The position numbers were made by a program, and so were the translations under genes. This document shows, in pieces, positions 1 through 56,266 of a stretch of 56,266 nucleotides of DNA. Origin of the DNA: a virus. Location: IMG/VR virus record IMGVR_UViG_3300046170_000364, positions 1 through 56,266 of that record, one strand, 5' to 3'. Numbering within the stretch: the stretch's first letter is position 1; each line of letters opens with the position of its first letter. The notes under the pieces are model-generated. The model was not told where the DNA came from and did no database searches. It saw only the letters and a program-made list of their open reading frames with translations.

Positions 1-9
1 AAGGTATTC
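1..9. repeat. 9-bp terminal direct repeat, left copy
   Basis: AAGGTATTC forms the first nine bases and recurs at 56255-56263, four bases from the right end. It could be a residue of circular overlap, a short attachment or cohesive core, or chance. Confidence 0.3.
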
Positions 10-154
10 GGATCGCACCATAAAAGTAGGCAATACGCTGCAAAGTTGTTTCGATAATGCAAGACACACCTCGCCCAGTAACCGAAATAGCGAAATCGGA
101 TATTTTATCATTTTTATTCTTATCGCGCTATCTTCGTATTATCGTATTTGAATC
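1..154. other. non-coding left end
   Basis: No gene is seen before the small terminase start. The last 60 bases are AT-rich with repeated TAT-TATC-type words and no clear Shine-Dalgarno in front of the ATG at 155. In lambdoid phages the packaging (cos or pac) site lies just upstream of the small terminase gene, so it may be here, but I cannot point to the cut site. If the molecule is circular, the promoter at 56124-56153 would read into this stretch. Confidence 0.4.
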
Positions 155-712
155 ATGGCTCTCATTAGCAGGTCCGAAGCCGCACGCGCATTGGGCGTAT
201 CGCCTGAAGCTGTCTACGCAGCAGTAAAAAGCGGAAGATTATCGGTCAAGAAAGACGCATATGGCAAGCCTGTTGTGGATAGCGAAACAATGCGAGAGGA
301 ATGGGCCAAAAACACGCAGACGAGAATCGGTATCGGCCCTAAAGCCGCTGGCCCAGGCAAGGAGAAGAAGCCTTTGCGCAGTCGCGAGGAGAGGATGGCT
401 TCAGGATCGGAGCAGCCAAGGATCAGCAAGACCCAGGAGTCGATCCCTGACTATGACGAATCTCGCGCTCGAACGGAGCATTTAAAAGCAGAGCTGCTCG
501 AACTTGATCGACAGCAAAAAGAGGGACTCTTGGTCAAAGCAGAAGACATTGCGCTTGAGTGGTCAGAAATTATCACTCGCGCAAGAACGAAGCTATTAGG
601 GATACCAACCAAGGCGAAACAACGAATACCAGACTTAGATACAGACGCTATTGGTGTTTTAGATGATATTGTGCGCGAAGCCTTAGAAGATTTAGCTGGT
701 GACAGCGAATAA
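155..712 (+). CDS. terminase small subunit (Nu1-like)
   Basis: 185-residue DNA-recognition subunit of the packaging motor. The first 35 residues form a winged-helix/MerR-like HTH (SRSEAARALGVSPEAVYAAVKSGRL), as in lambda Nu1. A basic, low-complexity linker follows, then a helical part (about residues 90-185) likely used for oligomerisation or contact with the large subunit. Its stop overlaps the GTG start of the large subunit at 699, so the two are translationally coupled. Length and position fit the family. The exact DNA site it binds is not visible. Confidence 0.85.
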   Translation: MALISRSEAARALGVSPEAVYAAVKSGRLSVKKDAYGKPVVDSETMREEWAKNTQTRIGIGPKAAGPGKEKKPLRSREERMASGSEQPRISKTQESIPDYDESRARTEHLKAELLELDRQQKEGLLVKAEDIALEWSEIITRARTKLLGIPTKAKQRIPDLDTDAIGVLDDIVREALEDLAGDSE

Positions 713-1277
713 CGTAGAGAAACTAAGAAAGTCAGCCGCTTTAGCGTTTAAACCGCCAAAGAAGATGACTTTAAGCGAGTGGGCGGACTCTTATGCCTAC
801 TTAAGCGCAGAATCGAGCGCAGAAGGCGGAAGATGGCACACGCTGCCTTACCAGAAGGGGATAATGGATGCGATCACGAATCCCAAGATCGAGCAGATCA
901 GCGTGATGAAAAGTGCCCGTGTCGGGTACAGCAAAATTCTTAATCACGTCGCGGCCTTTCATATTCATCAGGATCCGTGCCCGATCATGATTGTGCAGCC
1001 CACCATTGAGGATGCACAGGGCTATTCAAAGGAAGAGATCGCGCCAATGTTGCGTGACACGCCTTGCCTCAAGGGTGTAGTGAGCGAGGCCAAGTCAAAA
1101 GACGGAGCCAACACGATCCTGCAGAAGCAGTTTCCTGGCGGGAGCCTGAGTCTGGTGGGCGCTAACAGTCCGCGTGGCTTCAGGCGGGTCAGTAGGCGAG
1201 TGGTGCTATTTGATGAGGTTGACGGCTACCCACCCTCAGCTGGTACTGAAGGGCGACCAGATCAAGCTTGGCATTAG
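699..1277 (+). CDS. terminase large subunit (GpA-like), segment 1: ATPase
   Basis: N-terminal ATPase part of a GpA-family large terminase, the motor that pumps DNA into the prohead. A Walker A-like loop KSARVGYSK lies at residues 71-79 and the Walker B acid pair in VVLFDEVDG at about 168-176. The start is GTG 699, overlapping the small subunit gene. The frame is correct to about 1250, where GGG in place of GG (one extra G) throws it out. The protein then continues in the next frame. All segments to 2562 together give about 620 residues, near the usual GpA length, so this is one gene split by indels. Confidence 0.85.
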   Translation: MTANNVEKLRKSAALAFKPPKKMTLSEWADSYAYLSAESSAEGGRWHTLPYQKGIMDAITNPKIEQISVMKSARVGYSKILNHVAAFHIHQDPCPIMIVQPTIEDAQGYSKEEIAPMLRDTPCLKGVVSEAKSKDGANTILQKQFPGGSLSLVGANSPRGFRRVSRRVVLFDEVDGYPPSAGTEGRPDQAWH

Positions 1278-1830
1278 GCGTACTGAGTATTACTGGAACA
1301 GAAAAATCGTGGCGGGGTCCACTCCAACGGTTAAGGACTTCAGCCGTGTCGAGCGAATGTTTCTGCAGGGTGATCAGAGGCGTTATTTCGTGCCGTGCCC
1401 TGATTGCGGTCATATGCAGTATTTGAAATGGGCAAATATGAAGTGGCACGACAACGACCCTGACACGGCTAGTTACTGCTGCGAAAGCTGTGGCGTATGG
1501 ATCCCGGCAGCGAAGAAGCGTTGGATGGTTGAACGCGGTGAGTGGCGGCCCACCGCGCCTGGTAATGGTAAGCATGTTTCGTTCCACATTTGGGCGGCGT
1601 ACAGCTACAGCCCAAACGCAAGCTGGTCAACTCTGGTCGAGGAGTTTCTTGATGCGAAAAACGACGCAGAGCAGCTGAAGACATTCGTGAACACTGTTCT
1701 GGGCGAGACGTGGGAAGACGAGTATGCGTCGAAGGTTAATGCCGACGGTCTCAGCGAACGTTCAGCTGATGAAAAGGTACAAGCAGGGCGTGGTGCCTGC
1801 AGAGGCATTGTTGCTCACTGTTGGCTGTGA
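1174..1830 (+). CDS. terminase large subunit, segment 2: zinc-ribbon region
   Basis: Real coding in this frame runs from about 1250 (GDQIKLGIRRTEYYWNRKIV) to about 1760. It carries the rest of the ATPase domain and a CPDCGH...CCESCG four-cysteine zinc-binding insert, as in GpA proteins. The first 25 codons given here are out-of-frame shadow. A second extra base, probably a T near 1762, ends the correct frame. The next piece, LMKRYKQGVVPAEALLLTVG, runs about 1765-1890 in the third frame and includes a CDTQDDRL stretch at the start of the nuclease domain. Confidence 0.8.
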   Translation: MASGGSVGEWCYLMRLTATHPQLVLKGDQIKLGIRRTEYYWNRKIVAGSTPTVKDFSRVERMFLQGDQRRYFVPCPDCGHMQYLKWANMKWHDNDPDTASYCCESCGVWIPAAKKRWMVERGEWRPTAPGNGKHVSFHIWAAYSYSPNASWSTLVEEFLDAKNDAEQLKTFVNTVLGETWEDEYASKVNADGLSERSADEKVQAGRGACRGIVAHCWL

Positions 1831-2306
1831 TACGCAGGACGACCGCTTGTCGCTCAGTGTTTGGGGATGGGGCCGCGAGGAGCAAGGGCTGGTTGATCGA
1901 CAGGGTGAAAATTTACGGCGACCCGTCGCGGAAAGACGTGTGGAAGCAGTTGGACGAGATTGTGCAGACGCCTTACAAGTCTGAGGATGGTCGTGAGTTG
2001 AAGCCAATAGTGGTAGCCATTGATAGCGGCGGCCACCACACCAGCGAGGTGTATCAGTACGCAAGGGAACGTCAGAGCTTGGGCGTCGTTGCGATCAAGG
2101 GCATGTCAACCAAGAACAAGCCGCCAATTGGCAAGGCAAGCAAGGTTGACCTGAACGCGCAGGGCAAAACGCTCAAGAAAGGGAGCTCAGGTTTTCCCTG
2201 TTGGATCGGACACGATCAAGTCACTTCTGTTCGGCAGGCTGAAGCACAACGATGTCGGCCCAGGGTATTTGCATTTTTATCCAACAGTCGAGAAAGATTA
2301 TTTTGA
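1821..2306 (+). CDS. terminase large subunit, segment 3: nuclease domain
   Basis: True coding in this frame is about 1890-2175 (GWLIDRVKIYGDPSRKDVW through KTLKK). It holds part of the RNase H-like nuclease domain that cuts the concatemer, with the acidic VVAIDSGGH motif. It enters after an extra G (GGG for GG near 1889) and leaves after an extra A (AAA for AA near 2172). It is not a gene of its own. The start codon given is only the first in-frame one. Confidence 0.75.
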   Translation: MAVIRRTTACRSVFGDGAARSKGWLIDRVKIYGDPSRKDVWKQLDEIVQTPYKSEDGRELKPIVVAIDSGGHHTSEVYQYARERQSLGVVAIKGMSTKNKPPIGKASKVDLNAQGKTLKKGSSGFPCWIGHDQVTSVRQAEAQRCRPRVFAFLSNSRERLF

Positions 2307-2562
2307 AGAATTGACGGCAGAAAAGCAGATCCTTAAGTACAAGAATGGGTTCCCTGTGAGGGTTTGGGTCAAAAGCAGCAGTGCAAGAAACGAGGCGTTG
2401 GACGAGCTTGTCTACGCTTACGCGGCATTAAATCGTGTGTATCAAATCAAAGACCGCAGGACGTTATGGGATCAGATGGAAAGAACCCCTGAAGAACAGA
2501 AAGAGTCCAAGCGTGCAGTTTCGGCTAAGCGAACTCAGAAAAGTTTCGTTAATCAGTGGTAA
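2269..2562 (+). CDS. terminase large subunit, segment 4: C-terminus
   Basis: Last part of the large terminase. In this frame coding actually begins near 2175 (GAQVFPVGSDTIKSLLFGRL) and ends at the TAA at 2562. It carries the end of the nuclease domain and a basic tail (KRAVSAKRTQKSFVNQW) of the kind that contacts the portal. With the earlier segments it rebuilds a single GpA-family protein. Confidence 0.75.
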   Translation: MHFYPTVEKDYFEELTAEKQILKYKNGFPVRVWVKSSSARNEALDELVYAYAALNRVYQIKDRRTLWDQMERTPEEQKESKRAVSAKRTQKSFVNQW

Positions 2563-2597
2563 GAGTTAGACTGCTCAATATCAAGTGACTTATGTAG

Positions 2598-3189
2598 ATG
2601 GCAATCCCTCCATCCATAACAAGCGGCGTGGATGCGGTATGGGTTGATGCCGAGACTGTTGACGTGTTTGGCGATGCTGTAACCAGCTCCACTCACTCTC
2701 TGGTCTATTACTTTCGCCTTAACACCAATTCGCAGGGCTTAACGGCAACGGCGGTTGCTTACAACAGCGGCTGGAAGACTACGCTGACTGCTGCCGCGAC
2801 TGGTTCAGCAGACCCCAGTCCTAGCTGGTTTTTTCAAGCTGTTCTCACGAAGACCGGTGATAGCACTGTTCAGGAATACAGCCGAGGCCAGATTGAGATT
2901 CGCCCTTCTTTGGCGTATACGGGCACACCTGGAGCGTTTGACGGCAGGACGCAGGCTCAACAGGACTTGGATGCAGTAAAAGCAGCCATCAGGTCCATCG
3001 TTTCTGGCGGCGCTGTCTCTGAGTATAAAATCGGGAAGTCGTAATTTAAAGCGATACGATCTCTCAGGAATTAATCGAACTTGAGTCAAGATTAAAGTCT
3101 ATCGTGGCTAAAGGAGAATAAAGCCAAACTGATTGCCTCAGGGCCTTGGCGATCCACATAATCTCTACGTTCGATTTAACGGAAGCTGA
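2598..3189 (+). CDS. gpW-like head-tail connector with extra N-terminal domain
   Basis: As written, the reading frame stops at 3044 after 148 residues. Reading across four one-base insertions (GGG near 3033, GG near 3070, the AATAA stretch at 3117-3121, GGG at 3141-3143) gives about 195 residues. The rebuilt C-terminus reads SEYKIGSRNLKRYDLSELIELESRL then GLGDPHNLYVRFNGS, matching gpW-type connector proteins. The rebuilt stop TGA (3187-3189) then overlaps the portal ATG at 3189, which supports the repair. The first 110 residues are a beta-rich domain I do not recognise. Four repairs in one gene is much, so the exact sequence is uncertain. Confidence 0.6.
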
Positions 3190-4169
3190 TGGGACTTCGT
3201 ACACGATTTCTAAGAACGCTGGGGCTCCAGCGAGTGCCACGGGATCAGCCTCGTCGCCGTCGCCGTAGCTATGCGGGTGCGATTGTTTCGCGTCTTACTA
3301 GCGACTGGATGAGCACTAGGGCCAGTGCTGATGCCGAGATTCGGAACAGCCTGAGCAAGCTGCGCGACCGTTCGCGTGAGATGGTGCGGAATAATCCGTA
3401 TGCAAAGCAGGCGAAGCGCACCACTCAAGTCAATGTCGTTGGCAGTGGTATCAAGCTCCAGTCCCAGGTTCAGCAGGTTCGTGGCCGGAAACCCAGTGAA
3501 GCGATTAATCGCCTCATTGAAGAGAAGTGGCATTTATGGACCCGTGCGCAGTATTGCGATGTTGCGGGGCGACATAGCTTCCACATGATGGAATGGCTGG
3601 CGACTGGTGCTTTACCTGAATCAGGCGAAGCGTTGTTTCGCATCATCCGGCGTCCGTTTGGGGGCAGCAGGGTGCCATTGGCCCTTGAGATGATCGAGTC
3701 TGATGTGCTTGATGAGGAGTATCAGGGACCAACGCTCGCGAAGCTCAATGAGTGGAGGATGGGCGTTGAGATCAACGAATGGGGTCGCCCTGTTCGTTAT
3801 GCGTTCTTAACTCGTCATCCTGGCGACTATTGGTTCCAGAATGCACCTCAGAAAGGTGACAAGCATGTTTTCCTGCCTGCGGAAGACGTAATTCACTTGT
3901 TTCTTCCAGAGCGTCCGCAACAGCATCGCGGAGTGCCCTGGTTCCATTCAGTGATGGCTGATGCTCATCAGTTGCAGGGTTACGAAGAAGCCGCTGTGAT
4001 TCGCGCCCGTGCTGGTGCTTCTGTAATGGGATTTGTCACAAGCCCAGAGGGTGAGCTTGAGGGCGATGATGTCGAAGCTGATCGCAGAATTAGCGAGTTT
4101 GAGCCTGGGATGTGGAAGTATCTGGAGCCTGGTCAGAATGTTGAGCGTTCCAAACATCAGCTCGCCTGA
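3189..4169 (+). CDS. portal protein (lambda gpB-like), segment 1
   Basis: N-terminal two thirds of the dodecameric ring through which DNA enters and leaves the head. The start has the usual arginine-rich opening, followed by the lambda-family portal core: RSREMVRNNPYAKQAKRTTQVNVVG, FRIIRRPFGG and EDVIHLFLPERPQQHRGVPWF. The frame holds to about 4147, where one extra T (CGTTCC for CGTCC) shifts it; the end as written (KHQLA) is false. ATG 3189 overlaps the connector stop. Confidence 0.88.
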   Translation: MGLRTRFLRTLGLQRVPRDQPRRRRRSYAGAIVSRLTSDWMSTRASADAEIRNSLSKLRDRSREMVRNNPYAKQAKRTTQVNVVGSGIKLQSQVQQVRGRKPSEAINRLIEEKWHLWTRAQYCDVAGRHSFHMMEWLATGALPESGEALFRIIRRPFGGSRVPLALEMIESDVLDEEYQGPTLAKLNEWRMGVEINEWGRPVRYAFLTRHPGDYWFQNAPQKGDKHVFLPAEDVIHLFLPERPQQHRGVPWFHSVMADAHQLQGYEEAAVIRARAGASVMGFVTSPEGELEGDDVEADRRISEFEPGMWKYLEPGQNVERSKHQLA

Positions 4170-4674
4170 TCAGCAGTACGAGATGTTTGTGAAGAATAAG
4201 GTTCGGCGTTTTGCGTCAGGTTTTGGTTGTTCTTACGAGACGTTATCGCGTGATTTCAGCGAGACGAATTACAGCAGCAGCCGGTTGAGTTTGCTTGAAG
4301 ATCGTGAGCACTGGAAGGTTATTCAGTCTTATTTGATCGAAAACTTTCATAATCGGGTATTCCGCGAGTGGCTTGACTTAGCTGTATTGGCTGGTGAGCT
4401 TCCGTTCGATGATTACGATTCACGTCCTGAGCGTTATGACACTCCGCGATGGATGGCTCGCGGATGGGATTGGGTTGATCCATTGAAGGAAGCAAAAGCT
4501 TATCGCCAGATGGAGCAGGCTGGTTACATGACCAAGGCTCAGATCGTCGCGAAGCTTGGCGGAGACTTCTTTGACAACCTCACTGAGTTCTCTCGTGAAC
4601 AGCAAGCAGCCGAAGAGCTTAACGTTGAGCTTGATCGTGACATTATTGATGAACTCCCAGAGGAGGTTGAGTGA
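4033..4674 (+). CDS. portal protein, segment 2
   Basis: C-terminal third of the portal. True coding here starts near 4148 (PNISSPDQQYEMFVKNKVRRFASGFGCSYE in short pieces) and includes the conserved YDTPRWMARGWDWVDPLKE segment typical of lambda-family portals. The first about 38 codons are shadow. The gene ends in an acidic tail (DELPEEVE) and a TGA that overlaps the next ATG at 4674. A strong AGGAGG (4661-4666) within the portal end serves the next gene. Confidence 0.85.
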   Translation: MSQAQRVSLRAMMSKLIAELASLSLGCGSIWSLVRMLSVPNISSPDQQYEMFVKNKVRRFASGFGCSYETLSRDFSETNYSSSRLSLLEDREHWKVIQSYLIENFHNRVFREWLDLAVLAGELPFDDYDSRPERYDTPRWMARGWDWVDPLKEAKAYRQMEQAGYMTKAQIVAKLGGDFFDNLTEFSREQQAAEELNVELDRDIIDELPEEVE

Positions 4675-6515
4675 TGCCTGCAATGCCAACTGAAGGTATG
4701 CGCGAAGAAGCGCAACGTTATAGAGATTGGAAAGAGGATGGCCGCGATGGTGGTACTGAAGTAGCCGCTCGTCGCGCCACTCAAATTCTCAGCGGCAACG
4801 AACTCAGTGATGACACAATCGTCGAGATGAGTGCTTGGTTTGCTCGCCACGAAGTAGACAAAAAGGCTGAGGGGTTCAGCCCTGGAGAGGAAGGTTATCC
4901 TTCTCCAGGCCGTGTTGCCTGGGCTGCCTGGGGTGGTGACGCTGGCAAGGCTTTTTCTGATCGCACTGTTGAATCCATGGACCGCTCAATCGATGAAGAG
5001 ACCAGGGCCGAACCTGACGGCCTGAAGGTTGGTGATTTTGTTCGCTGGAGTTCGTCTGGCGGCAGCGCACAAGGCAAGATCACAAGAATTGTTCGCGATG
5101 GTCAGATCGACGTTCCTGATAGCGAGGTTGTCATCAATGGCGAAGAAGATGACCCTGCAGCTTTAATTCAAATTTATCGCGAAGGCGATGATGGCTGGGA
5201 ACAAACTGATGTTTATGTAGGACATAGATTCAGTACACTGACAAAGATCGAAGCCTTACGCGCAATGGAACTTACTTCGGAGGTGCCTGATGTTGTTGCA
5301 GAAGAGAGTTCTAAAAAAGAATTGTCTCGCGATCTTGAAGGTACAAAATTCAAGCGTGTTGAAGCGACAAGTTTCAACATGGTTGACGAAAGGAGCATGG
5401 AATTTCCATTCAGCTCTGAATATCCCGTGGCTCGTTACTTTGGAAACGAGATCTTGAGCCATGGCATGGAGTCTGCGAATCTTTCGCGACTCAATGATGG
5501 CGCACCGCTTCTTTATAACCATGATCCAGATCGCATGATCGGCGTTGTCGAACGTGCTTGGGTTGATGGTGAGAAGAAACGCGGTTACGCCAAGGTGCGC
5601 TTTTCGCGCAATAAATTTGCGCAAGAAGTGCTCCAAGACGTTCGCGATGGAATCCTTCGCGGCGTTTCTTTCGGCTACTCCATTGATAAAATGGAGGAGC
5701 GTGAAGATGGCCTCGTAGCTACCAATTGGTCGCCTTACGAGGTTTCGTTAGCTGTTATCCCAGCTGACCCCACTGTCGGAGTTGGGCGTTCTCTTGAGAT
5801 CGACGACTCTGACCTAAATGTTGAGGTTGAGCGTTCTTTACAGGACGCCGACCCTGACACTGCGGCTTCGACCGCATCTCCCGTAAACACAGTGACTGAA
5901 GTCATGGAAAGCACCACAACTGATGTGGAGGTGATCCGGTCTGAGGCCGTAGAGGCCGAACGTAACCGGATTGCATCCATCAACAAACTCGGCGAGCGTC
6001 ATAACCTCTCCGATCTTGCACGCGAATTGATCTCCGGCGGCCAGTCTGTCGATGAGGCTCGCGCTGCTGTCCTCGAAAAAATCGGAACTCAACCCGTGGA
6101 ACACAGCATCACCGCCAACGACATCGGCCTCTCTGATAAGGAGACCCGTAGCTTCAGCTTCGTCAAAGCTCTGAACTATCTCTCTAACCAGGGTGATGCT
6201 CAGGCTCGTCGCGATGCAGCATTTGAAATCGAAGTTGGCGAGGCTGCTGCCAAGCAGTACGAGCGTTCTTCAAACGGCATCGTTATTCCTAACGAAGTCC
6301 TCCGTCGCGACTTGGTTGTAGGTACACCTACAGCTGGTGGCGACTTGGTTGACGACGTGCTTCTGGCTGGAAGCTTCATCGACCTGCTTCGTAACCGCTT
6401 GTCAATCGCTCAGGCTGGCGCAACGATGCTGACCGGGCTGCAGGGCAATGTGTCAATTCCCGCGTCTGACTTCTGCTGCGACTGCTTACTGGGTTGGCGA
6501 GAACGCTTCTCCTAG
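4674..6515 (+). CDS. prohead protease - major capsid fusion, segment 1
   Basis: Multi-domain head protein. Residues 1-100 hold a conserved phage segment (RDGGTEVAARRATQILSG...GYPSPGRVAWAAWGGDAG). About residues 120-180 resemble a TUDOR-like HVA1/DUF2945 domain (KVGDFVRWSSSGGSAQGKITRIV). About residues 230-390 form an HK97-type prohead protease (S78): APLLYNHDPDR has the likely catalytic His, and LRGVSFGY follows. From about residue 420 a scaffold-like helical linker leads into the HK97 capsid fold. The start is ATG 4674, seven bases after AGGAGG. An extra C (CCC for CC near 6468) breaks the frame inside the capsid domain. The whole protein is about 820 residues. Confidence 0.85.
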   Translation: MPAMPTEGMREEAQRYRDWKEDGRDGGTEVAARRATQILSGNELSDDTIVEMSAWFARHEVDKKAEGFSPGEEGYPSPGRVAWAAWGGDAGKAFSDRTVESMDRSIDEETRAEPDGLKVGDFVRWSSSGGSAQGKITRIVRDGQIDVPDSEVVINGEEDDPAALIQIYREGDDGWEQTDVYVGHRFSTLTKIEALRAMELTSEVPDVVAEESSKKELSRDLEGTKFKRVEATSFNMVDERSMEFPFSSEYPVARYFGNEILSHGMESANLSRLNDGAPLLYNHDPDRMIGVVERAWVDGEKKRGYAKVRFSRNKFAQEVLQDVRDGILRGVSFGYSIDKMEEREDGLVATNWSPYEVSLAVIPADPTVGVGRSLEIDDSDLNVEVERSLQDADPDTAASTASPVNTVTEVMESTTTDVEVIRSEAVEAERNRIASINKLGERHNLSDLARELISGGQSVDEARAAVLEKIGTQPVEHSITANDIGLSDKETRSFSFVKALNYLSNQGDAQARRDAAFEIEVGEAAAKQYERSSNGIVIPNEVLRRDLVVGTPTAGGDLVDDVLLAGSFIDLLRNRLSIAQAGATMLTGLQGNVSIPASDFCCDCLLGWRERFS

Positions 6516-7131
6516 CGAGTCTCAGCAGGCCATCGATCAGGTCAATATGACACCCAAGACCGTGGGTGCATTTGTTGATTATTCAAGGCGTCTTCTGCTT
6601 CAAAGCAGCATCGACGTTGAAGGCATGGTTCGCAACGACCTTGCCCGTGTGATCGCACTGGAAATCGACCGCGCTGCCATCTACGGCACCGGCTCTTCCA
6701 ACCAGCCTCAAGGCTTGACCAACGTGAGCGGTATTGGCTCCGAGACCCTTACGGGCACCGGCACCTTCACTGAGTACATCGCGATGGAGACCGACGTTGC
6801 TGCAGCCAACGCTGATGCTGGCGCTCTTCGTTACATCGTCAACGCCACCACTCGTGGCGGCCTGAAAGGCACCAAGAAGGACGCTGGAAGCGGCGAGTTC
6901 GTCTTCGCTGATAACGAGATCAACGGTTATCCCGTGATCGTTTCCAACCAGCTTGCTTCTAACGACGCACTGTTCGGTGACTTCTCCATGTTCATCATGG
7001 GCATGTGGTCTGGCTTGGATCTCACTGTTGATCCTTACGCTGGCGCTACTGCTGGCACCGTTCGCGTCATCGCTCTTCAGGATGTTGACTTTGCTGTCAA
7101 GCAGCCTTCTGCCTTCTGCTTCGCTAGCTGA
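6448..7131 (+). CDS. prohead protease - major capsid fusion, segment 2: capsid
   Basis: Remainder of the HK97-fold major capsid protein. Coding is true from about 6469 (PRLTSAATAYWVGENASPSESQQ) to the TGA at 7131. Typical capsid features are the TPKTVGAFVDYSRRLLLQSS spine-helix region, AIYGTGSSNQPQGLTN, and a C-terminal ALQDVDFAVKQPSAFCFAS strand. Protease and capsid lie in one chain, so cleavage would be needed to release the capsid subunit. Confidence 0.85.
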   Translation: MCQFPRLTSAATAYWVGENASPSESQQAIDQVNMTPKTVGAFVDYSRRLLLQSSIDVEGMVRNDLARVIALEIDRAAIYGTGSSNQPQGLTNVSGIGSETLTGTGTFTEYIAMETDVAAANADAGALRYIVNATTRGGLKGTKKDAGSGEFVFADNEINGYPVIVSNQLASNDALFGDFSMFIMGMWSGLDLTVDPYAGATAGTVRVIALQDVDFAVKQPSAFCFAS

Positions 7132-7136
7132 AGCTC

Positions 7137-7379
7137 ATGAGAGTTGAAATCACACGCAATGTGATGATCAACGGGGAGCCTGTGAAAGCAGGCTCTTTTG
7201 TTGAAGTCGAACAAGGCATTGCCACACTGCTGATTAACAGTGATAAGGCCAAAGTGGCCGCAGATCTTAAGCCGCTTGCTGAGGCCGCTCCATCGTGCCC
7301 TCCGAAGGCACCGTCCTGTCCGCCTAAGCCTCCTGCACGGCGTGCCAGTAAAAAGCAAACCCTTGGAGAAGACCAATGA
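7137..7379 (+). CDS. small head-region protein, unknown function
   Basis: 80 residues. The first 45 form a compact beta-rich domain (VEITRNVMINGEPVKAGSFVEVEQGIATLLI) of a kind often found after phage capsid genes. The rest is a proline/cysteine linker with a repeated PSCPPK and a basic end. It starts five bases after the capsid stop and overlaps the next ATG (ATGA at 7376). A role in head assembly is inference from position only. Confidence 0.65.
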   Translation: MRVEITRNVMINGEPVKAGSFVEVEQGIATLLINSDKAKVAADLKPLAEAAPSCPPKAPSCPPKPPARRASKKQTLGEDQ

Positions 7380-7747
7380 CCATCCTTTCTGTTGGCTTAG
7401 AAAAGCTTTCGCATTTTGCGTTAGCACCAACAGCTTCACGAACTTCTGCTCTTGACGGAACAGCTGTTGACCTGAATGACTACGAAGGCGACATTTGCGT
7501 AATTCTCGATGTCGAGAATGGCGGAACTTCAACTTTGGATGTCAAGATTCAATCGGCTGACACGTCTGGTGGAACTTACTCTGACGTTACCGATGCTGCG
7601 TTTACTCAAGTGAGCACGAGCGCAAGTAAGCAGACGTTAGTTTTTGACAAAGGAAGCGCAAAGCGTTTCATCAAGGCTGTTTCAACAGTATCTACTTCAA
7701 CCCACACCTATAGCGTCAATGCTTTTGGTGCTCTGAAGTACGCCTGA
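7376..7747 (+). CDS. head-region structural protein, possible decoration protein
   Basis: 123 residues, beta-rich and Ser/Thr-rich (VILDVENGGTSTLDVKIQSADTSGG...), with no cysteines, like surface or decoration proteins of phage heads. It lies between capsid and head-tail joining genes and is followed by a rho-independent terminator at 7759, which may leave extra transcript of the head genes before it. The exact role is not determined. Confidence 0.65.
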   Translation: MTILSVGLEKLSHFALAPTASRTSALDGTAVDLNDYEGDICVILDVENGGTSTLDVKIQSADTSGGTYSDVTDAAFTQVSTSASKQTLVFDKGSAKRFIKAVSTVSTSTHTYSVNAFGALKYA

Positions 7748-7758
7748 TAGCTGTATGT

Positions 7759-7779
7759 GCCCGGTTCGTCCGGGCTTTT
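7759..7779 (+). terminator. rho-independent terminator after head genes
   Basis: Stem GCCCGG (7759-7764), loop TTCGT, stem CCGGGC (7770-7775), then TTTT. It would lower, not end, late transcription, because tail genes follow in the same direction without an obvious new promoter. Confidence 0.65.
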
Positions 7780-7782
7780 CTC

Positions 7783-8072
7783 ATGGCATTTACAGAAGAC
7801 TTAAGCGTTTTTTTGAGTAGTGCTGATTTTGCTGTTCCTGTTGTTGCTGGCTCCACTACTGGGCTAGGGATACTGGACATGCCAAGCGAGATCATTGCTG
7901 ACGGAGTGGTGCTCACAACTGATTACAAGCTGACGTGTGAATCGTCAAAGTTTGGTGGCTTGTTGCATAGCGATGCAGTGTCAGTTGATGGAGTGAACTA
8001 CACTGTCAGGACGTGCAAGTCTTGTTCGACGACGGCAAGTTCGTCGAGTTGATGCTGATGAAGGACTCATGA
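7783..8072 (+). CDS. head-tail joining protein, frame-broken
   Basis: As written the frame ends at 8052 with a serine run. One missing G near 8013 explains it: with ACGG for ACG the protein ends LFDDGKFVELMLMKDS at a TGA (8070-8072) that overlaps the ATG of the next gene. This gives about 96 residues. The size, the FxELML end and the place between capsid and tail terminator fit a small head completion or stopper protein, but the family is not certain. Confidence 0.55.
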
Positions 8073-8392
8073 CCATTGAAATTGGTTATTTCGCTGACAA
8101 CTCTAAGAACATTCATTTCTGGGATCCTCTCACGGCTGATGGCTCAACGCCTGCGGTGAAGATCGCTGGCATTAACTTTGTATTTGTTCATAAGATTGTT
8201 GGTGCAAATGTAACTGTTATTGACGAGGGGTCTTTAAATGGGACTGATTGGTTTCCTCTTGAGTCTCATTCTCATTCTGGTAGCGGTATCGACGCTCATT
8301 TTTACTCCAACTCTCCTGTACTTTATGTCAGATGCACTGCGAGTAATGTATCCAATAGCGAATCTTTCTACGGCTCTGTGATGTGTGACTGA
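8069..8392 (+). CDS. hypothetical structural protein
   Basis: 107 residues, beta-rich, aromatic and Ser/Asn-rich (HFWDPLTADGSTPAVKIAGINFVFVHKIVG). No recognised motif. It overlaps its neighbours by ATGA on the left and TGATG on the right, so it is part of the head-tail joining operon. A minor head or joining role is inferred from place. Confidence 0.6.
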   Translation: MTIEIGYFADNSKNIHFWDPLTADGSTPAVKIAGINFVFVHKIVGANVTVIDEGSLNGTDWFPLESHSHSGSGIDAHFYSNSPVLYVRCTASNVSNSESFYGSVMCD

Positions 8393-8824
8393 TGACTACT
8401 AGACGCGAGCAAATCTTGGCACAGATCGCCACAACCGTTAGCCAGCACGGCTGGAGTTAATGGGAGGGTGTATCGGTCAGCGAGTGACCGGCAGCTGCCA
8501 GGGCCTGAGACGCCAATGATCGTGATCGAGCCCGTAAATGATGTCGCACAGCAGCAAACATCATTACCAAAACTTGACTGGACAATGCGGGTAAGAATAG
8601 TCGTAATCACAAGGTCAACAACTCCTTACACGGATGCGGATTCAGTGATTGAATCGATGCACTCAAAAATAATGGCTGACTTGACTGTTGGAGGATATGC
8701 AATTGATGTGCAGCCCGTGCTAACAAGCTTTGAGTTTCTTGATGCAGACCAACCTGCTGGGGTCTTTTCTAATGAGTACGACGTTAAATACAGAACAGCA
8801 TTAGCAGACCTTACTGTCTACTAA
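8392..8824 (+). CDS. tail terminator (gpU/DUF3168-like), frame-broken
   Basis: Begins MTTRREQILAQIATTVS at ATG 8392. An extra C (CC for C near 8442) creates a false stop at 8460. Past it the protein continues STAGVNGRVYRSASDRQLPGPETPMIVIEPVND and KLDWTMRVRIVVITR to 8824, about 143 residues in all. The order of elements (N-terminal helix, VYRS, central ExxND, DWTMxVxI strand) is that of tail-terminator proteins that cap the tail tube. Its position before the tail tube gene agrees. Confidence 0.65.
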
Positions 8825-8849
8825 GGTTTAAGCAGTTGCAAGGATTACG

Positions 8850-9086
8850 ATGAAAGACGAGTACAGCGGTCAAGGTGGGTCGTATCTTCTCGATCCAGAA
8901 ACCGGAAAACGCACTCTGATTCAGCGAACACTTCCCGCCGACCCCCAACAAGAAAATGGCACCACTTCTTCTACGGAAACGACTGATTCTGATCGAAACA
9001 GAGTCGAGCTACGGAGTCGATCCGACTCCAACAGGAACCGACGCGGTTTTGGTGAGAGATCTGAACATCACCCCACAGCAGAGTGA
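8850..9086 (+). CDS. small tail-region protein, unknown
   Basis: Begins MKDEYSGQGGSYLLDPETGKRTLIQRT, which I recognise as a small conserved protein found before the tail tube gene in related siphoviruses. After about 36 residues it becomes Ser/Arg-rich and overlaps the tail tube gene for 131 bases, so the real stop is probably near 8956 and an indel may have lengthened it. Function unknown. Confidence 0.5.
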   Translation: MKDEYSGQGGSYLLDPETGKRTLIQRTLPADPQQENGTTSSTETTDSDRNRVELRSRSDSNRNRRGFGERSEHHPTAE

Positions 9087-9894
9087 TGTTGTTAATCGTG
9101 ATCTGATTCGTCCTTATCTTGGAGCATCAGAGCAGCTTCTTGCCAACACTCGCGTTGAATGCACGTTCAGCGTTGAGCTAGCAGGATCTGGTACTGCTGG
9201 CACTGCTCCGCAGTACGGCAAGGCGCTTCAAGCTTGCGGCCTTAGTGAAACGGTGGCTGCTGGTACTAGCGTGACTTACGCACCAGTAAGTTCAAATTTC
9301 AGCTCAGTCACCATTCACTACAACATTGATGGCGTTCGTCACAAAGTGACCGGTGCTAGAGGAACATTCACTTTGAATGGATCTGTTGGAGAAATCCCTT
9401 CGATTGATTTTACTTTCACTGGGATCTATAACGCTCCTGACGATTCGGCACTGCCTAGCGTTACTTACGCAAACCAGGCAACACCGCTGATCTTTAAGAA
9501 CGGCAACACAGACACATTCTCCTTACTGTCTTACTCTGGCTGCTTGCAGTCAATCAGTCTAGACATCGGCAATTCTGTTGTTTACCGAGAGTTGATTGGT
9601 TGCACGAAGGAAGTGCTGATCACTGATCGCAGTGCAAGCGGTAGCGTGAGCCTTGAGATGATCTCGATTGCCACGAAGGACTACTTCACTGCTGCTTTGA
9701 CTGACAACACGCTTGGCGACTTGACGTTCCAGCATGGCACCACTGCTGGGAACATTGTTGATTTTTCGAGCAGTCAAATCGACATTGGTGATGTGAGCTA
9801 TGCCGACCAAGACGGCATTGCGATGCTGAACATCCCATACACCGCGATTCCCTCAACAGCAGGGAATGATGAGTTCAGCTTGGTGTACACTTGA
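8956..9894 (+). CDS. major tail tube protein
   Basis: 312 residues. The N-terminus LILIETESSYGVDPTPTGTDAVLV and the later VTGARGTFTLNGSVGEIPSIDFTFTGIY are typical of siphovirus tail tube subunits (gpV-like TTP family), which stack as hexameric rings around the DNA channel. It lies between the tail terminator and tail chaperones, as in lambda. A strong terminator follows at 9916, fitting a gene whose product is needed in large amounts. Confidence 0.82.
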   Translation: MAPLLLRKRLILIETESSYGVDPTPTGTDAVLVRDLNITPQQSDVVNRDLIRPYLGASEQLLANTRVECTFSVELAGSGTAGTAPQYGKALQACGLSETVAAGTSVTYAPVSSNFSSVTIHYNIDGVRHKVTGARGTFTLNGSVGEIPSIDFTFTGIYNAPDDSALPSVTYANQATPLIFKNGNTDTFSLLSYSGCLQSISLDIGNSVVYRELIGCTKEVLITDRSASGSVSLEMISIATKDYFTAALTDNTLGDLTFQHGTTAGNIVDFSSSQIDIGDVSYADQDGIAMLNIPYTAIPSTAGNDEFSLVYT

Positions 9895-9915
9895 TCTGAC
9901 GAGATGGGCTCCTGA

Positions 9916-9943
9916 GGCCGTGTTGGAGAGCACGGCCTTTTTT
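9916..9943 (+). terminator. rho-independent terminator after tail tube gene
   Basis: Perfect 7-bp stem GGCCGTG (9916-9922) and CACGGCC (9931-9937), 8-base loop, then six T. It separates abundant head/tube transcripts from the tail-tip genes. Confidence 0.8.
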
Positions 9944-9977
9944 ATTGCTGTAAGCTAATTGCAGTTAAATTTGCTCA

Positions 9978-10304
9978 ATGGCTTTCGTTCGCAAAAAGGT
10001 CAAAACTTTTAAATGGCCTGTAACCGTGGAAGAACCTGCTGACGGTGGGGTCTTTGATGACTCTAGTTTTGACGCAGTATTCAAAAGAGTTCCACGGTCT
10101 GAGTTCCAAAAGCTTGCGGATAAAGGCGATCTTGACTTGCTTAAAGCAGTGATGACTGGATGGGAAGGAATCGAGGATGAAGACGGCAAGCCGTTGCCGT
10201 TCTCCCAAGCAGCAATGAAAGAATTTGCTGATGACCCATATTGGATTCGTGGTGTCCTGAAGGCTTACACCGAAACGTTTGAAGGCGCGAAACTGGGAAA
10301 CTAA
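9978..10304 (+). CDS. tail assembly chaperone (gpG-like)
   Basis: 108 residues, acidic, WPVTVEEPADGG near the start and FADDPYWIRGVLKAYTETFEGAKLGN at the end. It lies just before the tape measure gene, where lambda has gene G. Most product would stop at TAA 10302. A fraction should slip at G-GGA-AAC (10295-10301) and continue into the T frame, giving a gpGT-like fusion. The two proteins hold the tape measure in a competent state during tube polymerisation. The family call rests on position, size, slippery site and the T-frame partner. Confidence 0.78.
   Translation: MAFVRKKVKTFKWPVTVEEPADGGVFDDSSFDAVFKRVPRSEFQKLADKGDLDLLKAVMTGWEGIEDEDGKPLPFSQAAMKEFADDPYWIRGVLKAYTETFEGAKLGN
10295..10301 (+). 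promoter_or_regulatory. programmed -1 frameshift heptamer
   Basis: GGGAAAC phased as G-GGA-AAC in the gpG frame, one codon before TAA. It fits X-XXY-YYZ exactly and differs from the lambda GGGAAAG site only in the last base. Slippage leads straight into CTA AAA GAT GCC, the open T-like frame. Confidence 0.75.
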
Positions 10305-10650
10305 AAGATGCCGTCAAGTATTGGGCGAATGGCGGCAAAAGAGTAGAGGACAAGAGTGCAGATGACGCTGCGGCATTTGGATTGAAGCCGCAGCGTCAGG
10401 CCGCTCCTGAAAGAGGAGCACTTTGAGGTATGGGAAGAAAACTGGGATGCGTTGATGATGTTCTTGCGGATGCAAACGCAATGGACCGTCACCGATGGGA
10501 GGTTACGTTGGATTGAAGTATGAGGTTTTGCTAGGTGCGTCAGGGCTGATGTCCCTTTATGATGTAAGAAATCCCCGTGAGATGCTGGAGAGCCTTCAAG
10601 TAATGGAAGCTGCTGCACTCTCTGAGCTGAACAAGAAAGATGGCAAGTAA
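10301..10650 (+). CDS. tail assembly chaperone extension (gpT/DUF1799-like)
   Basis: Read by -1 slippage from gpG. It encodes LKDAVKYWANGG...DAAAFGLKPQR, then EVWEENWDALMMFLRMQTQW, then GGYVGLKYEVLLGASGL and ESLQVMEAAALSELNKKDGK. This is the DUF1799 pattern (VWxENWxxxxxF, TQW, GxVGLxY, QxMExxAL). Two one-base insertions, near 10412 (AAA) and 10494, break the frame as written; the end at 10648-10650 overlaps the tape measure ATG. It has no start of its own. Confidence 0.7.
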
Positions 10651-10900
10651 GACTGTTTCGCCTGTTGATATTGTACTTAAAGTAAGTGGCAGCGAAAAGC
10701 TGCAAAAATTAAACAGCTCGTTTCGCGATCTATCAAAGCAGCTCAACAAGCTTTCAGCCGGAGACCTTCAGAAGGCAACTGATGATGTACGAAAGTTTGC
10801 TGCAGAGGCCGGTAATAGCGAAGCAACAATAAAAGGTCAGATCAAGGCGTTTGAAGGCTTGCGCGAACAAGGCCGCTATGGGCGGCAAGGTTTACCGTGA
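10640..10900 (+). CDS. tape measure protein, segment 1
   Basis: Start of the tail length-determining protein (MASKTVSPVDIVLKVSGSEKLQKLNSSFRDLSKQLNKL). It forms a helical coiled coil. True coding runs to about 10872, where an extra G (AAGG for AAG) shifts the frame. ATG 10640 overlaps the end of the T frame by eleven bases, so translation is coupled. The complete tape measure spans 10640-16502, about 1,950 residues, which would predict a long flexible tail. Confidence 0.8.
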   Translation: MASKTVSPVDIVLKVSGSEKLQKLNSSFRDLSKQLNKLSAGDLQKATDDVRKFAAEAGNSEATIKGQIKAFEGLREQGRYGRQGLP

Positions 10901-13763
10901 GCTTGGGAAAGGTATTGTCGATCTCAAGGCTTCACTGGACGGGCTTGGTGCGAAATCACAGGCTCAGGCGAAGCGACTTGCGGAGATTGGCACAAGTGCT
11001 AAATCCTCTGTCTCTCAAATAAAAGACGCCACTGAAAAGCTAAAGCTTCTTTCAAAAGAAGCCAGGACAGGCTCTGACGCATTTGCTCGGCTGAAGGGCA
11101 ACATTGTGGACATGGGGGAAGCGCTAGAACTAGCAGAAGCCAAGGCTAAAAAGCAAAAAGAAATATCTAACTTGCTCAATGGCACGTTACGCAAAAGTTC
11201 AACCCTTATTGGCTTGCAAGCCAAGGCTTACAGAGAAAGGATTGCCGTAACAGAAAAAGAAATTCAATCTATTGATTTACTGTCAAGTAAAGAGAGGTCT
11301 ACAGCAGCAAATACAGAGAAAAGGATTCGTCTGGAAGAGAAGCTTCAAGGGCAGCTTCTTAAGGTCGCTCAGACTGGATACCTTGAGTTTGTTGCGTCTA
11401 GTCGTAGTGAGACTATTAAGCTAGCGGAGGCTTTTAGCAACACAGACAAAAGCATTGCGTCCTTTGGAGTAAGACTAAAAGCTCTTGATCAAGATTTTGG
11501 TAAACTTCCAAACACTACAGCAGGACTTAACCAAAAGCTAGCAGAGCTAAAAATTGAGCTTAACAATACTGTCAGATCAAGCTCTGACTACACCCGTGTT
11601 TCCAATGAAATTATTGGTATTCAGAAAGAGCTTTCTAAAGAGACAGGTGAAAGTGCGCAAGCGTTTGAAAGGCTGAACAGAGCGCAAGAAGGAGCCGAGC
11701 GTAGAGCCGCCAAGTTTGCAGGCGTAGGCGAATATGTCGCTGGATTGTCCAGTTTAGGGGCTGGGACCGCTACGCGCCGTCCTGAGGACTATGCGACAAG
11801 CACTCGCCGTGGAGAACCGCTTGTAGGACAAATGCGCTCTAGGGAGGGCTTTCCGCAAGCCTATAGAGATCCCGACTCTAAGGGAGCAATGATTTCGCCT
11901 GGTTCTGGTACTAGGCAGTCTAAGCGTTTGTTTGATCAGACATACAAAACGAAAGAAGAAACTCAAAAACTAGCTGCTGAACAAAAAAACCTAGAAACTG
12001 TTTTTGATTCAGTAATTGATTCCTATCGGCAAGGATTGGGAAAAATTCAGCAACAGCAGCAAAAACGTCATGACGATTTAATGTCGCAGGTTGCAGAAGA
12101 GGATGCAGCCCAGCAAGAGTCTTTTAATGAGCAAGTTAAAAGAGAAGAAAACGCTTTTCAGCAAGAGCTGAAACGGCGCGACATTTTGCTGCAAGCGCGA
12201 AAGTCAGCTGAATCTGCGTTAGGTCTTGGCGGTAGAGACGACATCTCGTCTCTGTATCAGGGAATCATTGGGCTTTCTACCGCTGACATCAGGCGTCAGC
12301 AGCAGATGATGGGCAAGTCCGCTACCGATGTTTTTAATGACATTGCTACGGGGTTTAGCAAAGGCGGTCAGGCCGTTGACCTTAAGGGCAAGAGCACCGA
12401 CATTGGCGACAGCATTGCCGAAGGCGTTTCAAAAGGCGCTTCGAGTTCAAGCGAAATAAGCAAAGGTGCCAAAAGCTTTGCGGAAAAACTGATCAATGCT
12501 TATAAAGCTGCTTTTGGCATCAAGAGTCCATCTAAGCGTACTGAACAAAAAATTGGCATCCCTCTAGGGCTGGGCATTATTCGCGGCCTTTTGTCTGCTC
12601 TCAAGTCTGGGAAAAAAGAGATTCAGCGAGAGATTGAATCAATTGCAGATCCTGTTATCAACAAGTCTCGCCAACCGCGTCGCTTGATTGGGACTGTAAA
12701 TCAACCAATAGCAACATTTACGGGTTATGGCACCAAGTCTCGGCCTGCTGATCGAAGCTACCGACCGCTGGGGAAATCTCCTGTAAATCTTGACTCAGAA
12801 ATTGATCGAATGTTTGATCGGTTTAGGGCAAGCATAGCTGCGCTGACTACTGACGCAGAAATTTACTACAACCTCTTGCAGAGGCTTCCTACTTCTCGAA
12901 TCACGACAACCCTGGCAGACTTAGCAAACAAAAGGTCTACGGCATTACAGGTCAGTGGGTTCATGGAGACCCAGCGACAAATTGGACCTGGAGATCTTGA
13001 ACGCGAAATTGCATCCAGCGTTGCTGGGTACATGAAAGAGCTTCGTGCGCCAAATCCATGGGTCGGAATAGCCGGTGATTACAAAACATTCATAAATTCA
13101 GTTTCTACAGAAACACGCCGCTTAAGAAGCGATATTCCTGCGCTTCCCCCGTCGAAAGTGGCAGGCTTGCTGCCTCCGGCGGCTGGCTTGACACCCGCGC
13201 AGCAAGCGCGAGCCTCCGCTGCTTATAGCAGGTCTGATGAAAGGTCCAGGCGTGTATTTGAAGAAGATGCTTTGCGGGGGAGCGGACAGCCGCGTTCTCT
13301 TTCCAGCGGAGCAGGAGGCCGTGGCGGCGGCCCTGCGAAAAACGCTACCGCAAGTGCAGGTGACAGTTTCAAGGAATTAAATACAACCCTTCGTAAATTT
13401 GGCCGACTTAGCGATAGAAGTACAGCAGACGTTCGTGAGCTGGGGGCGAGTCTTGGGATGCTTGGCGAAACGCTTTCACCCCTTGATGCTGATTTCAAGA
13501 AAGTCAACAGAGCTATTGCCGATCAAACAGGATTGATTGAAAAGGAGCTTCAAAAACGCAGTCGCACTCGCCGCAGGTTTTCACCCGGCAAGGCCGCCCA
13601 GGTCGCTGGTGCAACGATCTCCGGTGGTATTTTCGGTGGACCTGAAGGGTTCCTGGGTGGCGCAATTGGTGGCGCAGTTGGTGGTGTTGGCGGGTTCTTT
13701 TGCTGGTGCTGCACTTGGCGCTCAGGTAGGACAGCTCAGGCAGCAGCTTGGTGGGTTTGCTGA
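10851..13763 (+). CDS. tape measure protein, segment 2
   Basis: Large middle part, true from about 10873 (AAMGGKVYRELGKGIVDLKAS) to about 13690. Mostly heptad-type coiled coil with glutamine-rich stretches (KIQQQQQKRHDDL), a short conserved SAYKAAFGIKSPSKR-type motif (YKAAFGIKSPSKRTEQKIGIPLGLGI), and a glycine-rich GGIFGGPEGFLGGAIGGAVGG near the end. The GIKSPSKxxxxIG motif is common in long tape measures. An extra G (GGG for GG near 13694) breaks the frame. Confidence 0.8.
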   Translation: MKACANKAAMGGKVYRELGKGIVDLKASLDGLGAKSQAQAKRLAEIGTSAKSSVSQIKDATEKLKLLSKEARTGSDAFARLKGNIVDMGEALELAEAKAKKQKEISNLLNGTLRKSSTLIGLQAKAYRERIAVTEKEIQSIDLLSSKERSTAANTEKRIRLEEKLQGQLLKVAQTGYLEFVASSRSETIKLAEAFSNTDKSIASFGVRLKALDQDFGKLPNTTAGLNQKLAELKIELNNTVRSSSDYTRVSNEIIGIQKELSKETGESAQAFERLNRAQEGAERRAAKFAGVGEYVAGLSSLGAGTATRRPEDYATSTRRGEPLVGQMRSREGFPQAYRDPDSKGAMISPGSGTRQSKRLFDQTYKTKEETQKLAAEQKNLETVFDSVIDSYRQGLGKIQQQQQKRHDDLMSQVAEEDAAQQESFNEQVKREENAFQQELKRRDILLQARKSAESALGLGGRDDISSLYQGIIGLSTADIRRQQQMMGKSATDVFNDIATGFSKGGQAVDLKGKSTDIGDSIAEGVSKGASSSSEISKGAKSFAEKLINAYKAAFGIKSPSKRTEQKIGIPLGLGIIRGLLSALKSGKKEIQREIESIADPVINKSRQPRRLIGTVNQPIATFTGYGTKSRPADRSYRPLGKSPVNLDSEIDRMFDRFRASIAALTTDAEIYYNLLQRLPTSRITTTLADLANKRSTALQVSGFMETQRQIGPGDLEREIASSVAGYMKELRAPNPWVGIAGDYKTFINSVSTETRRLRSDIPALPPSKVAGLLPPAAGLTPAQQARASAAYSRSDERSRRVFEEDALRGSGQPRSLSSGAGGRGGGPAKNATASAGDSFKELNTTLRKFGRLSDRSTADVRELGASLGMLGETLSPLDADFKKVNRAIADQTGLIEKELQKRSRTRRRFSPGKAAQVAGATISGGIFGGPEGFLGGAIGGAVGGVGGFFCWCCTWRSGRTAQAAAWWVC

Positions 13764-15906
13764 GTATGCGGCGAGCATTGAGAAACTCAAAATTGCGTTG
13801 AATGGTATTGCAGGTGACGCAAGTAATTACAACCGAGCACTGCAAGCCGCTGCTGATGTCACAAAAGAATTAAATATTCCACAAGAAGTTGCTATCAGAG
13901 GCATCACTCGACTTACAGCAGCAGTAAAAGGTGCTGGTGGTGGCATTGCTGATGCAGAGCTTGCGTTCAAGAACATCAACTCTGCAATTATTGCTACGGG
14001 TGGCGGTGCAGAGCAGGTTGAAGGAGCCGTAACTGCGCTCGTTCAGATTTTCTCGAAGGGCAAAGTCAGCGCAGAAGAGATCAATCAAATTGCAGAAAGA
14101 CTGCCTGGCACATTTAACAAAATTGCTGAAGCGTCAGGTAGGACCGGCCCAGAGCTGACAAAAGCCTTGCAAAAAGGCGAGGTGGGGCTGAATGACCTGA
14201 TGAAGTTCTTGGTTCAACTGGGTGGTGAATACGGTGAATTGGCGGAAAAGATTGCCGGGTCTTCCGAGTCAGCTGGAGCAAGGTTGACGGTTGCGTATAA
14301 CAAGATGCGGATTGAAATAGGCAAAGCACTTCAGCCGATTGGCGCTGAGTTTCAAGAGGCGTTTACTGATTTTGTTGAAAACATTACCCCTACGCTTGTC
14401 GCGACACTTCCTAAACTTGGTGCAATTTTCCTAGAAGTGGCGAAAAACCTAGACGTATTGGCGGCAGCTGCTACTGCGGCAGGATTGGCTATGGGCATAA
14501 TCGCAGCAAAAGCTGCTGTGATAAAAGCAAAAGGGATTATTGCATTGTTCAAGGGCATTGCTGCTTCTGCCACTGCTGCAGGAGTAGCGGTAAAAGGCTT
14601 GTCAGCTGCCGTGCTTCTTAATCCTTGGGTTCTTCTTGCAGCAGGGGTGACAGCTGCGACTGTTGGCGTAGTGAAATACTACCAAGGGCAGAAAGAGCTA
14701 AACGAGCTTCTGGATGAAGGGAAGGGCAGCACTGAAACAATTAAGGCAAAAATGCAAGAATATAGAGATGAGATAACGAAAGCTACTGCCAAGCTAAAAG
14801 GCATAAACGGTGAACAAAAAGCCACGGGTCGTCAGGCGAACGCCTTGAAAACCAAGATAGCAGAACTCAGAAGCGAACTTAATCGACTGGACGGAACTTA
14901 TAAGATCAGGATTAAATTTGAATCAAAAGGCTTTAAGTTTGACGACAAAAACGAGATGGTGGAGTTTACCTCTGGAGGTATAGTCTACGGCGGACCGAAA
15001 GGCGCTAGGGCTAAGGCTTTGCGAAGAGTGGACGGGACTCCCCTTGAAGGCTTAACCGACTACGGTTCTCCTGGCGATGAAGATGACAAAGGCAAAGATA
15101 AGGGCATTGGCAAGGTCAGGAAGTCTCAGCTGCCTCAACTCCAAGACAAGTACGACTCGCTGATTCGATCCGGCCCACTGGCGGACATTCAAAGATTTCA
15201 GATCGCAAATTCACTTGCCCTAGTTCGAGCACAAAAAGATAACAATACAGAGCTGGTTTACACAATAAAAAATAACGCTATAAATCTTGACTTCGGGGAG
15301 AAAGAGCTTGAACTAAAAAACAAATACCTAGATGCTATGAATGCTGCGAACAAAACGGAGGATATTGCAGAACGTCAATTGCAAGAAAGAATTGCAGAAT
15401 TGGAGCGAGACCTTGGTCTTGAAAAGCTTATTGTTTCGGCAAATGGTCAGCTACTAGCCCTTAAGCAAGACCAAGCTATTGCATCGGAAATAATCGCCAA
15501 AGCGTCCGAAGACGAGTTGTTTAACTTACGCGATCAGCTTGGCTTGGTGACAAACGAGCAGAGAATTGAAAGATTCAGGCAGTCAAGGATAGACGCAGGG
15601 GATCCAAACGCTGAACAGCAAACTGATCTGTTCCGCCAAACAATAGATCCAACGTTGACGGAAGGGTTGAGCCAAAACATTCGCAGTTTGAAAAAAGAAC
15701 TGGAAGATCTAGTAAATCCAATCAATCAAATCACTGGCGCAGCAAACGCTATTGGCAGTGCATTCTCTCAGTCGTTTACGGATGCAATCAGTGGATCCAA
15801 AAGCGCAAAAGAAGCATTGGCTGATTTCTTTCAAGAGTGTTGGCAGTTATTTCTTGGATATGGCGGGGCAGATTATTGCGAAGATGGTGACAATAGGCGA
15901 TTTTAA
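13537..15906 (+). CDS. tape measure protein, segment 3
   Basis: True coding starts near 13695 (SFAGAALGAQVGQLRQQ) and runs to about 15833. It contains the classical tape measure domain: EKLKIALNGIAGDASNYNRAL, VEGAVTALVQIFSKGKVSAEEINQIAERLPG, GARLTVAYNKMRIEIGKALQPIG. Hydrophobic Ala-rich segments follow (about 14455-14660), likely the membrane-active part used in DNA ejection. Two more inserted bases (AA near 15833, GG near 15897) end this frame. Confidence 0.82.
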   Translation: MKRSFKNAVALAAGFHPARPPRSLVQRSPVVFSVDLKGSWVAQLVAQLVVLAGSFAGAALGAQVGQLRQQLGGFAEYAASIEKLKIALNGIAGDASNYNRALQAAADVTKELNIPQEVAIRGITRLTAAVKGAGGGIADAELAFKNINSAIIATGGGAEQVEGAVTALVQIFSKGKVSAEEINQIAERLPGTFNKIAEASGRTGPELTKALQKGEVGLNDLMKFLVQLGGEYGELAEKIAGSSESAGARLTVAYNKMRIEIGKALQPIGAEFQEAFTDFVENITPTLVATLPKLGAIFLEVAKNLDVLAAAATAAGLAMGIIAAKAAVIKAKGIIALFKGIAASATAAGVAVKGLSAAVLLNPWVLLAAGVTAATVGVVKYYQGQKELNELLDEGKGSTETIKAKMQEYRDEITKATAKLKGINGEQKATGRQANALKTKIAELRSELNRLDGTYKIRIKFESKGFKFDDKNEMVEFTSGGIVYGGPKGARAKALRRVDGTPLEGLTDYGSPGDEDDKGKDKGIGKVRKSQLPQLQDKYDSLIRSGPLADIQRFQIANSLALVRAQKDNNTELVYTIKNNAINLDFGEKELELKNKYLDAMNAANKTEDIAERQLQERIAELERDLGLEKLIVSANGQLLALKQDQAIASEIIAKASEDELFNLRDQLGLVTNEQRIERFRQSRIDAGDPNAEQQTDLFRQTIDPTLTEGLSQNIRSLKKELEDLVNPINQITGAANAIGSAFSQSFTDAISGSKSAKEALADFFQECWQLFLGYGGADYCEDGDNRRF

Positions 15907-15920
15907 ATACTGCTGTTAAG

Positions 15921-16502
15921 TTGCTGCCTGGTGGTGGTGGATTCAACCTTGAGAGCACATCGCTAGGAGCAGGTGGTGGTGAAGTTGGCGGGATCGGAAC
16001 TTTAGGGCCAAACTTCGGCATCGCTCAACGCGCCGCAGGCGGCCCAGTTAGCGCAAACGAGCCCTACATCGTGGGCGAACGTGGAATGGAGCTTTTTGTT
16101 CCTTTCCAACAAGGCACTATCATTTCAAACGAAGACCTAGAAGCGCAGATGCGCGATACTCGTTCTGCAGATGTGGCATTTTCTAGCGGTAATAGGTTCC
16201 AACGTGGGGGTGACTTAAGTGTCAGTAACAGCTTCCAACAATTGCAATCAGTAAGTCTGCCGTTTACGCGCAATGCCGAGCAGTCATCAATGGTTGCAGC
16301 CGAACGCGAAACAGCACAAGCAATAAACAACCCCGCACCACTTAACGTACGCTTTGAGTCACAGGTAATAAATGGCGTTGAATACGTTACGACAGAACAG
16401 CATCGTCAGGGCATGGCTCAGGCGGCTGAACGCGGCAGATCGCTGACACTCTCGGCTTTACAAGGTAGTGTTAAAACAAGGAAAAAAGTAGGACTTAGCT
16501 AA
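15921..16502 (+). CDS. tape measure protein, segment 4
   Basis: C-terminus of the tape measure. The link from segment 3, with two bases removed, reads SVGSYFLDMAGQIIAKMVTIAILNTAVKLLPGG. The end carries the usual AAGGPVSANEPYIVGERGMELFVPFQQGTII signature of tape measure C-termini. The stop TAA (16500-16502) overlaps the next ATG at 16502. Confidence 0.8.
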   Translation: MLPGGGGFNLESTSLGAGGGEVGGIGTLGPNFGIAQRAAGGPVSANEPYIVGERGMELFVPFQQGTIISNEDLEAQMRDTRSADVAFSSGNRFQRGGDLSVSNSFQQLQSVSLPFTRNAEQSSMVAAERETAQAINNPAPLNVRFESQVINGVEYVTTEQHRQGMAQAAERGRSLTLSALQGSVKTRKKVGLS

Positions 16503-16975
16503 TGAGCGCATTTGCCTTCGTCAACTATGCACGGTTTATGCAGGACTCGTCCACACCAACCGTTTACGCCTATCAAAATTTTTCAGTCAATTTAACAAGA
16601 ACTTACAGCGGAGTCACATATAGCTTTCTGCCCTTTGCTGTTTCGACTGGTGCAGGCAGTAAGGGCGGCGACCGATCCGAAGCAGTGCTAGGCGCTGCCA
16701 CTAACGAAATCAGCGTAAACATTTTTGCAGAAGCCGTTCAAAGCCGATGGTTGTTGGATCTAAAAACGGTCAGCCTCGATGTGACGAATTTTAGTGATGT
16801 TGCACTGATTCGATCTGAGCTATGGCGTGTCGCGAGTTACGACATGGATACAGAGAAAGTGATGCTAAAACTAACGTCACCGCTGGATGCCGTTGCATCT
16901 GACGTTCCAAGGCGCGTTTTGAATACCAAAATCGTTGGGGCGTTACCAACATCTGGTTCATTGGTGGTTAGCTGA
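16502..16975 (+). CDS. minor tail protein (gpL-position)
   Basis: 157 residues directly after the tape measure and before an NlpC/P60-like protein, where lambda has M/L. Beta-rich, with FVNYARFMQDSS near the start, a GAGSKGGDRSEAVLGAATNEISVNIF segment and a LIRSELWRVASYDMDTEKVMLKLTSPLD strand pair typical of tail-tip hub proteins. The family assignment is by position and style rather than a catalytic motif. It overlaps its neighbours by TAATG and TGATG. Confidence 0.65.
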   Translation: MSAFAFVNYARFMQDSSTPTVYAYQNFSVNLTRTYSGVTYSFLPFAVSTGAGSKGGDRSEAVLGAATNEISVNIFAEAVQSRWLLDLKTVSLDVTNFSDVALIRSELWRVASYDMDTEKVMLKLTSPLDAVASDVPRRVLNTKIVGALPTSGSLVVS

Positions 16976-17355
16976 TGATTGACTGGAAGCCGTGGGTCGG
17001 CCTGCCTCATGCATTCGGTGAGCATCCACAGCATGGCTTGGGCGCTGATTGCGTCGTCATGGTCTGGGCGATATTGGATTCCGTTGGCGTTTATCATCCG
17101 CCGTTTGATTACAAGTGGATGGAATTAGCAACTGCAGGTAAATGGGAAGAATTGCAGGCGCTATGGAATGAAGCAACGGAGGTATTGCCAGAAATGGAAG
17201 AGCATGCAGTCTGCATGTTTGAAAATGGCGCAAGCGGTCTTGGTGTCGGTATCGTAGTAGAGAACGGCGTTTTAGTTGTCCATCACAAGCGTGGCGTGTG
17301 CTGGTTGCCGCCACGAGCCATGCGAGAATCTCAGTATCGTCGATTTGTGAAATGA
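16975..17355 (+). CDS. tail-tip NlpC/P60-like peptidase (gpK-like)
   Basis: 126 residues. WVGLPHAFG...GLGADCVVMVWAILDSVG carries the likely nucleophile Cys in the GxDC context of NlpC/P60 hydrolases, and VVHHKRGVCWLPP supplies the His. In phage tails this domain cuts the peptide stem of peptidoglycan during DNA entry. Its place between the L-like and J-like genes agrees. It ends with ATGA overlapping the start of the J-like gene at 17352. Confidence 0.78.
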   Translation: MIDWKPWVGLPHAFGEHPQHGLGADCVVMVWAILDSVGVYHPPFDYKWMELATAGKWEELQALWNEATEVLPEMEEHAVCMFENGASGLGVGIVVENGVLVVHHKRGVCWLPPRAMRESQYRRFVK

Positions 17356-20300
17356 GCAGCTTACTTCCATCTGATAAGTATCTTGCCTCGATGCTGGGGC
17401 TAACTGATGAGGAGTATTCCTGGTTTAAGGCTGAGGTGCGAAAGCGCAGCGCAGAAGCTCCTGAACCTGCTGTTATTGCAGGGCTTGAAATAGGCGCAAT
17501 TATTGCAATCGCCAATTTAGTAATTGGCGTTGGCCTAACTGTTGTTTCGACGCTGCTAAGACCAAAGCCATCATTTGACCAAAACGAACCAGGCAGACCA
17601 CCTGAATTAAGGGCGACAAGTAGCGGCGGCCAAACAACAACACAGAACCAACGCTTTGCACCAAGATATGGCTTCAATTCAACGCAAGAGATATCCACTT
17701 TAGGATCAATTATTCCGCTTGTTTATACAAATAAAGAAACGATTGCATCTATTGTCTATGGCGGCGTTCGAGTTAATACGCAGCTGCTCTGGTCGCAAAT
17801 TTATAGCCTGGGTGGATCGCAGATGCTACGGGCGATCTTTCTGGTCGGTGAGGGACCAATAGCCGCTATTGAGCCCAGCAATTTTGCGTCTGGTGGCAAT
17901 ACTTTAACTAGCTATGACTTTGGCAATACAACTGCCAACCAGATTGGTTCGAGGATGGCAGTATACGCAAGATATGCAAGTGGTCTTACAACTCGTATTG
18001 CACCAGGAGATCACGTTTACGGGCGAAGTGCAAGCGAAGACATAGGAAATAGCAGCAACTTAGCCGGTTCAGAAGTGTTTGGCGTTCGTGTCGGAAATAA
18101 TATAACTCAGCATTTTTCCGCGACTCAGAAGCCAGCTAACCAGACAACATTTGGTGTGTACGCTTTTTGCGGCAATGATTTTGGGATGCGTCCTAACCCG
18201 ACGTTTGAGCCGCAGGTACGGGCACAGCTGCTACCTGAAGGCGACGAGGGAAAGACTGAAGTTAAATGCGTATTAGACGAGGCAAAATACGCAAGCCGCA
18301 AAAAGGCTCAAGCATTTTATGGATCGCGCAGCGGGATCACGTCTTCAGGGCTGGGAGCTATCGGTGGCACAACCACTTATAAGCTTTTTTCTTCAAGTGA
18401 CAAGGACACTATTTTTAGTCGTGACATTGAAGATCTTACAAATACAGGTTCATGGGTAATCGAAAAAGAGCTAATTACTGCAGAAACTCCAGCGGGTTAT
18501 GTAAAGCAGTTTGATACAGGATCGGGCTCCAACAAAAAGGCTGTTTCTCGTTTCAAAAGCAGCAACATTGAAAATTTAGCTCAAAGCCTTCTAAACAGGC
18601 TGAGTGTAAGCATTACTACAGTAGTTGTAGGCAATAGCGTTACTGTTGCATGGCCGGGAACTACCAGAATTGACCCCACAAACGTAGGAGGATCAAATAA
18701 GGCATATATTGCCGTGAATATTTCTTTTAATAGCAGCGGTCTGGACAGCATTAGTAACAACGACGCAGTTGACACAGAGCTTGAATTACTCAAGGCAAGT
18801 AAGTTTAAGCTTAGATTTAAAAATGATCTTACCGCTGACGATCCCGAAGATGACATAAAAGTAGTTCAGTTTCACAAAATCCTTATAGAAGACGACACCC
18901 AGCAAGAAATCGGGCTTACAGCTCCTTCTACAAGCACAACAAGCATTGACGGGACAACTGTTCTTACTTCTGTTACGTTTCCACAGCTTGACGTTACAAC
19001 ATCTCAGGTGTATCCAAAGTTTAAATTTGATCGTAATACTGCGACTTGGCAGGGTCCAGGGACGACTAGCAACTCATTCACTTTTGTAAGTTGGTTTTCT
19101 ATTAAAGACGCATATGTCGAGAAATGCAAGGACATTGCCTCTGTCGTCGCAGGCCGTCAACAAAGCTGGGATGATTCTATTGTTGTAGGAGAGTTGTATA
19201 AAATTGGTACTGGATTGGCAATTTGTACTAACAGAACCAATGGACCATTTAAGTCTGAAGTTGACGGAGCGACACTAACTGTTGAGGCAACATTCAAAAC
19301 AGTCCGTACCGGAGTCGTTACCACAAATAGTCAATCACAAATAGAAAAAGACGGCGACACATGGCTTAACCAGTTGCTTGCTGGTAGTGGTCCTGAGCCT
19401 CGTAATGTCGCAACAACTGATGGCCATATTATGCGTTGTGCTATTGCAAGCGTATCAACAACAAGGCCGTGTAAAACAGTTGAGTTTGGCATCAGATCTA
19501 CCTTAGGCACACGCATTAACGGGCTAACTAATTTTGACACTTCCAAAGGTTATGACGAGTGCGATAACCGCGCGTGCTTGGATTACAAAGGAAATATTTT
19601 AAACGAAGGCACGGTTTTATACACTGACATACATTCTTCAAACCTTGTCTCAACAACTACTGAACGGTATAGTTTTTTCTACATTAGCTATCGAGTTGCC
19701 GGAACTTCTGGAGCATTTACCCGCCTAAATAACGCATACGGGATTCGGGGCGCAACGTCACAACAAATATTTAATTACATTCAGCTTGATATGCCTAGCG
19801 TCAAGCAATGGGAGTTCCAGATTGAACCGCTTACGGGATACGAAGTTCGCAATCATGTAACAAGTAATTTATACGTTTTAGACGCAAGTTACATATTTGG
19901 AACTACCCAACTGGTTTCGGAAACAGGTGGCATTAGCGTGCTGTTTACAGGCGTACAAATCACAAAAAGTGCAGACACGTTTGCGATCAGCATTGGCCGC
20001 AGACCATCCGCTGAGGGGCAATTAAACTACCCACAAACAGATGCAGATTTCAGCAACGGCGATACTTCGTTAATAGACACTTGGGGCAAATTGGCTGAAA
20101 GTTTTGTGTATGAAGAAATTACATCTTCTGCCGAGACAGGGCCAGAACATGAAATTGTTTACATTAATGAGATAGTACCAAACTCTACTCAAGCAAATTA
20201 CGACAACCTCGCATTAGTAGGCGTCAACATAAATTCGTCAGTGGAATGGCAACAATTCAATCAATTTAGTTGTTACGTGACTGGCGGTAAAACCTGCCGT

Positions 20301-20417
20301 CAACTGCGAAGCAAGCTTAGCTGTAGGAGCAACGCATTTGCTTCCAGATATTGTGCTGGATTTAATGACCAACAGTACCTATGGGAGAGGCGATTTAATT
20401 ACCTGACGACATGGTGA
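17352..20417 (+). CDS. tail tip / central fibre protein (J-like), segment 1
   Basis: Large tail-tip protein; I take ATG 17352, which overlaps the stop of the peptidase gene, over the earlier in-frame codon. A hydrophobic segment IGAIIAIANLVIGVGLTVVSTLL lies at about residues 40-62. The rest is beta-rich hub/fibre sequence. Near the end, one extra T (near 20324) and one extra C (near 20406) break the frame. Repaired, it reads LSVGATHLLPDIVLDLMTNSTYGRGDLITDDMVNFPEF. With segment 2 the protein has about 1,330 residues. Confidence 0.78.
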   Translation: MSSLLPSDKYLASMLGLTDEEYSWFKAEVRKRSAEAPEPAVIAGLEIGAIIAIANLVIGVGLTVVSTLLRPKPSFDQNEPGRPPELRATSSGGQTTTQNQRFAPRYGFNSTQEISTLGSIIPLVYTNKETIASIVYGGVRVNTQLLWSQIYSLGGSQMLRAIFLVGEGPIAAIEPSNFASGGNTLTSYDFGNTTANQIGSRMAVYARYASGLTTRIAPGDHVYGRSASEDIGNSSNLAGSEVFGVRVGNNITQHFSATQKPANQTTFGVYAFCGNDFGMRPNPTFEPQVRAQLLPEGDEGKTEVKCVLDEAKYASRKKAQAFYGSRSGITSSGLGAIGGTTTYKLFSSSDKDTIFSRDIEDLTNTGSWVIEKELITAETPAGYVKQFDTGSGSNKKAVSRFKSSNIENLAQSLLNRLSVSITTVVVGNSVTVAWPGTTRIDPTNVGGSNKAYIAVNISFNSSGLDSISNNDAVDTELELLKASKFKLRFKNDLTADDPEDDIKVVQFHKILIEDDTQQEIGLTAPSTSTTSIDGTTVLTSVTFPQLDVTTSQVYPKFKFDRNTATWQGPGTTSNSFTFVSWFSIKDAYVEKCKDIASVVAGRQQSWDDSIVVGELYKIGTGLAICTNRTNGPFKSEVDGATLTVEATFKTVRTGVVTTNSQSQIEKDGDTWLNQLLAGSGPEPRNVATTDGHIMRCAIASVSTTRPCKTVEFGIRSTLGTRINGLTNFDTSKGYDECDNRACLDYKGNILNEGTVLYTDIHSSNLVSTTTERYSFFYISYRVAGTSGAFTRLNNAYGIRGATSQQIFNYIQLDMPSVKQWEFQIEPLTGYEVRNHVTSNLYVLDASYIFGTTQLVSETGGISVLFTGVQITKSADTFAISIGRRPSAEGQLNYPQTDADFSNGDTSLIDTWGKLAESFVYEEITSSAETGPEHEIVYINEIVPNSTQANYDNLALVGVNINSSVEWQQFNQFSCYVTGGKTCRQLRSKLSCRSNAFASRYCAGFNDQQYLWERRFNYLTTW

Positions 20418-21340
20418 ATTTCCCTGAGTTTACAGCTGCAGCTAATTGGTGTTACTCCCGCAAATATTTCTTTGACGGTGTAATAGCTGACAAGATTAAC
20501 ATTCGTCAATGGTGCGCTGATGTTGCAGCAACACACCTGTTAATTTTTGGCGAGTCTGACGGCAAGTTTTTCCTGCGTCCAGCTCTGCAGTTCGATGCTG
20601 TGGCAATCACGGGCCTGTTTACTGCAGGCAATATCGTCGAAAATAGCTTCAAGCTTCAGTATTTTGATCCTGAAGAACGCGACCCGATCCAGGTGTCGGT
20701 TCGTTACCGCGAAGAACGCGCAAGCACAAACCTGGATAATCCAGGAATGTTCCCGACCGTTCGCGAAGTGTTGGTGCGTGAATCATCAGCGAGCGAGACG
20801 GTATCTCTAGAAACCATTGATATGTCTGACTATTGCACCAGCCGACAACATGCCATTGATGCTGCAAAATTCGTTATCAGGATGAGGCGCATCCCTACTC
20901 ATACTGTTTCGTTCACAACAACGCATGAGGGCGTTTTGATGGCAATGGCACCAGGCGATTACATCAAAGTCGGGATGGACGCTACTGAGTACGACGAGTT
21001 CAATAACGGAGTCGTAACTCCTGAGGGTGCATTGGTCAGTACAACATCATTAGCTGACGGTTCCTATGCCGTAATTGCTTGGAACGGTGACGCTGATACA
21101 GCACCAGCTGACACCACGCTGGTTGTTAGCAACAGCGGCAAGACAGCGACACCTACGGGAGTTGTATTCACAGTTAAGCTTCCCAGCACACAGGTTCGCA
21201 CCTACCAGATTGAGCGCATAACGCCAACTGAAGAGGGCACGTTTACAATTGACGCAGTGCACATGCCAACCAACAGCTCAGACATCCTTGAGCTAGCCGA
21301 TGGCTTCGACACCGCTGGTAACTGGAGCATTCAAGACTGA
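20411..21340 (+). CDS. tail tip / central fibre protein (J-like), segment 2
   Basis: C-terminal 310 residues of the tail-tip protein. It has the putative phage-tail domain features ANWCYSRKYFFDGVIADKINIRQWCADVAA and DPIQVSVRYREER, then a Thr-rich beta tail (HTVSFTTTHEGVLMAMAPGDYIKV). The start as written is artificial: coding joins from the previous frame across the extra C. The stop overlaps the next ATG (TGATG at 21339-21342). Confidence 0.78.
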   Translation: MVNFPEFTAAANWCYSRKYFFDGVIADKINIRQWCADVAATHLLIFGESDGKFFLRPALQFDAVAITGLFTAGNIVENSFKLQYFDPEERDPIQVSVRYREERASTNLDNPGMFPTVREVLVRESSASETVSLETIDMSDYCTSRQHAIDAAKFVIRMRRIPTHTVSFTTTHEGVLMAMAPGDYIKVGMDATEYDEFNNGVVTPEGALVSTTSLADGSYAVIAWNGDADTAPADTTLVVSNSGKTATPTGVVFTVKLPSTQVRTYQIERITPTEEGTFTIDAVHMPTNSSDILELADGFDTAGNWSIQD

Positions 21341-21747
21341 TGGCGACAACATTTCCCAGCATTGCACCAACAAGACGCAGATTTGTTGCACCAACATGGC
21401 CCACTAAAACGCAAACTTCTCAATCCGGCGTGATCACCCGTAGGCTCTGGGGCAGCAGGCCGAGCCAAGCCAAACTTAGCCTGACATTCGGCAACATCAG
21501 CGACACCAACACAGCAGCAATCCTCAGCGCATATAACAGCGCAAAAGGCTCAGTTGATAGTCTGACTTTGCCGACACAGATATTTGCTGGAGCGGATGCC
21601 GCCTTAAAAAGCTGGCTGAATGCCAGCGCGACAGGGGCAGGATTGTTGTGGTCTTTTAGCGAAGGATCACCACCACAAGTCGAGAGTGTTTACCCAGGTC
21701 GCTCCAATGTGGCTGTCGAGTTGACTGCAGAGCTTAGAATGAATTAA
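21340..21747 (+). CDS. tail protein, unknown family
   Basis: 135 residues, Ser/Thr/Ala-rich, with FGNISDTNTAAILSAYNSAKGSVDSLTLP in the middle. Such proteins sit at the distal tail in cyanobacterial siphoviruses. No catalytic motif. The overlap with the J-like gene argues for co-translation. It could be a small distal-tail or wedge protein. Confidence 0.6.
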   Translation: MATTFPSIAPTRRRFVAPTWPTKTQTSQSGVITRRLWGSRPSQAKLSLTFGNISDTNTAAILSAYNSAKGSVDSLTLPTQIFAGADAALKSWLNASATGAGLLWSFSEGSPPQVESVYPGRSNVAVELTAELRMN

Positions 21748-21761
21748 ATCTCAGTGTAGTC

Positions 21762-22178
21762 ATGTCAGTACGGACAGCCGCAACCGCGCAATTAGGCTTC
21801 AGTGCAGCGGGCACCGGCACATACACAACCATCGCAAAAGTGCGTAACATCACGTTAGACATTAACCGCGATGCGTTGGAAACAACTGGCATCGGCGAGA
21901 CAGATCGCACCTACGCCTACGGTATCCGTGGGACAAGCGGCAGTGGCACGCTGCTGTACGATTCCGCTGACACTGGCACTACCGCCATAATCAACCAGAT
22001 CCTCGCCGAGACTGAAGCTCTTTCAACCATACAGCTAACGCTCGACACCAACAGCGCCGCTGGCACGATCACGGGTTCTGTCCTGATCACCGCAACCGGC
22101 GCATCCGTAAGCGTGGGTGATCTGATCACCGTGCCGATCAGTTTCACGATGTCTGGCAAGCCCGCTGGCAACTTCTGA
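21762..22178 (+). CDS. second tail-tube-like protein
   Basis: 138 residues: MSVRTAATAQLGFSAAGTGTYTTIAKVRNITLDINRDALETTGIG, then SVGDLITVPISFTMSGKP. This is the strand pattern of the tail tube fold (short type), unlike the longer protein at 8956. It lies after the tail tip rather than before the chaperones, so it may build an inner ring, a distal-tail extension or a decoration. The fold is inferred from pattern only. Confidence 0.55.
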   Translation: MSVRTAATAQLGFSAAGTGTYTTIAKVRNITLDINRDALETTGIGETDRTYAYGIRGTSGSGTLLYDSADTGTTAIINQILAETEALSTIQLTLDTNSAAGTITGSVLITATGASVSVGDLITVPISFTMSGKPAGNF

Positions 22179-23215
22179 TGGCAATACTCGGCAACGGTGG
22201 CATTCTTGAACTAAGCCGTGAATGGCCGGAGCCTAGGGCTTTGGCTCCTAATGCGCTGAATACTGCTACTGCAACTTTATCTATTGATGATCCCCGTTAT
22301 TGGACTGGGGATCGGGTCATTATTGCGGCTGAGGGCGGTCTGCCGATTGACGCCAATGGAGATGGTTACGCCGACAACCCAGGCGGACACGGTATTTACT
22401 ACGGCAGCATTTACGATCTTGGCCCTGCTCGCGTCCATGTGACTGCTCCAAGTGCTGATTACTACCAATCAACTAATACGGTCCCGTTTTATAACACTGC
22501 GGCCACTACTGGATTAACGACACAGGCTGACGTTTACATCAATATGGACGACTTGGATCGTGCCAAGCTTTACAACAATGCGATTTCAGCTTATAACGCA
22601 GATTCTGGTCAGATCGTTGAGCTAAAAAGCGTCAATACTGAAAACCTTGTTATCACACGTTATAGCGACGCACCCGGATACTCCAATGCCATTAACTCTG
22701 CTGCATCCAGCATTAAGCCGCTAACACTGCCATCAACTAGTCAAAAGCTAGAAGATGTGATCACGGTGCCGTCTGGAGTGACTGCCGTTGCAAGCGACCC
22801 TGATTCCAGAGGCTGGCTTGTTCAATGCGACCTGCAGGAATGGGCACTCAGTGTTGATGCAGACAATTTAGACATGACTGCCATCGGCGAAACATTTGGC
22901 GAGAGCGCGAAATCACTGGTGCGCGGCGCTGGTTCGCTTACGTTCTTGGTTGATCAGCGCCATGTGGATGGAGATCAAAGCAGCATGACATTATTGAGGT
23001 TAGTCATGCTGACGGAAAAGCAAGCTAAGTCGAACGCCAAGTTCTACCTGTTTAAAGACCGCAGTTCAGTACTGCCCCAGGTAGGTTCCACTGCTTACTA
23101 CGACTGCGATATTCTGCTAACGAACACACGCCTTAACGTAAAAGCCACCGACATCATCTCCGGCAGCAGTGACTTTGTGGCAACAGGAGAGATTGCGATA
23201 AAATTCCAACCTTGA
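22178..23215 (+). CDS. distal tail structural protein, unknown
   Basis: 345 residues, beta-rich. It starts MAILGNGGILELSREWPEP, has a possible metal-binding loop (DANGDGYADNPGG at about residues 56-68), and ends SSDFVATGEIAIKFQP. The DxNxDG spacing resembles a calcium loop. The overlap TGATG with the previous gene ties the two. Proteins of this kind can form baseplate-like disks; the function here is not shown. Confidence 0.55.
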   Translation: MAILGNGGILELSREWPEPRALAPNALNTATATLSIDDPRYWTGDRVIIAAEGGLPIDANGDGYADNPGGHGIYYGSIYDLGPARVHVTAPSADYYQSTNTVPFYNTAATTGLTTQADVYINMDDLDRAKLYNNAISAYNADSGQIVELKSVNTENLVITRYSDAPGYSNAINSAASSIKPLTLPSTSQKLEDVITVPSGVTAVASDPDSRGWLVQCDLQEWALSVDADNLDMTAIGETFGESAKSLVRGAGSLTFLVDQRHVDGDQSSMTLLRLVMLTEKQAKSNAKFYLFKDRSSVLPQVGSTAYYDCDILLTNTRLNVKATDIISGSSDFVATGEIAIKFQP

Positions 23216-23254
23216 TAGACTAGCTTTACTGGTTAGAAGAAGGATTTTAAGCCT

Positions 23255-23788
23255 GTGTCGTCGCTAGAACTTGCAGGCGCTACCGGCGCTTTAGACAATA
23301 TCAATGCAACGCAGGCTGAGTTCCGAGTTCAGATTGCAGCCCTCAACGACTTAATGCGTCAGGTTGCTGGTACTGCCAACGTGGCAGCCGGTAGCACTGA
23401 AATGGTGGACCCGCTAACAGCGCCGTTCACGTTATATGTCAACCCATACATTGGAGAGGATACGTTTGCCGGTGGTTCGTACAACACCTATGAAGCCCCC
23501 GGTGGCAGTACAGACGAAGAAATAATCGAAGCCAAACTAAAACGCCTAGATAAACAACGCCTTACCTGTGGCTTTAGTCCTCAGCGTCCATTTAAAACTA
23601 TTAACCGCGCAGTAATTGAAGCTGCGATTATTACTAGCAAAGACTGGTACACAATTACAGACCCGAAAGCGCATCTTGACTGTGTCTCAATCGTTATTGC
23701 CCCAGGCGTTCACACTATTTATAACGATCCAGGCACTGGCACGCCTATTACTTGGTCGATGGGTATGAGCCGACACCTGCAGACCTAA
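23255..23788 (+). CDS. cyanophage-type large structural/fibre protein, segment 1
   Basis: Starts at GTG 23255 with AGAAGGA about eleven bases upstream. Residues about 65-150 contain TAPFTLYVNPYIGEDTFAGGS, IEAKLKRLDKQRLTCGFSPQRPFKTINRAVIEAAIITSK (in pieces), then SIVIAPGVHTIYNDPG. I recognise this block from virion structural proteins of marine cyanophages; it begins a right-handed beta-helix. One missing G near 23754 (TGG for TGGG) breaks the frame; repaired it reads ITWVDGYEPTPADLIKFNP. Confidence 0.75.
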   Translation: MSSLELAGATGALDNINATQAEFRVQIAALNDLMRQVAGTANVAAGSTEMVDPLTAPFTLYVNPYIGEDTFAGGSYNTYEAPGGSTDEEIIEAKLKRLDKQRLTCGFSPQRPFKTINRAVIEAAIITSKDWYTITDPKAHLDCVSIVIAPGVHTIYNDPGTGTPITWSMGMSRHLQT

Positions 23789-26763
23789 TCAAATTCAATC
23801 CGACTGACGGTGGGGTATTACTGCCACGAGGGTGCAGCCTGTGCGGTCCTGACTTACGCAAATGCACATTCCGCCCGACTTATGTCCCAACTCCTGCTGA
23901 CGAACTTGCAGACCGCAGCAATCGTAGTGAGATCTTCAAAGTTACCGGAACGGGCTACTTTTTTGGCTTCTCGATTTTTGACAAAATAAATACGACAACT
24001 AGCCATCATTTGCTGTCTGCTTTTGGTTTCGCTAGTGAGACGGAACTCGATGCGTTTTACACAAAGATCCGCACCTACGTTGGTAGCCCTGCAAATTTAA
24101 GCGATGCGATAGCCGTTACCCGTGACACTGAATATAAAATTGTTGGCCCAATTGAGGGTACACCAACTTCAGCGTGGGACACGACCCAATCAGCATCACC
24201 GTACGTTTTTAACTGCTCGATCCGTTCTGAGTACGGCCTAGGCGGCATTCACGCTGATGGAGCGAAGGTTGAGGGCTTGAAGTCAATGGTGACCGCTAAT
24301 TTCACTGGCGTTTCACTTCAAAAAGACATGAGCTGCTGGGAGCTTTATAGCGGCGGTACATGGGTCGAAATGCCTGATTATGAAACTTATATCAGCAGCG
24401 ATCCAAATAATGTTCGGATGAAGCCAGCGCGGCGTAGCTTACATATTCGCGCTATTAATAACGCCTTTATCCAAGAAGTCTCAATTTTTGCAATTGGGCA
24501 AGGAATCCACCATGCAACTGAAAGTGGAGCTGAAGTAAGCATTACTAACAGCAACTCTTCCTTTGGTGGTTGTGTCGCATTATCTAGCGGTTACAAAACA
24601 GAAGCATTTGGTATCGATTCTGAATGGCGTTTTGCTTACTTTAATGTACCACTAAATATCAGCGAAAAAACCGGCAACGTCCAAAAATATTTTCTTGGCA
24701 CAATCAGCAATTATGCAGATGGCCAATTTCGCTTCGACATGGCGCAAGACCTAGTTGCGGCTGATGGCTCTACAACAGTGCCAAAGATTCTTGGCGATCT
24801 GGGTTACACCTTGCGCGAAGACAGCTATGTATGGGTTGAAAATCCCAATGGCACGGACTGGCGAGCACAATTAAATGCTAGTGCCTGGAGTACTAGCGAC
24901 CCTAATCGCATTTACTTGAAGGCTAACTCGCCACTTCAAGATGAAGATAATGTCAGCCCAGGCATATCGGTAAGCTCAGTAATTAACCGAGCAATTGGCC
25001 GTCGAGTCTATGTTCGTCGCTTGGTAGACACCCGCACAGCATCTGAACGCCGGTTAAGTATCGGCATGTTTGCAGTGCAGGAATCTACTCGCGTGGTACA
25101 GCGCGACTACATCTTGCAGCTTGATCCAACAGCACCAGTTCTGGTCGGTGATGTTGACCCTTACGTGAATGGCACGTTACCTACAAGTGATCCGTTGGCA
25201 GTTACCACTGTCGCGCAAAAGGACATTTCTGGAACGGACTTCCCGCAGTTCAGCTCTACCTACAAAGGGATGGAGATCCAGCTACGTCGTACCAATCCAG
25301 CCGTAAGCTACGCGGCCAGTACTTTTTATCGCGAGGGCACAACTGCTATCTACGCAGAAAAGCATTTTACGGCTTTGCGTGATGTGACTACGCCTAGCTC
25401 TGGTGGTCCTAATCCAACGGATTGGCAGGAGTCATTTGTTCACATGCCTAGCAGTTTCAGCCCAGACGAAAAGCTAGATAATCAAAGCTATACAATTACG
25501 CTCGATGATGATACTGAAAATAGTCAGTTCAGTACGACGCTAGGCTTTGATTTTTCAACGCTTTGGACTACGAGTGCAGGCGCTGGCACCGTTACTGAGT
25601 CGATTCAAAATCAGTACCAGACAAGTAATGATTATCAAGGTGCTTATACGCTTTTGAGGGCGCTAGGTTTCAGCGTGGCCGCAAGTCATGCAGCATTACA
25701 GCCAAGAGTAACTGATGCCCGGATTCGTAAAGTTAATAGTACTGCAGACTTCCCTACTGCTCCATCAGGTGGTTTAGCGACAGCACGAAACGCTTGGGCA
25801 GCTGAGTTTTGTAGGCCATCAGTTTTAAGATTATTTGCTCACGCCTTTGAATGGGCCGGAACGCTGAATTACAGCAAGGCGTTTCCAGCTGTACAGCAAC
25901 AATTAACCCCGTTAAATAAGTTTAGCTACTACTTTACCAACAAACTTGGGGGCCGTGTTTATCCCTCTGGTTTCAATGAAGAGGGCTACATCGTCAAGAG
26001 CACCGGCATCGAAGATCTAAATACCGGTCAAGAGCAAAGCCTAACAGCACTGGCCAGCGTTGAAGAAGATCCGGTTACAGAGTTTCCATCTGGCATCAGT
26101 GCTCAGGGCGAAAGTTTCTTTAACGATATTAAGATCCAAGGCGAAGCAGAATTTACTCTTAGTGCTGATCTGTCTACAGCTGAAAACTCACTTGGGCCTG
26201 TATCACTAGCAACCATTGAAGATGTTCAAGGCGCTGCAAAGGCTGTAAATGATGCAAGCATTCTGGACAACAACCAGCCGAAAGTAATCACAAACCTCAG
26301 CCTAAATTACTGGCGTGAGTACAACGCATTACTGAGCGGCAAGGTCTTTAGTTTTGAAGCTGGCACTGATGCTGATGAGGTGCCCGTGTCTGGGATGCTG
26401 GGTCGTATGGCATTTGTTGATGAATGGTGCGGCTACGCTCAAGGCGGTGGTGCTGTTACACAAGCAACTAGCAAAGCTACGGGCGCAACATTGAACACAC
26501 CATGCGGCCAGATCACAATGAACGGGGCTGCACTTGCTGCAGGTACTGCTGTTTCCTTTACACTGACTAATAGCCAGATTAGTCCGCAAGATGTTATTGC
26601 TGTCAGCATTAAATCCGGCGCTACGGCTGGCGCTTATTCGGTCAGTACGTTGGACATCGCAAGCGGTTCGGTAAAGATTGCACTGCGAAACCTTACCGCT
26701 GGGTCACTGTCTGAAGCGGTGGTTCTGAACTACGTAATCATCAAGTCCACCACAACCGCCTGA
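23752..26763 (+). CDS. cyanophage-type large structural/fibre protein, segment 2
   Basis: Remaining about 1,000 residues. The N-terminal part continues a pectin-lyase-like beta-helix (GGVLLPRGCSLCGPDLRKCTFRP; GLGGIHADGAKVEGLKSMVTANFTGVSL; AIGQGIHHATESGAEVSITNSNSSFGG). Globular beta domains follow. It is most likely a tail spike or baseplate-attached fibre. Total length with segment 1 is about 1,170 residues. Confidence 0.72.
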   Translation: MVDGYEPTPADLIKFNPTDGGVLLPRGCSLCGPDLRKCTFRPTYVPTPADELADRSNRSEIFKVTGTGYFFGFSIFDKINTTTSHHLLSAFGFASETELDAFYTKIRTYVGSPANLSDAIAVTRDTEYKIVGPIEGTPTSAWDTTQSASPYVFNCSIRSEYGLGGIHADGAKVEGLKSMVTANFTGVSLQKDMSCWELYSGGTWVEMPDYETYISSDPNNVRMKPARRSLHIRAINNAFIQEVSIFAIGQGIHHATESGAEVSITNSNSSFGGCVALSSGYKTEAFGIDSEWRFAYFNVPLNISEKTGNVQKYFLGTISNYADGQFRFDMAQDLVAADGSTTVPKILGDLGYTLREDSYVWVENPNGTDWRAQLNASAWSTSDPNRIYLKANSPLQDEDNVSPGISVSSVINRAIGRRVYVRRLVDTRTASERRLSIGMFAVQESTRVVQRDYILQLDPTAPVLVGDVDPYVNGTLPTSDPLAVTTVAQKDISGTDFPQFSSTYKGMEIQLRRTNPAVSYAASTFYREGTTAIYAEKHFTALRDVTTPSSGGPNPTDWQESFVHMPSSFSPDEKLDNQSYTITLDDDTENSQFSTTLGFDFSTLWTTSAGAGTVTESIQNQYQTSNDYQGAYTLLRALGFSVAASHAALQPRVTDARIRKVNSTADFPTAPSGGLATARNAWAAEFCRPSVLRLFAHAFEWAGTLNYSKAFPAVQQQLTPLNKFSYYFTNKLGGRVYPSGFNEEGYIVKSTGIEDLNTGQEQSLTALASVEEDPVTEFPSGISAQGESFFNDIKIQGEAEFTLSADLSTAENSLGPVSLATIEDVQGAAKAVNDASILDNNQPKVITNLSLNYWREYNALLSGKVFSFEAGTDADEVPVSGMLGRMAFVDEWCGYAQGGGAVTQATSKATGATLNTPCGQITMNGAALAAGTAVSFTLTNSQISPQDVIAVSIKSGATAGAYSVSTLDIASGSVKIALRNLTAGSLSEAVVLNYVIIKSTTTA

Positions 26764-26772
26764 TTTTCTGCT

Positions 26773-28155
26773 ATGGCCATCAAGGAACTGTTTTACGACA
26801 ACCGCCCACGGGTTTTGTTAGATCCGCGTGCATCGCAGCGCATCGATCCACGGTTTACGTTTACGCGGGATTCCACTGGCACCTATGTAGACAGTGATGG
26901 TCTGATTAAGACTGCTGCTGTTGATGAGCCACGATTTGATCGTGACCCCGTAACTGGTGAGTCCTTGGGGTTGTTGATTGAAGAGGAGAGGACCAACTTA
27001 GTGACTAACAGTGAAACTTTTCTTTTTGTACCTTTGGGAACCAATCCACCAAGTATATCCACGGTGTCTAATCAAGTCCTTCCTAGTGGTGAAATAGGTT
27101 CTGTCAAATTTGTTGTTTATAGCAGTGGGGATACTCGTGCCCGTTTAAGAGTAAATGGTTCTTTTACTGGGACTTATCGGGGTAGTATTTACTGGAAGTT
27201 AAAAGATGGTGGCACCTGGGCAAGGTACGACAGACCCGCTGACAATGCTGGAAGTTTTTTGTATTCTGACTTCAGTCCAGTAATGCTTGGTATTCCTAAT
27301 GGATCTGAAGTTTATTTTACTTTTGGGCAGATTGAATTAGGTTCCTTCCCAACCTCCTACATCCCCACATCCGGCAGCACCGTAACGCGCGCCGCAGACC
27401 TTCTTTCGACTGAAGCCCCACTACCTGCTACTGGTTCGCTTTACATCGACGCCCGCGCCATCAGCGCCAACGAGAATGACACGCTGCTTTCTCTCAAGAA
27501 CAGCAGCAACGACAAGATTGATCTCGCATATCTTTCCAACACTGCTACTTACAATTCGCTGGCGCTAATTGCCAATTATGACGGTACTAGCAAATCATCA
27601 CTGCCATTGCCGGTGCCAACCACCGACCGCGAACGCAATATCATCACCTACGGCACTAATAACTATCAATACGGACGTGACTCCTCACGTTTTGCCCCTT
27701 CATTAAGCAGTGCAATACCCACTGGCCTGAACAAGCTATCGATTGGCCACGATGCCGTAGATCCCACCAAGGCGTTTAACGGCTACATCAACACTGTTTA
27801 TGCCTGGTCCGGTGAGCTGACACCTGAAGTCGCAGAGGCATTGGTACGAGGTGAAATCGACGCCATTAATGCCGATACTTACAGCCCAACTGGCCCAGCG
27901 GGATCATTAGCACTGGTAATTAACACTCAAGGCGTTGAGGCTGACGGCGAAAAGACGTTTACTTTGCCTGCCGAGAGTGTCGCCAATGACAACGATATTG
28001 TGATCACATGGGGCGATGGCACTGAATCCGGCCTCGATGGCGCCTGCTGCGGAACTAGGCGCTGTCGGCTTGACGCACGATTACCCAGCCGCCGGTATCT
28101 ACCCTGTTTTCGTAGAAGGGCAGCTGCAAAATATCAAATACAACAACATCAGTAA
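26773..28155 (+). CDS. receptor-binding tail fibre/adhesin, segment 1
   Basis: N-terminal about 415 residues of a fibre. It opens FTRDSTGTYVDSDGLIKTAAVDEPRFDRDPVTGESLGLLIEEERTN (in pieces), the phage head/tail-spike carbohydrate-binding start, and has SFPTSYIPTSGSTVTRAAD at about residues 195-213. Both are hallmarks of concanavalin-like domains in phage adhesins. A GEKTFTLPAESVANDNDIVITWGDGTESG segment leads into the BspA-type region. An extra base near 28038 breaks the frame. Confidence 0.72.
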   Translation: MAIKELFYDNRPRVLLDPRASQRIDPRFTFTRDSTGTYVDSDGLIKTAAVDEPRFDRDPVTGESLGLLIEEERTNLVTNSETFLFVPLGTNPPSISTVSNQVLPSGEIGSVKFVVYSSGDTRARLRVNGSFTGTYRGSIYWKLKDGGTWARYDRPADNAGSFLYSDFSPVMLGIPNGSEVYFTFGQIELGSFPTSYIPTSGSTVTRAADLLSTEAPLPATGSLYIDARAISANENDTLLSLKNSSNDKIDLAYLSNTATYNSLALIANYDGTSKSSLPLPVPTTDRERNIITYGTNNYQYGRDSSRFAPSLSSAIPTGLNKLSIGHDAVDPTKAFNGYINTVYAWSGELTPEVAEALVRGEIDAINADTYSPTGPAGSLALVINTQGVEADGEKTFTLPAESVANDNDIVITWGDGTESGLDGACCGTRRCRLDARLPSRRYLPCFRRRAAAKYQIQQHQ

Positions 28156-28447
28156 CGCAGGAGATTTGGTGTTGATCGCCGCCTGGGGCACTGGCGACAT
28201 GTTCACATCACCGAGCACGATGAACGGTGCTTTTTACGGCTGCAGCCAGATGGATTTCAGCAGTTCTGCACGCATCACAAACAGACCTGATACAAGTGCT
28301 GTTACCGACTGGGAAAATGCGTTCCGCGATTGCAGCAGTATTACTGGAACTTTCCCGTCTTTTGATTTCACCGCAGCTACGAACTTCACAAGCACATGGA
28401 ATGGATGCAGTAGTTTGGCTTCTATGCCAGCGATCTTTAGTCGCTGA
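28016..28447 (+). CDS. receptor-binding tail fibre, segment 2
   Basis: Coding is true from about 28040 (PAAELGAVGLTHDYPAAGIYPVFVEG) to about 28440. The second half enters the BspA/DUF285 leucine-rich repeat domain: NGAFYGCSQMDFSSSARI, WENAFRDCSSITGTFPSFDF, STWNGCSSLASMPAIF. An extra base near 28441 makes the false stop. Confidence 0.7.
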   Translation: MALNPASMAPAAELGAVGLTHDYPAAGIYPVFVEGQLQNIKYNNISNAGDLVLIAAWGTGDMFTSPSTMNGAFYGCSQMDFSSSARITNRPDTSAVTDWENAFRDCSSITGTFPSFDFTAATNFTSTWNGCSSLASMPAIFSR

Positions 28448-29369
28448 TGGTGACGTAACACAAAACGTGACAAACTTCTCCAGCGCCTGGAACGACTGCA
28501 GCGGGCTGACCAGCTTCCCGCTAATCGTTACATCTGAAGGCACTGACTTCTCCAGCGCCTGGAACGGCTGCAGCGGGCTGACCAGCTTCCCGCTAATCGA
28601 TACATCTGAAGGCACTGACTTCTCCAACGCCTGGAACGGCTGCAACAGCCTCACTAGCTTTCCATTGATTAATACATCTTTAGGTACAAATTTCAACGGT
28701 GCTTGGGACGGCTGCAACAGCCTCACTAGCTTTCCATTGATTAATACATCTTTAGGTACAAATTTCAACGGTGCTTGGAGCGGCTGCACCAGCCTCACTA
28801 GCTTTGCGTTAATCGATACATCTTCAGGTACAAATTTCAGCGGTGCTTGGACCAACTGCTTCAACCTCACTAGCTTTCCGTTAATCGATACATCTTCAGG
28901 TACAAGTTTCGCCAGTACTTGGAACATCTGCAGCGGCCTCACTAACTTTCCGTTAGTCGATACATCTTCAGGTACAAATTTCACCCGTACTTGGCGCAGC
29001 TGCAGCAGCCTCACTAGCTTTCCATTGATTAATACATCTTCAGGTACAAATTTCACCTTTGCTTGGAGCGGCTGCAGCAGCCTCACTGATTTTCCCGCTA
29101 GCTTCTTTGATTCATGGGCCGGGACACCCGTTGATGAGTGCTTTTATCAAACTTGGAATGGTTGCACCAGCCTCACAGCGACTTCAGTCGATAACATCCT
29201 TGTTTCAATTGCTGGCTCCGGTGTTTCCGCACCTAGCGGCACCGGCACTGACGATAAAAAGATCACAATCGACTATGACGGCACAACCCTCCCAGGCACT
29301 ACAGCCACAGCAATCACCACCCTTAAGTCCCGTAACTGGGAAATCTACCTGAACGACGTTCTCCAATGA
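28227..29369 (+). CDS. receptor-binding tail fibre, segment 3: BspA/DUF285 repeats
   Basis: Coding is true from about 28443 (ADGDVTQNVTNFSSAWNDC) to the TGA at 29369. It contains eight tandem 24-residue repeats of the type TSxGTxFxxAWxxCxxLTSFPLI plus one partial before them, the bacterial-surface 26-residue/BspA-like repeat family. A capping region (FDSWAGTPVDECFYQTWNGC) and a C-terminal domain follow. Such repeat solenoids bind host surface ligands. The first 70 codons as written are out of frame. Confidence 0.75.
   Translation: MLFTAAARWISAVLHASQTDLIQVLLPTGKMRSAIAAVLLELSRLLISPQLRTSQAHGMDAVVWLLCQRSLVADGDVTQNVTNFSSAWNDCSGLTSFPLIVTSEGTDFSSAWNGCSGLTSFPLIDTSEGTDFSNAWNGCNSLTSFPLINTSLGTNFNGAWDGCNSLTSFPLINTSLGTNFNGAWSGCTSLTSFALIDTSSGTNFSGAWTNCFNLTSFPLIDTSSGTSFASTWNICSGLTNFPLVDTSSGTNFTRTWRSCSSLTSFPLINTSSGTNFTFAWSGCSSLTDFPASFFDSWAGTPVDECFYQTWNGCTSLTATSVDNILVSIAGSGVSAPSGTGTDDKKITIDYDGTTLPGTTATAITTLKSRNWEIYLNDVLQ
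28530..29105 (+). repeat. 72-bp in-frame tandem repeats in the fibre gene
   Basis: Eight units of 72 bp from ACA at 28530. Units 3 and 4 share a nearly identical stretch (about 28655-28790) that looks like a recent duplication; others differ at several sites. They encode the BspA/DUF285 solenoid, so unit gain or loss would keep the frame and change the length of the receptor-binding arm. Confidence 0.85.
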
Positions 29370-29941
29370 CCTACTTTCTGCGCTTCACTGACGAGTCCAC
29401 CTTTCGCACCGCTTGCAATGATGCTGGGCTTTGGATTGACGACAACAATCCACGGCCTGCTTTGCTCTCACATACGCACACCATGGATGTGCTTGGCCCA
29501 TTAGTACAAGTCTCATTTACAGGCAACACCATTAATTGGAGCGAAGAGGATGAAGGCATCATTTTCAATGTTGCTTTAAACGATGACAAAACCGGTTGGG
29601 TTTATAACGCAACTGCTACTGAACATTCAGAGCTTTTGCTTGCAAGTTACAACGTTAATTTCTCAGATCAAATAAACGGTAATTACGATTCTGCGGTGCT
29701 TGAAGCCACCATGGAAAATGGAACCCTATCTGTTGATCGTTTAATTTTTGATGAAGACGATCCAGAAAAGGTAATTGGCCGTGAACCTGCGACTAATACA
29801 AGCGATAACCTCGGCCCAACATTTGACGCTTGGCACGTCAACGCTAAATTCACAACAGGCTTGCCTGATGGCTGGGACGCTTACCTAGTACAGCCAAGCT
29901 CCGCAGTCCGTATTTTCGCTGGAGACCAACAGCCACAATGA
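29366..29941 (+). CDS. fibre-associated protein, unknown
   Basis: 191 residues, acidic, starting in ATGA overlap with the fibre gene: MTYFLRFTDESTFRTACNDAGLWIDDNNPRPALLS. No recognised catalytic motif. The tight coupling suggests a fibre chaperone or a partner subunit. The end overlaps the next small gene by ATGA at 29938. Confidence 0.6.
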   Translation: MTYFLRFTDESTFRTACNDAGLWIDDNNPRPALLSHTHTMDVLGPLVQVSFTGNTINWSEEDEGIIFNVALNDDKTGWVYNATATEHSELLLASYNVNFSDQINGNYDSAVLEATMENGTLSVDRLIFDEDDPEKVIGREPATNTSDNLGPTFDAWHVNAKFTTGLPDGWDAYLVQPSSAVRIFAGDQQPQ

Positions 29942-30072
29942 CGCCAAGGGAACTAGAGAACTGGGCAAAAATTAAAAAAGCTCTTGAGGCCGCAGAGAAA
30001 ACCGACTGCATGTTTTACAAACGTGCAGTGGCGATTTTATCTGGTAGGCCAGACCCTTTAGACTTGAAATAA
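29938..30072 (+). CDS. 44-residue conserved small protein
   Basis: MTPRELENWAKIKKALEAA then EKTDCMFYKRAVAIL, ending DPLDLK and TAA. It is helical and charged, and starts within the stop of the previous gene (ATGA). I recall similar mini-proteins before the lysis genes of cyanophages; function unknown. Confidence 0.6.
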   Translation: MTPRELENWAKIKKALEAAEKTDCMFYKRAVAILSGRPDPLDLK

Positions 30073-30086
30073 CAAGGCTAGGATTC

Positions 30087-30353
30087 GTGATTGAAATTTA
30101 CGCTGCGATCCTAGGTGCGTCCCTTGGTATAGCTGGGATGAGTGTCTCTGGGTTTACTAGGCGAACCAGCGAAAGCCGTGAAGCGGTTATTCGCCTCACC
30201 GCTGGTGTCGAGTCTATTGCGACAAAACTTGAAGACTTACATCAGGACATGAAGGCGGAAAAAGTTCAGGCCAATGCTGATCGCCGTGAAATTTACGAAC
30301 GCCTGAATGATCACGGGAACCGTATAAGTGTCCTAGAAGCCGGAAAGGATTAG
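30087..30353 (+). CDS. membrane-anchored coiled-coil protein, lysis region
   Basis: 88 residues: one N-terminal transmembrane segment (IYAAILGASLGIAGMSVSGF), then a long helix with heptads (LTAGVESIATKLEDLHQDMKAE... REIYERLNDHGNRISVLEA). The layout resembles an Rz/i-spanin or a holin regulator, and the place before the endolysin agrees. The start is GTG 30087 behind AAGG/AGGA. Which lysis role it has is inference. Confidence 0.55.
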   Translation: MIEIYAAILGASLGIAGMSVSGFTRRTSESREAVIRLTAGVESIATKLEDLHQDMKAEKVQANADRREIYERLNDHGNRISVLEAGKD

Positions 30354-30379
30354 AATTTGTCTGAACTGATGGATTACCG

Positions 30380-30529
30380 ATGAGCATCGAAGAAATCTTG
30401 GCATCACCAGTTACATGGATCGTTATAGCAGCAGCTTCTGAAGTCATCGCGCTATCCCCCTTGCGTGAAAACAGCCTGGTGCAGCTTATCTTCCATGCAC
30501 TCGCGTCGTTAAAAGAAAAAAAGCGCTGA
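30380..30529 (+). CDS. small single-pass membrane protein, candidate holin
   Basis: 49 residues: MSIEEILASPVTWIVIAAASEVIAL, then SPLRENSLVQLIFHALASLKEKKR. One hydrophobic helix, a second amphipathic helix and a basic tail. This fits a short holin-like protein; similar ones occur before endolysins of cyanophages. Confidence 0.6.
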   Translation: MSIEEILASPVTWIVIAAASEVIALSPLRENSLVQLIFHALASLKEKKR

Positions 30530-30549
30530 TCCCCGCTGACGGGCGGTGG

Positions 30550-30744
30550 TTGCTGAGATTCTCGACAAGATCACCGCTCGAAGGCGTAAGGCGAGAAATT
30601 AAACGTCGCAAATTCGAGGCAACGCTAAAGCCAAGGGTTGACGCTGAGGTTGAGCGATGGCATGAATCACAGCCACCAGCAATGCCGCCACCAACCCAAA
30701 TAGACGATCTACACATCAAATCACCCCGGAATGACGAATATTAA
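30550..30744 (+). CDS. small basic protein, unknown
   Basis: 64 residues from TTG 30550. The frame stays open upstream with protein-like codons (LIPADGRWLLRFSTRSPLEG), so the real start may be earlier and hidden by an indel in the A-run near 30512-30522. It is basic and helical (RREIKRRKFEATLKPRVDAEVERW). It overlaps the endolysin start by fourteen bases. Confidence 0.5.
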   Translation: MLRFSTRSPLEGVRREIKRRKFEATLKPRVDAEVERWHESQPPAMPPPTQIDDLHIKSPRNDEY

Positions 30745-31780
30745 GCCGATCACGCTTGAGCAGCTTTTCCGTTACTACAAAGCGCTGCCGCATCAGGCCG
30801 CAGCAATTCAAGAGTTAGAGGCGGATCTAAGCAAAAACGGCTATGAAATCGCGATGCGTCGCGATCGGGTCTGGTTTGCAACATGGAGCCAATCAGGGAA
30901 GCAACCAGATCCACCACAGGCATTTGACAACACTTGGGACGGAGTTCTCGCTGCGGCCAGACATGCCGGGGCAAAGTTTCCCGATGTCGCAGCAGCTCAA
31001 TGGGCACTTGAAAGTGGATGGGGCGAACACACGTCGGGGAAACACAATTACTTCGGATTGAAGGGATCCGGCACAGCCGCAACCACGCGGGAGTTTTTGG
31101 GCGGGCAATGGGTCACGATCACCGACAAGTTCATCGATTTTCCATCGCTGGCTGCCTGCATCGAGTATCTTGTGTCGCGCTGGTATAAGGACTATCGGCA
31201 GCATCATGGCGTGAACCGAGCCATGACACGCGATGAATGCGCGCAGCTGCTTGTGAGCGAGGGCTACGCCACCGACCCTGAATACGCCAGCAAGTTGGTC
31301 TCAATCATGGATAGAGCTGCAGTCAAGAGTAAGCCTGCAGAAGAGAAACCACGCGAGATTGCGAAAATACGGCCCGGCTCACCATTCAGCACCCGGCTGA
31401 CCCCGCATATCACGCTGGGTGAATTTGCGCTCGGTCGAGAGGAACGGCGTTTTGAGCACCAGTATCAGGTTGATATGGCCGCTGAGCTGGCGGCATTCCT
31501 AGAGCGTGTCCGCGTCAAGTTTGGGAACAAGCCGATCGTTATCACGTCTGGCTACAGACCACCAGCAATCAATCGATCAGTCGGCGGAGCTAGCGGGTCA
31601 GAGCACTTGTATCCACCAGGCGCTGGCGCTGTGGATTTTTATGTGCAAGATACTGACATTTATGCTGTACAAGAATGGTGTGACCAAAATTGGCCATACA
31701 GTCTCGGTTATGGTGCAAACCGTGGATTTGTCCACCTCGGCATAAGAAAAGGCGGTCCAAGAGTACGCTGGGATTACTGA
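30731..31780 (+). CDS. modular endolysin: glucosaminidase plus M15 peptidase
   Basis: 349 residues. Residues 1-65 form a helical N-terminal domain (EQLFRYYKALPHQAAAIQELE). Residues about 70-205 resemble a GH73-type glucosaminidase: WALESGWGEHTSGKHNYFGLKG with likely catalytic Glu94. Residues about 220-349 form a peptidase M15A-like domain: SGYRPPAINRSVGGASGSEH...GAVDF...FVHLG with zinc ligands His292, Asp302 and His335. It should cut both the sugar backbone and the peptide cross-links of the cyanobacterial wall. No signal peptide, so it depends on a holin. Confidence 0.85.
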   Translation: MTNIKPITLEQLFRYYKALPHQAAAIQELEADLSKNGYEIAMRRDRVWFATWSQSGKQPDPPQAFDNTWDGVLAAARHAGAKFPDVAAAQWALESGWGEHTSGKHNYFGLKGSGTAATTREFLGGQWVTITDKFIDFPSLAACIEYLVSRWYKDYRQHHGVNRAMTRDECAQLLVSEGYATDPEYASKLVSIMDRAAVKSKPAEEKPREIAKIRPGSPFSTRLTPHITLGEFALGREERRFEHQYQVDMAAELAAFLERVRVKFGNKPIVITSGYRPPAINRSVGGASGSEHLYPPGAGAVDFYVQDTDIYAVQEWCDQNWPYSLGYGANRGFVHLGIRKGGPRVRWDY

Positions 31781-31791
31781 TCGCTTCGTTC

Positions 31792-32310
31792 ATGACTGTG
31801 CTTTCTGATCTTGAGATTGTTTCACTGTGCTCCAGCGGAGCGATCGAAGACTGGTCTAAAGATCTGATCAACCCGGCCTCGCTTGATGTAAGGCTGGGCA
31901 GTGGATTGATGATTGAAGTCGCAGGGCAGAAAGACCTGCTCCATGTTGACATCTCCAGCCGGACAGAAAAGAATCCTTATCGGTTGACCCCAGGCGAGTT
32001 CGTCTTGGCCGAGACTCACGAAACTTTTAAAAAAATACCTGATCACATTTGTGCTCAGTTTGCGCTGAAATCAAGCAGGGCTAGGGAGGGATACGAAAAC
32101 CTTCTTGCCGGGTGGATAGATCCAGGCTTCTGCAACAGCAAACTTACCCTTGAATTAGTGAATGTAAGGCGTCATTACGACCTTCCGCTATACCCTGGCT
32201 TGAAAATAGGGCAGATCATCTTTATGAGGATGAGCGAGGTTCCTCTGAAAAGTTACTCGAAAACGGGTCGCTATAACGGCGACGTAGGGGTCCAGGGCAG
32301 TAAAGGTTAA
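31792..32310 (+). CDS. dcd: dCTP deaminase
   Basis: 172 residues from ATG 31792. The conserved core is QFALKSSRAREGYENLLAG (active-site KSSxAREG at 93-100) and PGFCNSKLTLELVN with the catalytic Glu of TLEL (residue 121). It makes dUTP from dCTP, feeding dUMP to the ThyX encoded at 34041-34766. It sits just after the endolysin, at the end of the late operon, away from the other nucleotide genes. Confidence 0.88.
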   Translation: MTVLSDLEIVSLCSSGAIEDWSKDLINPASLDVRLGSGLMIEVAGQKDLLHVDISSRTEKNPYRLTPGEFVLAETHETFKKIPDHICAQFALKSSRAREGYENLLAGWIDPGFCNSKLTLELVNVRRHYDLPLYPGLKIGQIIFMRMSEVPLKSYSKTGRYNGDVGVQGSKG

Positions 32311-32354
32311 GCTACCCTCTTGGCTACCATTAGGAAGCCTGATGACGGCAGTGA

Positions 32355-32612
32355 GTGACAGCTGAGTTCAGGCAGTGTCGAAGAAGCAGTCTGTGCCGGG
32401 AGTACCTCAGCACAGACCTAATGAAGCATGAAAAAAATGGATGGGTATGCGATCCTCACATGTGCCCCCGGAGGGTGCCGGAAAGTAATAATTCTTATCA
32501 AGTCGAAAAACGCTATCTGACAACAGCGAGAATCATGTTTCTAACCTCGGCCAAAGAGGACCAAGACCTGAAGAGTTTAGTGAAATATTTGCATCAAGAC
32601 TTGAAGAGTTGA
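32355..32612 (+). CDS. zinc-finger-like segment, probably the N-terminus of the HNH gene
   Basis: Residues 1-47 (FRQCRRSSLCREYLSTDLMKHEKNGWVCDPHMCPRR) contain Cys and His pairs spaced like a small zinc finger. The later codons look non-protein-like, while another frame from about 32492 reads SDNSENHVSNLGQRGPRPEEF then SEIFASRLEELTEEIVSFDLE and runs straight into the HNH domain. A missing base in the A-run at 32506-32510 would fuse the two. So this is likely the N-terminal part of one zinc finger-HNH protein. Confidence 0.5.
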   Translation: MTAEFRQCRRSSLCREYLSTDLMKHEKNGWVCDPHMCPRRVPESNNSYQVEKRYLTTARIMFLTSAKEDQDLKSLVKYLHQDLKS

Positions 32613-32986
32613 CAGAAGAAATAGTAAGTTTTGACTTAGAAGTTGTGCCGTTAAATGGCGGTTTTATTGGTCATGAGATCATAGGCTCTGAACTTGTACC
32701 TAAAAAAGCAAGCAAACACAGATTCAGAAAGCAGATTTTAGACGAATGGGATAATTGCTGCGCCTACTGCGGCCAGCCCGGTGACACCTTGGATCACATC
32801 CTTGCTAGATCTAAAGGCGGCAGTATGAGCGTCACTAACAATCTCTTATGCTGCTGCAGGTTTTGCAACGGATCCAAGAGCGATAAACCTGTATGGGAAT
32901 GGTTTAGGGCGCAGCCTTTTTGGAGTCAAGAACGTGAAGACCATATCAAATACTGGATGGAGCATGGAACTTTGGATCAGCCATAG
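32609..32986 (+). CDS. HNH endonuclease
   Basis: 125 residues as written from TTG 32609, though the frame is open and protein-like back to about 32492. CCAYCGQ...TLDHILARSKGG...NNLLCCCRFCNGSKSD gives the HNH beta-beta-alpha-metal site with its two structural CxxC pairs. If the genome is circular, it lies about 23 kb from the terminase. HNH proteins often help large terminase cut DNA in phages of this type. It is the last plus-strand gene before the convergent early operon. Confidence 0.8.
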   Translation: MTEEIVSFDLEVVPLNGGFIGHEIIGSELVPKKASKHRFRKQILDEWDNCCAYCGQPGDTLDHILARSKGGSMSVTNNLLCCCRFCNGSKSDKPVWEWFRAQPFWSQEREDHIKYWMEHGTLDQP

Positions 32987-33224
32987 AAGGCATCATGTGA
33001 TACAAATAAGTCTTTGCACGACAGAAATCATCTGAATACCTGCAAACAGCTCCCCCTCGGCTGCAAGATCGGTAGTAGACGCCTTGCGTGCTGTCATTTA
33101 AAACCTCAATATAAAAACCATTGCCAAAATCTATAGCCCAGCTGGGTACATCAGTCGTTGATCCAAAAAGCTGAACATTGGCTCGCAAATCTTCCGCCAC
33201 TTGATTTCCCCTCCGCAAAACCAA
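32946..33224 (-). CDS. uncertain small protein at the convergent junction
   Basis: 92 residues on the minus strand. The part read between 33150 and 32987 (VPSWAIDFGNGFYIEVL, then YYRSCSRGGAVCRYSDDFC) looks protein-like and cysteine-bearing. The first third lies over the 3' end of the next gene in another frame, and the last codons run into the HNH gene from the other side. It may be the continuation of that gene after an indel. Confidence 0.3.
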   Translation of the reverse strand: MVLRRGNQVAEDLRANVQLFGSTTDVPSWAIDFGNGFYIEVLNDSTQGVYYRSCSRGGAVCRYSDDFCRAKTYLYHMMPSMADPKFHAPSSI

Positions 33225-33459
33225 GGCTGCATTCTGATTGTACTAACCTCCAGTGCAGGCACTGCCAGCAATATGGTTTCGGATTAGCGACTGCACGCAA
33301 ATCAGCATAAAGTTGCTCGCCCTGCAATATTGCGCTTTCGACATCTGTTGCATTTAAAGCTATCTCAAAAGTGTCGTATTCAGTGGTAATGGTTGCAAGC
33401 CATTCTCCGGTTTTGTCGGAAATATTTAATTTGCCAGAGTGAGAGCGATGACTTGTCAT
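33151..33459 (-). CDS. cysteine-rich early protein, unknown
   Basis: 102 residues. The N-terminal half is a beta-hairpin-rich domain (SGKLNISDKTGEWLATITTEYDTFEIALNATDVESAI). The C-terminal half is Cys-rich: CWQCLHWRLVQSECSLGF...GGRFASQCSAF, a CxxC...C...C pattern likely to bind zinc. The start overlaps the stop of the preceding gene (ATGA at 33456-33459). Function unknown. Confidence 0.55.
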   Translation of the reverse strand: MTSHRSHSGKLNISDKTGEWLATITTEYDTFEIALNATDVESAILQGEQLYADLRAVANPKPYCWQCLHWRLVQSECSLGFAEGKSSGGRFASQCSAFWIND

Positions 33460-33629
33460 TTGAGACGATCAAGAAATGAGGCTTTTAACTCTTGCGCTGA
33501 CGCACGTGCGTCTGACTCAGTTTGCTCTGGATTGCCCCAATAAACAACTTTTCCGTCAAAATACCAAGGGGTGAAGTATGAATCAACCCCATATGCGATT
33601 AGTTTTACGCCTGTGCCTGAAGCGTCCAT
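33456..33629 (-). CDS. 57-residue early protein
   Basis: MDASGTGVKLIAYGVDSYF, TPWYFDGKVVYWGNPEQTES, then a helical end ASAQELKASFLDRLK. Aromatic and acidic. The ATGA overlap with the next gene supports a real gene. No function recognised. Confidence 0.55.
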   Translation of the reverse strand: MDASGTGVKLIAYGVDSYFTPWYFDGKVVYWGNPEQTESDARASAQELKASFLDRLK

Positions 33630-33747
33630 AGTGAGTGCTAGAGTCCTTGTTCAACTTGATTCCGAGGAGTCATCTTGTCCCGATGCGCATGGGGAGCGCA
33701 TCAACTAAGCCATGCAGGCGCGAGAGCCGGTGGCATCCCCTCTTAAT
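33630..33747 (-). other. 118-bp gap with a GATGCGC hairpin
   Basis: A perfect 7-bp inverted repeat, GATGCGC (33682-33688) and GCGCATC (33696-33702), with a 7-base loop and no T-run. It could be an operator, an RNA processing site or a small structured leader between early genes. Nothing else is seen in the gap. Confidence 0.35.
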
Positions 33748-34044
33748 TCAGTCGTGATTTAAGATCACGTCTTGCTCTAAGGACTGAAGCTCTGAAGCAG
33801 CGCATAGTCTCATTTGGTCGTGCTCGGATGATGAGTTGAAGCCATCCCAGCGAACGGCGAGATACTTGCGCTGATGGCCGTCTTTTCTTGTCTTGGTCCT
33901 AAGCTCTGTTACCGTGCCAATCCTCGACGAATATCGACGCTGATTCTCTGGCTTAACAGCAATGCCAAGATGAATGCGAGGTTTTTCCGCAACTCGATCA
34001 CCAACGGAGAACTTGAACGGTGTGCGGCGTGATGCTTTTGTCAT
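33748..34044 (-). CDS. small SH3/KOW-like early protein
   Basis: I take ATG at 34044, which overlaps the stop of thyX (ATGA), giving 98 residues. FSVGDRVAEKPRIHLG and SSRIGTVTELRTKTRKDGHQRKYLAVRWDG resemble an SH3-like beta-barrel such as KOW or DUF-type modules that bind nucleic acid or protein. The function is not clear. Confidence 0.55.
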   Translation of the reverse strand: MTKASRRTPFKFSVGDRVAEKPRIHLGIAVKPENQRRYSSRIGTVTELRTKTRKDGHQRKYLAVRWDGFNSSSEHDQMRLCAASELQSLEQDVILNHD

Positions 34045-34766
34045 GGCGCTAAACGAGCTTTGCCCCAGCGATTTTTTGTGTACCAGTCGTGAACTGGTGG
34101 GATCCACTCTGCGAAATGCGGCATCATCAACTGGCACATCTGATGAATTTCTATCTGCGCATCTGCCTTGCCCCGCAGGTCGAGGAAGTGCATAAGGCTG
34201 CGCAGGTTGAACGTTACGACAAAATGCTGTCGGTAATCAAACGGCAGCACTCCTCTAGCCTGCTCCTCTGATATGCCAGCATCAAGAGCTTCCTTATAAC
34301 GCCGGGCTGAATCCTCGCAGTGCTGCAGATCCTTGGCCCGTAGTCGCTCGTCGTATGTATATCGCTTGCCCTGCCTGTTGATGTAATCACCAACAGGCCG
34401 CAGGTAAAAAGCTTCCTCGACATCGACAACGCCCTCAGCCACAGCAGCGATTCGCTGGCCGGTATAGCGCATGGACTGAACGTCCCAGCTGGTGCCCACC
34501 CTGTGAGTCCGAGCTTGTTGGATTACCGAGTGAGGGAAATAGCCAACAGCAAATGTGATACTGGCGTGTTCCAGTGGGCCGTAATGGCCGCGACCTCCCA
34601 AAAGCAGGTGCTTTACGATTCGATCACCAGCGTCTGGCTCGCTCAGTGGTTCGTCATGGAAGACCCAGCCCTCGCTGTAGTCCTGATGCATCGCCTGCCA
34701 GCAAAGTGTTGCAGGATCCTTGGTCTGACTTAAAACGCCAATCTGGAAATAAGGTTCAATTTGCAT
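34041..34766 (-). CDS. thyX: FAD-dependent thymidylate synthase
   Basis: 241 residues. ThyX converts dUMP to dTMP with methylene-tetrahydrofolate, FAD and NADPH. The signature region reads RTHRVGTSWDVQSMRYTG (residues 86-103), a variant of RHRxxSxNxxSxRY in which the first Arg is Thr87 and the motif keeps Ser93, Ser98, Arg100 and Tyr101. GRGHYGPLEHASITF and LRSLMHFLDLRGKADAQIEI are also typical. The start has AGGAGA upstream inside the previous small gene. It works with the dCTP deaminase and dNMP kinase of the same genome. Confidence 0.92.
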   Translation of the reverse strand: MQIEPYFQIGVLSQTKDPATLCWQAMHQDYSEGWVFHDEPLSEPDAGDRIVKHLLLGGRGHYGPLEHASITFAVGYFPHSVIQQARTHRVGTSWDVQSMRYTGQRIAAVAEGVVDVEEAFYLRPVGDYINRQGKRYTYDERLRAKDLQHCEDSARRYKEALDAGISEEQARGVLPFDYRQHFVVTFNLRSLMHFLDLRGKADAQIEIHQMCQLMMPHFAEWIPPVHDWYTKNRWGKARLAP

Positions 34767-34923
34767 CGTTCATCTCCTGTAATAATTTTTTCAGTTCTTC
34801 GTCTTCCATTGAATCTACAGCTGACAGGAAGCCAGCTGTTATAGCTTGCACAAGACGTTGAGGGCTAACAATGGCTAGCAGCGCAAACTGCAAGCGAGTG
34901 TAAACGCCAAATTTAATTTTCAT
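34756..34923 (-). CDS. 55-residue early protein
   Basis: MKIKFGVYTRLQFALLAIVS, QRLVQAITAGFLSAVDSMEDEELKKLL in pieces, ending EMNDAN. It has two helices, the first mildly hydrophobic. It overlaps its upstream neighbour by ATGA (34920-34923) and thyX by eleven bases and carries the ribosome site for thyX, so it may serve translational coupling. Confidence 0.5.
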   Translation of the reverse strand: MKIKFGVYTRLQFALLAIVSPQRLVQAITAGFLSAVDSMEDEELKKLLQEMNDAN

Positions 34924-35084
34924 TGGTCATGCATCTCCAGTACATGTTGAATCCCGCGAATGTAGCCGTCCCAGTAACGGGAATCGCCTTGGCGGCGTTG
35001 AAGACTTTTCTCATAGTTGTTGTAGCCGTCAATCAAAAGACCTTTGACTGACTCGATACTGACTTCAAGTTGCTTTTCATTCAT
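34920..35084 (-). CDS. 54-residue early protein
   Basis: MNEKQLEVSIESVKGLLIDG, YNNYEKSLQRRQGDSRYWDG, YIRGIQHVLEMHDQ. The start ATG 35084 lies just inside the end of the next gene upstream (35077). It is helical. Function unknown; the overlaps on both ends support it as real. Confidence 0.55.
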   Translation of the reverse strand: MNEKQLEVSIESVKGLLIDGYNNYEKSLQRRQGDSRYWDGYIRGIQHVLEMHDQ

Positions 35085-35466
35085 TGGATTCTGATCGAGC
35101 GATTGTTGAAGCTTCGTTTTGGATCTTTTTGAGTGCCGTAGGGCCAAGTTCTTCCAGAAGAATGCGTAGAAAGTGATCCTGATACCGCTGGTCGTAACCT
35201 TTGGGCAAAGGCTTTTTAATACTCTCAATCTTAGTCGCAAACTGCATTGAGATTCTTAGTTTTTTCTTTGCCCGGTACTCCCATTCACTATCCGGGGCGT
35301 GCCCGTACTTCTTCTCGAAAGTTGACACTTCGTCGAGTTGAGTACGGATGTCATCGATGCAACCAATAAGCTCTTCGTAGAACTTGTTTAATTCGCTTGT
35401 TTCTAGGAAAGGAAGCTCGGTAGTTAAGACTGGTCTTGCGAGTGAGTTGCTGTTGTAAATTGCCAT
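35077..35466 (-). CDS. early protein, unknown
   Basis: 129 residues, helical and charged, with KFYEELIGCIDDIRTQLDEVS and KKLRISMQFATKIESIKKPLPKG. No motif recognised. It lies between the putative ssDNA-binding protein and the small genes before thyX, so a DNA metabolism link is only guilt by association. Confidence 0.55.
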   Translation of the reverse strand: MAIYNSNSLARPVLTTELPFLETSELNKFYEELIGCIDDIRTQLDEVSTFEKKYGHAPDSEWEYRAKKKLRISMQFATKIESIKKPLPKGYDQRYQDHFLRILLEELGPTALKKIQNEASTIARSESNE

Positions 35467-35504
35467 TTTAAAATAAGGGGCAGAAATACTGCCCCGATAA
35501 GGGT

Positions 35505-35873
35505 TTAGAAGAAGTCGTCTACAACGTTGCCGTCAGTGGCCTTGGCCACAGACTGTGCAGCGTCGTTGACAGCGCCTTCAGCGTTTTTCTCGTATTTGTA
35601 GTGAGGCTTGAAGCTTAGGCTGATGTAATTCTTGCCGCTTGCTGATTGCCTCTTCCAACCGCTGATGGCAAGAGGAATTTCATTGCGCTCACCAATAGGC
35701 TTGCCTTGCATGATGTACTCAGCTAGCTGGTAAGCCTGAGAGGCAGAAATGTTCACGACGCCCTCACAGCTTGGATACTGGGTTTGAGGGTTGAACTTGT
35801 CTTTCAACCGAGCTTTAATGTCCTCAGCGGTCTGAGGGAACAAGGCACCGTTTACTGAAAATGAATCGGTCAT
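35505..35873 (-). CDS. possible single-stranded DNA-binding protein
   Basis: 122 residues. Beta-rich body with EIPLAISGWKRQSASGKNYI and SLSFKPHYKYE, followed by a flexible linker and the acidic-aromatic tip VVDDFF. Such tips are how SSB proteins recruit partners. Proximity to a RecE-like exonuclease supports a recombination/replication role. The OB fold itself is inferred. Confidence 0.45.
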   Translation of the reverse strand: MTDSFSVNGALFPQTAEDIKARLKDKFNPQTQYPSCEGVVNISASQAYQLAEYIMQGKPIGERNEIPLAISGWKRQSASGKNYISLSFKPHYKYEKNAEGAVNDAAQSVAKATDGNVVDDFF

Positions 35874-36145
35874 GATTTTGCTTTACAGATGATGTAGCAG
35901 CCGTTTTTGGCTGCATCGGACTGAACTGAATACCTGTAGTTGTCAGACTCCTTGGTCATGCGACCAGCAATCTGAGCAATGGTGCTTGCTTTGTAGCCTT
36001 CGTCAAGCTCCTTGCAGTAATAAAGAACGAAAAGACTGGTCTCAGGCGTTAAAGCAGCAATTTGCTCCCGCAATGGAGTGGTTTTACTGTGTCGGCTTGT
36101 GCGTGCTGGAATATCAGCAGCACTGAGAACTTTAATAGAAGACAT
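35870..36145 (-). CDS. early protein, unknown
   Basis: 91 residues. TTPLREQIAALTPETSLFVLYYCKELDEGYKASTIAQIAGRMTKES (in pieces) looks like a small helical domain with possible winged-helix character. The stop overlaps the next ATG by ATGA. No function recognised. Confidence 0.5.
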   Translation of the reverse strand: MSSIKVLSAADIPARTSRHSKTTPLREQIAALTPETSLFVLYYCKELDEGYKASTIAQIAGRMTKESDNYRYSVQSDAAKNGCYIICKAKS

Positions 36146-36171
36146 AAAGGTCTTGGCTTGCGAAAAACACT

Positions 36172-36729
36172 TTAACTCAAGCTTGCGATTTTAGCAATAA
36201 GCTGACTGCATTCTTCCTCTGAAAGGTCGTTGGAAGCTCTGAGTTCAAGAATGCGCTGGCGAATCGAATCAAGCTGTGACGGGTCAGCCTCTTCGATCTT
36301 TTTCATTGCAGGCTTGAATACACCTGTAGGGTGCAGCTTCTGCACAATTTTGCGGCGCTTGGGCGGTACCCAGGCACAGCTGATTTCTGCGTCAATCTCA
36401 GGGCTCCCATAGATGCGAATGCAGGGTTCATTTTTGCGAAGCGGGTGAGGCATGACCTGATTGGTCGCGTAAAAAGTGACGCGCTTCCCAGGCCACAAAG
36501 CCACATCGTTACCAAAAAGCTTGATCAATGGAATGGCATTGATTTTGGCCAATGTCAGTTCAGGGTTGATTTCCTGAAACGACATGATCGTCTGCAGCTT
36601 GGGCTCCTGATCGTCGAAGGCCACTTCGGCTGTGCGAACACCCTTTACAGTCAGCGTCATGCGGCCAGAAGCAGGGAACATGAATGCCTTTAGCCAAGGC
36701 TCATTCATTAAGTCACCTACAAATTCCAT
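36172..36729 (-). CDS. early protein beside the exonuclease, unknown
   Basis: 185 residues, possibly starting at the second Met (ATG 36708, MNEPWLKAFMFPASGR). The body is beta-rich (MTLTVKGVRTAEVAFDDQEPK, LWPGKRVTFYATNQV), then a basic PPKRRK stretch and a C-terminal helical pair (LDSIRQRILELRASNDLSEEE). It directly follows the RecE-like gene and may be its recombination partner, though it does not look like RecT. Confidence 0.5.
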   Translation of the reverse strand: MEFVGDLMNEPWLKAFMFPASGRMTLTVKGVRTAEVAFDDQEPKLQTIMSFQEINPELTLAKINAIPLIKLFGNDVALWPGKRVTFYATNQVMPHPLRKNEPCIRIYGSPEIDAEISCAWVPPKRRKIVQKLHPTGVFKPAMKKIEEADPSQLDSIRQRILELRASNDLSEEECSQLIAKIASLS

Positions 36730-37559
36730 CAGATTCCCTCCAGCAGATCAGAAACGTCAGTGTCATTCGCTGGATCATCAACTTGGAACCAGCGTGGAGC
36801 TTCCATCGTATTAATGCCCCACGATGGCCATTCATTAGTGCCACGGCAAGCTTTGATGCCTGCGATGGCATCGTTACGACGCTGACGACCAACCTCTAGT
36901 AGCTCATCGCTAATGATGTTCACCGAATAGTTGAACGGATAAGCCCACTCGTAAGCCAGCAGCACAATTTGCTTTGGATAAGCACCGTGGCGGTCTCGGA
37001 ACCCCTCAGCATAGTGACTTGCTTGGAGATCGTACCCAAGTGCAAACGACTGCCTAGCAAAATCGCGTGGGTTAGCACTCCGGGCTTTCTTTAGGTCCAC
37101 AAGCAAACCGTCTTCTGGTTGCTCCAGATCAGGCAGATAGCGGCACTCAACATCGTTTTCTGCATCGTGCCAAAAGTGAGGCACCTGCCCTGAGCCTTGC
37201 AGAAACTCAGAAGCAATCGGATCATTCTTTAGTTTGCTGACAATCAGCTGGGCAGTGTGGTGCCATTCCTCAGTGATCAGATCTGCACACTTGGAGCGGG
37301 CAAGTTCTTGAGCCTCTGCCCAGATTTCCTTGCCTGCCCTTGAGCGTCGGTCCACCTTGGGAACGACTACATATTTACGACTGAACTTTTCGGGCTCTGT
37401 GATCAAACAGTCAACCAATGAGCCCTGGCGCATTGCGTCAGAAGGCACCATCGGTATACGGTCTGGATCTTCGTAAGCAGCCCAAAAATCGGCTGCGGTG
37501 CCGCAAGCGTATTTCTTAAGCTTGCTAGCTGATAAGGCGGGATGATCGTGATAATTCAT
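36729..37559 (-). CDS. RecE/YqaJ-like exonuclease (PD-(D/E)XK)
   Basis: 276 residues. The start ALSASKLKKYACGTAADFWAAY is the usual opening of exodeoxyribonuclease VIII-like (DUF3799) proteins. GSLVDCLI (about 47-54), CRYLPDLE with Asp144, and LLVDLKKA with Asp155 and Lys157 give the PD-(D/E)XK site. Such enzymes chew 5' strands for single-strand annealing recombination. It overlaps its neighbours on both sides. Confidence 0.82.
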   Translation of the reverse strand: MNYHDHPALSASKLKKYACGTAADFWAAYEDPDRIPMVPSDAMRQGSLVDCLITEPEKFSRKYVVVPKVDRRSRAGKEIWAEAQELARSKCADLITEEWHHTAQLIVSKLKNDPIASEFLQGSGQVPHFWHDAENDVECRYLPDLEQPEDGLLVDLKKARSANPRDFARQSFALGYDLQASHYAEGFRDRHGAYPKQIVLLAYEWAYPFNYSVNIISDELLEVGRQRRNDAIAGIKACRGTNEWPSWGINTMEAPRWFQVDDPANDTDVSDLLEGI

Positions 37560-37750
37560 TGGTTTGGTAATTCAAGTTCCATTTCAATCCAGTAATGGCG
37601 CATTTCGCCATCACCAACCAGTAGACGTGCATCTTCAATCAGATCTTCATCAGTGCCGCCGGGGTAGCCGATCACGCACCAAGTGCCGTCTTCAGCGGAA
37701 GCAGCCAAGGCTCGCACCTTGACCGCTACAGGTACAGCTTCTCTTGTCAT
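37556..37750 (-). CDS. small early protein, unknown
   Basis: 64 residues, beta-alpha-beta style (KVRALAASAEDGTWCVIGYPGG, then GEMRHYWIEMELELPNQ). It overlaps the exonuclease start by ATGA. No motif recognised. Confidence 0.5.
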   Translation of the reverse strand: MTREAVPVAVKVRALAASAEDGTWCVIGYPGGTDEDLIEDARLLVGDGEMRHYWIEMELELPNQ

Positions 37751-37797
37751 TCAAAAACGCAACGATGTTTGCAAGACAAATAATACCACTATTTCGA

Positions 37798-38481
37798 CTA
37801 CTCGGCAATGGAAACGGAAAAGCCCAACGCAGCAGCTTCATGCTCTGTCATCTTCTTCGCCCACATCTTTGGTACGAGGTTATTCCAGGTGAATCCCGCG
37901 TCTTTACAGCGTTGGCGCTGGTCGTACCCCAGATTGCTGACGTAGACGTGCCGGGGCAGCAGGGCGTCCTCAATCAGCTGCTCAAGTTGCGGCTCCCGCT
38001 TCATCACCTCGGCCAGGTAGATGCAGTCGGTCAGCGCACGGTGGGCTTGCCAGACCGGCACCCCGTAATCGATACAAAGGGACACCACAGAGCTGCGACC
38101 CTTCTTGCTGTTCAGTGGCCACTGAATATCGTCCATTGAGCAGATCCACTGCAATGGCATCGATGGCAGTGAGCCCTGCCCCCCAAACCACTGCCGGTCA
38201 AACACCGCATTGTGAGCCACCGCGTAATCAGCCTCAGACACCATGGCCCAAAATGATGCTGCCATCGGGCCTGTCAGGTCCGGCGCTTTCATCGTCAAAG
38301 CAGGCTGAATGCGATTCACAAACTCAGCCTCGTTTGTCAACGAAGGCAGCAAAAACGAAATCTGACAAATGACTGATCGCAAATCAACGTCAAACAGCAC
38401 AGCTCCCAGCTCAATCACCGTGCTGTCGGCTGGAGTCAAGCCAGTCGTTTCCGTATCGATGATCAAAAGCTTCATACTCAT
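37798..38481 (-). CDS. DEDDh 3'-5' exonuclease (DnaQ-like)
   Basis: 227 residues. Exo I LLIIDTETTGL with Asp9 and Glu11; Exo II AHNAVFDRQW with Asp95; Exo III AHRALTDCIYLAEV with His147 and Asp152. This is the proofreading/RNase T fold and may trim 3' ends or degrade host DNA or RNA. The C-terminal 60 residues (GYDQRQRCKDAGFTWNNLVPKMWAKKM) form a DUF3820-like tail often attached to these nucleases. Confidence 0.88.
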   Translation of the reverse strand: MSMKLLIIDTETTGLTPADSTVIELGAVLFDVDLRSVICQISFLLPSLTNEAEFVNRIQPALTMKAPDLTGPMAASFWAMVSEADYAVAHNAVFDRQWFGGQGSLPSMPLQWICSMDDIQWPLNSKKGRSSVVSLCIDYGVPVWQAHRALTDCIYLAEVMKREPQLEQLIEDALLPRHVYVSNLGYDQRQRCKDAGFTWNNLVPKMWAKKMTEHEAAALGFSVSIAE

Positions 38482-38563
38482 GGGGGTTCAGTCTCCAGTG
38501 ATAAATTTCAAGTAATCGTTTGTCTGATTCTGCAATCAGAAGTTCGGCCTCAGCGTTAGTCAT
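38411..38563 (-). CDS. 50-residue overlapping early protein
   Basis: MTNAEAELLIAESDKRLLEI, YHWRLNPHEYEAFDHRYGND, WLDSSRQHGD. It starts within the end of the previous gene and overlaps the first 71 bases of the exonuclease gene in another frame. The first 35 residues look real; the tail may be an overprint. Confidence 0.4.
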   Translation of the reverse strand: MTNAEAELLIAESDKRLLEIYHWRLNPHEYEAFDHRYGNDWLDSSRQHGD

Positions 38564-38768
38564 TGATAAGGCAAAGAGAGAACAGCGTCTTGGACCTGCC
38601 TTTGAGCTTCTTCAACGCCCCGTGATAGCTCATTGCGTCAATAACCTCAACGTGCTCCAATCCGCTTTTTTCGCGAAAGGTTGCTTCAAACCGCCTCATC
38701 TTGGAAGCTTCTACCCTCCCAGGAGATTCTTCGATACCAGCATCACGCATCATTTTGCTCCAATCCAT
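38556..38768 (-). CDS. small early protein, unknown
   Basis: About 70 residues from ATG 38768: MDWSKMMRDAGIEESPGRVEAS, KMRRFEATFREKSGLEHVEVIDAM in pieces, then YHGALKKLKGRSKTLFSL. Helical and basic. The start overlaps the end of the zinc-ribbon gene. An earlier in-frame ATG exists but would lie deep in the previous gene. Confidence 0.45.
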   Translation of the reverse strand: MDWSKMMRDAGIEESPGRVEASKMRRFEATFREKSGLEHVEVIDAMSYHGALKKLKGRSKTLFSLCLIND

Positions 38769-38994
38769 AATCCCTGAGCGTTGCCAACACTGCATCAATC
38801 ATCTTCGAGCTGGCGTGATAATGACCGCCACGACACTTGGCCAAATTGCGATCAATGACAAACTCAGAAGTGAAATACAAATAATTGCACGATCTGCATT
38901 TGATTTGACGGGTAACAGTGCCGCGATGAGATTGCCGGGTCGAGAGAACCTTTTTAGTTCCCCTCCCGGAAGCGCCGCAATTCGGGCAGATCAA
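38743..38994 (-). CDS. zinc-ribbon protein
   Basis: 83 residues from TTG 38994, which overlaps the previous stop (TTGA). CPNCG at residues 3-7 and CRSCN at about 33-37, with basic residues between (VTRQIKCRSCNYLYFTSEFVI), form a four-Cys zinc ribbon like the NrdR N-terminus. Likely a nucleic-acid-binding regulator. Confidence 0.6.
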   Translation of the reverse strand: MICPNCGASGRGTKKVLSTRQSHRGTVTRQIKCRSCNYLYFTSEFVIDRNLAKCRGGHYHASSKMIDAVLATLRDYGLEQNDA

Positions 38995-39167
38995 AAGCTG
39001 CGCTCCTGAAATTTGACAACTGATTCAGGAATCAGTAGCCGATAATTTTGGCAGTTGCGATGGATCCGGGAAGCCTTATGTATTGCCTGTTTCTCAGATC
39101 GAGCCAATACCTCAACATACTGCCGTTCTTGACCGGGGGACTCGCAAGCCACGCAGAAATAAAGCAT
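38991..39167 (-). CDS. 58-residue early protein
   Basis: MLYFCVACESPGQERQYVEV, LARSEKQAIHKASRIHRNCQ, NYRLLIPESVVKFQERSF. A CxxC near the start and one later Cys. It fits a small domain, with start and stop overlapping both neighbours. Function unknown. Confidence 0.5.
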   Translation of the reverse strand: MLYFCVACESPGQERQYVEVLARSEKQAIHKASRIHRNCQNYRLLIPESVVKFQERSF

Positions 39168-39421
39168 CAATTGTTCTCCTGTGGGCGCATGTAGCTTTTG
39201 AAGTTATTGACAAAAGCTCTAACTTCATTATTAGCCTCAGCACCGTGACCACGGCATACGAAATCTTCTAAGAAATCCTCAAGCTTTTTTTGATCCTGAT
39301 CCAACTGCCAATCAGCAGCGGCTCGCATGTCGCATTTAAATATGATTGGAACAGAATAGTCGTAGTGACGTATATTTGCAGCAATCTTTTCGATGATCTC
39401 TTCAGTTAGTGGGTGAGTCAT
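39167..39421 (-). CDS. early protein, unknown
   Basis: 84 residues, helical and acidic (LTEEIIEKIAANIRHYDYSV, DQKKLEDFLEDFVCRGHGAE). No motif recognised. Overlaps both neighbours by a few bases. Confidence 0.5.
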   Translation of the reverse strand: MTHPLTEEIIEKIAANIRHYDYSVPIIFKCDMRAAADWQLDQDQKKLEDFLEDFVCRGHGAEANNEVRAFVNNFKSYMRPQENN

Positions 39422-39528
39422 GAGTTGCTCTTGATAGAAAGCGGGTAGAGTTGATTGATTGCCTCAATACATTCGACGCCGTTTGCGCTTTGGTAGTGCG
39501 CGGGAAAGTTGACAGAATCAGTCATCAT
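39418..39528 (-). CDS. truncated DUF3310-like protein
   Basis: 36 residues: MMTDSVNFPAHYQSANGVECIEAI then NQLYPLSIKSNS. The VNFPxHYQxxxGxECIxAI start is that of DUF3310, a small phage protein family normally about 60 residues or more. Here the C-terminal helices are missing. A perfect AGGAGG lies five bases upstream, so it is well translated. Either a remnant or a minimal version. Confidence 0.6.
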   Translation of the reverse strand: MMTDSVNFPAHYQSANGVECIEAINQLYPLSIKSNS

Positions 39529-40274
39529 GAGTCCTCCTGTGTGGTGGTGATGGGGGCTTCCTTGATCAGCCTGAGCAGAGTGTCCCGCTGTCTGCGGCGA
39601 GCGGCTATTTTGGGGTTAAGGGCGTCAGCGAAGCGTGCAGCCCAAGCAACCATGCCAGCAGCACTGGCAGCAGCCCAAGCAGCACTGGCGTCGGCAGCCT
39701 TGGCGTCGGCAGCCTTGGCGTCGGCAGCCTTGGCATCCCTGGCATCCCTGGCAGCACTGGCAGCGTCAACAGCAGCGTCAATAGCAGCCCTGACAGCACC
39801 GACAGCGTCGGCAGCGTCGGTATCTCTAATATCCCAGACAGCAGCGTCGGCAGCCTCAACAGCCTGGGTAGGCCATTCCTTACCCTCCGACAACAAGTCC
39901 ATCCCCGCGATAACAGGGTCGATCGCCGCTTGAACGTCAGCGGGAACCGGCGGCAGTGAACGCAACTCTGCGGCGAGGAATTGCCATCCTACTAGCGTCA
40001 AATTTTTGCTGTTGCATCCAATCGCAGCAGGCAGCGCAGCGAAGAGACTAGGCGCTTCGCTCGGAGGCAGTCCCTCGAAGATCGACTCCGCTACACGGCT
40101 GACCATTCGTGGGATCCCGTATTCCCGCTCGATATATGCGGGGTTATCCACCCCGTTAGCCAGACATCCAATGAAGCAGGTCCTGTAGCTACCTTGCATG
40201 ACGCGATCAGCTATGACGTGAGCTGCAACTTCAGCTTGTAGTTGGTGAAAATTCTTAGTGATCACTAGTTGCAC
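39525..40274 (-). CDS. phage protein with alanine-rich AKAAD repeats
   Basis: 249 residues from GTG 40274. Residues 1-150 form a conserved phage domain (YRTCFIGCLANG, EREYGIPRMVSRVAESIFEGLP, WQFLAAELRSLPPVPADVQAAIDPVIAGMDLL in pieces). Residues about 155-225 are an Ala/Asp-rich helix with three identical AKAAD units and many AAxAA steps. A basic end follows. The role is unknown; the repeat helix may be a coiled coil or a DNA-mimic surface. Confidence 0.6.
   Translation of the reverse strand: MQLVITKNFHQLQAEVAAHVIADRVMQGSYRTCFIGCLANGVDNPAYIEREYGIPRMVSRVAESIFEGLPPSEAPSLFAALPAAIGCNSKNLTLVGWQFLAAELRSLPPVPADVQAAIDPVIAGMDLLSEGKEWPTQAVEAADAAVWDIRDTDAADAVGAVRAAIDAAVDAASAARDARDAKAADAKAADAKAADASAAWAAASAAGMVAWAARFADALNPKIAARRRQRDTLLRLIKEAPITTTQEDS
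39686..39730 (-). repeat. 15-bp tandem triplication coding AKAAD
   Basis: Three exact copies of the plus-strand word TGGCGTCGGCAGCCT. They keep the frame and lengthen the Ala-rich helix of the 39525-40274 gene. The neighbouring CATCCCTGG is also doubled. Typical slippage-prone coding repeat. Confidence 0.85.
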
Positions 40275-40699
40275 TCCGGCTCTGAAAGGTCTTCAACCGT
40301 ATCGTCACATTGCCTTTCAAGACTTTTGATCTTGAAACGTTGCGTCTCTATTTCATTGCGAAGACGCTTGATGCTTTCTTCAAACTTTTCCTTTTGCCTG
40401 GCAAAAGAAACCAAGACTTCGGGAGTGCAAATTTCAAACGACTTGTCAAGAACGGCACTATTAGGCGGGACGACAATATACTCAGGGTCACCTGTGCGAC
40501 CCTCTAACTTAACCTTGTCAGCCAACAAGACAGTCATTTCAGGCTCGACTACCCCAGGCCGAGTCCATGAGTCCTCGTAAAAAATCGCATTTTTTTCCAG
40601 CATTAGCGCCAACTGCTTCAGCGAATCGGAGCAGCTGTCGTCGCTAGGAATATGGATAGCGATATGCGTTGCGCCATTTGTTTTAATGAGTGCAAACAT
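40265..40699 (-). CDS. early protein with C-terminal coiled coil
   Basis: 144 residues. The N-terminal part is alpha/beta (IKTNGATHIAIHIPSDDSCS). The C-terminal 55 residues are a clear heptad coiled coil (ARQKEKFEESIKRLRNEIETQRFKIKSLERQ in pieces). No motif recognised. The stop overlaps the GTG of the next gene. Confidence 0.5.
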   Translation of the reverse strand: MFALIKTNGATHIAIHIPSDDSCSDSLKQLALMLEKNAIFYEDSWTRPGVVEPEMTVLLADKVKLEGRTGDPEYIVVPPNSAVLDKSFEICTPEVLVSFARQKEKFEESIKRLRNEIETQRFKIKSLERQCDDTVEDLSEPECN

Positions 40700-40721
40700 A
40701 GATTTGTTGATGTGGGCTCCG

Positions 40722-41069
40722 CTAGTCTAGCAGTATGGATTGGGCTTCGTCAACCGATCTCGCAATTCCTGCGATTCCGCCTGCGTTTCGGATGTGCTCG
40801 ATGAATGCCTTCTGCTGTTCAGTCGCCCGCCCCTTGGCAGTTTTGACCTCCACAGCTGCGAAGACCGGCACCTCCTTTCCAACCATCTCTGGCGTAATCG
40901 TCACCTTCCGGTAGCCAATCAGGTCACTACCACCAGGGCTCCCCACACCAAATTGCACATACCTGCCAGTCCTTGGATCTGGCAAGCTCCCGCTGTTATT
41001 CCTCCAAAGCCTCACTGGGCCGCGACTACACGCCAGTCTGATCTCTTGCTGGATTTTGCTTTCGCTCAA
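40722..41069 (-). CDS. VRR-NUC nuclease
   Basis: 115 residues, the standalone VRR-NUC size. SKIQQEIRLACS, then GSPGGSDLIGY with the Asp, and FAAVEVKTAKGRATEQQKAFIEHIRNAGG with the ExK pair, make the PD-(D/E)XK-like site. Stand-alone phage VRR-NUC enzymes cut branched DNA; it sits directly after the helicase, which suggests they act together on replication forks. Confidence 0.85.
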   Translation of the reverse strand: MSESKIQQEIRLACSRGPVRLWRNNSGSLPDPRTGRYVQFGVGSPGGSDLIGYRKVTITPEMVGKEVPVFAAVEVKTAKGRATEQQKAFIEHIRNAGGIAGIARSVDEAQSILLD

Positions 41070-41070
41070 A

Positions 41071-41796
41071 TCAGAAATGGCGCGATGCCATTATTTTCTT
41101 CGCCCATGGTACTGGGTATTTGTAACCTCGACTTTTGCCTAGTTCAATCAATTGCTCCAGCGTTTTAGCTCTACCCTGCTCCGCACGTTTAGCAATATGG
41201 GCTTTTTGCTTTTGCAGTCTCTCCAAGGCAGCCGCCTGTCTTGAATCAATCTCACCCAATTCACCATCAACCTCGGCTGGGCCACCACGATTCGGAGCCG
41301 GATACCGATAGCCGCATTCAGGGCAAACCGGCGCTGGAACATGAGCACAGAAACAAGCAGGACACTGCCTGACGGGAGGTGCCTGCTCGCCTCGCCTCTT
41401 CCGTCCCTCCAGGCTCCATTGCCGTTCCATGTCCGGGGGACCGTGCTCGAAAATCGAACCGGCATGATCCAGCACGGTTAAATGCTGCTTGCCACTGTCC
41501 GGCGACGTTCGCAGGCCGCGACCAATCGATTGCAGATAGAAAGTCAAGCTCTTAGTTGGCCGTAGCAAAATAATGCACTCGATCTGCGGCACATCGACAC
41601 CAGCCACCCACAGCTGGGCATTGCAAACAACCTGCAAGCTGCCGTCCCTAAGGCCAGTCAGCGCCGCGACTCTCTCTGATCGCTTGCTCTTGCCTGAAAT
41701 TGCAACAGGCCTTGTAGCCCTGAGCCTGGAACTCAGCAGCAACATGCTCGGCATGGCTGATCGAAGTGCAGAATGCCACTGCTCTCTTGCCGTCAC
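41071..41796 (-). CDS. superfamily II helicase, segment 3: C-terminal
   Basis: True from about 41690 (RVAALTGLRDGSLQVVCNAQLWVAGVDVP) to the stop at 41071. It holds helicase motifs V and VI (GVDVP..., QSIGRGLRTSPDSGKQ) and a zinc ribbon CPACFCAHVPAPVCPECGY. A basic helical tail follows. The first third as written is shadow. The helicase spans 41071-42464 overall, about 465 residues. Confidence 0.82.
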   Translation of the reverse strand: MTAREQWHSALRSAMPSMLLLSSRLRATRPVAISGKSKRSERVAALTGLRDGSLQVVCNAQLWVAGVDVPQIECIILLRPTKSLTFYLQSIGRGLRTSPDSGKQHLTVLDHAGSIFEHGPPDMERQWSLEGRKRRGEQAPPVRQCPACFCAHVPAPVCPECGYRYPAPNRGGPAEVDGELGEIDSRQAAALERLQKQKAHIAKRAEQGRAKTLEQLIELGKSRGYKYPVPWAKKIMASRHF

Positions 41797-41848
41797 AATG
41801 CTTCTGGTAATGCTTGATCACATCACCCGTGATGGTCGAACGGTCCAT
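41648..41848 (-). CDS. superfamily II helicase, segment 2
   Basis: Connects the N- and C-terminal parts. True coding runs from about 41880 (GDYRQSDIDGEMDRSTITGD) through KRAVAFCTSISHAEHVAAEFQAQGYKA to about 41690, where a shift in a GA repeat (GAGAGAG) breaks the frame. It includes motif IV, AVAFCTSISHA. Confidence 0.75.
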   Translation of the reverse strand: MDRSTITGDVIKHYQKHCDGKRAVAFCTSISHAEHVAAEFQAQGYKACCNFRQEQAIRESRGADWP

Positions 41849-41876
41849 CTCACCATCGATGTCCGACTGCCTGTAG

Positions 41877-42464
41877 TCACCAGGCCTGCATCCTTAGCCC
41901 GGTCAGGTCCGGTCGATGTGGCGCGAAATACTTGATCGGGGCCAAAAGCCCCTCTTGGATTAATGCGTTAGTGCTGCATGTCGGCACGATCTCATCAAAG
42001 ATCTCGCCCAATCCCTTGCCGTCCAATCTGCATGGAGTGCCGGTCAGCCCCAGCAGCGGTGGGTTGCCAATCTTGCCCATCACCTTGAGATAGGTCGTGG
42101 CCACGGCCAGATGGCACTCATCCACAATCACAAGGTCAGGTGGCGGGAACCCATCACGCCTCGCAGCAGTTTGAACGCTCACGACCTGAACCCGGCGGTG
42201 ATACTCCATTGGCTTGCCAGCAGCAATCTCACCAAAAGGGATCTTCACCGAACGCAGCCGGTTAGCCGTGTCATCCAAAATCTCCCTCAGATGAGCAAGG
42301 AACCAGACAGTCTTGCCCTTATCGAGCGCAGACTGGATAATCGCTGCACTGGTATGAGTTTTGCCGAAGCCAGTAGCAGCACACAGAATCGGAGCCCGAT
42401 ACCCAGACCGATACGCAATCCTGATGTCATTTATCGCCTGAACTTGGCGGGGGCGGAGGGTCAT
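41877..42464 (-). CDS. superfamily II helicase, segment 1: ATPase
   Basis: LRPRQVQAINDIR is the Q-like entry; Walker A AATGFGKTHT at residues 29-38; DECH box VIVDECHLA (113-121); motif III GLTGTPCRLDG. These are the marks of a DEAH-family helicase of the UvrB/phage-restriction type. An extra C near 41881 (GCC for GC) ends the frame. It likely unwinds DNA in replication or recombination. The start overlaps the HTH gene. Confidence 0.87.
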   Translation of the reverse strand: MTLRPRQVQAINDIRIAYRSGYRAPILCAATGFGKTHTSAAIIQSALDKGKTVWFLAHLREILDDTANRLRSVKIPFGEIAAGKPMEYHRRVQVVSVQTAARRDGFPPPDLVIVDECHLAVATTYLKVMGKIGNPPLLGLTGTPCRLDGKGLGEIFDEIVPTCSTNALIQEGLLAPIKYFAPHRPDLTGLRMQAW

Positions 42465-43219
42465 GCCTCGTCCCTATCAAGTTGCAACAGGCGCAGCGAT
42501 TCAGTGGCAAACTTTCTGACCGACTCCGCTTCGCGAGCAACTTCTTCCAATGTCTCCCTGATACTAGGATTGCCATCCTTGGCCAACTGTCTTTCAGCTG
42601 CCATTACGTCTTGATAAACAATACCTCGCCCGAAGCGAAACTCCTTTGACGCTGCTCTCATTGTTTTCTCTAACGGAATTTGGATTTCTTTCAATGCCGC
42701 TACAATCTTCAGCCGATCTTTGCTGCTTTTGCTTTCACGCTTTACAAGAGCTTTCATGTGATCGTTGAGTTCGCCTGTTGGCGTAACAGGTTGATCATTA
42801 ACAGGTGGCCCCTGTGTGGCCTCAAACTCGCTCTCATTGCTATTTCTGCTGTTTATCTCTTTTGCAATAGTCTTGTTGCCACGCCCGTATTTACTAGCAA
42901 TAGTTTTAATACCCATTCCGGCCTGATAGTCCGCCCACCAATGATCACGTTCAGCTTGATCAGCTTTTTTAGGTTTAGCTGGTGCGCTTTCTGACGGAAC
43001 GGTGTCTATGCTAACTTTAGCATGGACACCGTTTTTGCTTAGTCGGTTTCTAAGCGTCTGCCTATTTACTTTGAAAAGTTTAGCAGCAGCATATTCTGAC
43101 ATTTTGCCTGTCTGCACTGCAGCAATAGCGTTTTCCATTACTTGTTCTATTGATGTTCTACTTGCCAACATTTCAACGAGCTTGCAGTCGTCTCCGCATT
43201 TAGGCTCTTCGCTGTTCAT
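42461..43219 (-). CDS. HTH DNA-binding protein
   Basis: 252 residues. TGKMSEYAAAKLFKVNRQTLRNRLSKNG is a psq-like HTH (about residues 37-64). A second, GMGIKTIASKYGRGNKTIAKEIN (about 101-123), is an IS30/resolvase-like HTH. A helical C-terminal half (about 150-250) may oligomerise. It follows a terminator, so it may have its own promoter. It could be an early regulator or a replication initiator helper. Confidence 0.6.
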   Translation of the reverse strand: MNSEEPKCGDDCKLVEMLASRTSIEQVMENAIAAVQTGKMSEYAAAKLFKVNRQTLRNRLSKNGVHAKVSIDTVPSESAPAKPKKADQAERDHWWADYQAGMGIKTIASKYGRGNKTIAKEINSRNSNESEFEATQGPPVNDQPVTPTGELNDHMKALVKRESKSSKDRLKIVAALKEIQIPLEKTMRAASKEFRFGRGIVYQDVMAAERQLAKDGNPSIRETLEEVAREAESVRKFATESLRLLQLDRDEA

Positions 43220-43224
43220 GGAAT

Positions 43225-43246
43225 AAAAAACCCGCTTAAAAGCGGG
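43225..43246 (-). terminator. rho-independent terminator after the parB-like gene
   Basis: Minus-strand hairpin CCCGCTT (43246-43240) and AAGCGGG (43237-43231), with six T in the minus strand at 43230-43225. It separates the ParB-like transcript from the HTH-helicase operon. Confidence 0.8.
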
Positions 43247-43273
43247 GTGATAAAGTTCAATTTAGGAATGAAG

Positions 43274-44263
43274 TCAGAAGCATCGCTCAATCACTGTGGG
43301 TGACAACGCTCTAGCGACTTTTCCCGCTTTTGATCCGTTTTGAGGGTCATGCTGTGCAGTAACAACTGCCAGCGGAAGAGCTGCCTTGACGGATGACATT
43401 ACTTTTTCAAACCTTCCAGGCTTGTCTGCCTTGATCCATTTGAGAAAAGTGCCTCCTTCTGGCCTTGCTCTCTCAAGCTGATTCCAGAGACTATTACCTG
43501 CGTCGGAATACTGCGCGGGGGTAAAATGATTCAAGTCAAGATCTGCTGCTAAAAGTTTTACATAGCAAGAGAAGGCTGCCTTAAAGTCTTTAGCGTTCCC
43601 TGCGTGCAAGATTGAATCTTGAATGCTTTCGCAGCTAAATAGTTCAACTCCACTCGTAGAACCAACCCTTTCACGAATCTCTGCGCGAGAAAAATCCCTA
43701 GAGCCAGTATTGGCTGAAATAATTCGAGCCTGTACCTCTTGTTGAAGAGAGCAATTAATAACCGAGCAACGTACCTTTACGCTTTGATAACCATTAAAGC
43801 CAGCTGCTTTTAACATTATTTGCAACGCTAATGTGCGGTGACGGCCTGACGTAATGATTGGGCCAATAACTGATCCTGCTTGTAAGTCGTGAATGTAAGC
43901 GACTTCAATATCTTCCATCAGCCTTTTCTCTCTACCGCCTCCTGACTTGCGGATTAGCCCGTACCGCCCAAACAAGATGTCATTAACCGCTGAAGGGTCA
44001 ACGGCTTGAGCTGTTACTTCGTGCTTTGAACTTTCAGCTAGTTCGGCGAAAGTAAAACAACGTAGAGCAGAACCACCGTCCGGTTTTTGAACTTGAAACT
44101 CGCTTTCTAAGCTTTGAGTCGAAGAAACAACTCTTTGGATGTTTTTCTTTAGCTCAGAGGAGCCTGCCTTTGAACTGTTTAAAGCCTCAGTGGCTTTTTT
44201 GATCACAGGAGCGAGAGACGGGATCAAGCAGGGGTCGTAGTTGGTTGAAGTGCTGGCGTTCAT
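43274..44263 (-). CDS. ParB/sulfiredoxin-fold protein
   Basis: 329 residues. VIGPIITSGRHRTLALQIML (about 132-151) matches the ParB nuclease-fold box with its GxRHR. ANTGSRDFSRAEI follows, then a helical C-terminal region (LDLNHFTPAQYSDAGNSLWNQL). It differs from plasmid ParB, lacking an evident KorB HTH, so it may be a ParB-like CTP-binding or nuclease protein. It sits beside the control region at 44264-44524, is transcribed alone and ends at a terminator. No parA is seen. Confidence 0.6.
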   Translation of the reverse strand: MNASTSTNYDPCLIPSLAPVIKKATEALNSSKAGSSELKKNIQRVVSSTQSLESEFQVQKPDGGSALRCFTFAELAESSKHEVTAQAVDPSAVNDILFGRYGLIRKSGGGREKRLMEDIEVAYIHDLQAGSVIGPIITSGRHRTLALQIMLKAAGFNGYQSVKVRCSVINCSLQQEVQARIISANTGSRDFSRAEIRERVGSTSGVELFSCESIQDSILHAGNAKDFKAAFSCYVKLLAADLDLNHFTPAQYSDAGNSLWNQLERARPEGGTFLKWIKADKPGRFEKVMSSVKAALPLAVVTAQHDPQNGSKAGKVARALSPTVIERCF

Positions 44264-44284
44264 TTGAACTCAGTAAACGAAAGG

Positions 44285-44358
44285 ACTGAGCTAAAATGGA
44301 AAGCGGATAGGCAAACCATTTAGCCATTGCATGACCCCGATTGGCGTCGGGGTTTTTT
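44285..44358 (+). ncRNA. possible small structured RNA
   Basis: A stem formed by GCTAAAATGG (44290-44299) and CCATTTAGC (44316-44324), with one bulged A, is followed at once by a strong plus-strand terminator (44335-44358). No plus-strand gene precedes it, so the terminator must serve a short RNA starting near here or antisense transcription of the ParB-like gene's 5' end. No promoter is certain. Confidence 0.35.
44335..44358 (+). terminator. orphan plus-strand terminator in the control region
   Basis: CCCCGA (44335-44340), loop TTGGCG, TCGGGG (44347-44352), six T. A textbook intrinsic terminator 170 bases before the primase start. Confidence 0.75.
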
Positions 44359-44404
44359 CATGCTGCAAGAACCATAACAGCAAAACGCCTGTGTTGTCGA
44401 ATTT

Positions 44405-44500
44405 GCGGTATATACCCGCCATCGGAGTGTGCGCACAAAGAATTATGACCCCAATGTTGTGTACACGTATATACACGCCAACCTCGCAGCTTTCGTGTAC
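44405..44500. promoter_or_regulatory. palindrome cluster, candidate operators
   Basis: Perfect palindromes GGTATATACC (44407-44416), GTGCGCAC (44429-44436), GTGTACAC (44459-44466) and GTATATAC (44467-44474, directly next to it), then GTGTAC at 44495. They lie between the divergent parB-like and primase genes. Likely binding sites for a regulator that switches the two operons. Confidence 0.5.
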
Positions 44501-44524
44501 TCTCAGTCCCTACAACAAAATTAG

Positions 44525-46684
44525 ATGCCTAACTCTGTTCTTATCGACTGGTCAATCACCGATGACTTCCTTGAAGCCATCGGTCGCAGCACCGGCCCCA
44601 TAGTTGTTGCTGTTTACCCCTCAGATCCGTCGCGGCCTTGCATCCACATCAAGGCGGACGCAGAGGACCTGCCGCGAAACAAAATCGAACGCATCCTCGC
44701 TCGTAACTCAGGCAGCAGTCTTGGCTTTGTAGTAAACCCACCCTCAGACCAGCCTGCCGTATGGGGCACCAAGCCAGAGCACATCAACCGGGCTGGTGAG
44801 ATTAAAGCTTGGGGCGCATCCAATGCCCACATCGAGCACGCAATCGCCTGCTTTGCAGAGTGCGACGGCAATCTCGACCGCGAAGCTCAAGCGGCACTGC
44901 CCGCAATGGCTGGCCTCCCGGAACCAACGGTCTCGGTCTGGACTGGTGGCAAATCCCTCCACCATTACTGGCTGTTCACCCCAGGCCAAGAGCCGGACAT
45001 CCAAGATTTCTCGGACTTGCAGCGCCGGATCGCCACGGCAATCGAGATTGTTGCGCCTGACTCCAAGCCAGACAAGGCGATCTCTAACGCATCTCGCGTC
45101 ATGCGCCTGCCCGGTGGTATCCACCCCAGTACTGGCGAACGCACGGTTATCGCCTCGACCAGAACTGAAACATTCACCCCAGACGAGATCGGTGCTGCTG
45201 CTCCAACGATTCTTCAACGTGGCACCCGCCCAGCAGAACCGTCTCATCACTGGTTTTCTAAACTCCCACCCGCAGAGCAGCGCACACTTGCTGTTGAAAT
45301 CCTCCGTGATTACATCCCACTCCGCACTGAAGCAGGCCAAGGCACCTATCCAACCTGCTTCGCCTGCCTCGCTGCTCTAACTCACCATTTCGGACAGTCA
45401 CTTGCACAGGACATCGTTCTGGAAGCTGACTGGCAATCACCCGGCACATGGGAGCCAGCCAAAAAGATCCTTTCAATCGGTGATGCACCAATCAGGGCGT
45501 CAATCAGCAGGCTGATCAACACCGCAATAGCAAACGGCTGGGAATTACCCCAAAATGTTGATACCGAAGAGCCAAACGAAGCACCAGAAGAACATCATGC
45601 AGTCATACCTTTTCAGTTTCTTGGTTATGAACATGGCAAGCATTACTACATGCCTAGAGCAAGTTCACAAGCAATTGAACTGACAATATCGTCACATACT
45701 AAACTGCACCTAATTTCGCTAACAAGCTCCTTAGAGTTCTGGCAGCGCAACTTCACAGTCAACGACAAGCTTGACTGGGATCTTGCTACCGAATGGCTAA
45801 TGCAAGAATCACACAAAAAAGGTGTATTTGATCCTGATCGTATTAGAGGCCGTGGTGCTTGGGTAGATGCTAATCGCGTTATCTTTCACCTTGGCATGAG
45901 AATGATAGTTGATAATCGCGAGCAAAAAGTATCAGACGGAATATCGAGTTACTACTTTTACGAACACGCCAAACCCCTTGATGGGCCTAGTGAAATCCCG
46001 TTAGAAGACGATGTTTCGGTTCAGCTTTTTAGACTTGCAAAGTCTTTCTCTTGGGAATCACCTTCCTATGCGTTCCTGCTTGCTGGCTGGGTTGCTCTTG
46101 CTCCTATCTGTGGCGCACTTGAGTGGCGCTCACATATCTGGGTCACCGGAGGTAAGGGCACGGGTAAGACAACAATCCTCAGTCGTTTCCTTAAGCCTTT
46201 GCTAGGCGGCATTTATCAATCAGCCACAGGTGGAACCACTGAACCTGGCCTTCGCGCTGCTCTCCGGTCTGATGCAATCCCTGTACTGTTCGATGAATTT
46301 GAGCAGAACGACTCCCGCGAAAAACAAAATCGCGACAACGTTCTAGCAATGGCAAGGATCGCATCATCGGAAGGCGGCAAAATCATTAAGGGCTCTGCTG
46401 GTGGTGGTGCCGCTAATCAATACGAAATCCGCTCCATGTTCTGTGTTTCATCAATCAATGCTTCCTTAGTGCAAGGCGCTGATCGTGATCGCTTCTGTGT
46501 CCTTACCTTGCAGAAGGGCGAGGGGGACTGGCTCCCGCTTGAGGCACAGATCGCCAAGCTCTGTACTCCCGAAACAGGTCGCAGCCTGGTGGCACGAACA
46601 CTGGCACGGGTGCCGACTATTAGGGCCAATGCGCGGAAGTTTGCAGCGGCCCTAGCTGATCGAGCACGGTCAGCGTTTTGGTGA
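44525..46684 (+). CDS. primase-helicase, segment 1
   Basis: 719 residues as written. Residues 1-300 look like a PrimPol-type primase (SVWTGGKSLHHYWLF, SRVMRLPGGIHPSTGE). The middle links to a DUF927/SF3-like ATPase with Walker A TGGKGTGKTT (about 541-550), Walker B PVLFDEFEQND and a sensor stretch FCVSSINASL. It should prime and unwind DNA at the origin. Two extra bases, T near 46677 and G near 46700, break the end; repaired it continues SAFGDQHGTLLAGAFSLLPG. Confidence 0.8.
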   Translation: MPNSVLIDWSITDDFLEAIGRSTGPIVVAVYPSDPSRPCIHIKADAEDLPRNKIERILARNSGSSLGFVVNPPSDQPAVWGTKPEHINRAGEIKAWGASNAHIEHAIACFAECDGNLDREAQAALPAMAGLPEPTVSVWTGGKSLHHYWLFTPGQEPDIQDFSDLQRRIATAIEIVAPDSKPDKAISNASRVMRLPGGIHPSTGERTVIASTRTETFTPDEIGAAAPTILQRGTRPAEPSHHWFSKLPPAEQRTLAVEILRDYIPLRTEAGQGTYPTCFACLAALTHHFGQSLAQDIVLEADWQSPGTWEPAKKILSIGDAPIRASISRLINTAIANGWELPQNVDTEEPNEAPEEHHAVIPFQFLGYEHGKHYYMPRASSQAIELTISSHTKLHLISLTSSLEFWQRNFTVNDKLDWDLATEWLMQESHKKGVFDPDRIRGRGAWVDANRVIFHLGMRMIVDNREQKVSDGISSYYFYEHAKPLDGPSEIPLEDDVSVQLFRLAKSFSWESPSYAFLLAGWVALAPICGALEWRSHIWVTGGKGTGKTTILSRFLKPLLGGIYQSATGGTTEPGLRAALRSDAIPVLFDEFEQNDSREKQNRDNVLAMARIASSEGGKIIKGSAGGGAANQYEIRSMFCVSSINASLVQGADRDRFCVLTLQKGEGDWLPLEAQIAKLCTPETGRSLVARTLARVPTIRANARKFAAALADRARSAFW

Positions 46685-47193
46685 TCAACACGGCACCCTG
46701 CTCGGCAGGTGCATTCAGCCTGCTCCCAGGCAGTGATCGTGAGCTGTCTGATGTAGAGGCTGCTGAGTTTTGCGCTGGCATCGACTGGACATCACAGCGG
46801 CGCGATGAACGTGACGCTGATGAGGATCAATGCCTTGCGCGGATCCTTGAGTCAATGATCGCCGTGGAGGGCGGCAGAAGGTTCACGATCATGAATCTTG
46901 TCGAGAGTCTTTGCGGTCCCAAAATGGGAACTATTGAAGGTTCTGATGAAACTGCGGAAAAAGTTCTTGGCAGATATGGAATCAGACTTATGTCCGGTTC
47001 GATGATGATTGCTAATTCAAATACGAATTTAGAACGGCTTTTGAATGAGACAGCATGGTCTGGAGGGGCTCACAAGCAAGCACTGAAGCGGGTTTTCGGG
47101 GCTTCAGGCTCCACAGGAATGGTGAGATTCTGCGGAAGTAAGTCATCTAGGGCTACAGTGATTCCACTGACGGCAATTATCGACACGGATTAG
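46678..47193 (+). CDS. primase-helicase, segment 2: C-terminus
   Basis: True from about 46705 (AGAFSLLPGSDRELSDVEAAEF) to 47193. The C-terminal domain of about 165 residues (LVESLCGPKMGTIEGSDETAEKVLGRYGIRLM in pieces) has winged-helix-like character and may bind the origin just downstream. Whole protein about 888 residues. Confidence 0.72.
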   Translation: MVINTAPCSAGAFSLLPGSDRELSDVEAAEFCAGIDWTSQRRDERDADEDQCLARILESMIAVEGGRRFTIMNLVESLCGPKMGTIEGSDETAEKVLGRYGIRLMSGSMMIANSNTNLERLLNETAWSGGAHKQALKRVFGASGSTGMVRFCGSKSSRATVIPLTAIIDTD

Positions 47194-47510
47194 CCCAAAC
47201 CCCAGTCATACCAACCTGTATCACTTTAGCGATACATCGATACACGACCGATACGCCGACATCCACTGCGGCGCAAGGGTTGTATCGATGTATCGCTTTT
47301 TTGTGCCCACGAGTAAGTATGTGTGTGTAAGTAAGAGAGAGTAATATATATAATATATATTTATTGATACATTTATTATTATTGATACATCCCAGTCATA
47401 CCAGGGGGTTTGCCCGTATCACCCCCCGATACGTTTGTATACGTTCACTGCGGCGCAAGGGATCTCGGCGATACGGTGCCTAAAAAAAGCCTTCCAGCTA
47501 GCCTTATCTC
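47194..47510. other. candidate replication origin
   Basis: No gene. At least eleven GATAC/GTATC words, two partial copies of one block (CCCAGTCATACCA at 47201 and 47391; CACTGCGGCGCAAGGG at 47264 and 47446), a 17-bp perfect hairpin, a second hairpin CGTATC/GATACG (47415-47433), and a 50-base almost pure AT stretch (47341-47388). Repeats plus a melting zone directly after the primase-helicase gene are what an iteron-type origin looks like. Confidence 0.55.
47228..47302 (+). terminator. 17-bp perfect hairpin with T-run
   Basis: Arms at 47228-47244 and 47281-47297 are exact reverse complements (core GCGATACATCGATACA). The 36-base loop has its own CGCCG/CGGCG stem. Six T follow the outer stem. 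It can end the primase transcript, but the long loop and iteron words also fit a cruciform within an origin. Confidence 0.6.
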
Positions 47511-48269
47511 ATGCCAATCACCTTCGACGCTGAAGAAATAACCGGCAAGCTGGATGCCATCAGGCTCACCCAGCTTCCATTCGCTGCATCAAGAGCAGCT
47601 AACCAACTCGGCTGGGAGCTAAAGAACTCGGCGTGGCCTGCTTTTGCTAGGAGGGCCTTCAATCTGCGCGAAGGCAGCCCCGTGCCATTTACGACTGGTG
47701 GGGGAGGAGTTGTTGGTGGGCTTCTTTACAAGCACAACACTGGCGAGGCGAAAGTCAAGATCAGCCTTGACCGTCCTGCGCCAAAGGGCCAAGATCCTGC
47801 CCGCTACCTATCCCCTGGGGAGACTGGCGGACAGATTTACAAGACACGCTTTTCCCGAGCCTTGAGCCTCAAGGGAATAATGCCATCACAGTTCCAATAC
47901 GCAGCGCCGCTGATACTAAGCAAGGGTTTTGAAGGGCAAGTGAGCAATAAGCGAATCAATGCGGGGTATTACAAAACCATTTTGACGAGGCTCGAAGGGG
48001 ACTCAGCAAGGGGAAGCCGGGGAAGCAAGTTCGCTGGCTACAGGTTTTTCTCTGTACCTGATGCAAGAAAATCAAGCACTTCCGGTCGAAACTTGAATCC
48101 AGGTATTTACAGAGCGCAAGGCCGTGGCGAGCTGCAACAGCTTTTTAGTTATCTGGACAAGATGCCATCGGTTTCGTCTCGGTGGTCCTTCGAGGAATTT
48201 GCAGAGCGTGAATCTTTGCCCATACTGGAGCGCATACTCCCCCAGTTCATTGAGGAAGCCTTGAAGTGA
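47511..48269 (+). CDS. minor tail protein Z-like
   Basis: 252 residues. LPFAASRAANQLGWELKNSAWPAFARRAFNLREGSP at the start and GIYRAQGRGELQQLFSYLDKMPSVSSRWSFEEFAE near the end match the pattern of gpZ-like/HK97 gp10-type tail completion proteins (N-terminal helix with A...A...LG, then YR..G.GxLxxLF...P). It lies far from the tail genes, between the origin and small genes, so either the gene has moved or it is expressed early. Confidence 0.55.
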   Translation: MPITFDAEEITGKLDAIRLTQLPFAASRAANQLGWELKNSAWPAFARRAFNLREGSPVPFTTGGGGVVGGLLYKHNTGEAKVKISLDRPAPKGQDPARYLSPGETGGQIYKTRFSRALSLKGIMPSQFQYAAPLILSKGFEGQVSNKRINAGYYKTILTRLEGDSARGSRGSKFAGYRFFSVPDARKSSTSGRNLNPGIYRAQGRGELQQLFSYLDKMPSVSSRWSFEEFAERESLPILERILPQFIEEALK

Positions 48270-48448
48270 TCGAGCCGTGCCAGCAGAGCGAGTTTTTTAT
48301 GGAGCGGCTCAGGAGGCAGTCACAGGGGATGAGCCGCGAAGAGCTGCTGGTCGTGGTCGATACTTTGAGCCGCTTGTACTGCACCACAAAGAGTGGAGCT
48401 AACTGGTTAGCCAAAGAAGCCGCCAAGAATTTGTCAGCAGGTTGTTGA
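48266..48448 (+). CDS. small helical protein, NblA-like pattern
   Basis: 60 residues from GTG 48266 overlapping the previous stop. FFMERLRRQSQGMSREELLVVVDTLSRLYCTTKSGANWLAKEAAKN (in pieces) gives a helix, a MSREEL turn and a second helix with LY. NblA phycobilisome-degradation proteins have the similar MSxEQAxxxLxxLY pattern and occur in cyanophages, but so do other small cyanobacterial proteins. Treat as a weak resemblance. Confidence 0.4.
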   Translation: MIEPCQQSEFFMERLRRQSQGMSREELLVVVDTLSRLYCTTKSGANWLAKEAAKNLSAGC

Positions 48449-48499
48449 CACGCTGCGCTTAAGAGCTATATTGCCGTTGCAAACAAAAATGCGTTTTAG

Positions 48500-48955
48500 A
48501 TGCCTTCCATTGCTTCGCTAAGAAAACAGGTCAAACAAGCTGATGACGCCTACAGGTCTGGCAATGCGCTCATGAGTGACCAAGACTTTGACCAACTTGC
48601 CGCTGACCTCAGAGCGGTTGCGCCGTTCGCTCCTGAGCTAATGCTCCCCGGGGGCGGGTCTCATCTTTTGAGCCTAAACAATGGCGACAGAGAGGAGCTA
48701 GCCCACTGGCTCTCCATGAGCGGCGCACAGGAGCCTCTGTGCGTGTCGGAAAAGGTTGATGGGTGTGCAATTGCCATTCGCTACGTTTCAGGCCGCTTAG
48801 AGGCCGCCTGGACGCGATCTGGTGCTGACGCTACTGCTTTGGTTGCTCGTGTTGCTCCAAAAAAGCTCTCACAGCGTCTCTCCATTGAGGTTCGCGGCGA
48901 GTTGTACGACTCGGTGACTGGCAAGCAAAGCGTTCCTGCTCAAGCCTTTGCGTAA
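48500..48955 (+). CDS. NAD-dependent DNA ligase (LigA-like), segment 1
   Basis: N-terminal Ia-like helices (DAYRSGNALMSDQDFDQLAADL) and the adenylation domain with EKVDGCAIAIRY, whose Lys in KVDG is the AMP acceptor, then IEVRGELYD (motif III). The frame breaks near 48950, where a shift of one base joins NHTGDGLGFIAYTLVDADGDEF. The whole is about 250 residues, far shorter than cellular LigA; BRCT and HhH parts are absent. Confidence 0.75.
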   Translation: MPSIASLRKQVKQADDAYRSGNALMSDQDFDQLAADLRAVAPFAPELMLPGGGSHLLSLNNGDREELAHWLSMSGAQEPLCVSEKVDGCAIAIRYVSGRLEAAWTRSGADATALVARVAPKKLSQRLSIEVRGELYDSVTGKQSVPAQAFA

Positions 48956-49026
48956 GGCCGAATCACACTGGCGACGGACTGGGCTTTATCGCCTACACCC
49001 TTGTTGATGCTGATGGCGATGAGTTC

Positions 49027-49251
49027 TTGACGCTTGAGCGTTTAGCGACTCTTGGATTCGACACCGTGTCAGCTGTTTGCTGTACTACTGTCGCTGACGT
49101 GATCGCTTGTCATCGCCAGTGGAAAGCTGGATGCTTTGGCCGCTCAGAGCTTCCTACTGACGGCATCGTCATCAGGATTGCTGACCACGCAGCGCAGCAA
49201 GCTCTGGGCTGTAACAGCAAGGCTCCCAATTATGCTTTCGCTATGAAGTGA
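49027..49251 (+). CDS. NAD-dependent DNA ligase, segment 2
   Basis: Coding here begins near 48957 in practice. ELPTDGIVIRIADHAAQQALGCNSKAPNYAFAMK gives motifs IIIa/IV (DGIVIRI) and the APxYAxAxK motif V of NAD-ligases. It ends at TGA 49251 directly after motif V, so the OB-fold is missing unless another indel hides it. Confidence 0.72.
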   Translation: MTLERLATLGFDTVSAVCCTTVADVIACHRQWKAGCFGRSELPTDGIVIRIADHAAQQALGCNSKAPNYAFAMK

Positions 49252-49508
49252 TGGGCTTGACTATGCACTGGTGCACCCGGTTCTGGGAGCGATTCGCTAT
49301 CGGGATACTTGTTAGATCCAGAAACATCTCTCTACTTGCCTTCAAGGACCGAGACCTGGATCAGGTGATCATGGCTGGCTCAAAAGACGATCCTGCCGCT
49401 ATGGCGTTCATACAGGCCAACACTCCTAGTGATGAGCGCTATGCGGACCCAGACAGTTTGATGCTGGAACGCTTATTTCATGCTCCCGATGGGGAGAAAC
49501 CAAACTAA
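49251..49508 (+). CDS. hypothetical protein after the ligase
   Basis: 85 residues from ATG 49251, in TGATG overlap with the ligase. It starts MGLTMHWCTRFWERFAIGIL and then reads LAFKDRDLDQVIMAGSKDDPAAMAFIQANTPSDERYADPDSLMLERLF (in pieces). It could be a small separate protein or a remnant of a ligase C-terminal region. No motif recognised. Confidence 0.4.
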   Translation: MGLTMHWCTRFWERFAIGILVRSRNISLLAFKDRDLDQVIMAGSKDDPAAMAFIQANTPSDERYADPDSLMLERLFHAPDGEKPN

Positions 49509-49513
49509 AAAAC

Positions 49514-49714
49514 ATGCAAACAGTTCACCTCAAAAAGTCCCATGACTTCGCAATTTTCATCGAAAACCACGGAGGAAGCTGGTTTGAAATCTCAGGGCAA
49601 GGTCGCGTCGCCCTCACTCCCGGCAGGTACATCAGCGCCTCCGACGCTAAGGACAAAATTCAAAGTCTGCGCTCAATGGGTTACAAGCGACAGCAACTCG
49701 CCAGTGATTCGTGA
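49514..49714 (+). CDS. small protein, unknown
   Basis: 66 residues: MQTVHLKKSHDFAIFIENHG, then GSWFEISGQGRVALTPGRYI and a helical end SDAKDKIQSLRSMGYKRQQL. Beta hairpin plus helix. It overlaps the next gene start. Confidence 0.5.
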   Translation: MQTVHLKKSHDFAIFIENHGGSWFEISGQGRVALTPGRYISASDAKDKIQSLRSMGYKRQQLASDS

Positions 49715-49844
49715 AATCGTTGGAACGATCAGCTGCATGGCTGTAATTACTTACGTTTCCGGCTACACGTTTGGAACTTGGTTTCACAAGACTAAAAAAC
49801 AACTAACAGCAAAAAGCAATGACTCGATTAATCGGACTGTATAG
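49704..49844 (+). CDS. small single-pass membrane protein
   Basis: 46 residues from GTG 49704: MIREIVGTISCMAVITYVSG, YTFGTWFHKTKKQLTAKSND, SINRTV. One transmembrane helix with a basic exit. It overlaps both neighbours, as is common here. Function unknown. Confidence 0.45.
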   Translation: MIREIVGTISCMAVITYVSGYTFGTWFHKTKKQLTAKSNDSINRTV

Positions 49845-50349
49845 CCATGCTCCCGGCTCTGGGAAGACCACTGTTGCGTGGATGTGCGGAGGTTACAAAA
49901 GGTTGTCTTTTGCTGATCCGCTGCGAAAGTTCTCGGCCCAAATTCTTTCGTCTATTGGGTACGACGGCGTTGCCTGCTTGAGGGACAATAAGGAGGACAA
50001 AATTGTTGAGCTTGGTGTCTCCCCTCGCCAGATGATGCAAACGCTGGGCACTGAGTGGGGCCGGTCTTGTATTCACCCTGACCTCTGGGTCATGGTCGCC
50101 TCATGGGCTGCGATTAAGCAGTTGAAGAGTGGGCGAAATGTTGTTTTTGATGATGTGCGCTTTCCGAACGAAGCGGAAATGATCCGCAGGCTGGGCGGTG
50201 AGCTATGGCTTGTGGACCGGCCTGGTGTCCATTACGACGGAGACCATTCGAGCGAAGGCGCTTTGGCGGATGTTTTACCTGATGCGGTGGTTCATAACAG
50301 CGGAACTTTTAGTCACCTCCGTGAAGTGGTTGCTGGATTGCTCGAATGA
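49819..50349 (+). CDS. deoxynucleoside monophosphate kinase
   Basis: 176 residues with a P-loop HAPGSGKTT (10-18), a LSFADPLRKFSAQILSSIG segment and SPRQMMQTLGTEWGRSCIHPDLWV, all typical of T4 gp1-type dNMP kinases, and NVVFDDVRFPNEAEMIRRLGG as the second nucleotide site. It phosphorylates dTMP/dGMP and modified dNMPs to diphosphates, following ThyX in the dTTP path. Confidence 0.85.
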   Translation: MTRLIGLYSHAPGSGKTTVAWMCGGYKRLSFADPLRKFSAQILSSIGYDGVACLRDNKEDKIVELGVSPRQMMQTLGTEWGRSCIHPDLWVMVASWAAIKQLKSGRNVVFDDVRFPNEAEMIRRLGGELWLVDRPGVHYDGDHSSEGALADVLPDAVVHNSGTFSHLREVVAGLLE

Positions 50350-50420
50350 CACTCACTATCAATTTTCTTGTATCTGGCTTTTGCTTATGGCTTGCTTTGG
50401 TCGCATTATTCCTTTTCTAA
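50346..50420 (+). CDS. 24-residue membrane peptide
   Basis: MTLTINFLVSGFCLWLALVA then LFLF and TAA. Purely hydrophobic, starting in ATGA overlap with the dNMP kinase. It may be a real micro-protein or the front of a longer membrane protein cut by an indel in the T-runs at 50420-50440. Confidence 0.3.
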   Translation: MTLTINFLVSGFCLWLALVALFLF

Positions 50421-50450
50421 TTGTCACTTTTTTTGTTTCTATTGCTTTAC

Positions 50451-50666
50451 ATGAACATGCCCTTATTTTTCCTGCTAGCACTGGTCACGGGGCCACCTAT
50501 CCAGCGAGTCGGTGAGACCTGTCCGCTGGGGTACTGGCGAAGCGGTGGATACTGTGTGGTTTCGCCTGGGGCCGTTGAGGTTCGAGATACGCTGCCAAAC
50601 CCGACTTTTGATACCTGCCCCGTGGGTTGGTATCGGGCGAAGGGTTATTGCCTGAGGACTCGCTAG
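50451..50666 (+). CDS. small exported Cys-repeat protein
   Basis: About 71 residues from ATG 50451. A signal-like start (MNMPLFFLLALVTGPP) is followed by two copies of a CPxGxxxxxGYC unit: CPLGYWRSGGYCV and CPVGWYRAKGYCL. The pattern suggests disulfide-bonded loops outside the cytoplasm. Similar small proteins occur in cyanobacteria and their phages. Function unknown. Confidence 0.6.
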   Translation: MNMPLFFLLALVTGPPIQRVGETCPLGYWRSGGYCVVSPGAVEVRDTLPNPTFDTCPVGWYRAKGYCLRTR

Positions 50667-50675
50667 AGTCAAGCC

Positions 50676-50843
50676 ATGACAGGATTCAAATCAGAAGCCG
50701 CTGCTGCAGCACATGAGCAGTACATGAGGAGTGTTCACCTCGACGTTTTGTACGAGTTAGACGGCAGGGATAAGCCTGATCACCCGTTCAGGGGTTGTTA
50801 CACGGGTTTGTGGGAAATGTACGGGGAAAAGCATGACAGTTGA
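50676..50843 (+). CDS. 55-residue protein
   Basis: MTGFKSEAAAAAHEQYMRSV, HLDVLYELDGRDKPDHPFRG, CYTGLWEMYGEKHDS. Helical start and a conserved-looking DxPDHPxxGxYTGL segment. It overlaps the next ATG. Function unknown. Confidence 0.5.
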   Translation: MTGFKSEAAAAAHEQYMRSVHLDVLYELDGRDKPDHPFRGCYTGLWEMYGEKHDS

Positions 50844-51048
50844 AATTGCTAACACTGAGGACGGGCTTGGCTTGATCGTTCGCGTATGCGAAGATTCGAT
50901 TTGCCTTACCGGTTTTTGTAGCAGTATGCACCTCGTTGAAAAGAAAGCCAATGAGCTGCGAGCTGCTATCCGAAAAAAAACTGCTAAGGCATTTGCCGAG
51001 ATCCAACAGCTAGAAGCTGAAGCGATGGGAGCACCTGCTCCGCAATGA
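50833..51048 (+). CDS. small protein, unknown
   Basis: 71 residues: a beta part MTVEIANTEDGLGLIVRVCE and a long helix KKANELRAAIRKKTAKAFAE. Overlaps both neighbours. No motif recognised. Confidence 0.5.
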   Translation: MTVEIANTEDGLGLIVRVCEDSICLTGFCSSMHLVEKKANELRAAIRKKTAKAFAEIQQLEAEAMGAPAPQ

Positions 51049-51272
51049 GCGCACAGACCGAGCAGCAGCGTCTCGAAATGCCTGCTCATCCTCTGCCTGT
51101 ATTTGAGCGGAATCAAGACGTAAGAATTTTCATGGGTGCAGGCTGGGCTAAAGGCAAGGTCATTCGTTCCGATTTAGACGGCTGCACGGTTCGGCTTCCT
51201 CAACTCCAGAGGACCGTCCGCGTTCGCGATGCTCGTAACATCTCTTTTCTTCCATCAAAACAGGACTGCTAG
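51045..51272 (+). CDS. small SH3/KOW-like protein
   Basis: 75 residues. VFERNQDVRIFMGAGWAKGKVIRSDLDGCTVRLPQLQ has the VxxxGxGxVxxxxxxGxxV pattern of a KOW/SH3-like barrel. It overlaps the previous gene by ATGA. Role unknown. Confidence 0.5.
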   Translation: MSAQTEQQRLEMPAHPLPVFERNQDVRIFMGAGWAKGKVIRSDLDGCTVRLPQLQRTVRVRDARNISFLPSKQDC

Positions 51273-51346
51273 CCAAAATGCGTTTAATGGTGTATGATTG
51301 ATTTGTCGGCGGGTTTCGTCGGCGTTTTTCTTTTTTTTTTTAATCC

Positions 51347-51769
51347 ATGACTAAATTCATTCCCGTAAACGCAGCACTTAATGCTCTGTCAGCAGCTGGC
51401 CATGAGGTAAGCAAGAGAGGCCGATTAAACGGTGGTGTTGCGCAGCTAGGCAGTCCTTCGTATTTCATTGACGGAAATCCCTGCAGCTTAAGTGAAGTAC
51501 GCAGAATGGTCTCTGAGCTTGGGCTTGAGAAGGAAGTCAAAAAATCTCATCAAAAGCCAAAAAGAGAGATTGAGATAATTTCTGAAGCTGTTTCTCGAAA
51601 TGAATGGTGCAAGTCCAGAAACACTTGCATTTGTACTCATGGTGAAAGGCATTTTGATGGTCGAGTTTACTACAGAATCTTTCAAGACAGTAAAGACGGT
51701 TCCAGTAAATCTTATGCAATGACAATTCAAAGAATCAGGGACTGGGCTGAACGCAACAAGGTTATTTGA
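51347..51769 (+). CDS. last phage-type gene, unknown
   Basis: 140 residues, basic. SAAGHEVSKRGRLNGGVAQLG and a CTHGERHFDGRVYYRIFQD segment; the middle is Lys-rich (KKSHQKPKREIE). A poly-T tract lies just upstream (51330-51342). It is the last gene before the repeat-rich right end. A nucleic-acid role is possible from charge only. Confidence 0.5.
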   Translation: MTKFIPVNAALNALSAAGHEVSKRGRLNGGVAQLGSPSYFIDGNPCSLSEVRRMVSELGLEKEVKKSHQKPKREIEIISEAVSRNEWCKSRNTCICTHGERHFDGRVYYRIFQDSKDGSSKSYAMTIQRIRDWAERNKVI

Positions 51770-51773
51770 TAGG

Positions 51774-51860
51774 TGACCTGCAAGCCTCCGGTTTTTACCG
51801 TGGGACTTGCACACACCCGGTTTTTAGGGGGCATGGGACTTGCAAGGGGTCGGTTTTCTT
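51774..51860 (+). repeat. three GACYTGCA ... CGGTTTT repeats
   Basis: Copies start at 51775, 51804 and 51837, spaced 29 and 33 bases. Each has GACCTGCA or GACTTGCA, a variable middle of five to six bases, then CGGTTTT. They lie between the last phage-type gene and the AT-rich zone and may be sites for a regulator. Confidence 0.5.
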
Positions 51861-51990
51861 TATGTTTTCACACACAAATGCACACACAAATATGTGTGTG
51901 CTTTTTAATGAATTGCCTGACCGAGAAAAATATTTCCTGAGCTATTCGCACAAGTCCAACAAAAAAATCGTTCTTGCGAACACTTCTTAA

Positions 51991-52170
51991 TAGACAAATA
52001 AGGTCACTAAATATCATAATCCTAACTCGATGCGAGTTAGCATCAAATAGCGATACCTTGCTTTAGATTTAACAATCACTATTTTTAACATTGCTAAACG
52101 CATTGTTTAAGCAAACTCAAAAAGTAGGTGTTAGCGACTCTGTGAGTTTGTTGTTAATAGTGTTGTTTAG
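51991..52170. other. AT-rich palindromic zone before the 26-bp array
   Basis: No gene. A perfect palindrome CTAACTCG-ATG-CGAGTTAG (52022-52040), overlapped by GATGC/GCATC, and a wider pair CAAACTCA (about 52112-52119) with TGAGTTTG (about 52143-52150). The low GC contrasts with the GC-rich cassette that follows. It could be a replication or partition site with the array. Confidence 0.45.
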
Positions 52171-52940
52171 TTAGTGATGTTCACCGCCCCGGTGGGTTAG
52201 TGATGCTCACCGCCCCGGTGGGTTAGTGATGCTCACCGCCCCGGTGGGTTAGTGATGTTCACCGCCCCGGTGGGTTAGTGATGTTCACCGCCCCGGTGGG
52301 TTAGTGATGCTCACCGCCCCGGTGGGTTAGTGATGCTCACCGCCCCGGTGGGTTAGTGATGCTCACCGCCCCGGTGGGTTAGTGATGTTCACCGCCCCGG
52401 TGGGTTAGTGATGCTCACCGCCCCGGTGGGTTAGTGATGTTCACCGCCCCGGTGGGTTAGTGATGTTCACCGCCCCGGTGGGTTAGTGATGTTCACCGCC
52501 CCGGTGGGTTAGTGATGCTCACCGCCCCGGTGGGTTAGTGATGCTCACCGCCCCGGTGGGTTAGTGATGTTCACCGCCCCGGTGGGTTAGTGATGTTCAC
52601 CGCCCCGGTGGGTTAGTGATGTTCACCGCCCCGGTGGGTTAGTGATGTTCACCGCCCCGGTGGGTTAGTGATGCTCACCGCCCCGGTGGGTTAGTGATGC
52701 TCACCGCCCCGGTGGGTTAGTGATGCTCACCGCCCCGGTGGGTTAGTGATGTTCACCGCCCCGGTGGGTTAGTGATGTTCACCGCCCCGGTGGGTTAGTG
52801 ATGTTCACCGCCCCGGTGGGTTAGTGATGTTCACCGCCCCGGTGGGTTAGTGATGTTCACCGCCCCGGTGGGTTAGTGATGCTCACCGCCCCGGTGGGTT
52901 AGTGATGCTCACCGCCCCGGTGGGTTAGTGATGCTCACCG
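52171..52940. repeat. 26-bp tandem array, 29 full copies plus a partial
   Basis: Exactly 29 units of 26 bp (52171-52924) and 16 bases of a thirtieth. The unit is TTAGTGATG, then T or C, then TCACCGCCCCGGTGGG. Only the T/C site varies (16 T, 14 C). Each unit carries a CACCG-CCC-CGGTG dyad. No spacers and no open frame. Candidates are an iteron/incompatibility array, a centromere, or a slippage-made minisatellite. Confidence 0.95.
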
Positions 52941-53014
52941 CAAGTTGCCACCGGGGGCCGTGTCCTTAGCAACGGGGCCGCCCTGCAAACCGTCCACCGG
53001 TCCTTAACGCTTGC

Positions 53015-53044
53015 TTGCCAGTGGCGGGGGCATGCCCCTATAAA
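53015..53044 (+). promoter_or_regulatory. sigma70-type promoter with a palindrome in the spacer
   Basis: TTGCCA (53015-53020), 18-base spacer, TATAAA (53039-53044). The spacer ends in a perfect 12-bp palindrome GGGGCATGCCCC (53027-53038) touching the -10, a classic place for a repressor or activator. It drives the gene at 53093 and probably the whole cassette. Confidence 0.65.
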
Positions 53045-53092
53045 GGGTGAGCGATCGAAGCAACGATCGAAAATTAAATTGAAACCGAATCC

Positions 53093-53311
53093 ATGCACGC
53101 TCACACCTCTTCCGCCCTTCGCTTCTTTGGCTTTGGCGCAGCTGCAACCGGGGCCGTTCTGATTCACCTTGCTCTGGTGTCGGCTGCGATCCTTCCCATG
53201 GATTCCGAGGCATCCCGCAAGGGCTTAGGTGAATTCATTCAGGCTTCTTTGGCCACCGTGGCGATCGGCGCTGCTGCCGGTTCAATTGGCACGGCTGCAA
53301 AGCGCAGCTAA
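53093..53311 (+). CDS. small two-helix membrane protein
   Basis: 72 residues. A first hydrophobic helix FFGFGAAATGAVLIHLALVSAAIL (about 11-34), a short polar loop with MDSEASRKG, and a second helix ASLATVAIGAAAGSIGTAA (about 51-69). Rich in Ala and Gly. First gene of the GC-rich cassette behind the promoter at 53015. It could be a toxin-like, holin-like or anchoring protein; nothing identifies which. Confidence 0.6.
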   Translation: MHAHTSSALRFFGFGAAATGAVLIHLALVSAAILPMDSEASRKGLGEFIQASLATVAIGAAAGSIGTAAKRS

Positions 53312-53330
53312 TCACTTAACCCTAATTTTT

Positions 53331-53340
53331 TTCTTTAAAA
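53331..53340 (+). promoter_or_regulatory. shared leader motif TTCTTTAAAA, copy 1
   Basis: The same ten bases occur before the gene at 54313 (54287-54296). Both leaders are AT-rich and have no Shine-Dalgarno. It may enhance initiation on unstructured mRNA or bind a regulator. Confidence 0.35.
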
Positions 53341-53342
53341 CA

Positions 53343-54053
53343 ATGTCAAACACTTGTCACCCTTACGATCCCTCTACCGTTAACGCTAGGGAGTTTATCT
53401 CGGGTTTGCACCCCCGCCATTCTCGCGCTGGCGTGATAGTGAGCTATCGGGGGCCTACTAATAAGCGGGGCGCAGTTTGGCACGGTTCAATTAAGCGAAA
53501 CGCTAACGAAAGGGCGATCACCGCCACCGTCCCCAGCTATGACGGCCCCGATTCTGCAGCCAAAGCCGTGCTAGTTAAGGCAGACCTGAACTGGCGTCTC
53601 CTGCCCGCCGCATGCTTAGACGGCGGTGATCGTTACGCTTACGCTGCAGAATTGGCCCCCGGCGAAGGGGCCGCCCTTGCACAGGGTGAGCGGGGCATTC
53701 TGGCGATGCATGCATGCCAGTTGATGGGGCATCGCACGGCCCCCTACGGATCGGCCCGTATTGTTGCCGACATGGCCACCGGGCAGCGCAGACCCGAGCC
53801 CATCGTGGCGGGGTGGCGAAAGGGCCACCCGATCCTCGAGACCGTAACGGTCAGGGATCATTTGTGGCGGGATCTTTTTACGCTGAACGATAGCTTCGCA
53901 CCGATTCACGCTATGGCCTGTGCAAGGGCCGCCGGTTGGATTCTGTCGGCTGATTCTCTCGATCTTGCTAAGAAGTGGGTTGATGAATTGGGGCAGACCC
54001 CCGACGCTGCCGGGGTGGCCATTGCTCGCACAGCTTGGGAAGCCCGATCATGA
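53343..54053 (+). CDS. cassette protein of unknown family, 236 residues
   Basis: I choose ATG 53343 over an upstream in-frame codon lying inside the previous gene. Beta-rich start (HSRAGVIVSYRGPTNKRGAVWHG), a central AVLVKADLNWRLLPAACLDGG, then helical parts (ILAMHACQLMGHRTAPYGSA; DLAKKWVDELGQTPDAAGVAIARTAW). GC-rich codon use. The stop overlaps the next ATG (ATGA, 54050-54053). I do not recognise the family. Confidence 0.65.
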   Translation: MSNTCHPYDPSTVNAREFISGLHPRHSRAGVIVSYRGPTNKRGAVWHGSIKRNANERAITATVPSYDGPDSAAKAVLVKADLNWRLLPAACLDGGDRYAYAAELAPGEGAALAQGERGILAMHACQLMGHRTAPYGSARIVADMATGQRRPEPIVAGWRKGHPILETVTVRDHLWRDLFTLNDSFAPIHAMACARAAGWILSADSLDLAKKWVDELGQTPDAAGVAIARTAWEARS

Positions 54054-54283
54054 TCCGGCCCGGTGATCGAGTTCGGTACTCATCCAAATATTGTCGACAA
54101 TTGGGGGCCGTGTCGGGGTGGCTGCCCTCAGCGCGGGGCACTGTTACCCGCCTATGGGGGACCGGTGATCGATTAGCTGCGATCACATGGGACTATCACC
54201 CCGACGGCCCCGGCAGTCAGGGCGGGGCGGGAGTTGACGTGTTGCAACGGCTCACCCCGTCGGGGTGGCGGCCCCGTTCCTGA
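54050..54283 (+). CDS. small SH3/KOW-like cassette protein
   Basis: 77 residues from ATG 54050. MIRPGDRVRYSSKYCRQLGA, then SARGTVTRLWGTGDRLAAITWDYHPDG: a PGDRVR...GTVTRLW...AAITWD pattern of a small SH3-like beta-barrel, often used to bind nucleic acid or a partner protein. Co-translated with the 236-residue protein through ATGA. Function unknown. Confidence 0.6.
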   Translation: MIRPGDRVRYSSKYCRQLGAVSGWLPSARGTVTRLWGTGDRLAAITWDYHPDGPGSQGGAGVDVLQRLTPSGWRPRS

Positions 54284-54286
54284 TTC

Positions 54287-54296
54287 TTCTTTAAAA
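54287..54296 (+). promoter_or_regulatory. shared leader motif TTCTTTAAAA, copy 2
   Basis: Identical to 53331-53340. Here it lies 17 bases before the ATG at 54313. Confidence 0.35.
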
Positions 54297-54312
54297 ATCT
54301 TCTATTAATTCA

Positions 54313-55422
54313 ATGATCATGCAAACCGCACCAACTGCCCGTAAGAATGCCCCCTTAGGGCTGCCCGGTGACGTGTCAACTCTATTGGGCCGTTATGACT
54401 TAACCCTGTCGGGGCTGTTGACCGATTCAAACCCCAAGCTGGTAAAGGGGGAAGGCCGGGCCGTGATTCTGCATCACTTGCCCGCCGACGCTTTGGCCCG
54501 TGCTTTGGATTCTGACAACGGCGGCCCGGTGGCTGCCCGTAATTATCTGCCCGATGTGGCGGCCCTTGCGGCCCGGAACGGAATGATCACGGCGGGCTTA
54601 AGGCACAACGGTTGCCCGTGGAAGACTCCCGCATGTTCCCGTGATTGTCTCGCTTTTAGTGGTAGGGGTGGGCTTGGAACAGTGCCCGCCGAGGCAAGGG
54701 CTAGACGCACTTTGGCAATGATCGCCGACCCCGTAGCGTATGGGCGGGCCGTGCTTTGGGCGATAGCTTGGCATCACCGCCGGGCAGCTGATGAGGGCGA
54801 GAGACTGGCCGTAAGGTTACGGGGCACCGATGAGGGCCCCGTTATGGGATGGCACCGGCTCAGACTGCCGATCACTGCATCGGAATCTATGCAGCTTGCC
54901 CGACGGTTTGGCTTAAGTGTGCCCGTTGCCGGTGGCCCCCGTGATCCCGACGGCGGGGCCACACTCGCCGATCTCGCGGGGCACCTAGCCACCTTCTACG
55001 ACTATTCCAAAGCGCCACTACGGGGGCCGCTAGGTTTGGAAGCGCAGCGGGCAGCCGGTTGGGACGTAACCGCAAGTATGGCCCCCGATGCCCCCGACGC
55101 TGCCCGCCGTGTTATTGACGCGGCCCGTGCTGGGTTCCGGGTGGCGGTGCCCGTAGCATTAAAGAAGGGGCAGCGCATCCCGCAAGCGATCACGTTTAGG
55201 GCGCAGGATCGCCAGCCGTTAACACTGGCTACGGTTGACGGTGACGCCCATGATCACCGTTATCGGGAACCGGGCGGGGTGGCGGTGATCCTGAGGCAGA
55301 AACGATCAAGGGGGGGGCAGGGTTCCGGCTCACCTTTCTTCTTAAATGCCCCCGACGCCCCCCGCCGTGATCAAGGGATATCGACGGATCTTCCCGACGG
55401 GGTGGCTCTCTCTTACTGGTGA
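54313..55422 (+). CDS. GP88-like protein
   Basis: 369 residues. CPWKTPACSRDCLAFSGRGG (101-120; Cys101, Cys108, Cys112) followed by AEARARRTLAMIADPVAYGRAVLWAI resembles the GP88 family known from actinobacteriophages, with its C...C..xCLxxSGRG...AR..RT core. The family has no known function; the three Cys and a GRG could bind a metal or cofactor. The second half has repeated Ala/Pro/Asp stretches. The start may be ATG 54313 or 54319. Ends before tandem terminators. Confidence 0.6.
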   Translation: MIMQTAPTARKNAPLGLPGDVSTLLGRYDLTLSGLLTDSNPKLVKGEGRAVILHHLPADALARALDSDNGGPVAARNYLPDVAALAARNGMITAGLRHNGCPWKTPACSRDCLAFSGRGGLGTVPAEARARRTLAMIADPVAYGRAVLWAIAWHHRRAADEGERLAVRLRGTDEGPVMGWHRLRLPITASESMQLARRFGLSVPVAGGPRDPDGGATLADLAGHLATFYDYSKAPLRGPLGLEAQRAAGWDVTASMAPDAPDAARRVIDAARAGFRVAVPVALKKGQRIPQAITFRAQDRQPLTLATVDGDAHDHRYREPGGVAVILRQKRSRGGQGSGSPFFLNAPDAPRRDQGISTDLPDGVALSYW

Positions 55423-55439
55423 TCTAAGCCCCTAAACTG

Positions 55440-55461
55440 CCCCGGCCCTACCGGGCTTTTT
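55440..55461 (+). terminator. first of two tandem terminators
   Basis: CCCGG (55441-55445), loop CCCTA, CCGGG (55451-55455), C, five T. Follows the GP88-like gene. Confidence 0.7.
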
Positions 55462-55468
55462 ATTGCTT

Positions 55469-55502
55469 GCCCCTATTGCCTGGCCCGGTGATAGGGGCTT
55501 TT
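55469..55502 (+). terminator. second terminator, with an alternative pairing
   Basis: GCCCCTAT (55469-55476) pairs with ATAGGGGC (55491-55498), then four T. The same right arm (TAGGGGCTT, 55492-55500) can also pair with AAGCCCCTA at 55426-55434, which would enclose the first terminator. Confidence 0.65.
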
Positions 55503-55506
55503 AATG

Positions 55507-56044
55507 CCCTGGCGGCTGATCGCCCTGGCGGCTGATCGCCCTGGCGGCTGATCGCCCTGGCGGCTGATCGCCCTGGCGGCTGATCGCCCTGGAGCTGATC
55601 GCCCTGGCGGCTGATCGCCCTGGCGGCTGATCGCCCTGGAGCTGATCGCCCTGGAGCTGATCGCCCTGGAGCTGATCGCCCTGGAGCTGATCGCCCTGGA
55701 GCTGATCGCCCTGGCGGCTGATCGCCCTGGAGCTGATCGCCCTGGAGCTGATCGCCCCTGGAGCTGATCGCCCTGGAGCTGATCGCCCTGGAGCTGATCG
55801 CCCTGGAGCTGATCGCCCTGGCGGCTGATCGCCCTGGCGGCTGATCGCCCTGGCGGCTGATCGCCCTGGCGGCTGATCGCCCTGGAGCTGATCGCCCTGG
55901 AGCTGATCGCCCTGGAGCTGATCGCCCTGGAGCTGATCGCCCTGGAGCTGATCGCCCTGGAGCTGATCGCCCTGGAGCTGATCGCCCTGGAGCTGATCGC
56001 CCTGGAGCTGATCGCCCTGGAGCTGATCGCCCTGGAGCTGATCG
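55507..56044. repeat. 15/16-bp GATC-bearing tandem array, 35 copies
   Basis: Units are CCCTGGAGCTGATCG (15 bp, 23 copies, one with an extra C) or CCCTGGCGGCTGATCG (16 bp, 12 copies). The 16-bp units occur in blocks (1-5, 7-8, 14, 21-24); the last eleven units are all 15 bp. A 36th unit decays after CCCTGGAG at 56052. Each copy holds one GATC. Not coding: the 16-bp units break any frame. Confidence 0.95.
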
Positions 56045-56123
56045 CCCTGGAGATATATCGTAAAATCCTATTCTTAAATCAATGCTCTACTTTATACAAT
56101 CTATTAATCGTAGTAAAATATTG

Positions 56124-56153
56124 TTGACAATAGCAATCTGATAAAAATATATT
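56124..56153 (+). promoter_or_regulatory. outward promoter near the right end
   Basis: Perfect -35 TTGACA (56124-56129), 18-base spacer, TATATT (56148-56153), in an AT-rich 220-base tail without genes. If the ends are joined, it reads into the terminase operon about 270 bases away, so it could be the late promoter. Confidence 0.5.
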
Positions 56154-56254
56154 TTTAAGAAAAATAATTTATAGATTTATATCGTAGGATTGACTATGTA
56201 TTACTAATAAAAACTAAAAATTTTTAAGGGTCCTATGTAACACTAACCACTGCG

Positions 56255-56263
56255 AAGGTATTC
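56255..56263. repeat. 9-bp terminal direct repeat, right copy
   Basis: AAGGTATTC, identical to bases 1-9. The flanks differ (G before the next base on the left copy, T here). Confidence 0.3.
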
Positions 56264-56266
56264 TGA

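Follow-up and report, generated by a model that had tools for sequence, protein, structure and literature searches.

Genes and features at the right end of the genome

The window, by which we mean the whole stretch of viral DNA analysed (56,266 nucleotides), carries near its right end a gene island followed by a non-coding tandem array at 55506-56052. The array lies between the island's terminator-like hairpins and AT-rich DNA beyond which come cosQ, cosN and the small terminase gene, terS. It is not an isolated piece of ORF-free DNA, as a second non-coding array, 29.7 copies of a 26-bp unit, was found by Tandem Repeats Finder at 52170-52941, where it forms the other border of the island. On the + strand between the two arrays, we located a gene for a small hydrophobic protein (53093-53311) homologous to island proteins of two relatives (L007 and L008), a gene at 53343-54053 whose ORF opens at 53229 and whose homologues start at 53343, and a GP88-family gene (54313-55422; PF17338, phrog_1617), which is the last gene before the array. 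For the predicted fold of the GP88 protein (mean pLDDT 68) no PDB entry matched at E ≤ 0.001, and its sequence likewise had no convincing match. Two terminator-like hairpins follow GP88 on the + strand, one at 55441-55455 and the other, with 12 pairs and a TTTT tail, at 55469-55498, ending 8 bases before the array. The pattern scan is weak alone, as its hits in the region were about as many as in shuffles; folding of 55410-55530 gave z = -3.0. Elsewhere in the window, an exonuclease VIII-like gene (36729-37559, - strand; PF12684, phrog_412) is a candidate for end resection. A 72-bp repeat with 8.6 copies lies inside a tail-region ORF at 28470-29087, and L108 has an array that agrees with it in statistics and consensus.

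To the right of the array, an AT-rich spacer that is alignable in close relatives (56053-56227) extends 175 bp to a cosQ-like GGGTCCT (56228-56234, + strand). Within this spacer, a promoter-like TTGACA-18-TATATT (56124-56153, + strand; 11 of 12 matches) sits inside the palindrome TATTGTTGACAATA and is a possible promoter towards terS across the joined cos ends. The cosQ-like motif recurs in relatives and in lambda, and precedes by about 27 nt the right cohesive-end sequence AAGGTATTCTGA (56255-56266, + strand), which matches the left cohesive-end sequence AAGGTATTCGGA (1-12, + strand) in 11 of 12 bases; both the G and the T variant of the differing base occur in relatives. Contig starts identify this left end as the physical genome end. 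Our small-terminase scan found 367 relatives, and among the 80 terS-bearing contigs kept for the start-position count, 36 by pattern and five more by eye (41) begin at the base that is position 1 of the window. In the window and 16 relatives, the motif GGGTCC[CT] precedes cosN by 25-29 nt; in lambda, GGGTCCTTTCC precedes the right end by 30 nt. After cos come the terminase small subunit gene (155-712, + strand; phrog_57) and then terL, which is the lambda-type order. Given the matching ends, the stacked contig starts and the cosQ-like motif at lambda spacing, we read the window as an apparently complete genome of a lambda-type cos phage. In lambda the right end is packaged last and enters the cell first, and by analogy the right end of the window would likewise be the last packaged and the first into the cell.

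Among the matches of the capsid protein are S-CBS1, S-CBS3 and S-LBS1, phages of Synechococcus. A picocyanobacterial host is likely, and no firmer than that because the terminase and capsid relatives include phages of other bacteria; a genome scan for the host gave one MAG match only, which was uninformative. The first 2.2 kb of the record also hold four single-base insertions; each relative compared lacks three or all four of them, and by appearance they look like read errors. Reading frames are broken in the terminase (699-2306), portal (3189-4674) and primase (44525-47193) regions. Because the terminase-region insertions are missing from relatives, read errors are likelier than decay for these broken frames.

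Structure of the 15/16-bp array

Tandem Repeats Finder reported a period of 15 with 35.6 copies, 97% matches and a score of 893 over the 547 bases of the array, and among ORFs of at least 60 aa none covers it. Decoding resolved about 35 units, with a 15-mer, GCCCTGGAGCTGATC, in 22 exact copies (21 counted separately and one inside a 31-base stretch) and a 16-mer, GCCCTGGCGGCTGATC, in 12. One further 16-base unit has an extra C, a base that is not to be trusted in view of the terminase-region insertions described above. With A for the 16-mer and b for the 15-mer, the units run AAAAA b AA bbbbb A b (b + extra-C unit) bbb AAAA bbbbbbbbbbb. The array thus has the architecture given in the original prediction, which had described 35 GATC sites at 15-16-base spacing with the units in blocks; the uniform run of eleven 15-mers at its right end is likewise real. 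The lengths of its tandem, non-coding units fall within the 10-60 bp of minisatellites (VNTRs). Structured RNA was rejected as the identity of the array for lack of an Rfam match and from the fold values: the advantage over shuffles is slight for the array unit and the unit of a relative, L005 (z -1.0 to -1.3), and nil for that of another, L019 (z 0.3).

The high density of GATC is special to the array, since in the 52 kb that precede the left array GATC occurs 299 times, against 291 expected from sub-words. It speaks for the idea that the array serves methylation-dependent binding, SeqA-like or HIP1-like, or partition; there are 35 GATC in 547 bp, and GATC is found in the arrays of L009, L025 and L088 too. 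However, GATC is present in 3/11 array families only and missing from most of the sister arrays that occupy this position, so it is not conserved at the locus as a SeqA/Dam-type site would be. The HIP1 octamer GCGATCGC occurs 0 times in the window outside the arrays (1-52160 and 52942-55500 searched) and is therefore not over-represented. HIP1 and its GATC methyltransferase have been described as excluding picocyanobacteria (PMC4390886), the likely hosts. Partition is an unlikely function, since the unit varies among near-identical relatives and no parAB was found in the subset of ORFs scanned. We accordingly consider GATC reading or partition highly improbable. It is possible that the array blocks read-out, as had also been suggested, yet two terminator-like hairpins already precede it.

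Arrays of relatives differ at the same place

An exact two-unit search found the array in no other viral contig, and with a looser search for its core, L009 was the only viral contig with more than one match. Relatives whose TerS proteins are 98-99% identical (L009, L005/L022 and L008) nevertheless carry different units at the homologous place: CGCCCTGGCGCCGAT in L009, CGGCCTGGAGTGCT in L005/L022 and CACGCAGGCGCACAGGCGG in L008. Further array families occur in L004, L007, L019, L025, L027, L037 and L041, and all 8 records found with the exact AT-rich flank motif carry an array directly left of it. One and the same array family has 35 units in the window and 16 in L009, a copy-number difference between closely related genomes.

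The comparison with L009 also bears on how the units arose. The 16-mer is identical in the two phages; the 15-mers differ, L009 having its own, GCCCTGGCGCCGATC, and each is homogeneous within its phage and one substitution off the same one-base deletion of the 16-mer. Both arrays start on the left with 16-mers and end on the right with 15-mers. The unit classes have been homogenised separately in the window and in L009, a pattern that fits concerted evolution. These observations support the repeated local copying proposed originally; its direction, from the right, is not proven by them.

An assembly artefact might be suspected, as the record has probable single-base insertion errors and many related contigs begin or stop within their arrays. 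Against this, L009 contains the whole of a 16-unit array of the same family and L008 that of a different array with 21 copies, each with both flanks in view, which makes an artefact very unlikely.

Since the array adjoins cos in every array-bearing relative with cos in view, it could instead be a packaging element, either part of cos or an extra site at which terminase binds or stalls. In lambda, cosQ is required for ending packaging, and cosQ, cosN and the cosB region explain packaging of this type (PMC4669245); these are present without an array in relatives. The GGGTCC motif near the genome end of S-CBS1 and S-CBS3 also has no array. A site read by TerS is unlikely, as TerS is nearly identical where the arrays differ. 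Nineteen loci (L132-L182) have a GP88 homologue with a cosQ-like motif 205-624 bp downstream and the GP88-family gene as the last before the motif, and only L003 and L135 among them have a clean short-unit array between the two. A clean array is likewise missing from L085 and L092, whose gene order is the same. Because L085, L092 and most of the 19 GP88 loci are without a clean one, and because of the distribution of GATC among families, we conclude that packaging does not require the array and that it is not a GATC device either; a packaging element of any kind seems improbable.

Units of different families have a core in common. GGCGGC, on the + strand, is present in 7/11 array families, compared with a maximum of 4 in 100 unit shuffles. 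This points to a single ancestral seed and perhaps to a functional site. A sequence-specific protein-binding array is conceivable, in which a host or phage factor reads GGCGGC, for example as a Chi-like stop for a RecBCD-type nuclease from the right end, or as operators of the cos-side promoter. The arrays of L004, L019, L027 and L037 hold 8, 18, 14 and 4 sites within one mismatch of Chi, all on the + strand; the reference for this scoring was E. coli Chi, which may not be that of a picocyanobacterial host. A nuclease that enters at the right end would read Chi in this + strand orientation. In marine Synechococcus, recBCD is present (PMC5101192). The window's array, however, is free of Chi-like sites, and GGCGGC has been lost from its commoner 15-mer; the arrays of L005, L025, L007 and L088 lack GGCGGC as well, and several relatives have no clean array. 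We therefore regard protein binding as possible, though rather unlikely.

The island between the arrays is biased in its words

Within the window's island (52942-55505), repeated 6-mers show an excess of 1.78 over shuffles, vs 1.14 in the backbone, and at the left array the island words jump from about 3 to about 30 per 250 bp. Word-biased islands, with largely strand-symmetric composition and borders that are abrupt at the arrays, occur in the window, L003, L004, L005, L008, L009, L085 and L092. The words differ from phage to phage: GCCC/GGCC in the window, CTCT/GAGG in L009 and L005, CGCG in L004 and AAAA/TTAA in L008. Even GP88 homologues of 42-66% identity have differing word sets. The 26-bp unit of the left array is the same in L106, related in L009 and unrelated in L005, L004 and L008. 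Neither strand of the L092 island (1-2900) contains AGGA, and both have hardly any CCTC, CTCC, GCCC or CCCC, a possible avoidance of motifs.

The array is not part of this dialect. CTGGNGG never occurs in the window's island and CCTGG occurs once, and the array beside the AT-rich island of L008 is GC-rich. A match between array and cargo protein is also unlikely, as the two assort independently: the window and L009 have the array core in common and different cargo genes, whereas L005 and L009 have cargo in common and different arrays. The word bias could come from mutation or from selection. We considered, and hold doubtful, that the two arrays mark the borders of a first-to-enter island rewritten in a phage-specific dialect, with the dialect adaptive and the arrays boundary elements rebuilt at each turnover. 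If this were true, the dialect might allow escape from word-specific host defence or silencing, for example, or block recombination between co-infecting relatives. Right-end gene islands of this kind are widespread in aquatic phages, and their word composition shifts sharply between otherwise similar relatives; the island setting of the array is more novel than the array itself.

Discussion

Taken together, its position, its unit classes and its divergence among close relatives make it probable that the array in the intergenic spacer beside the right cohesive end of this lambda-type cos phage is a lineage-specific minisatellite, variable in length and sequence and with at most a sequence-tolerant role. 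Such an array may have grown from a short GC-rich, GGCGGCC-like seed, and a site about 0.2 kb from the end cut by terminase would have been open to continued change in length and sequence. Resection by the phage's exonuclease VIII-like enzyme followed by annealing in the wrong register could add or remove units, and the presence of the gene in the window supports the minisatellite reading. Replication slippage would be an alternative route to gain and loss of units. Any role would have to tolerate sequence change, for instance that of a spacer or an insulator that separates the island operon from the cos-side promoter, and would not involve reading of GATC. Two observations count against a minisatellite. 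The recurrence of GGCGGC could be due to common descent or to a conserved binding site, and an identical 16-mer alongside diverged 15-mers is, from the sequences compared, unexpected under plain drift.

What was suspected to be a methylation array is recast here as a fast-evolving spacer at a cos end, and the analysis anchors the genome by its ends, its cosQ and, through homology to lambda, its packaging direction. In the open-access literature that we searched, no such array beside a cos site is described.

Among known systems, lambda offers a close parallel for the cos region: in the window, too, GGGTCCT precedes a 12-base end sequence, by 27 nt, and a small terminase gene lies downstream. 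Unlike the window, with its 35 units left of cosQ, lambda has no tandem array in its last 104 bases. S-CBS1, S-CBS3 and S-LBS1 have capsid proteins related to that of the window (41-47% identity), and S-LBS1 also has a related terminase (52%). No 15-bp array was seen in any of the three, and they are without the GP88 island, since GP88 had no match in any record of the phage collection. In S-CBS1 and S-CBS3 a minor tail gene is the last before the record end, with GGGTCC after it. The last 160 bases of S-LBS1 contain a 9-bp repeat (AGGTTGGGC x4.2); the dense CCTAACC/AGGTTGGGC repeats before terS in this cultured Synechococcus phage (L104, 8489-8526) are a possible counterpart of the array. The HIP1 palindromes of cyanobacteria resemble the array in that it too has GATCGCC, but they are dispersed, whereas the array is tandem and GCGATCGC is missing from the rest of the window. 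With minisatellites, or VNTRs, the array has in common its short GC-rich units, its homogenised classes, and lengths and units that differ among relatives. It departs from them in its fixed place by a cos site, where it borders a word-biased island, and would thus be an ordinary type of element in an unusual and informative place.
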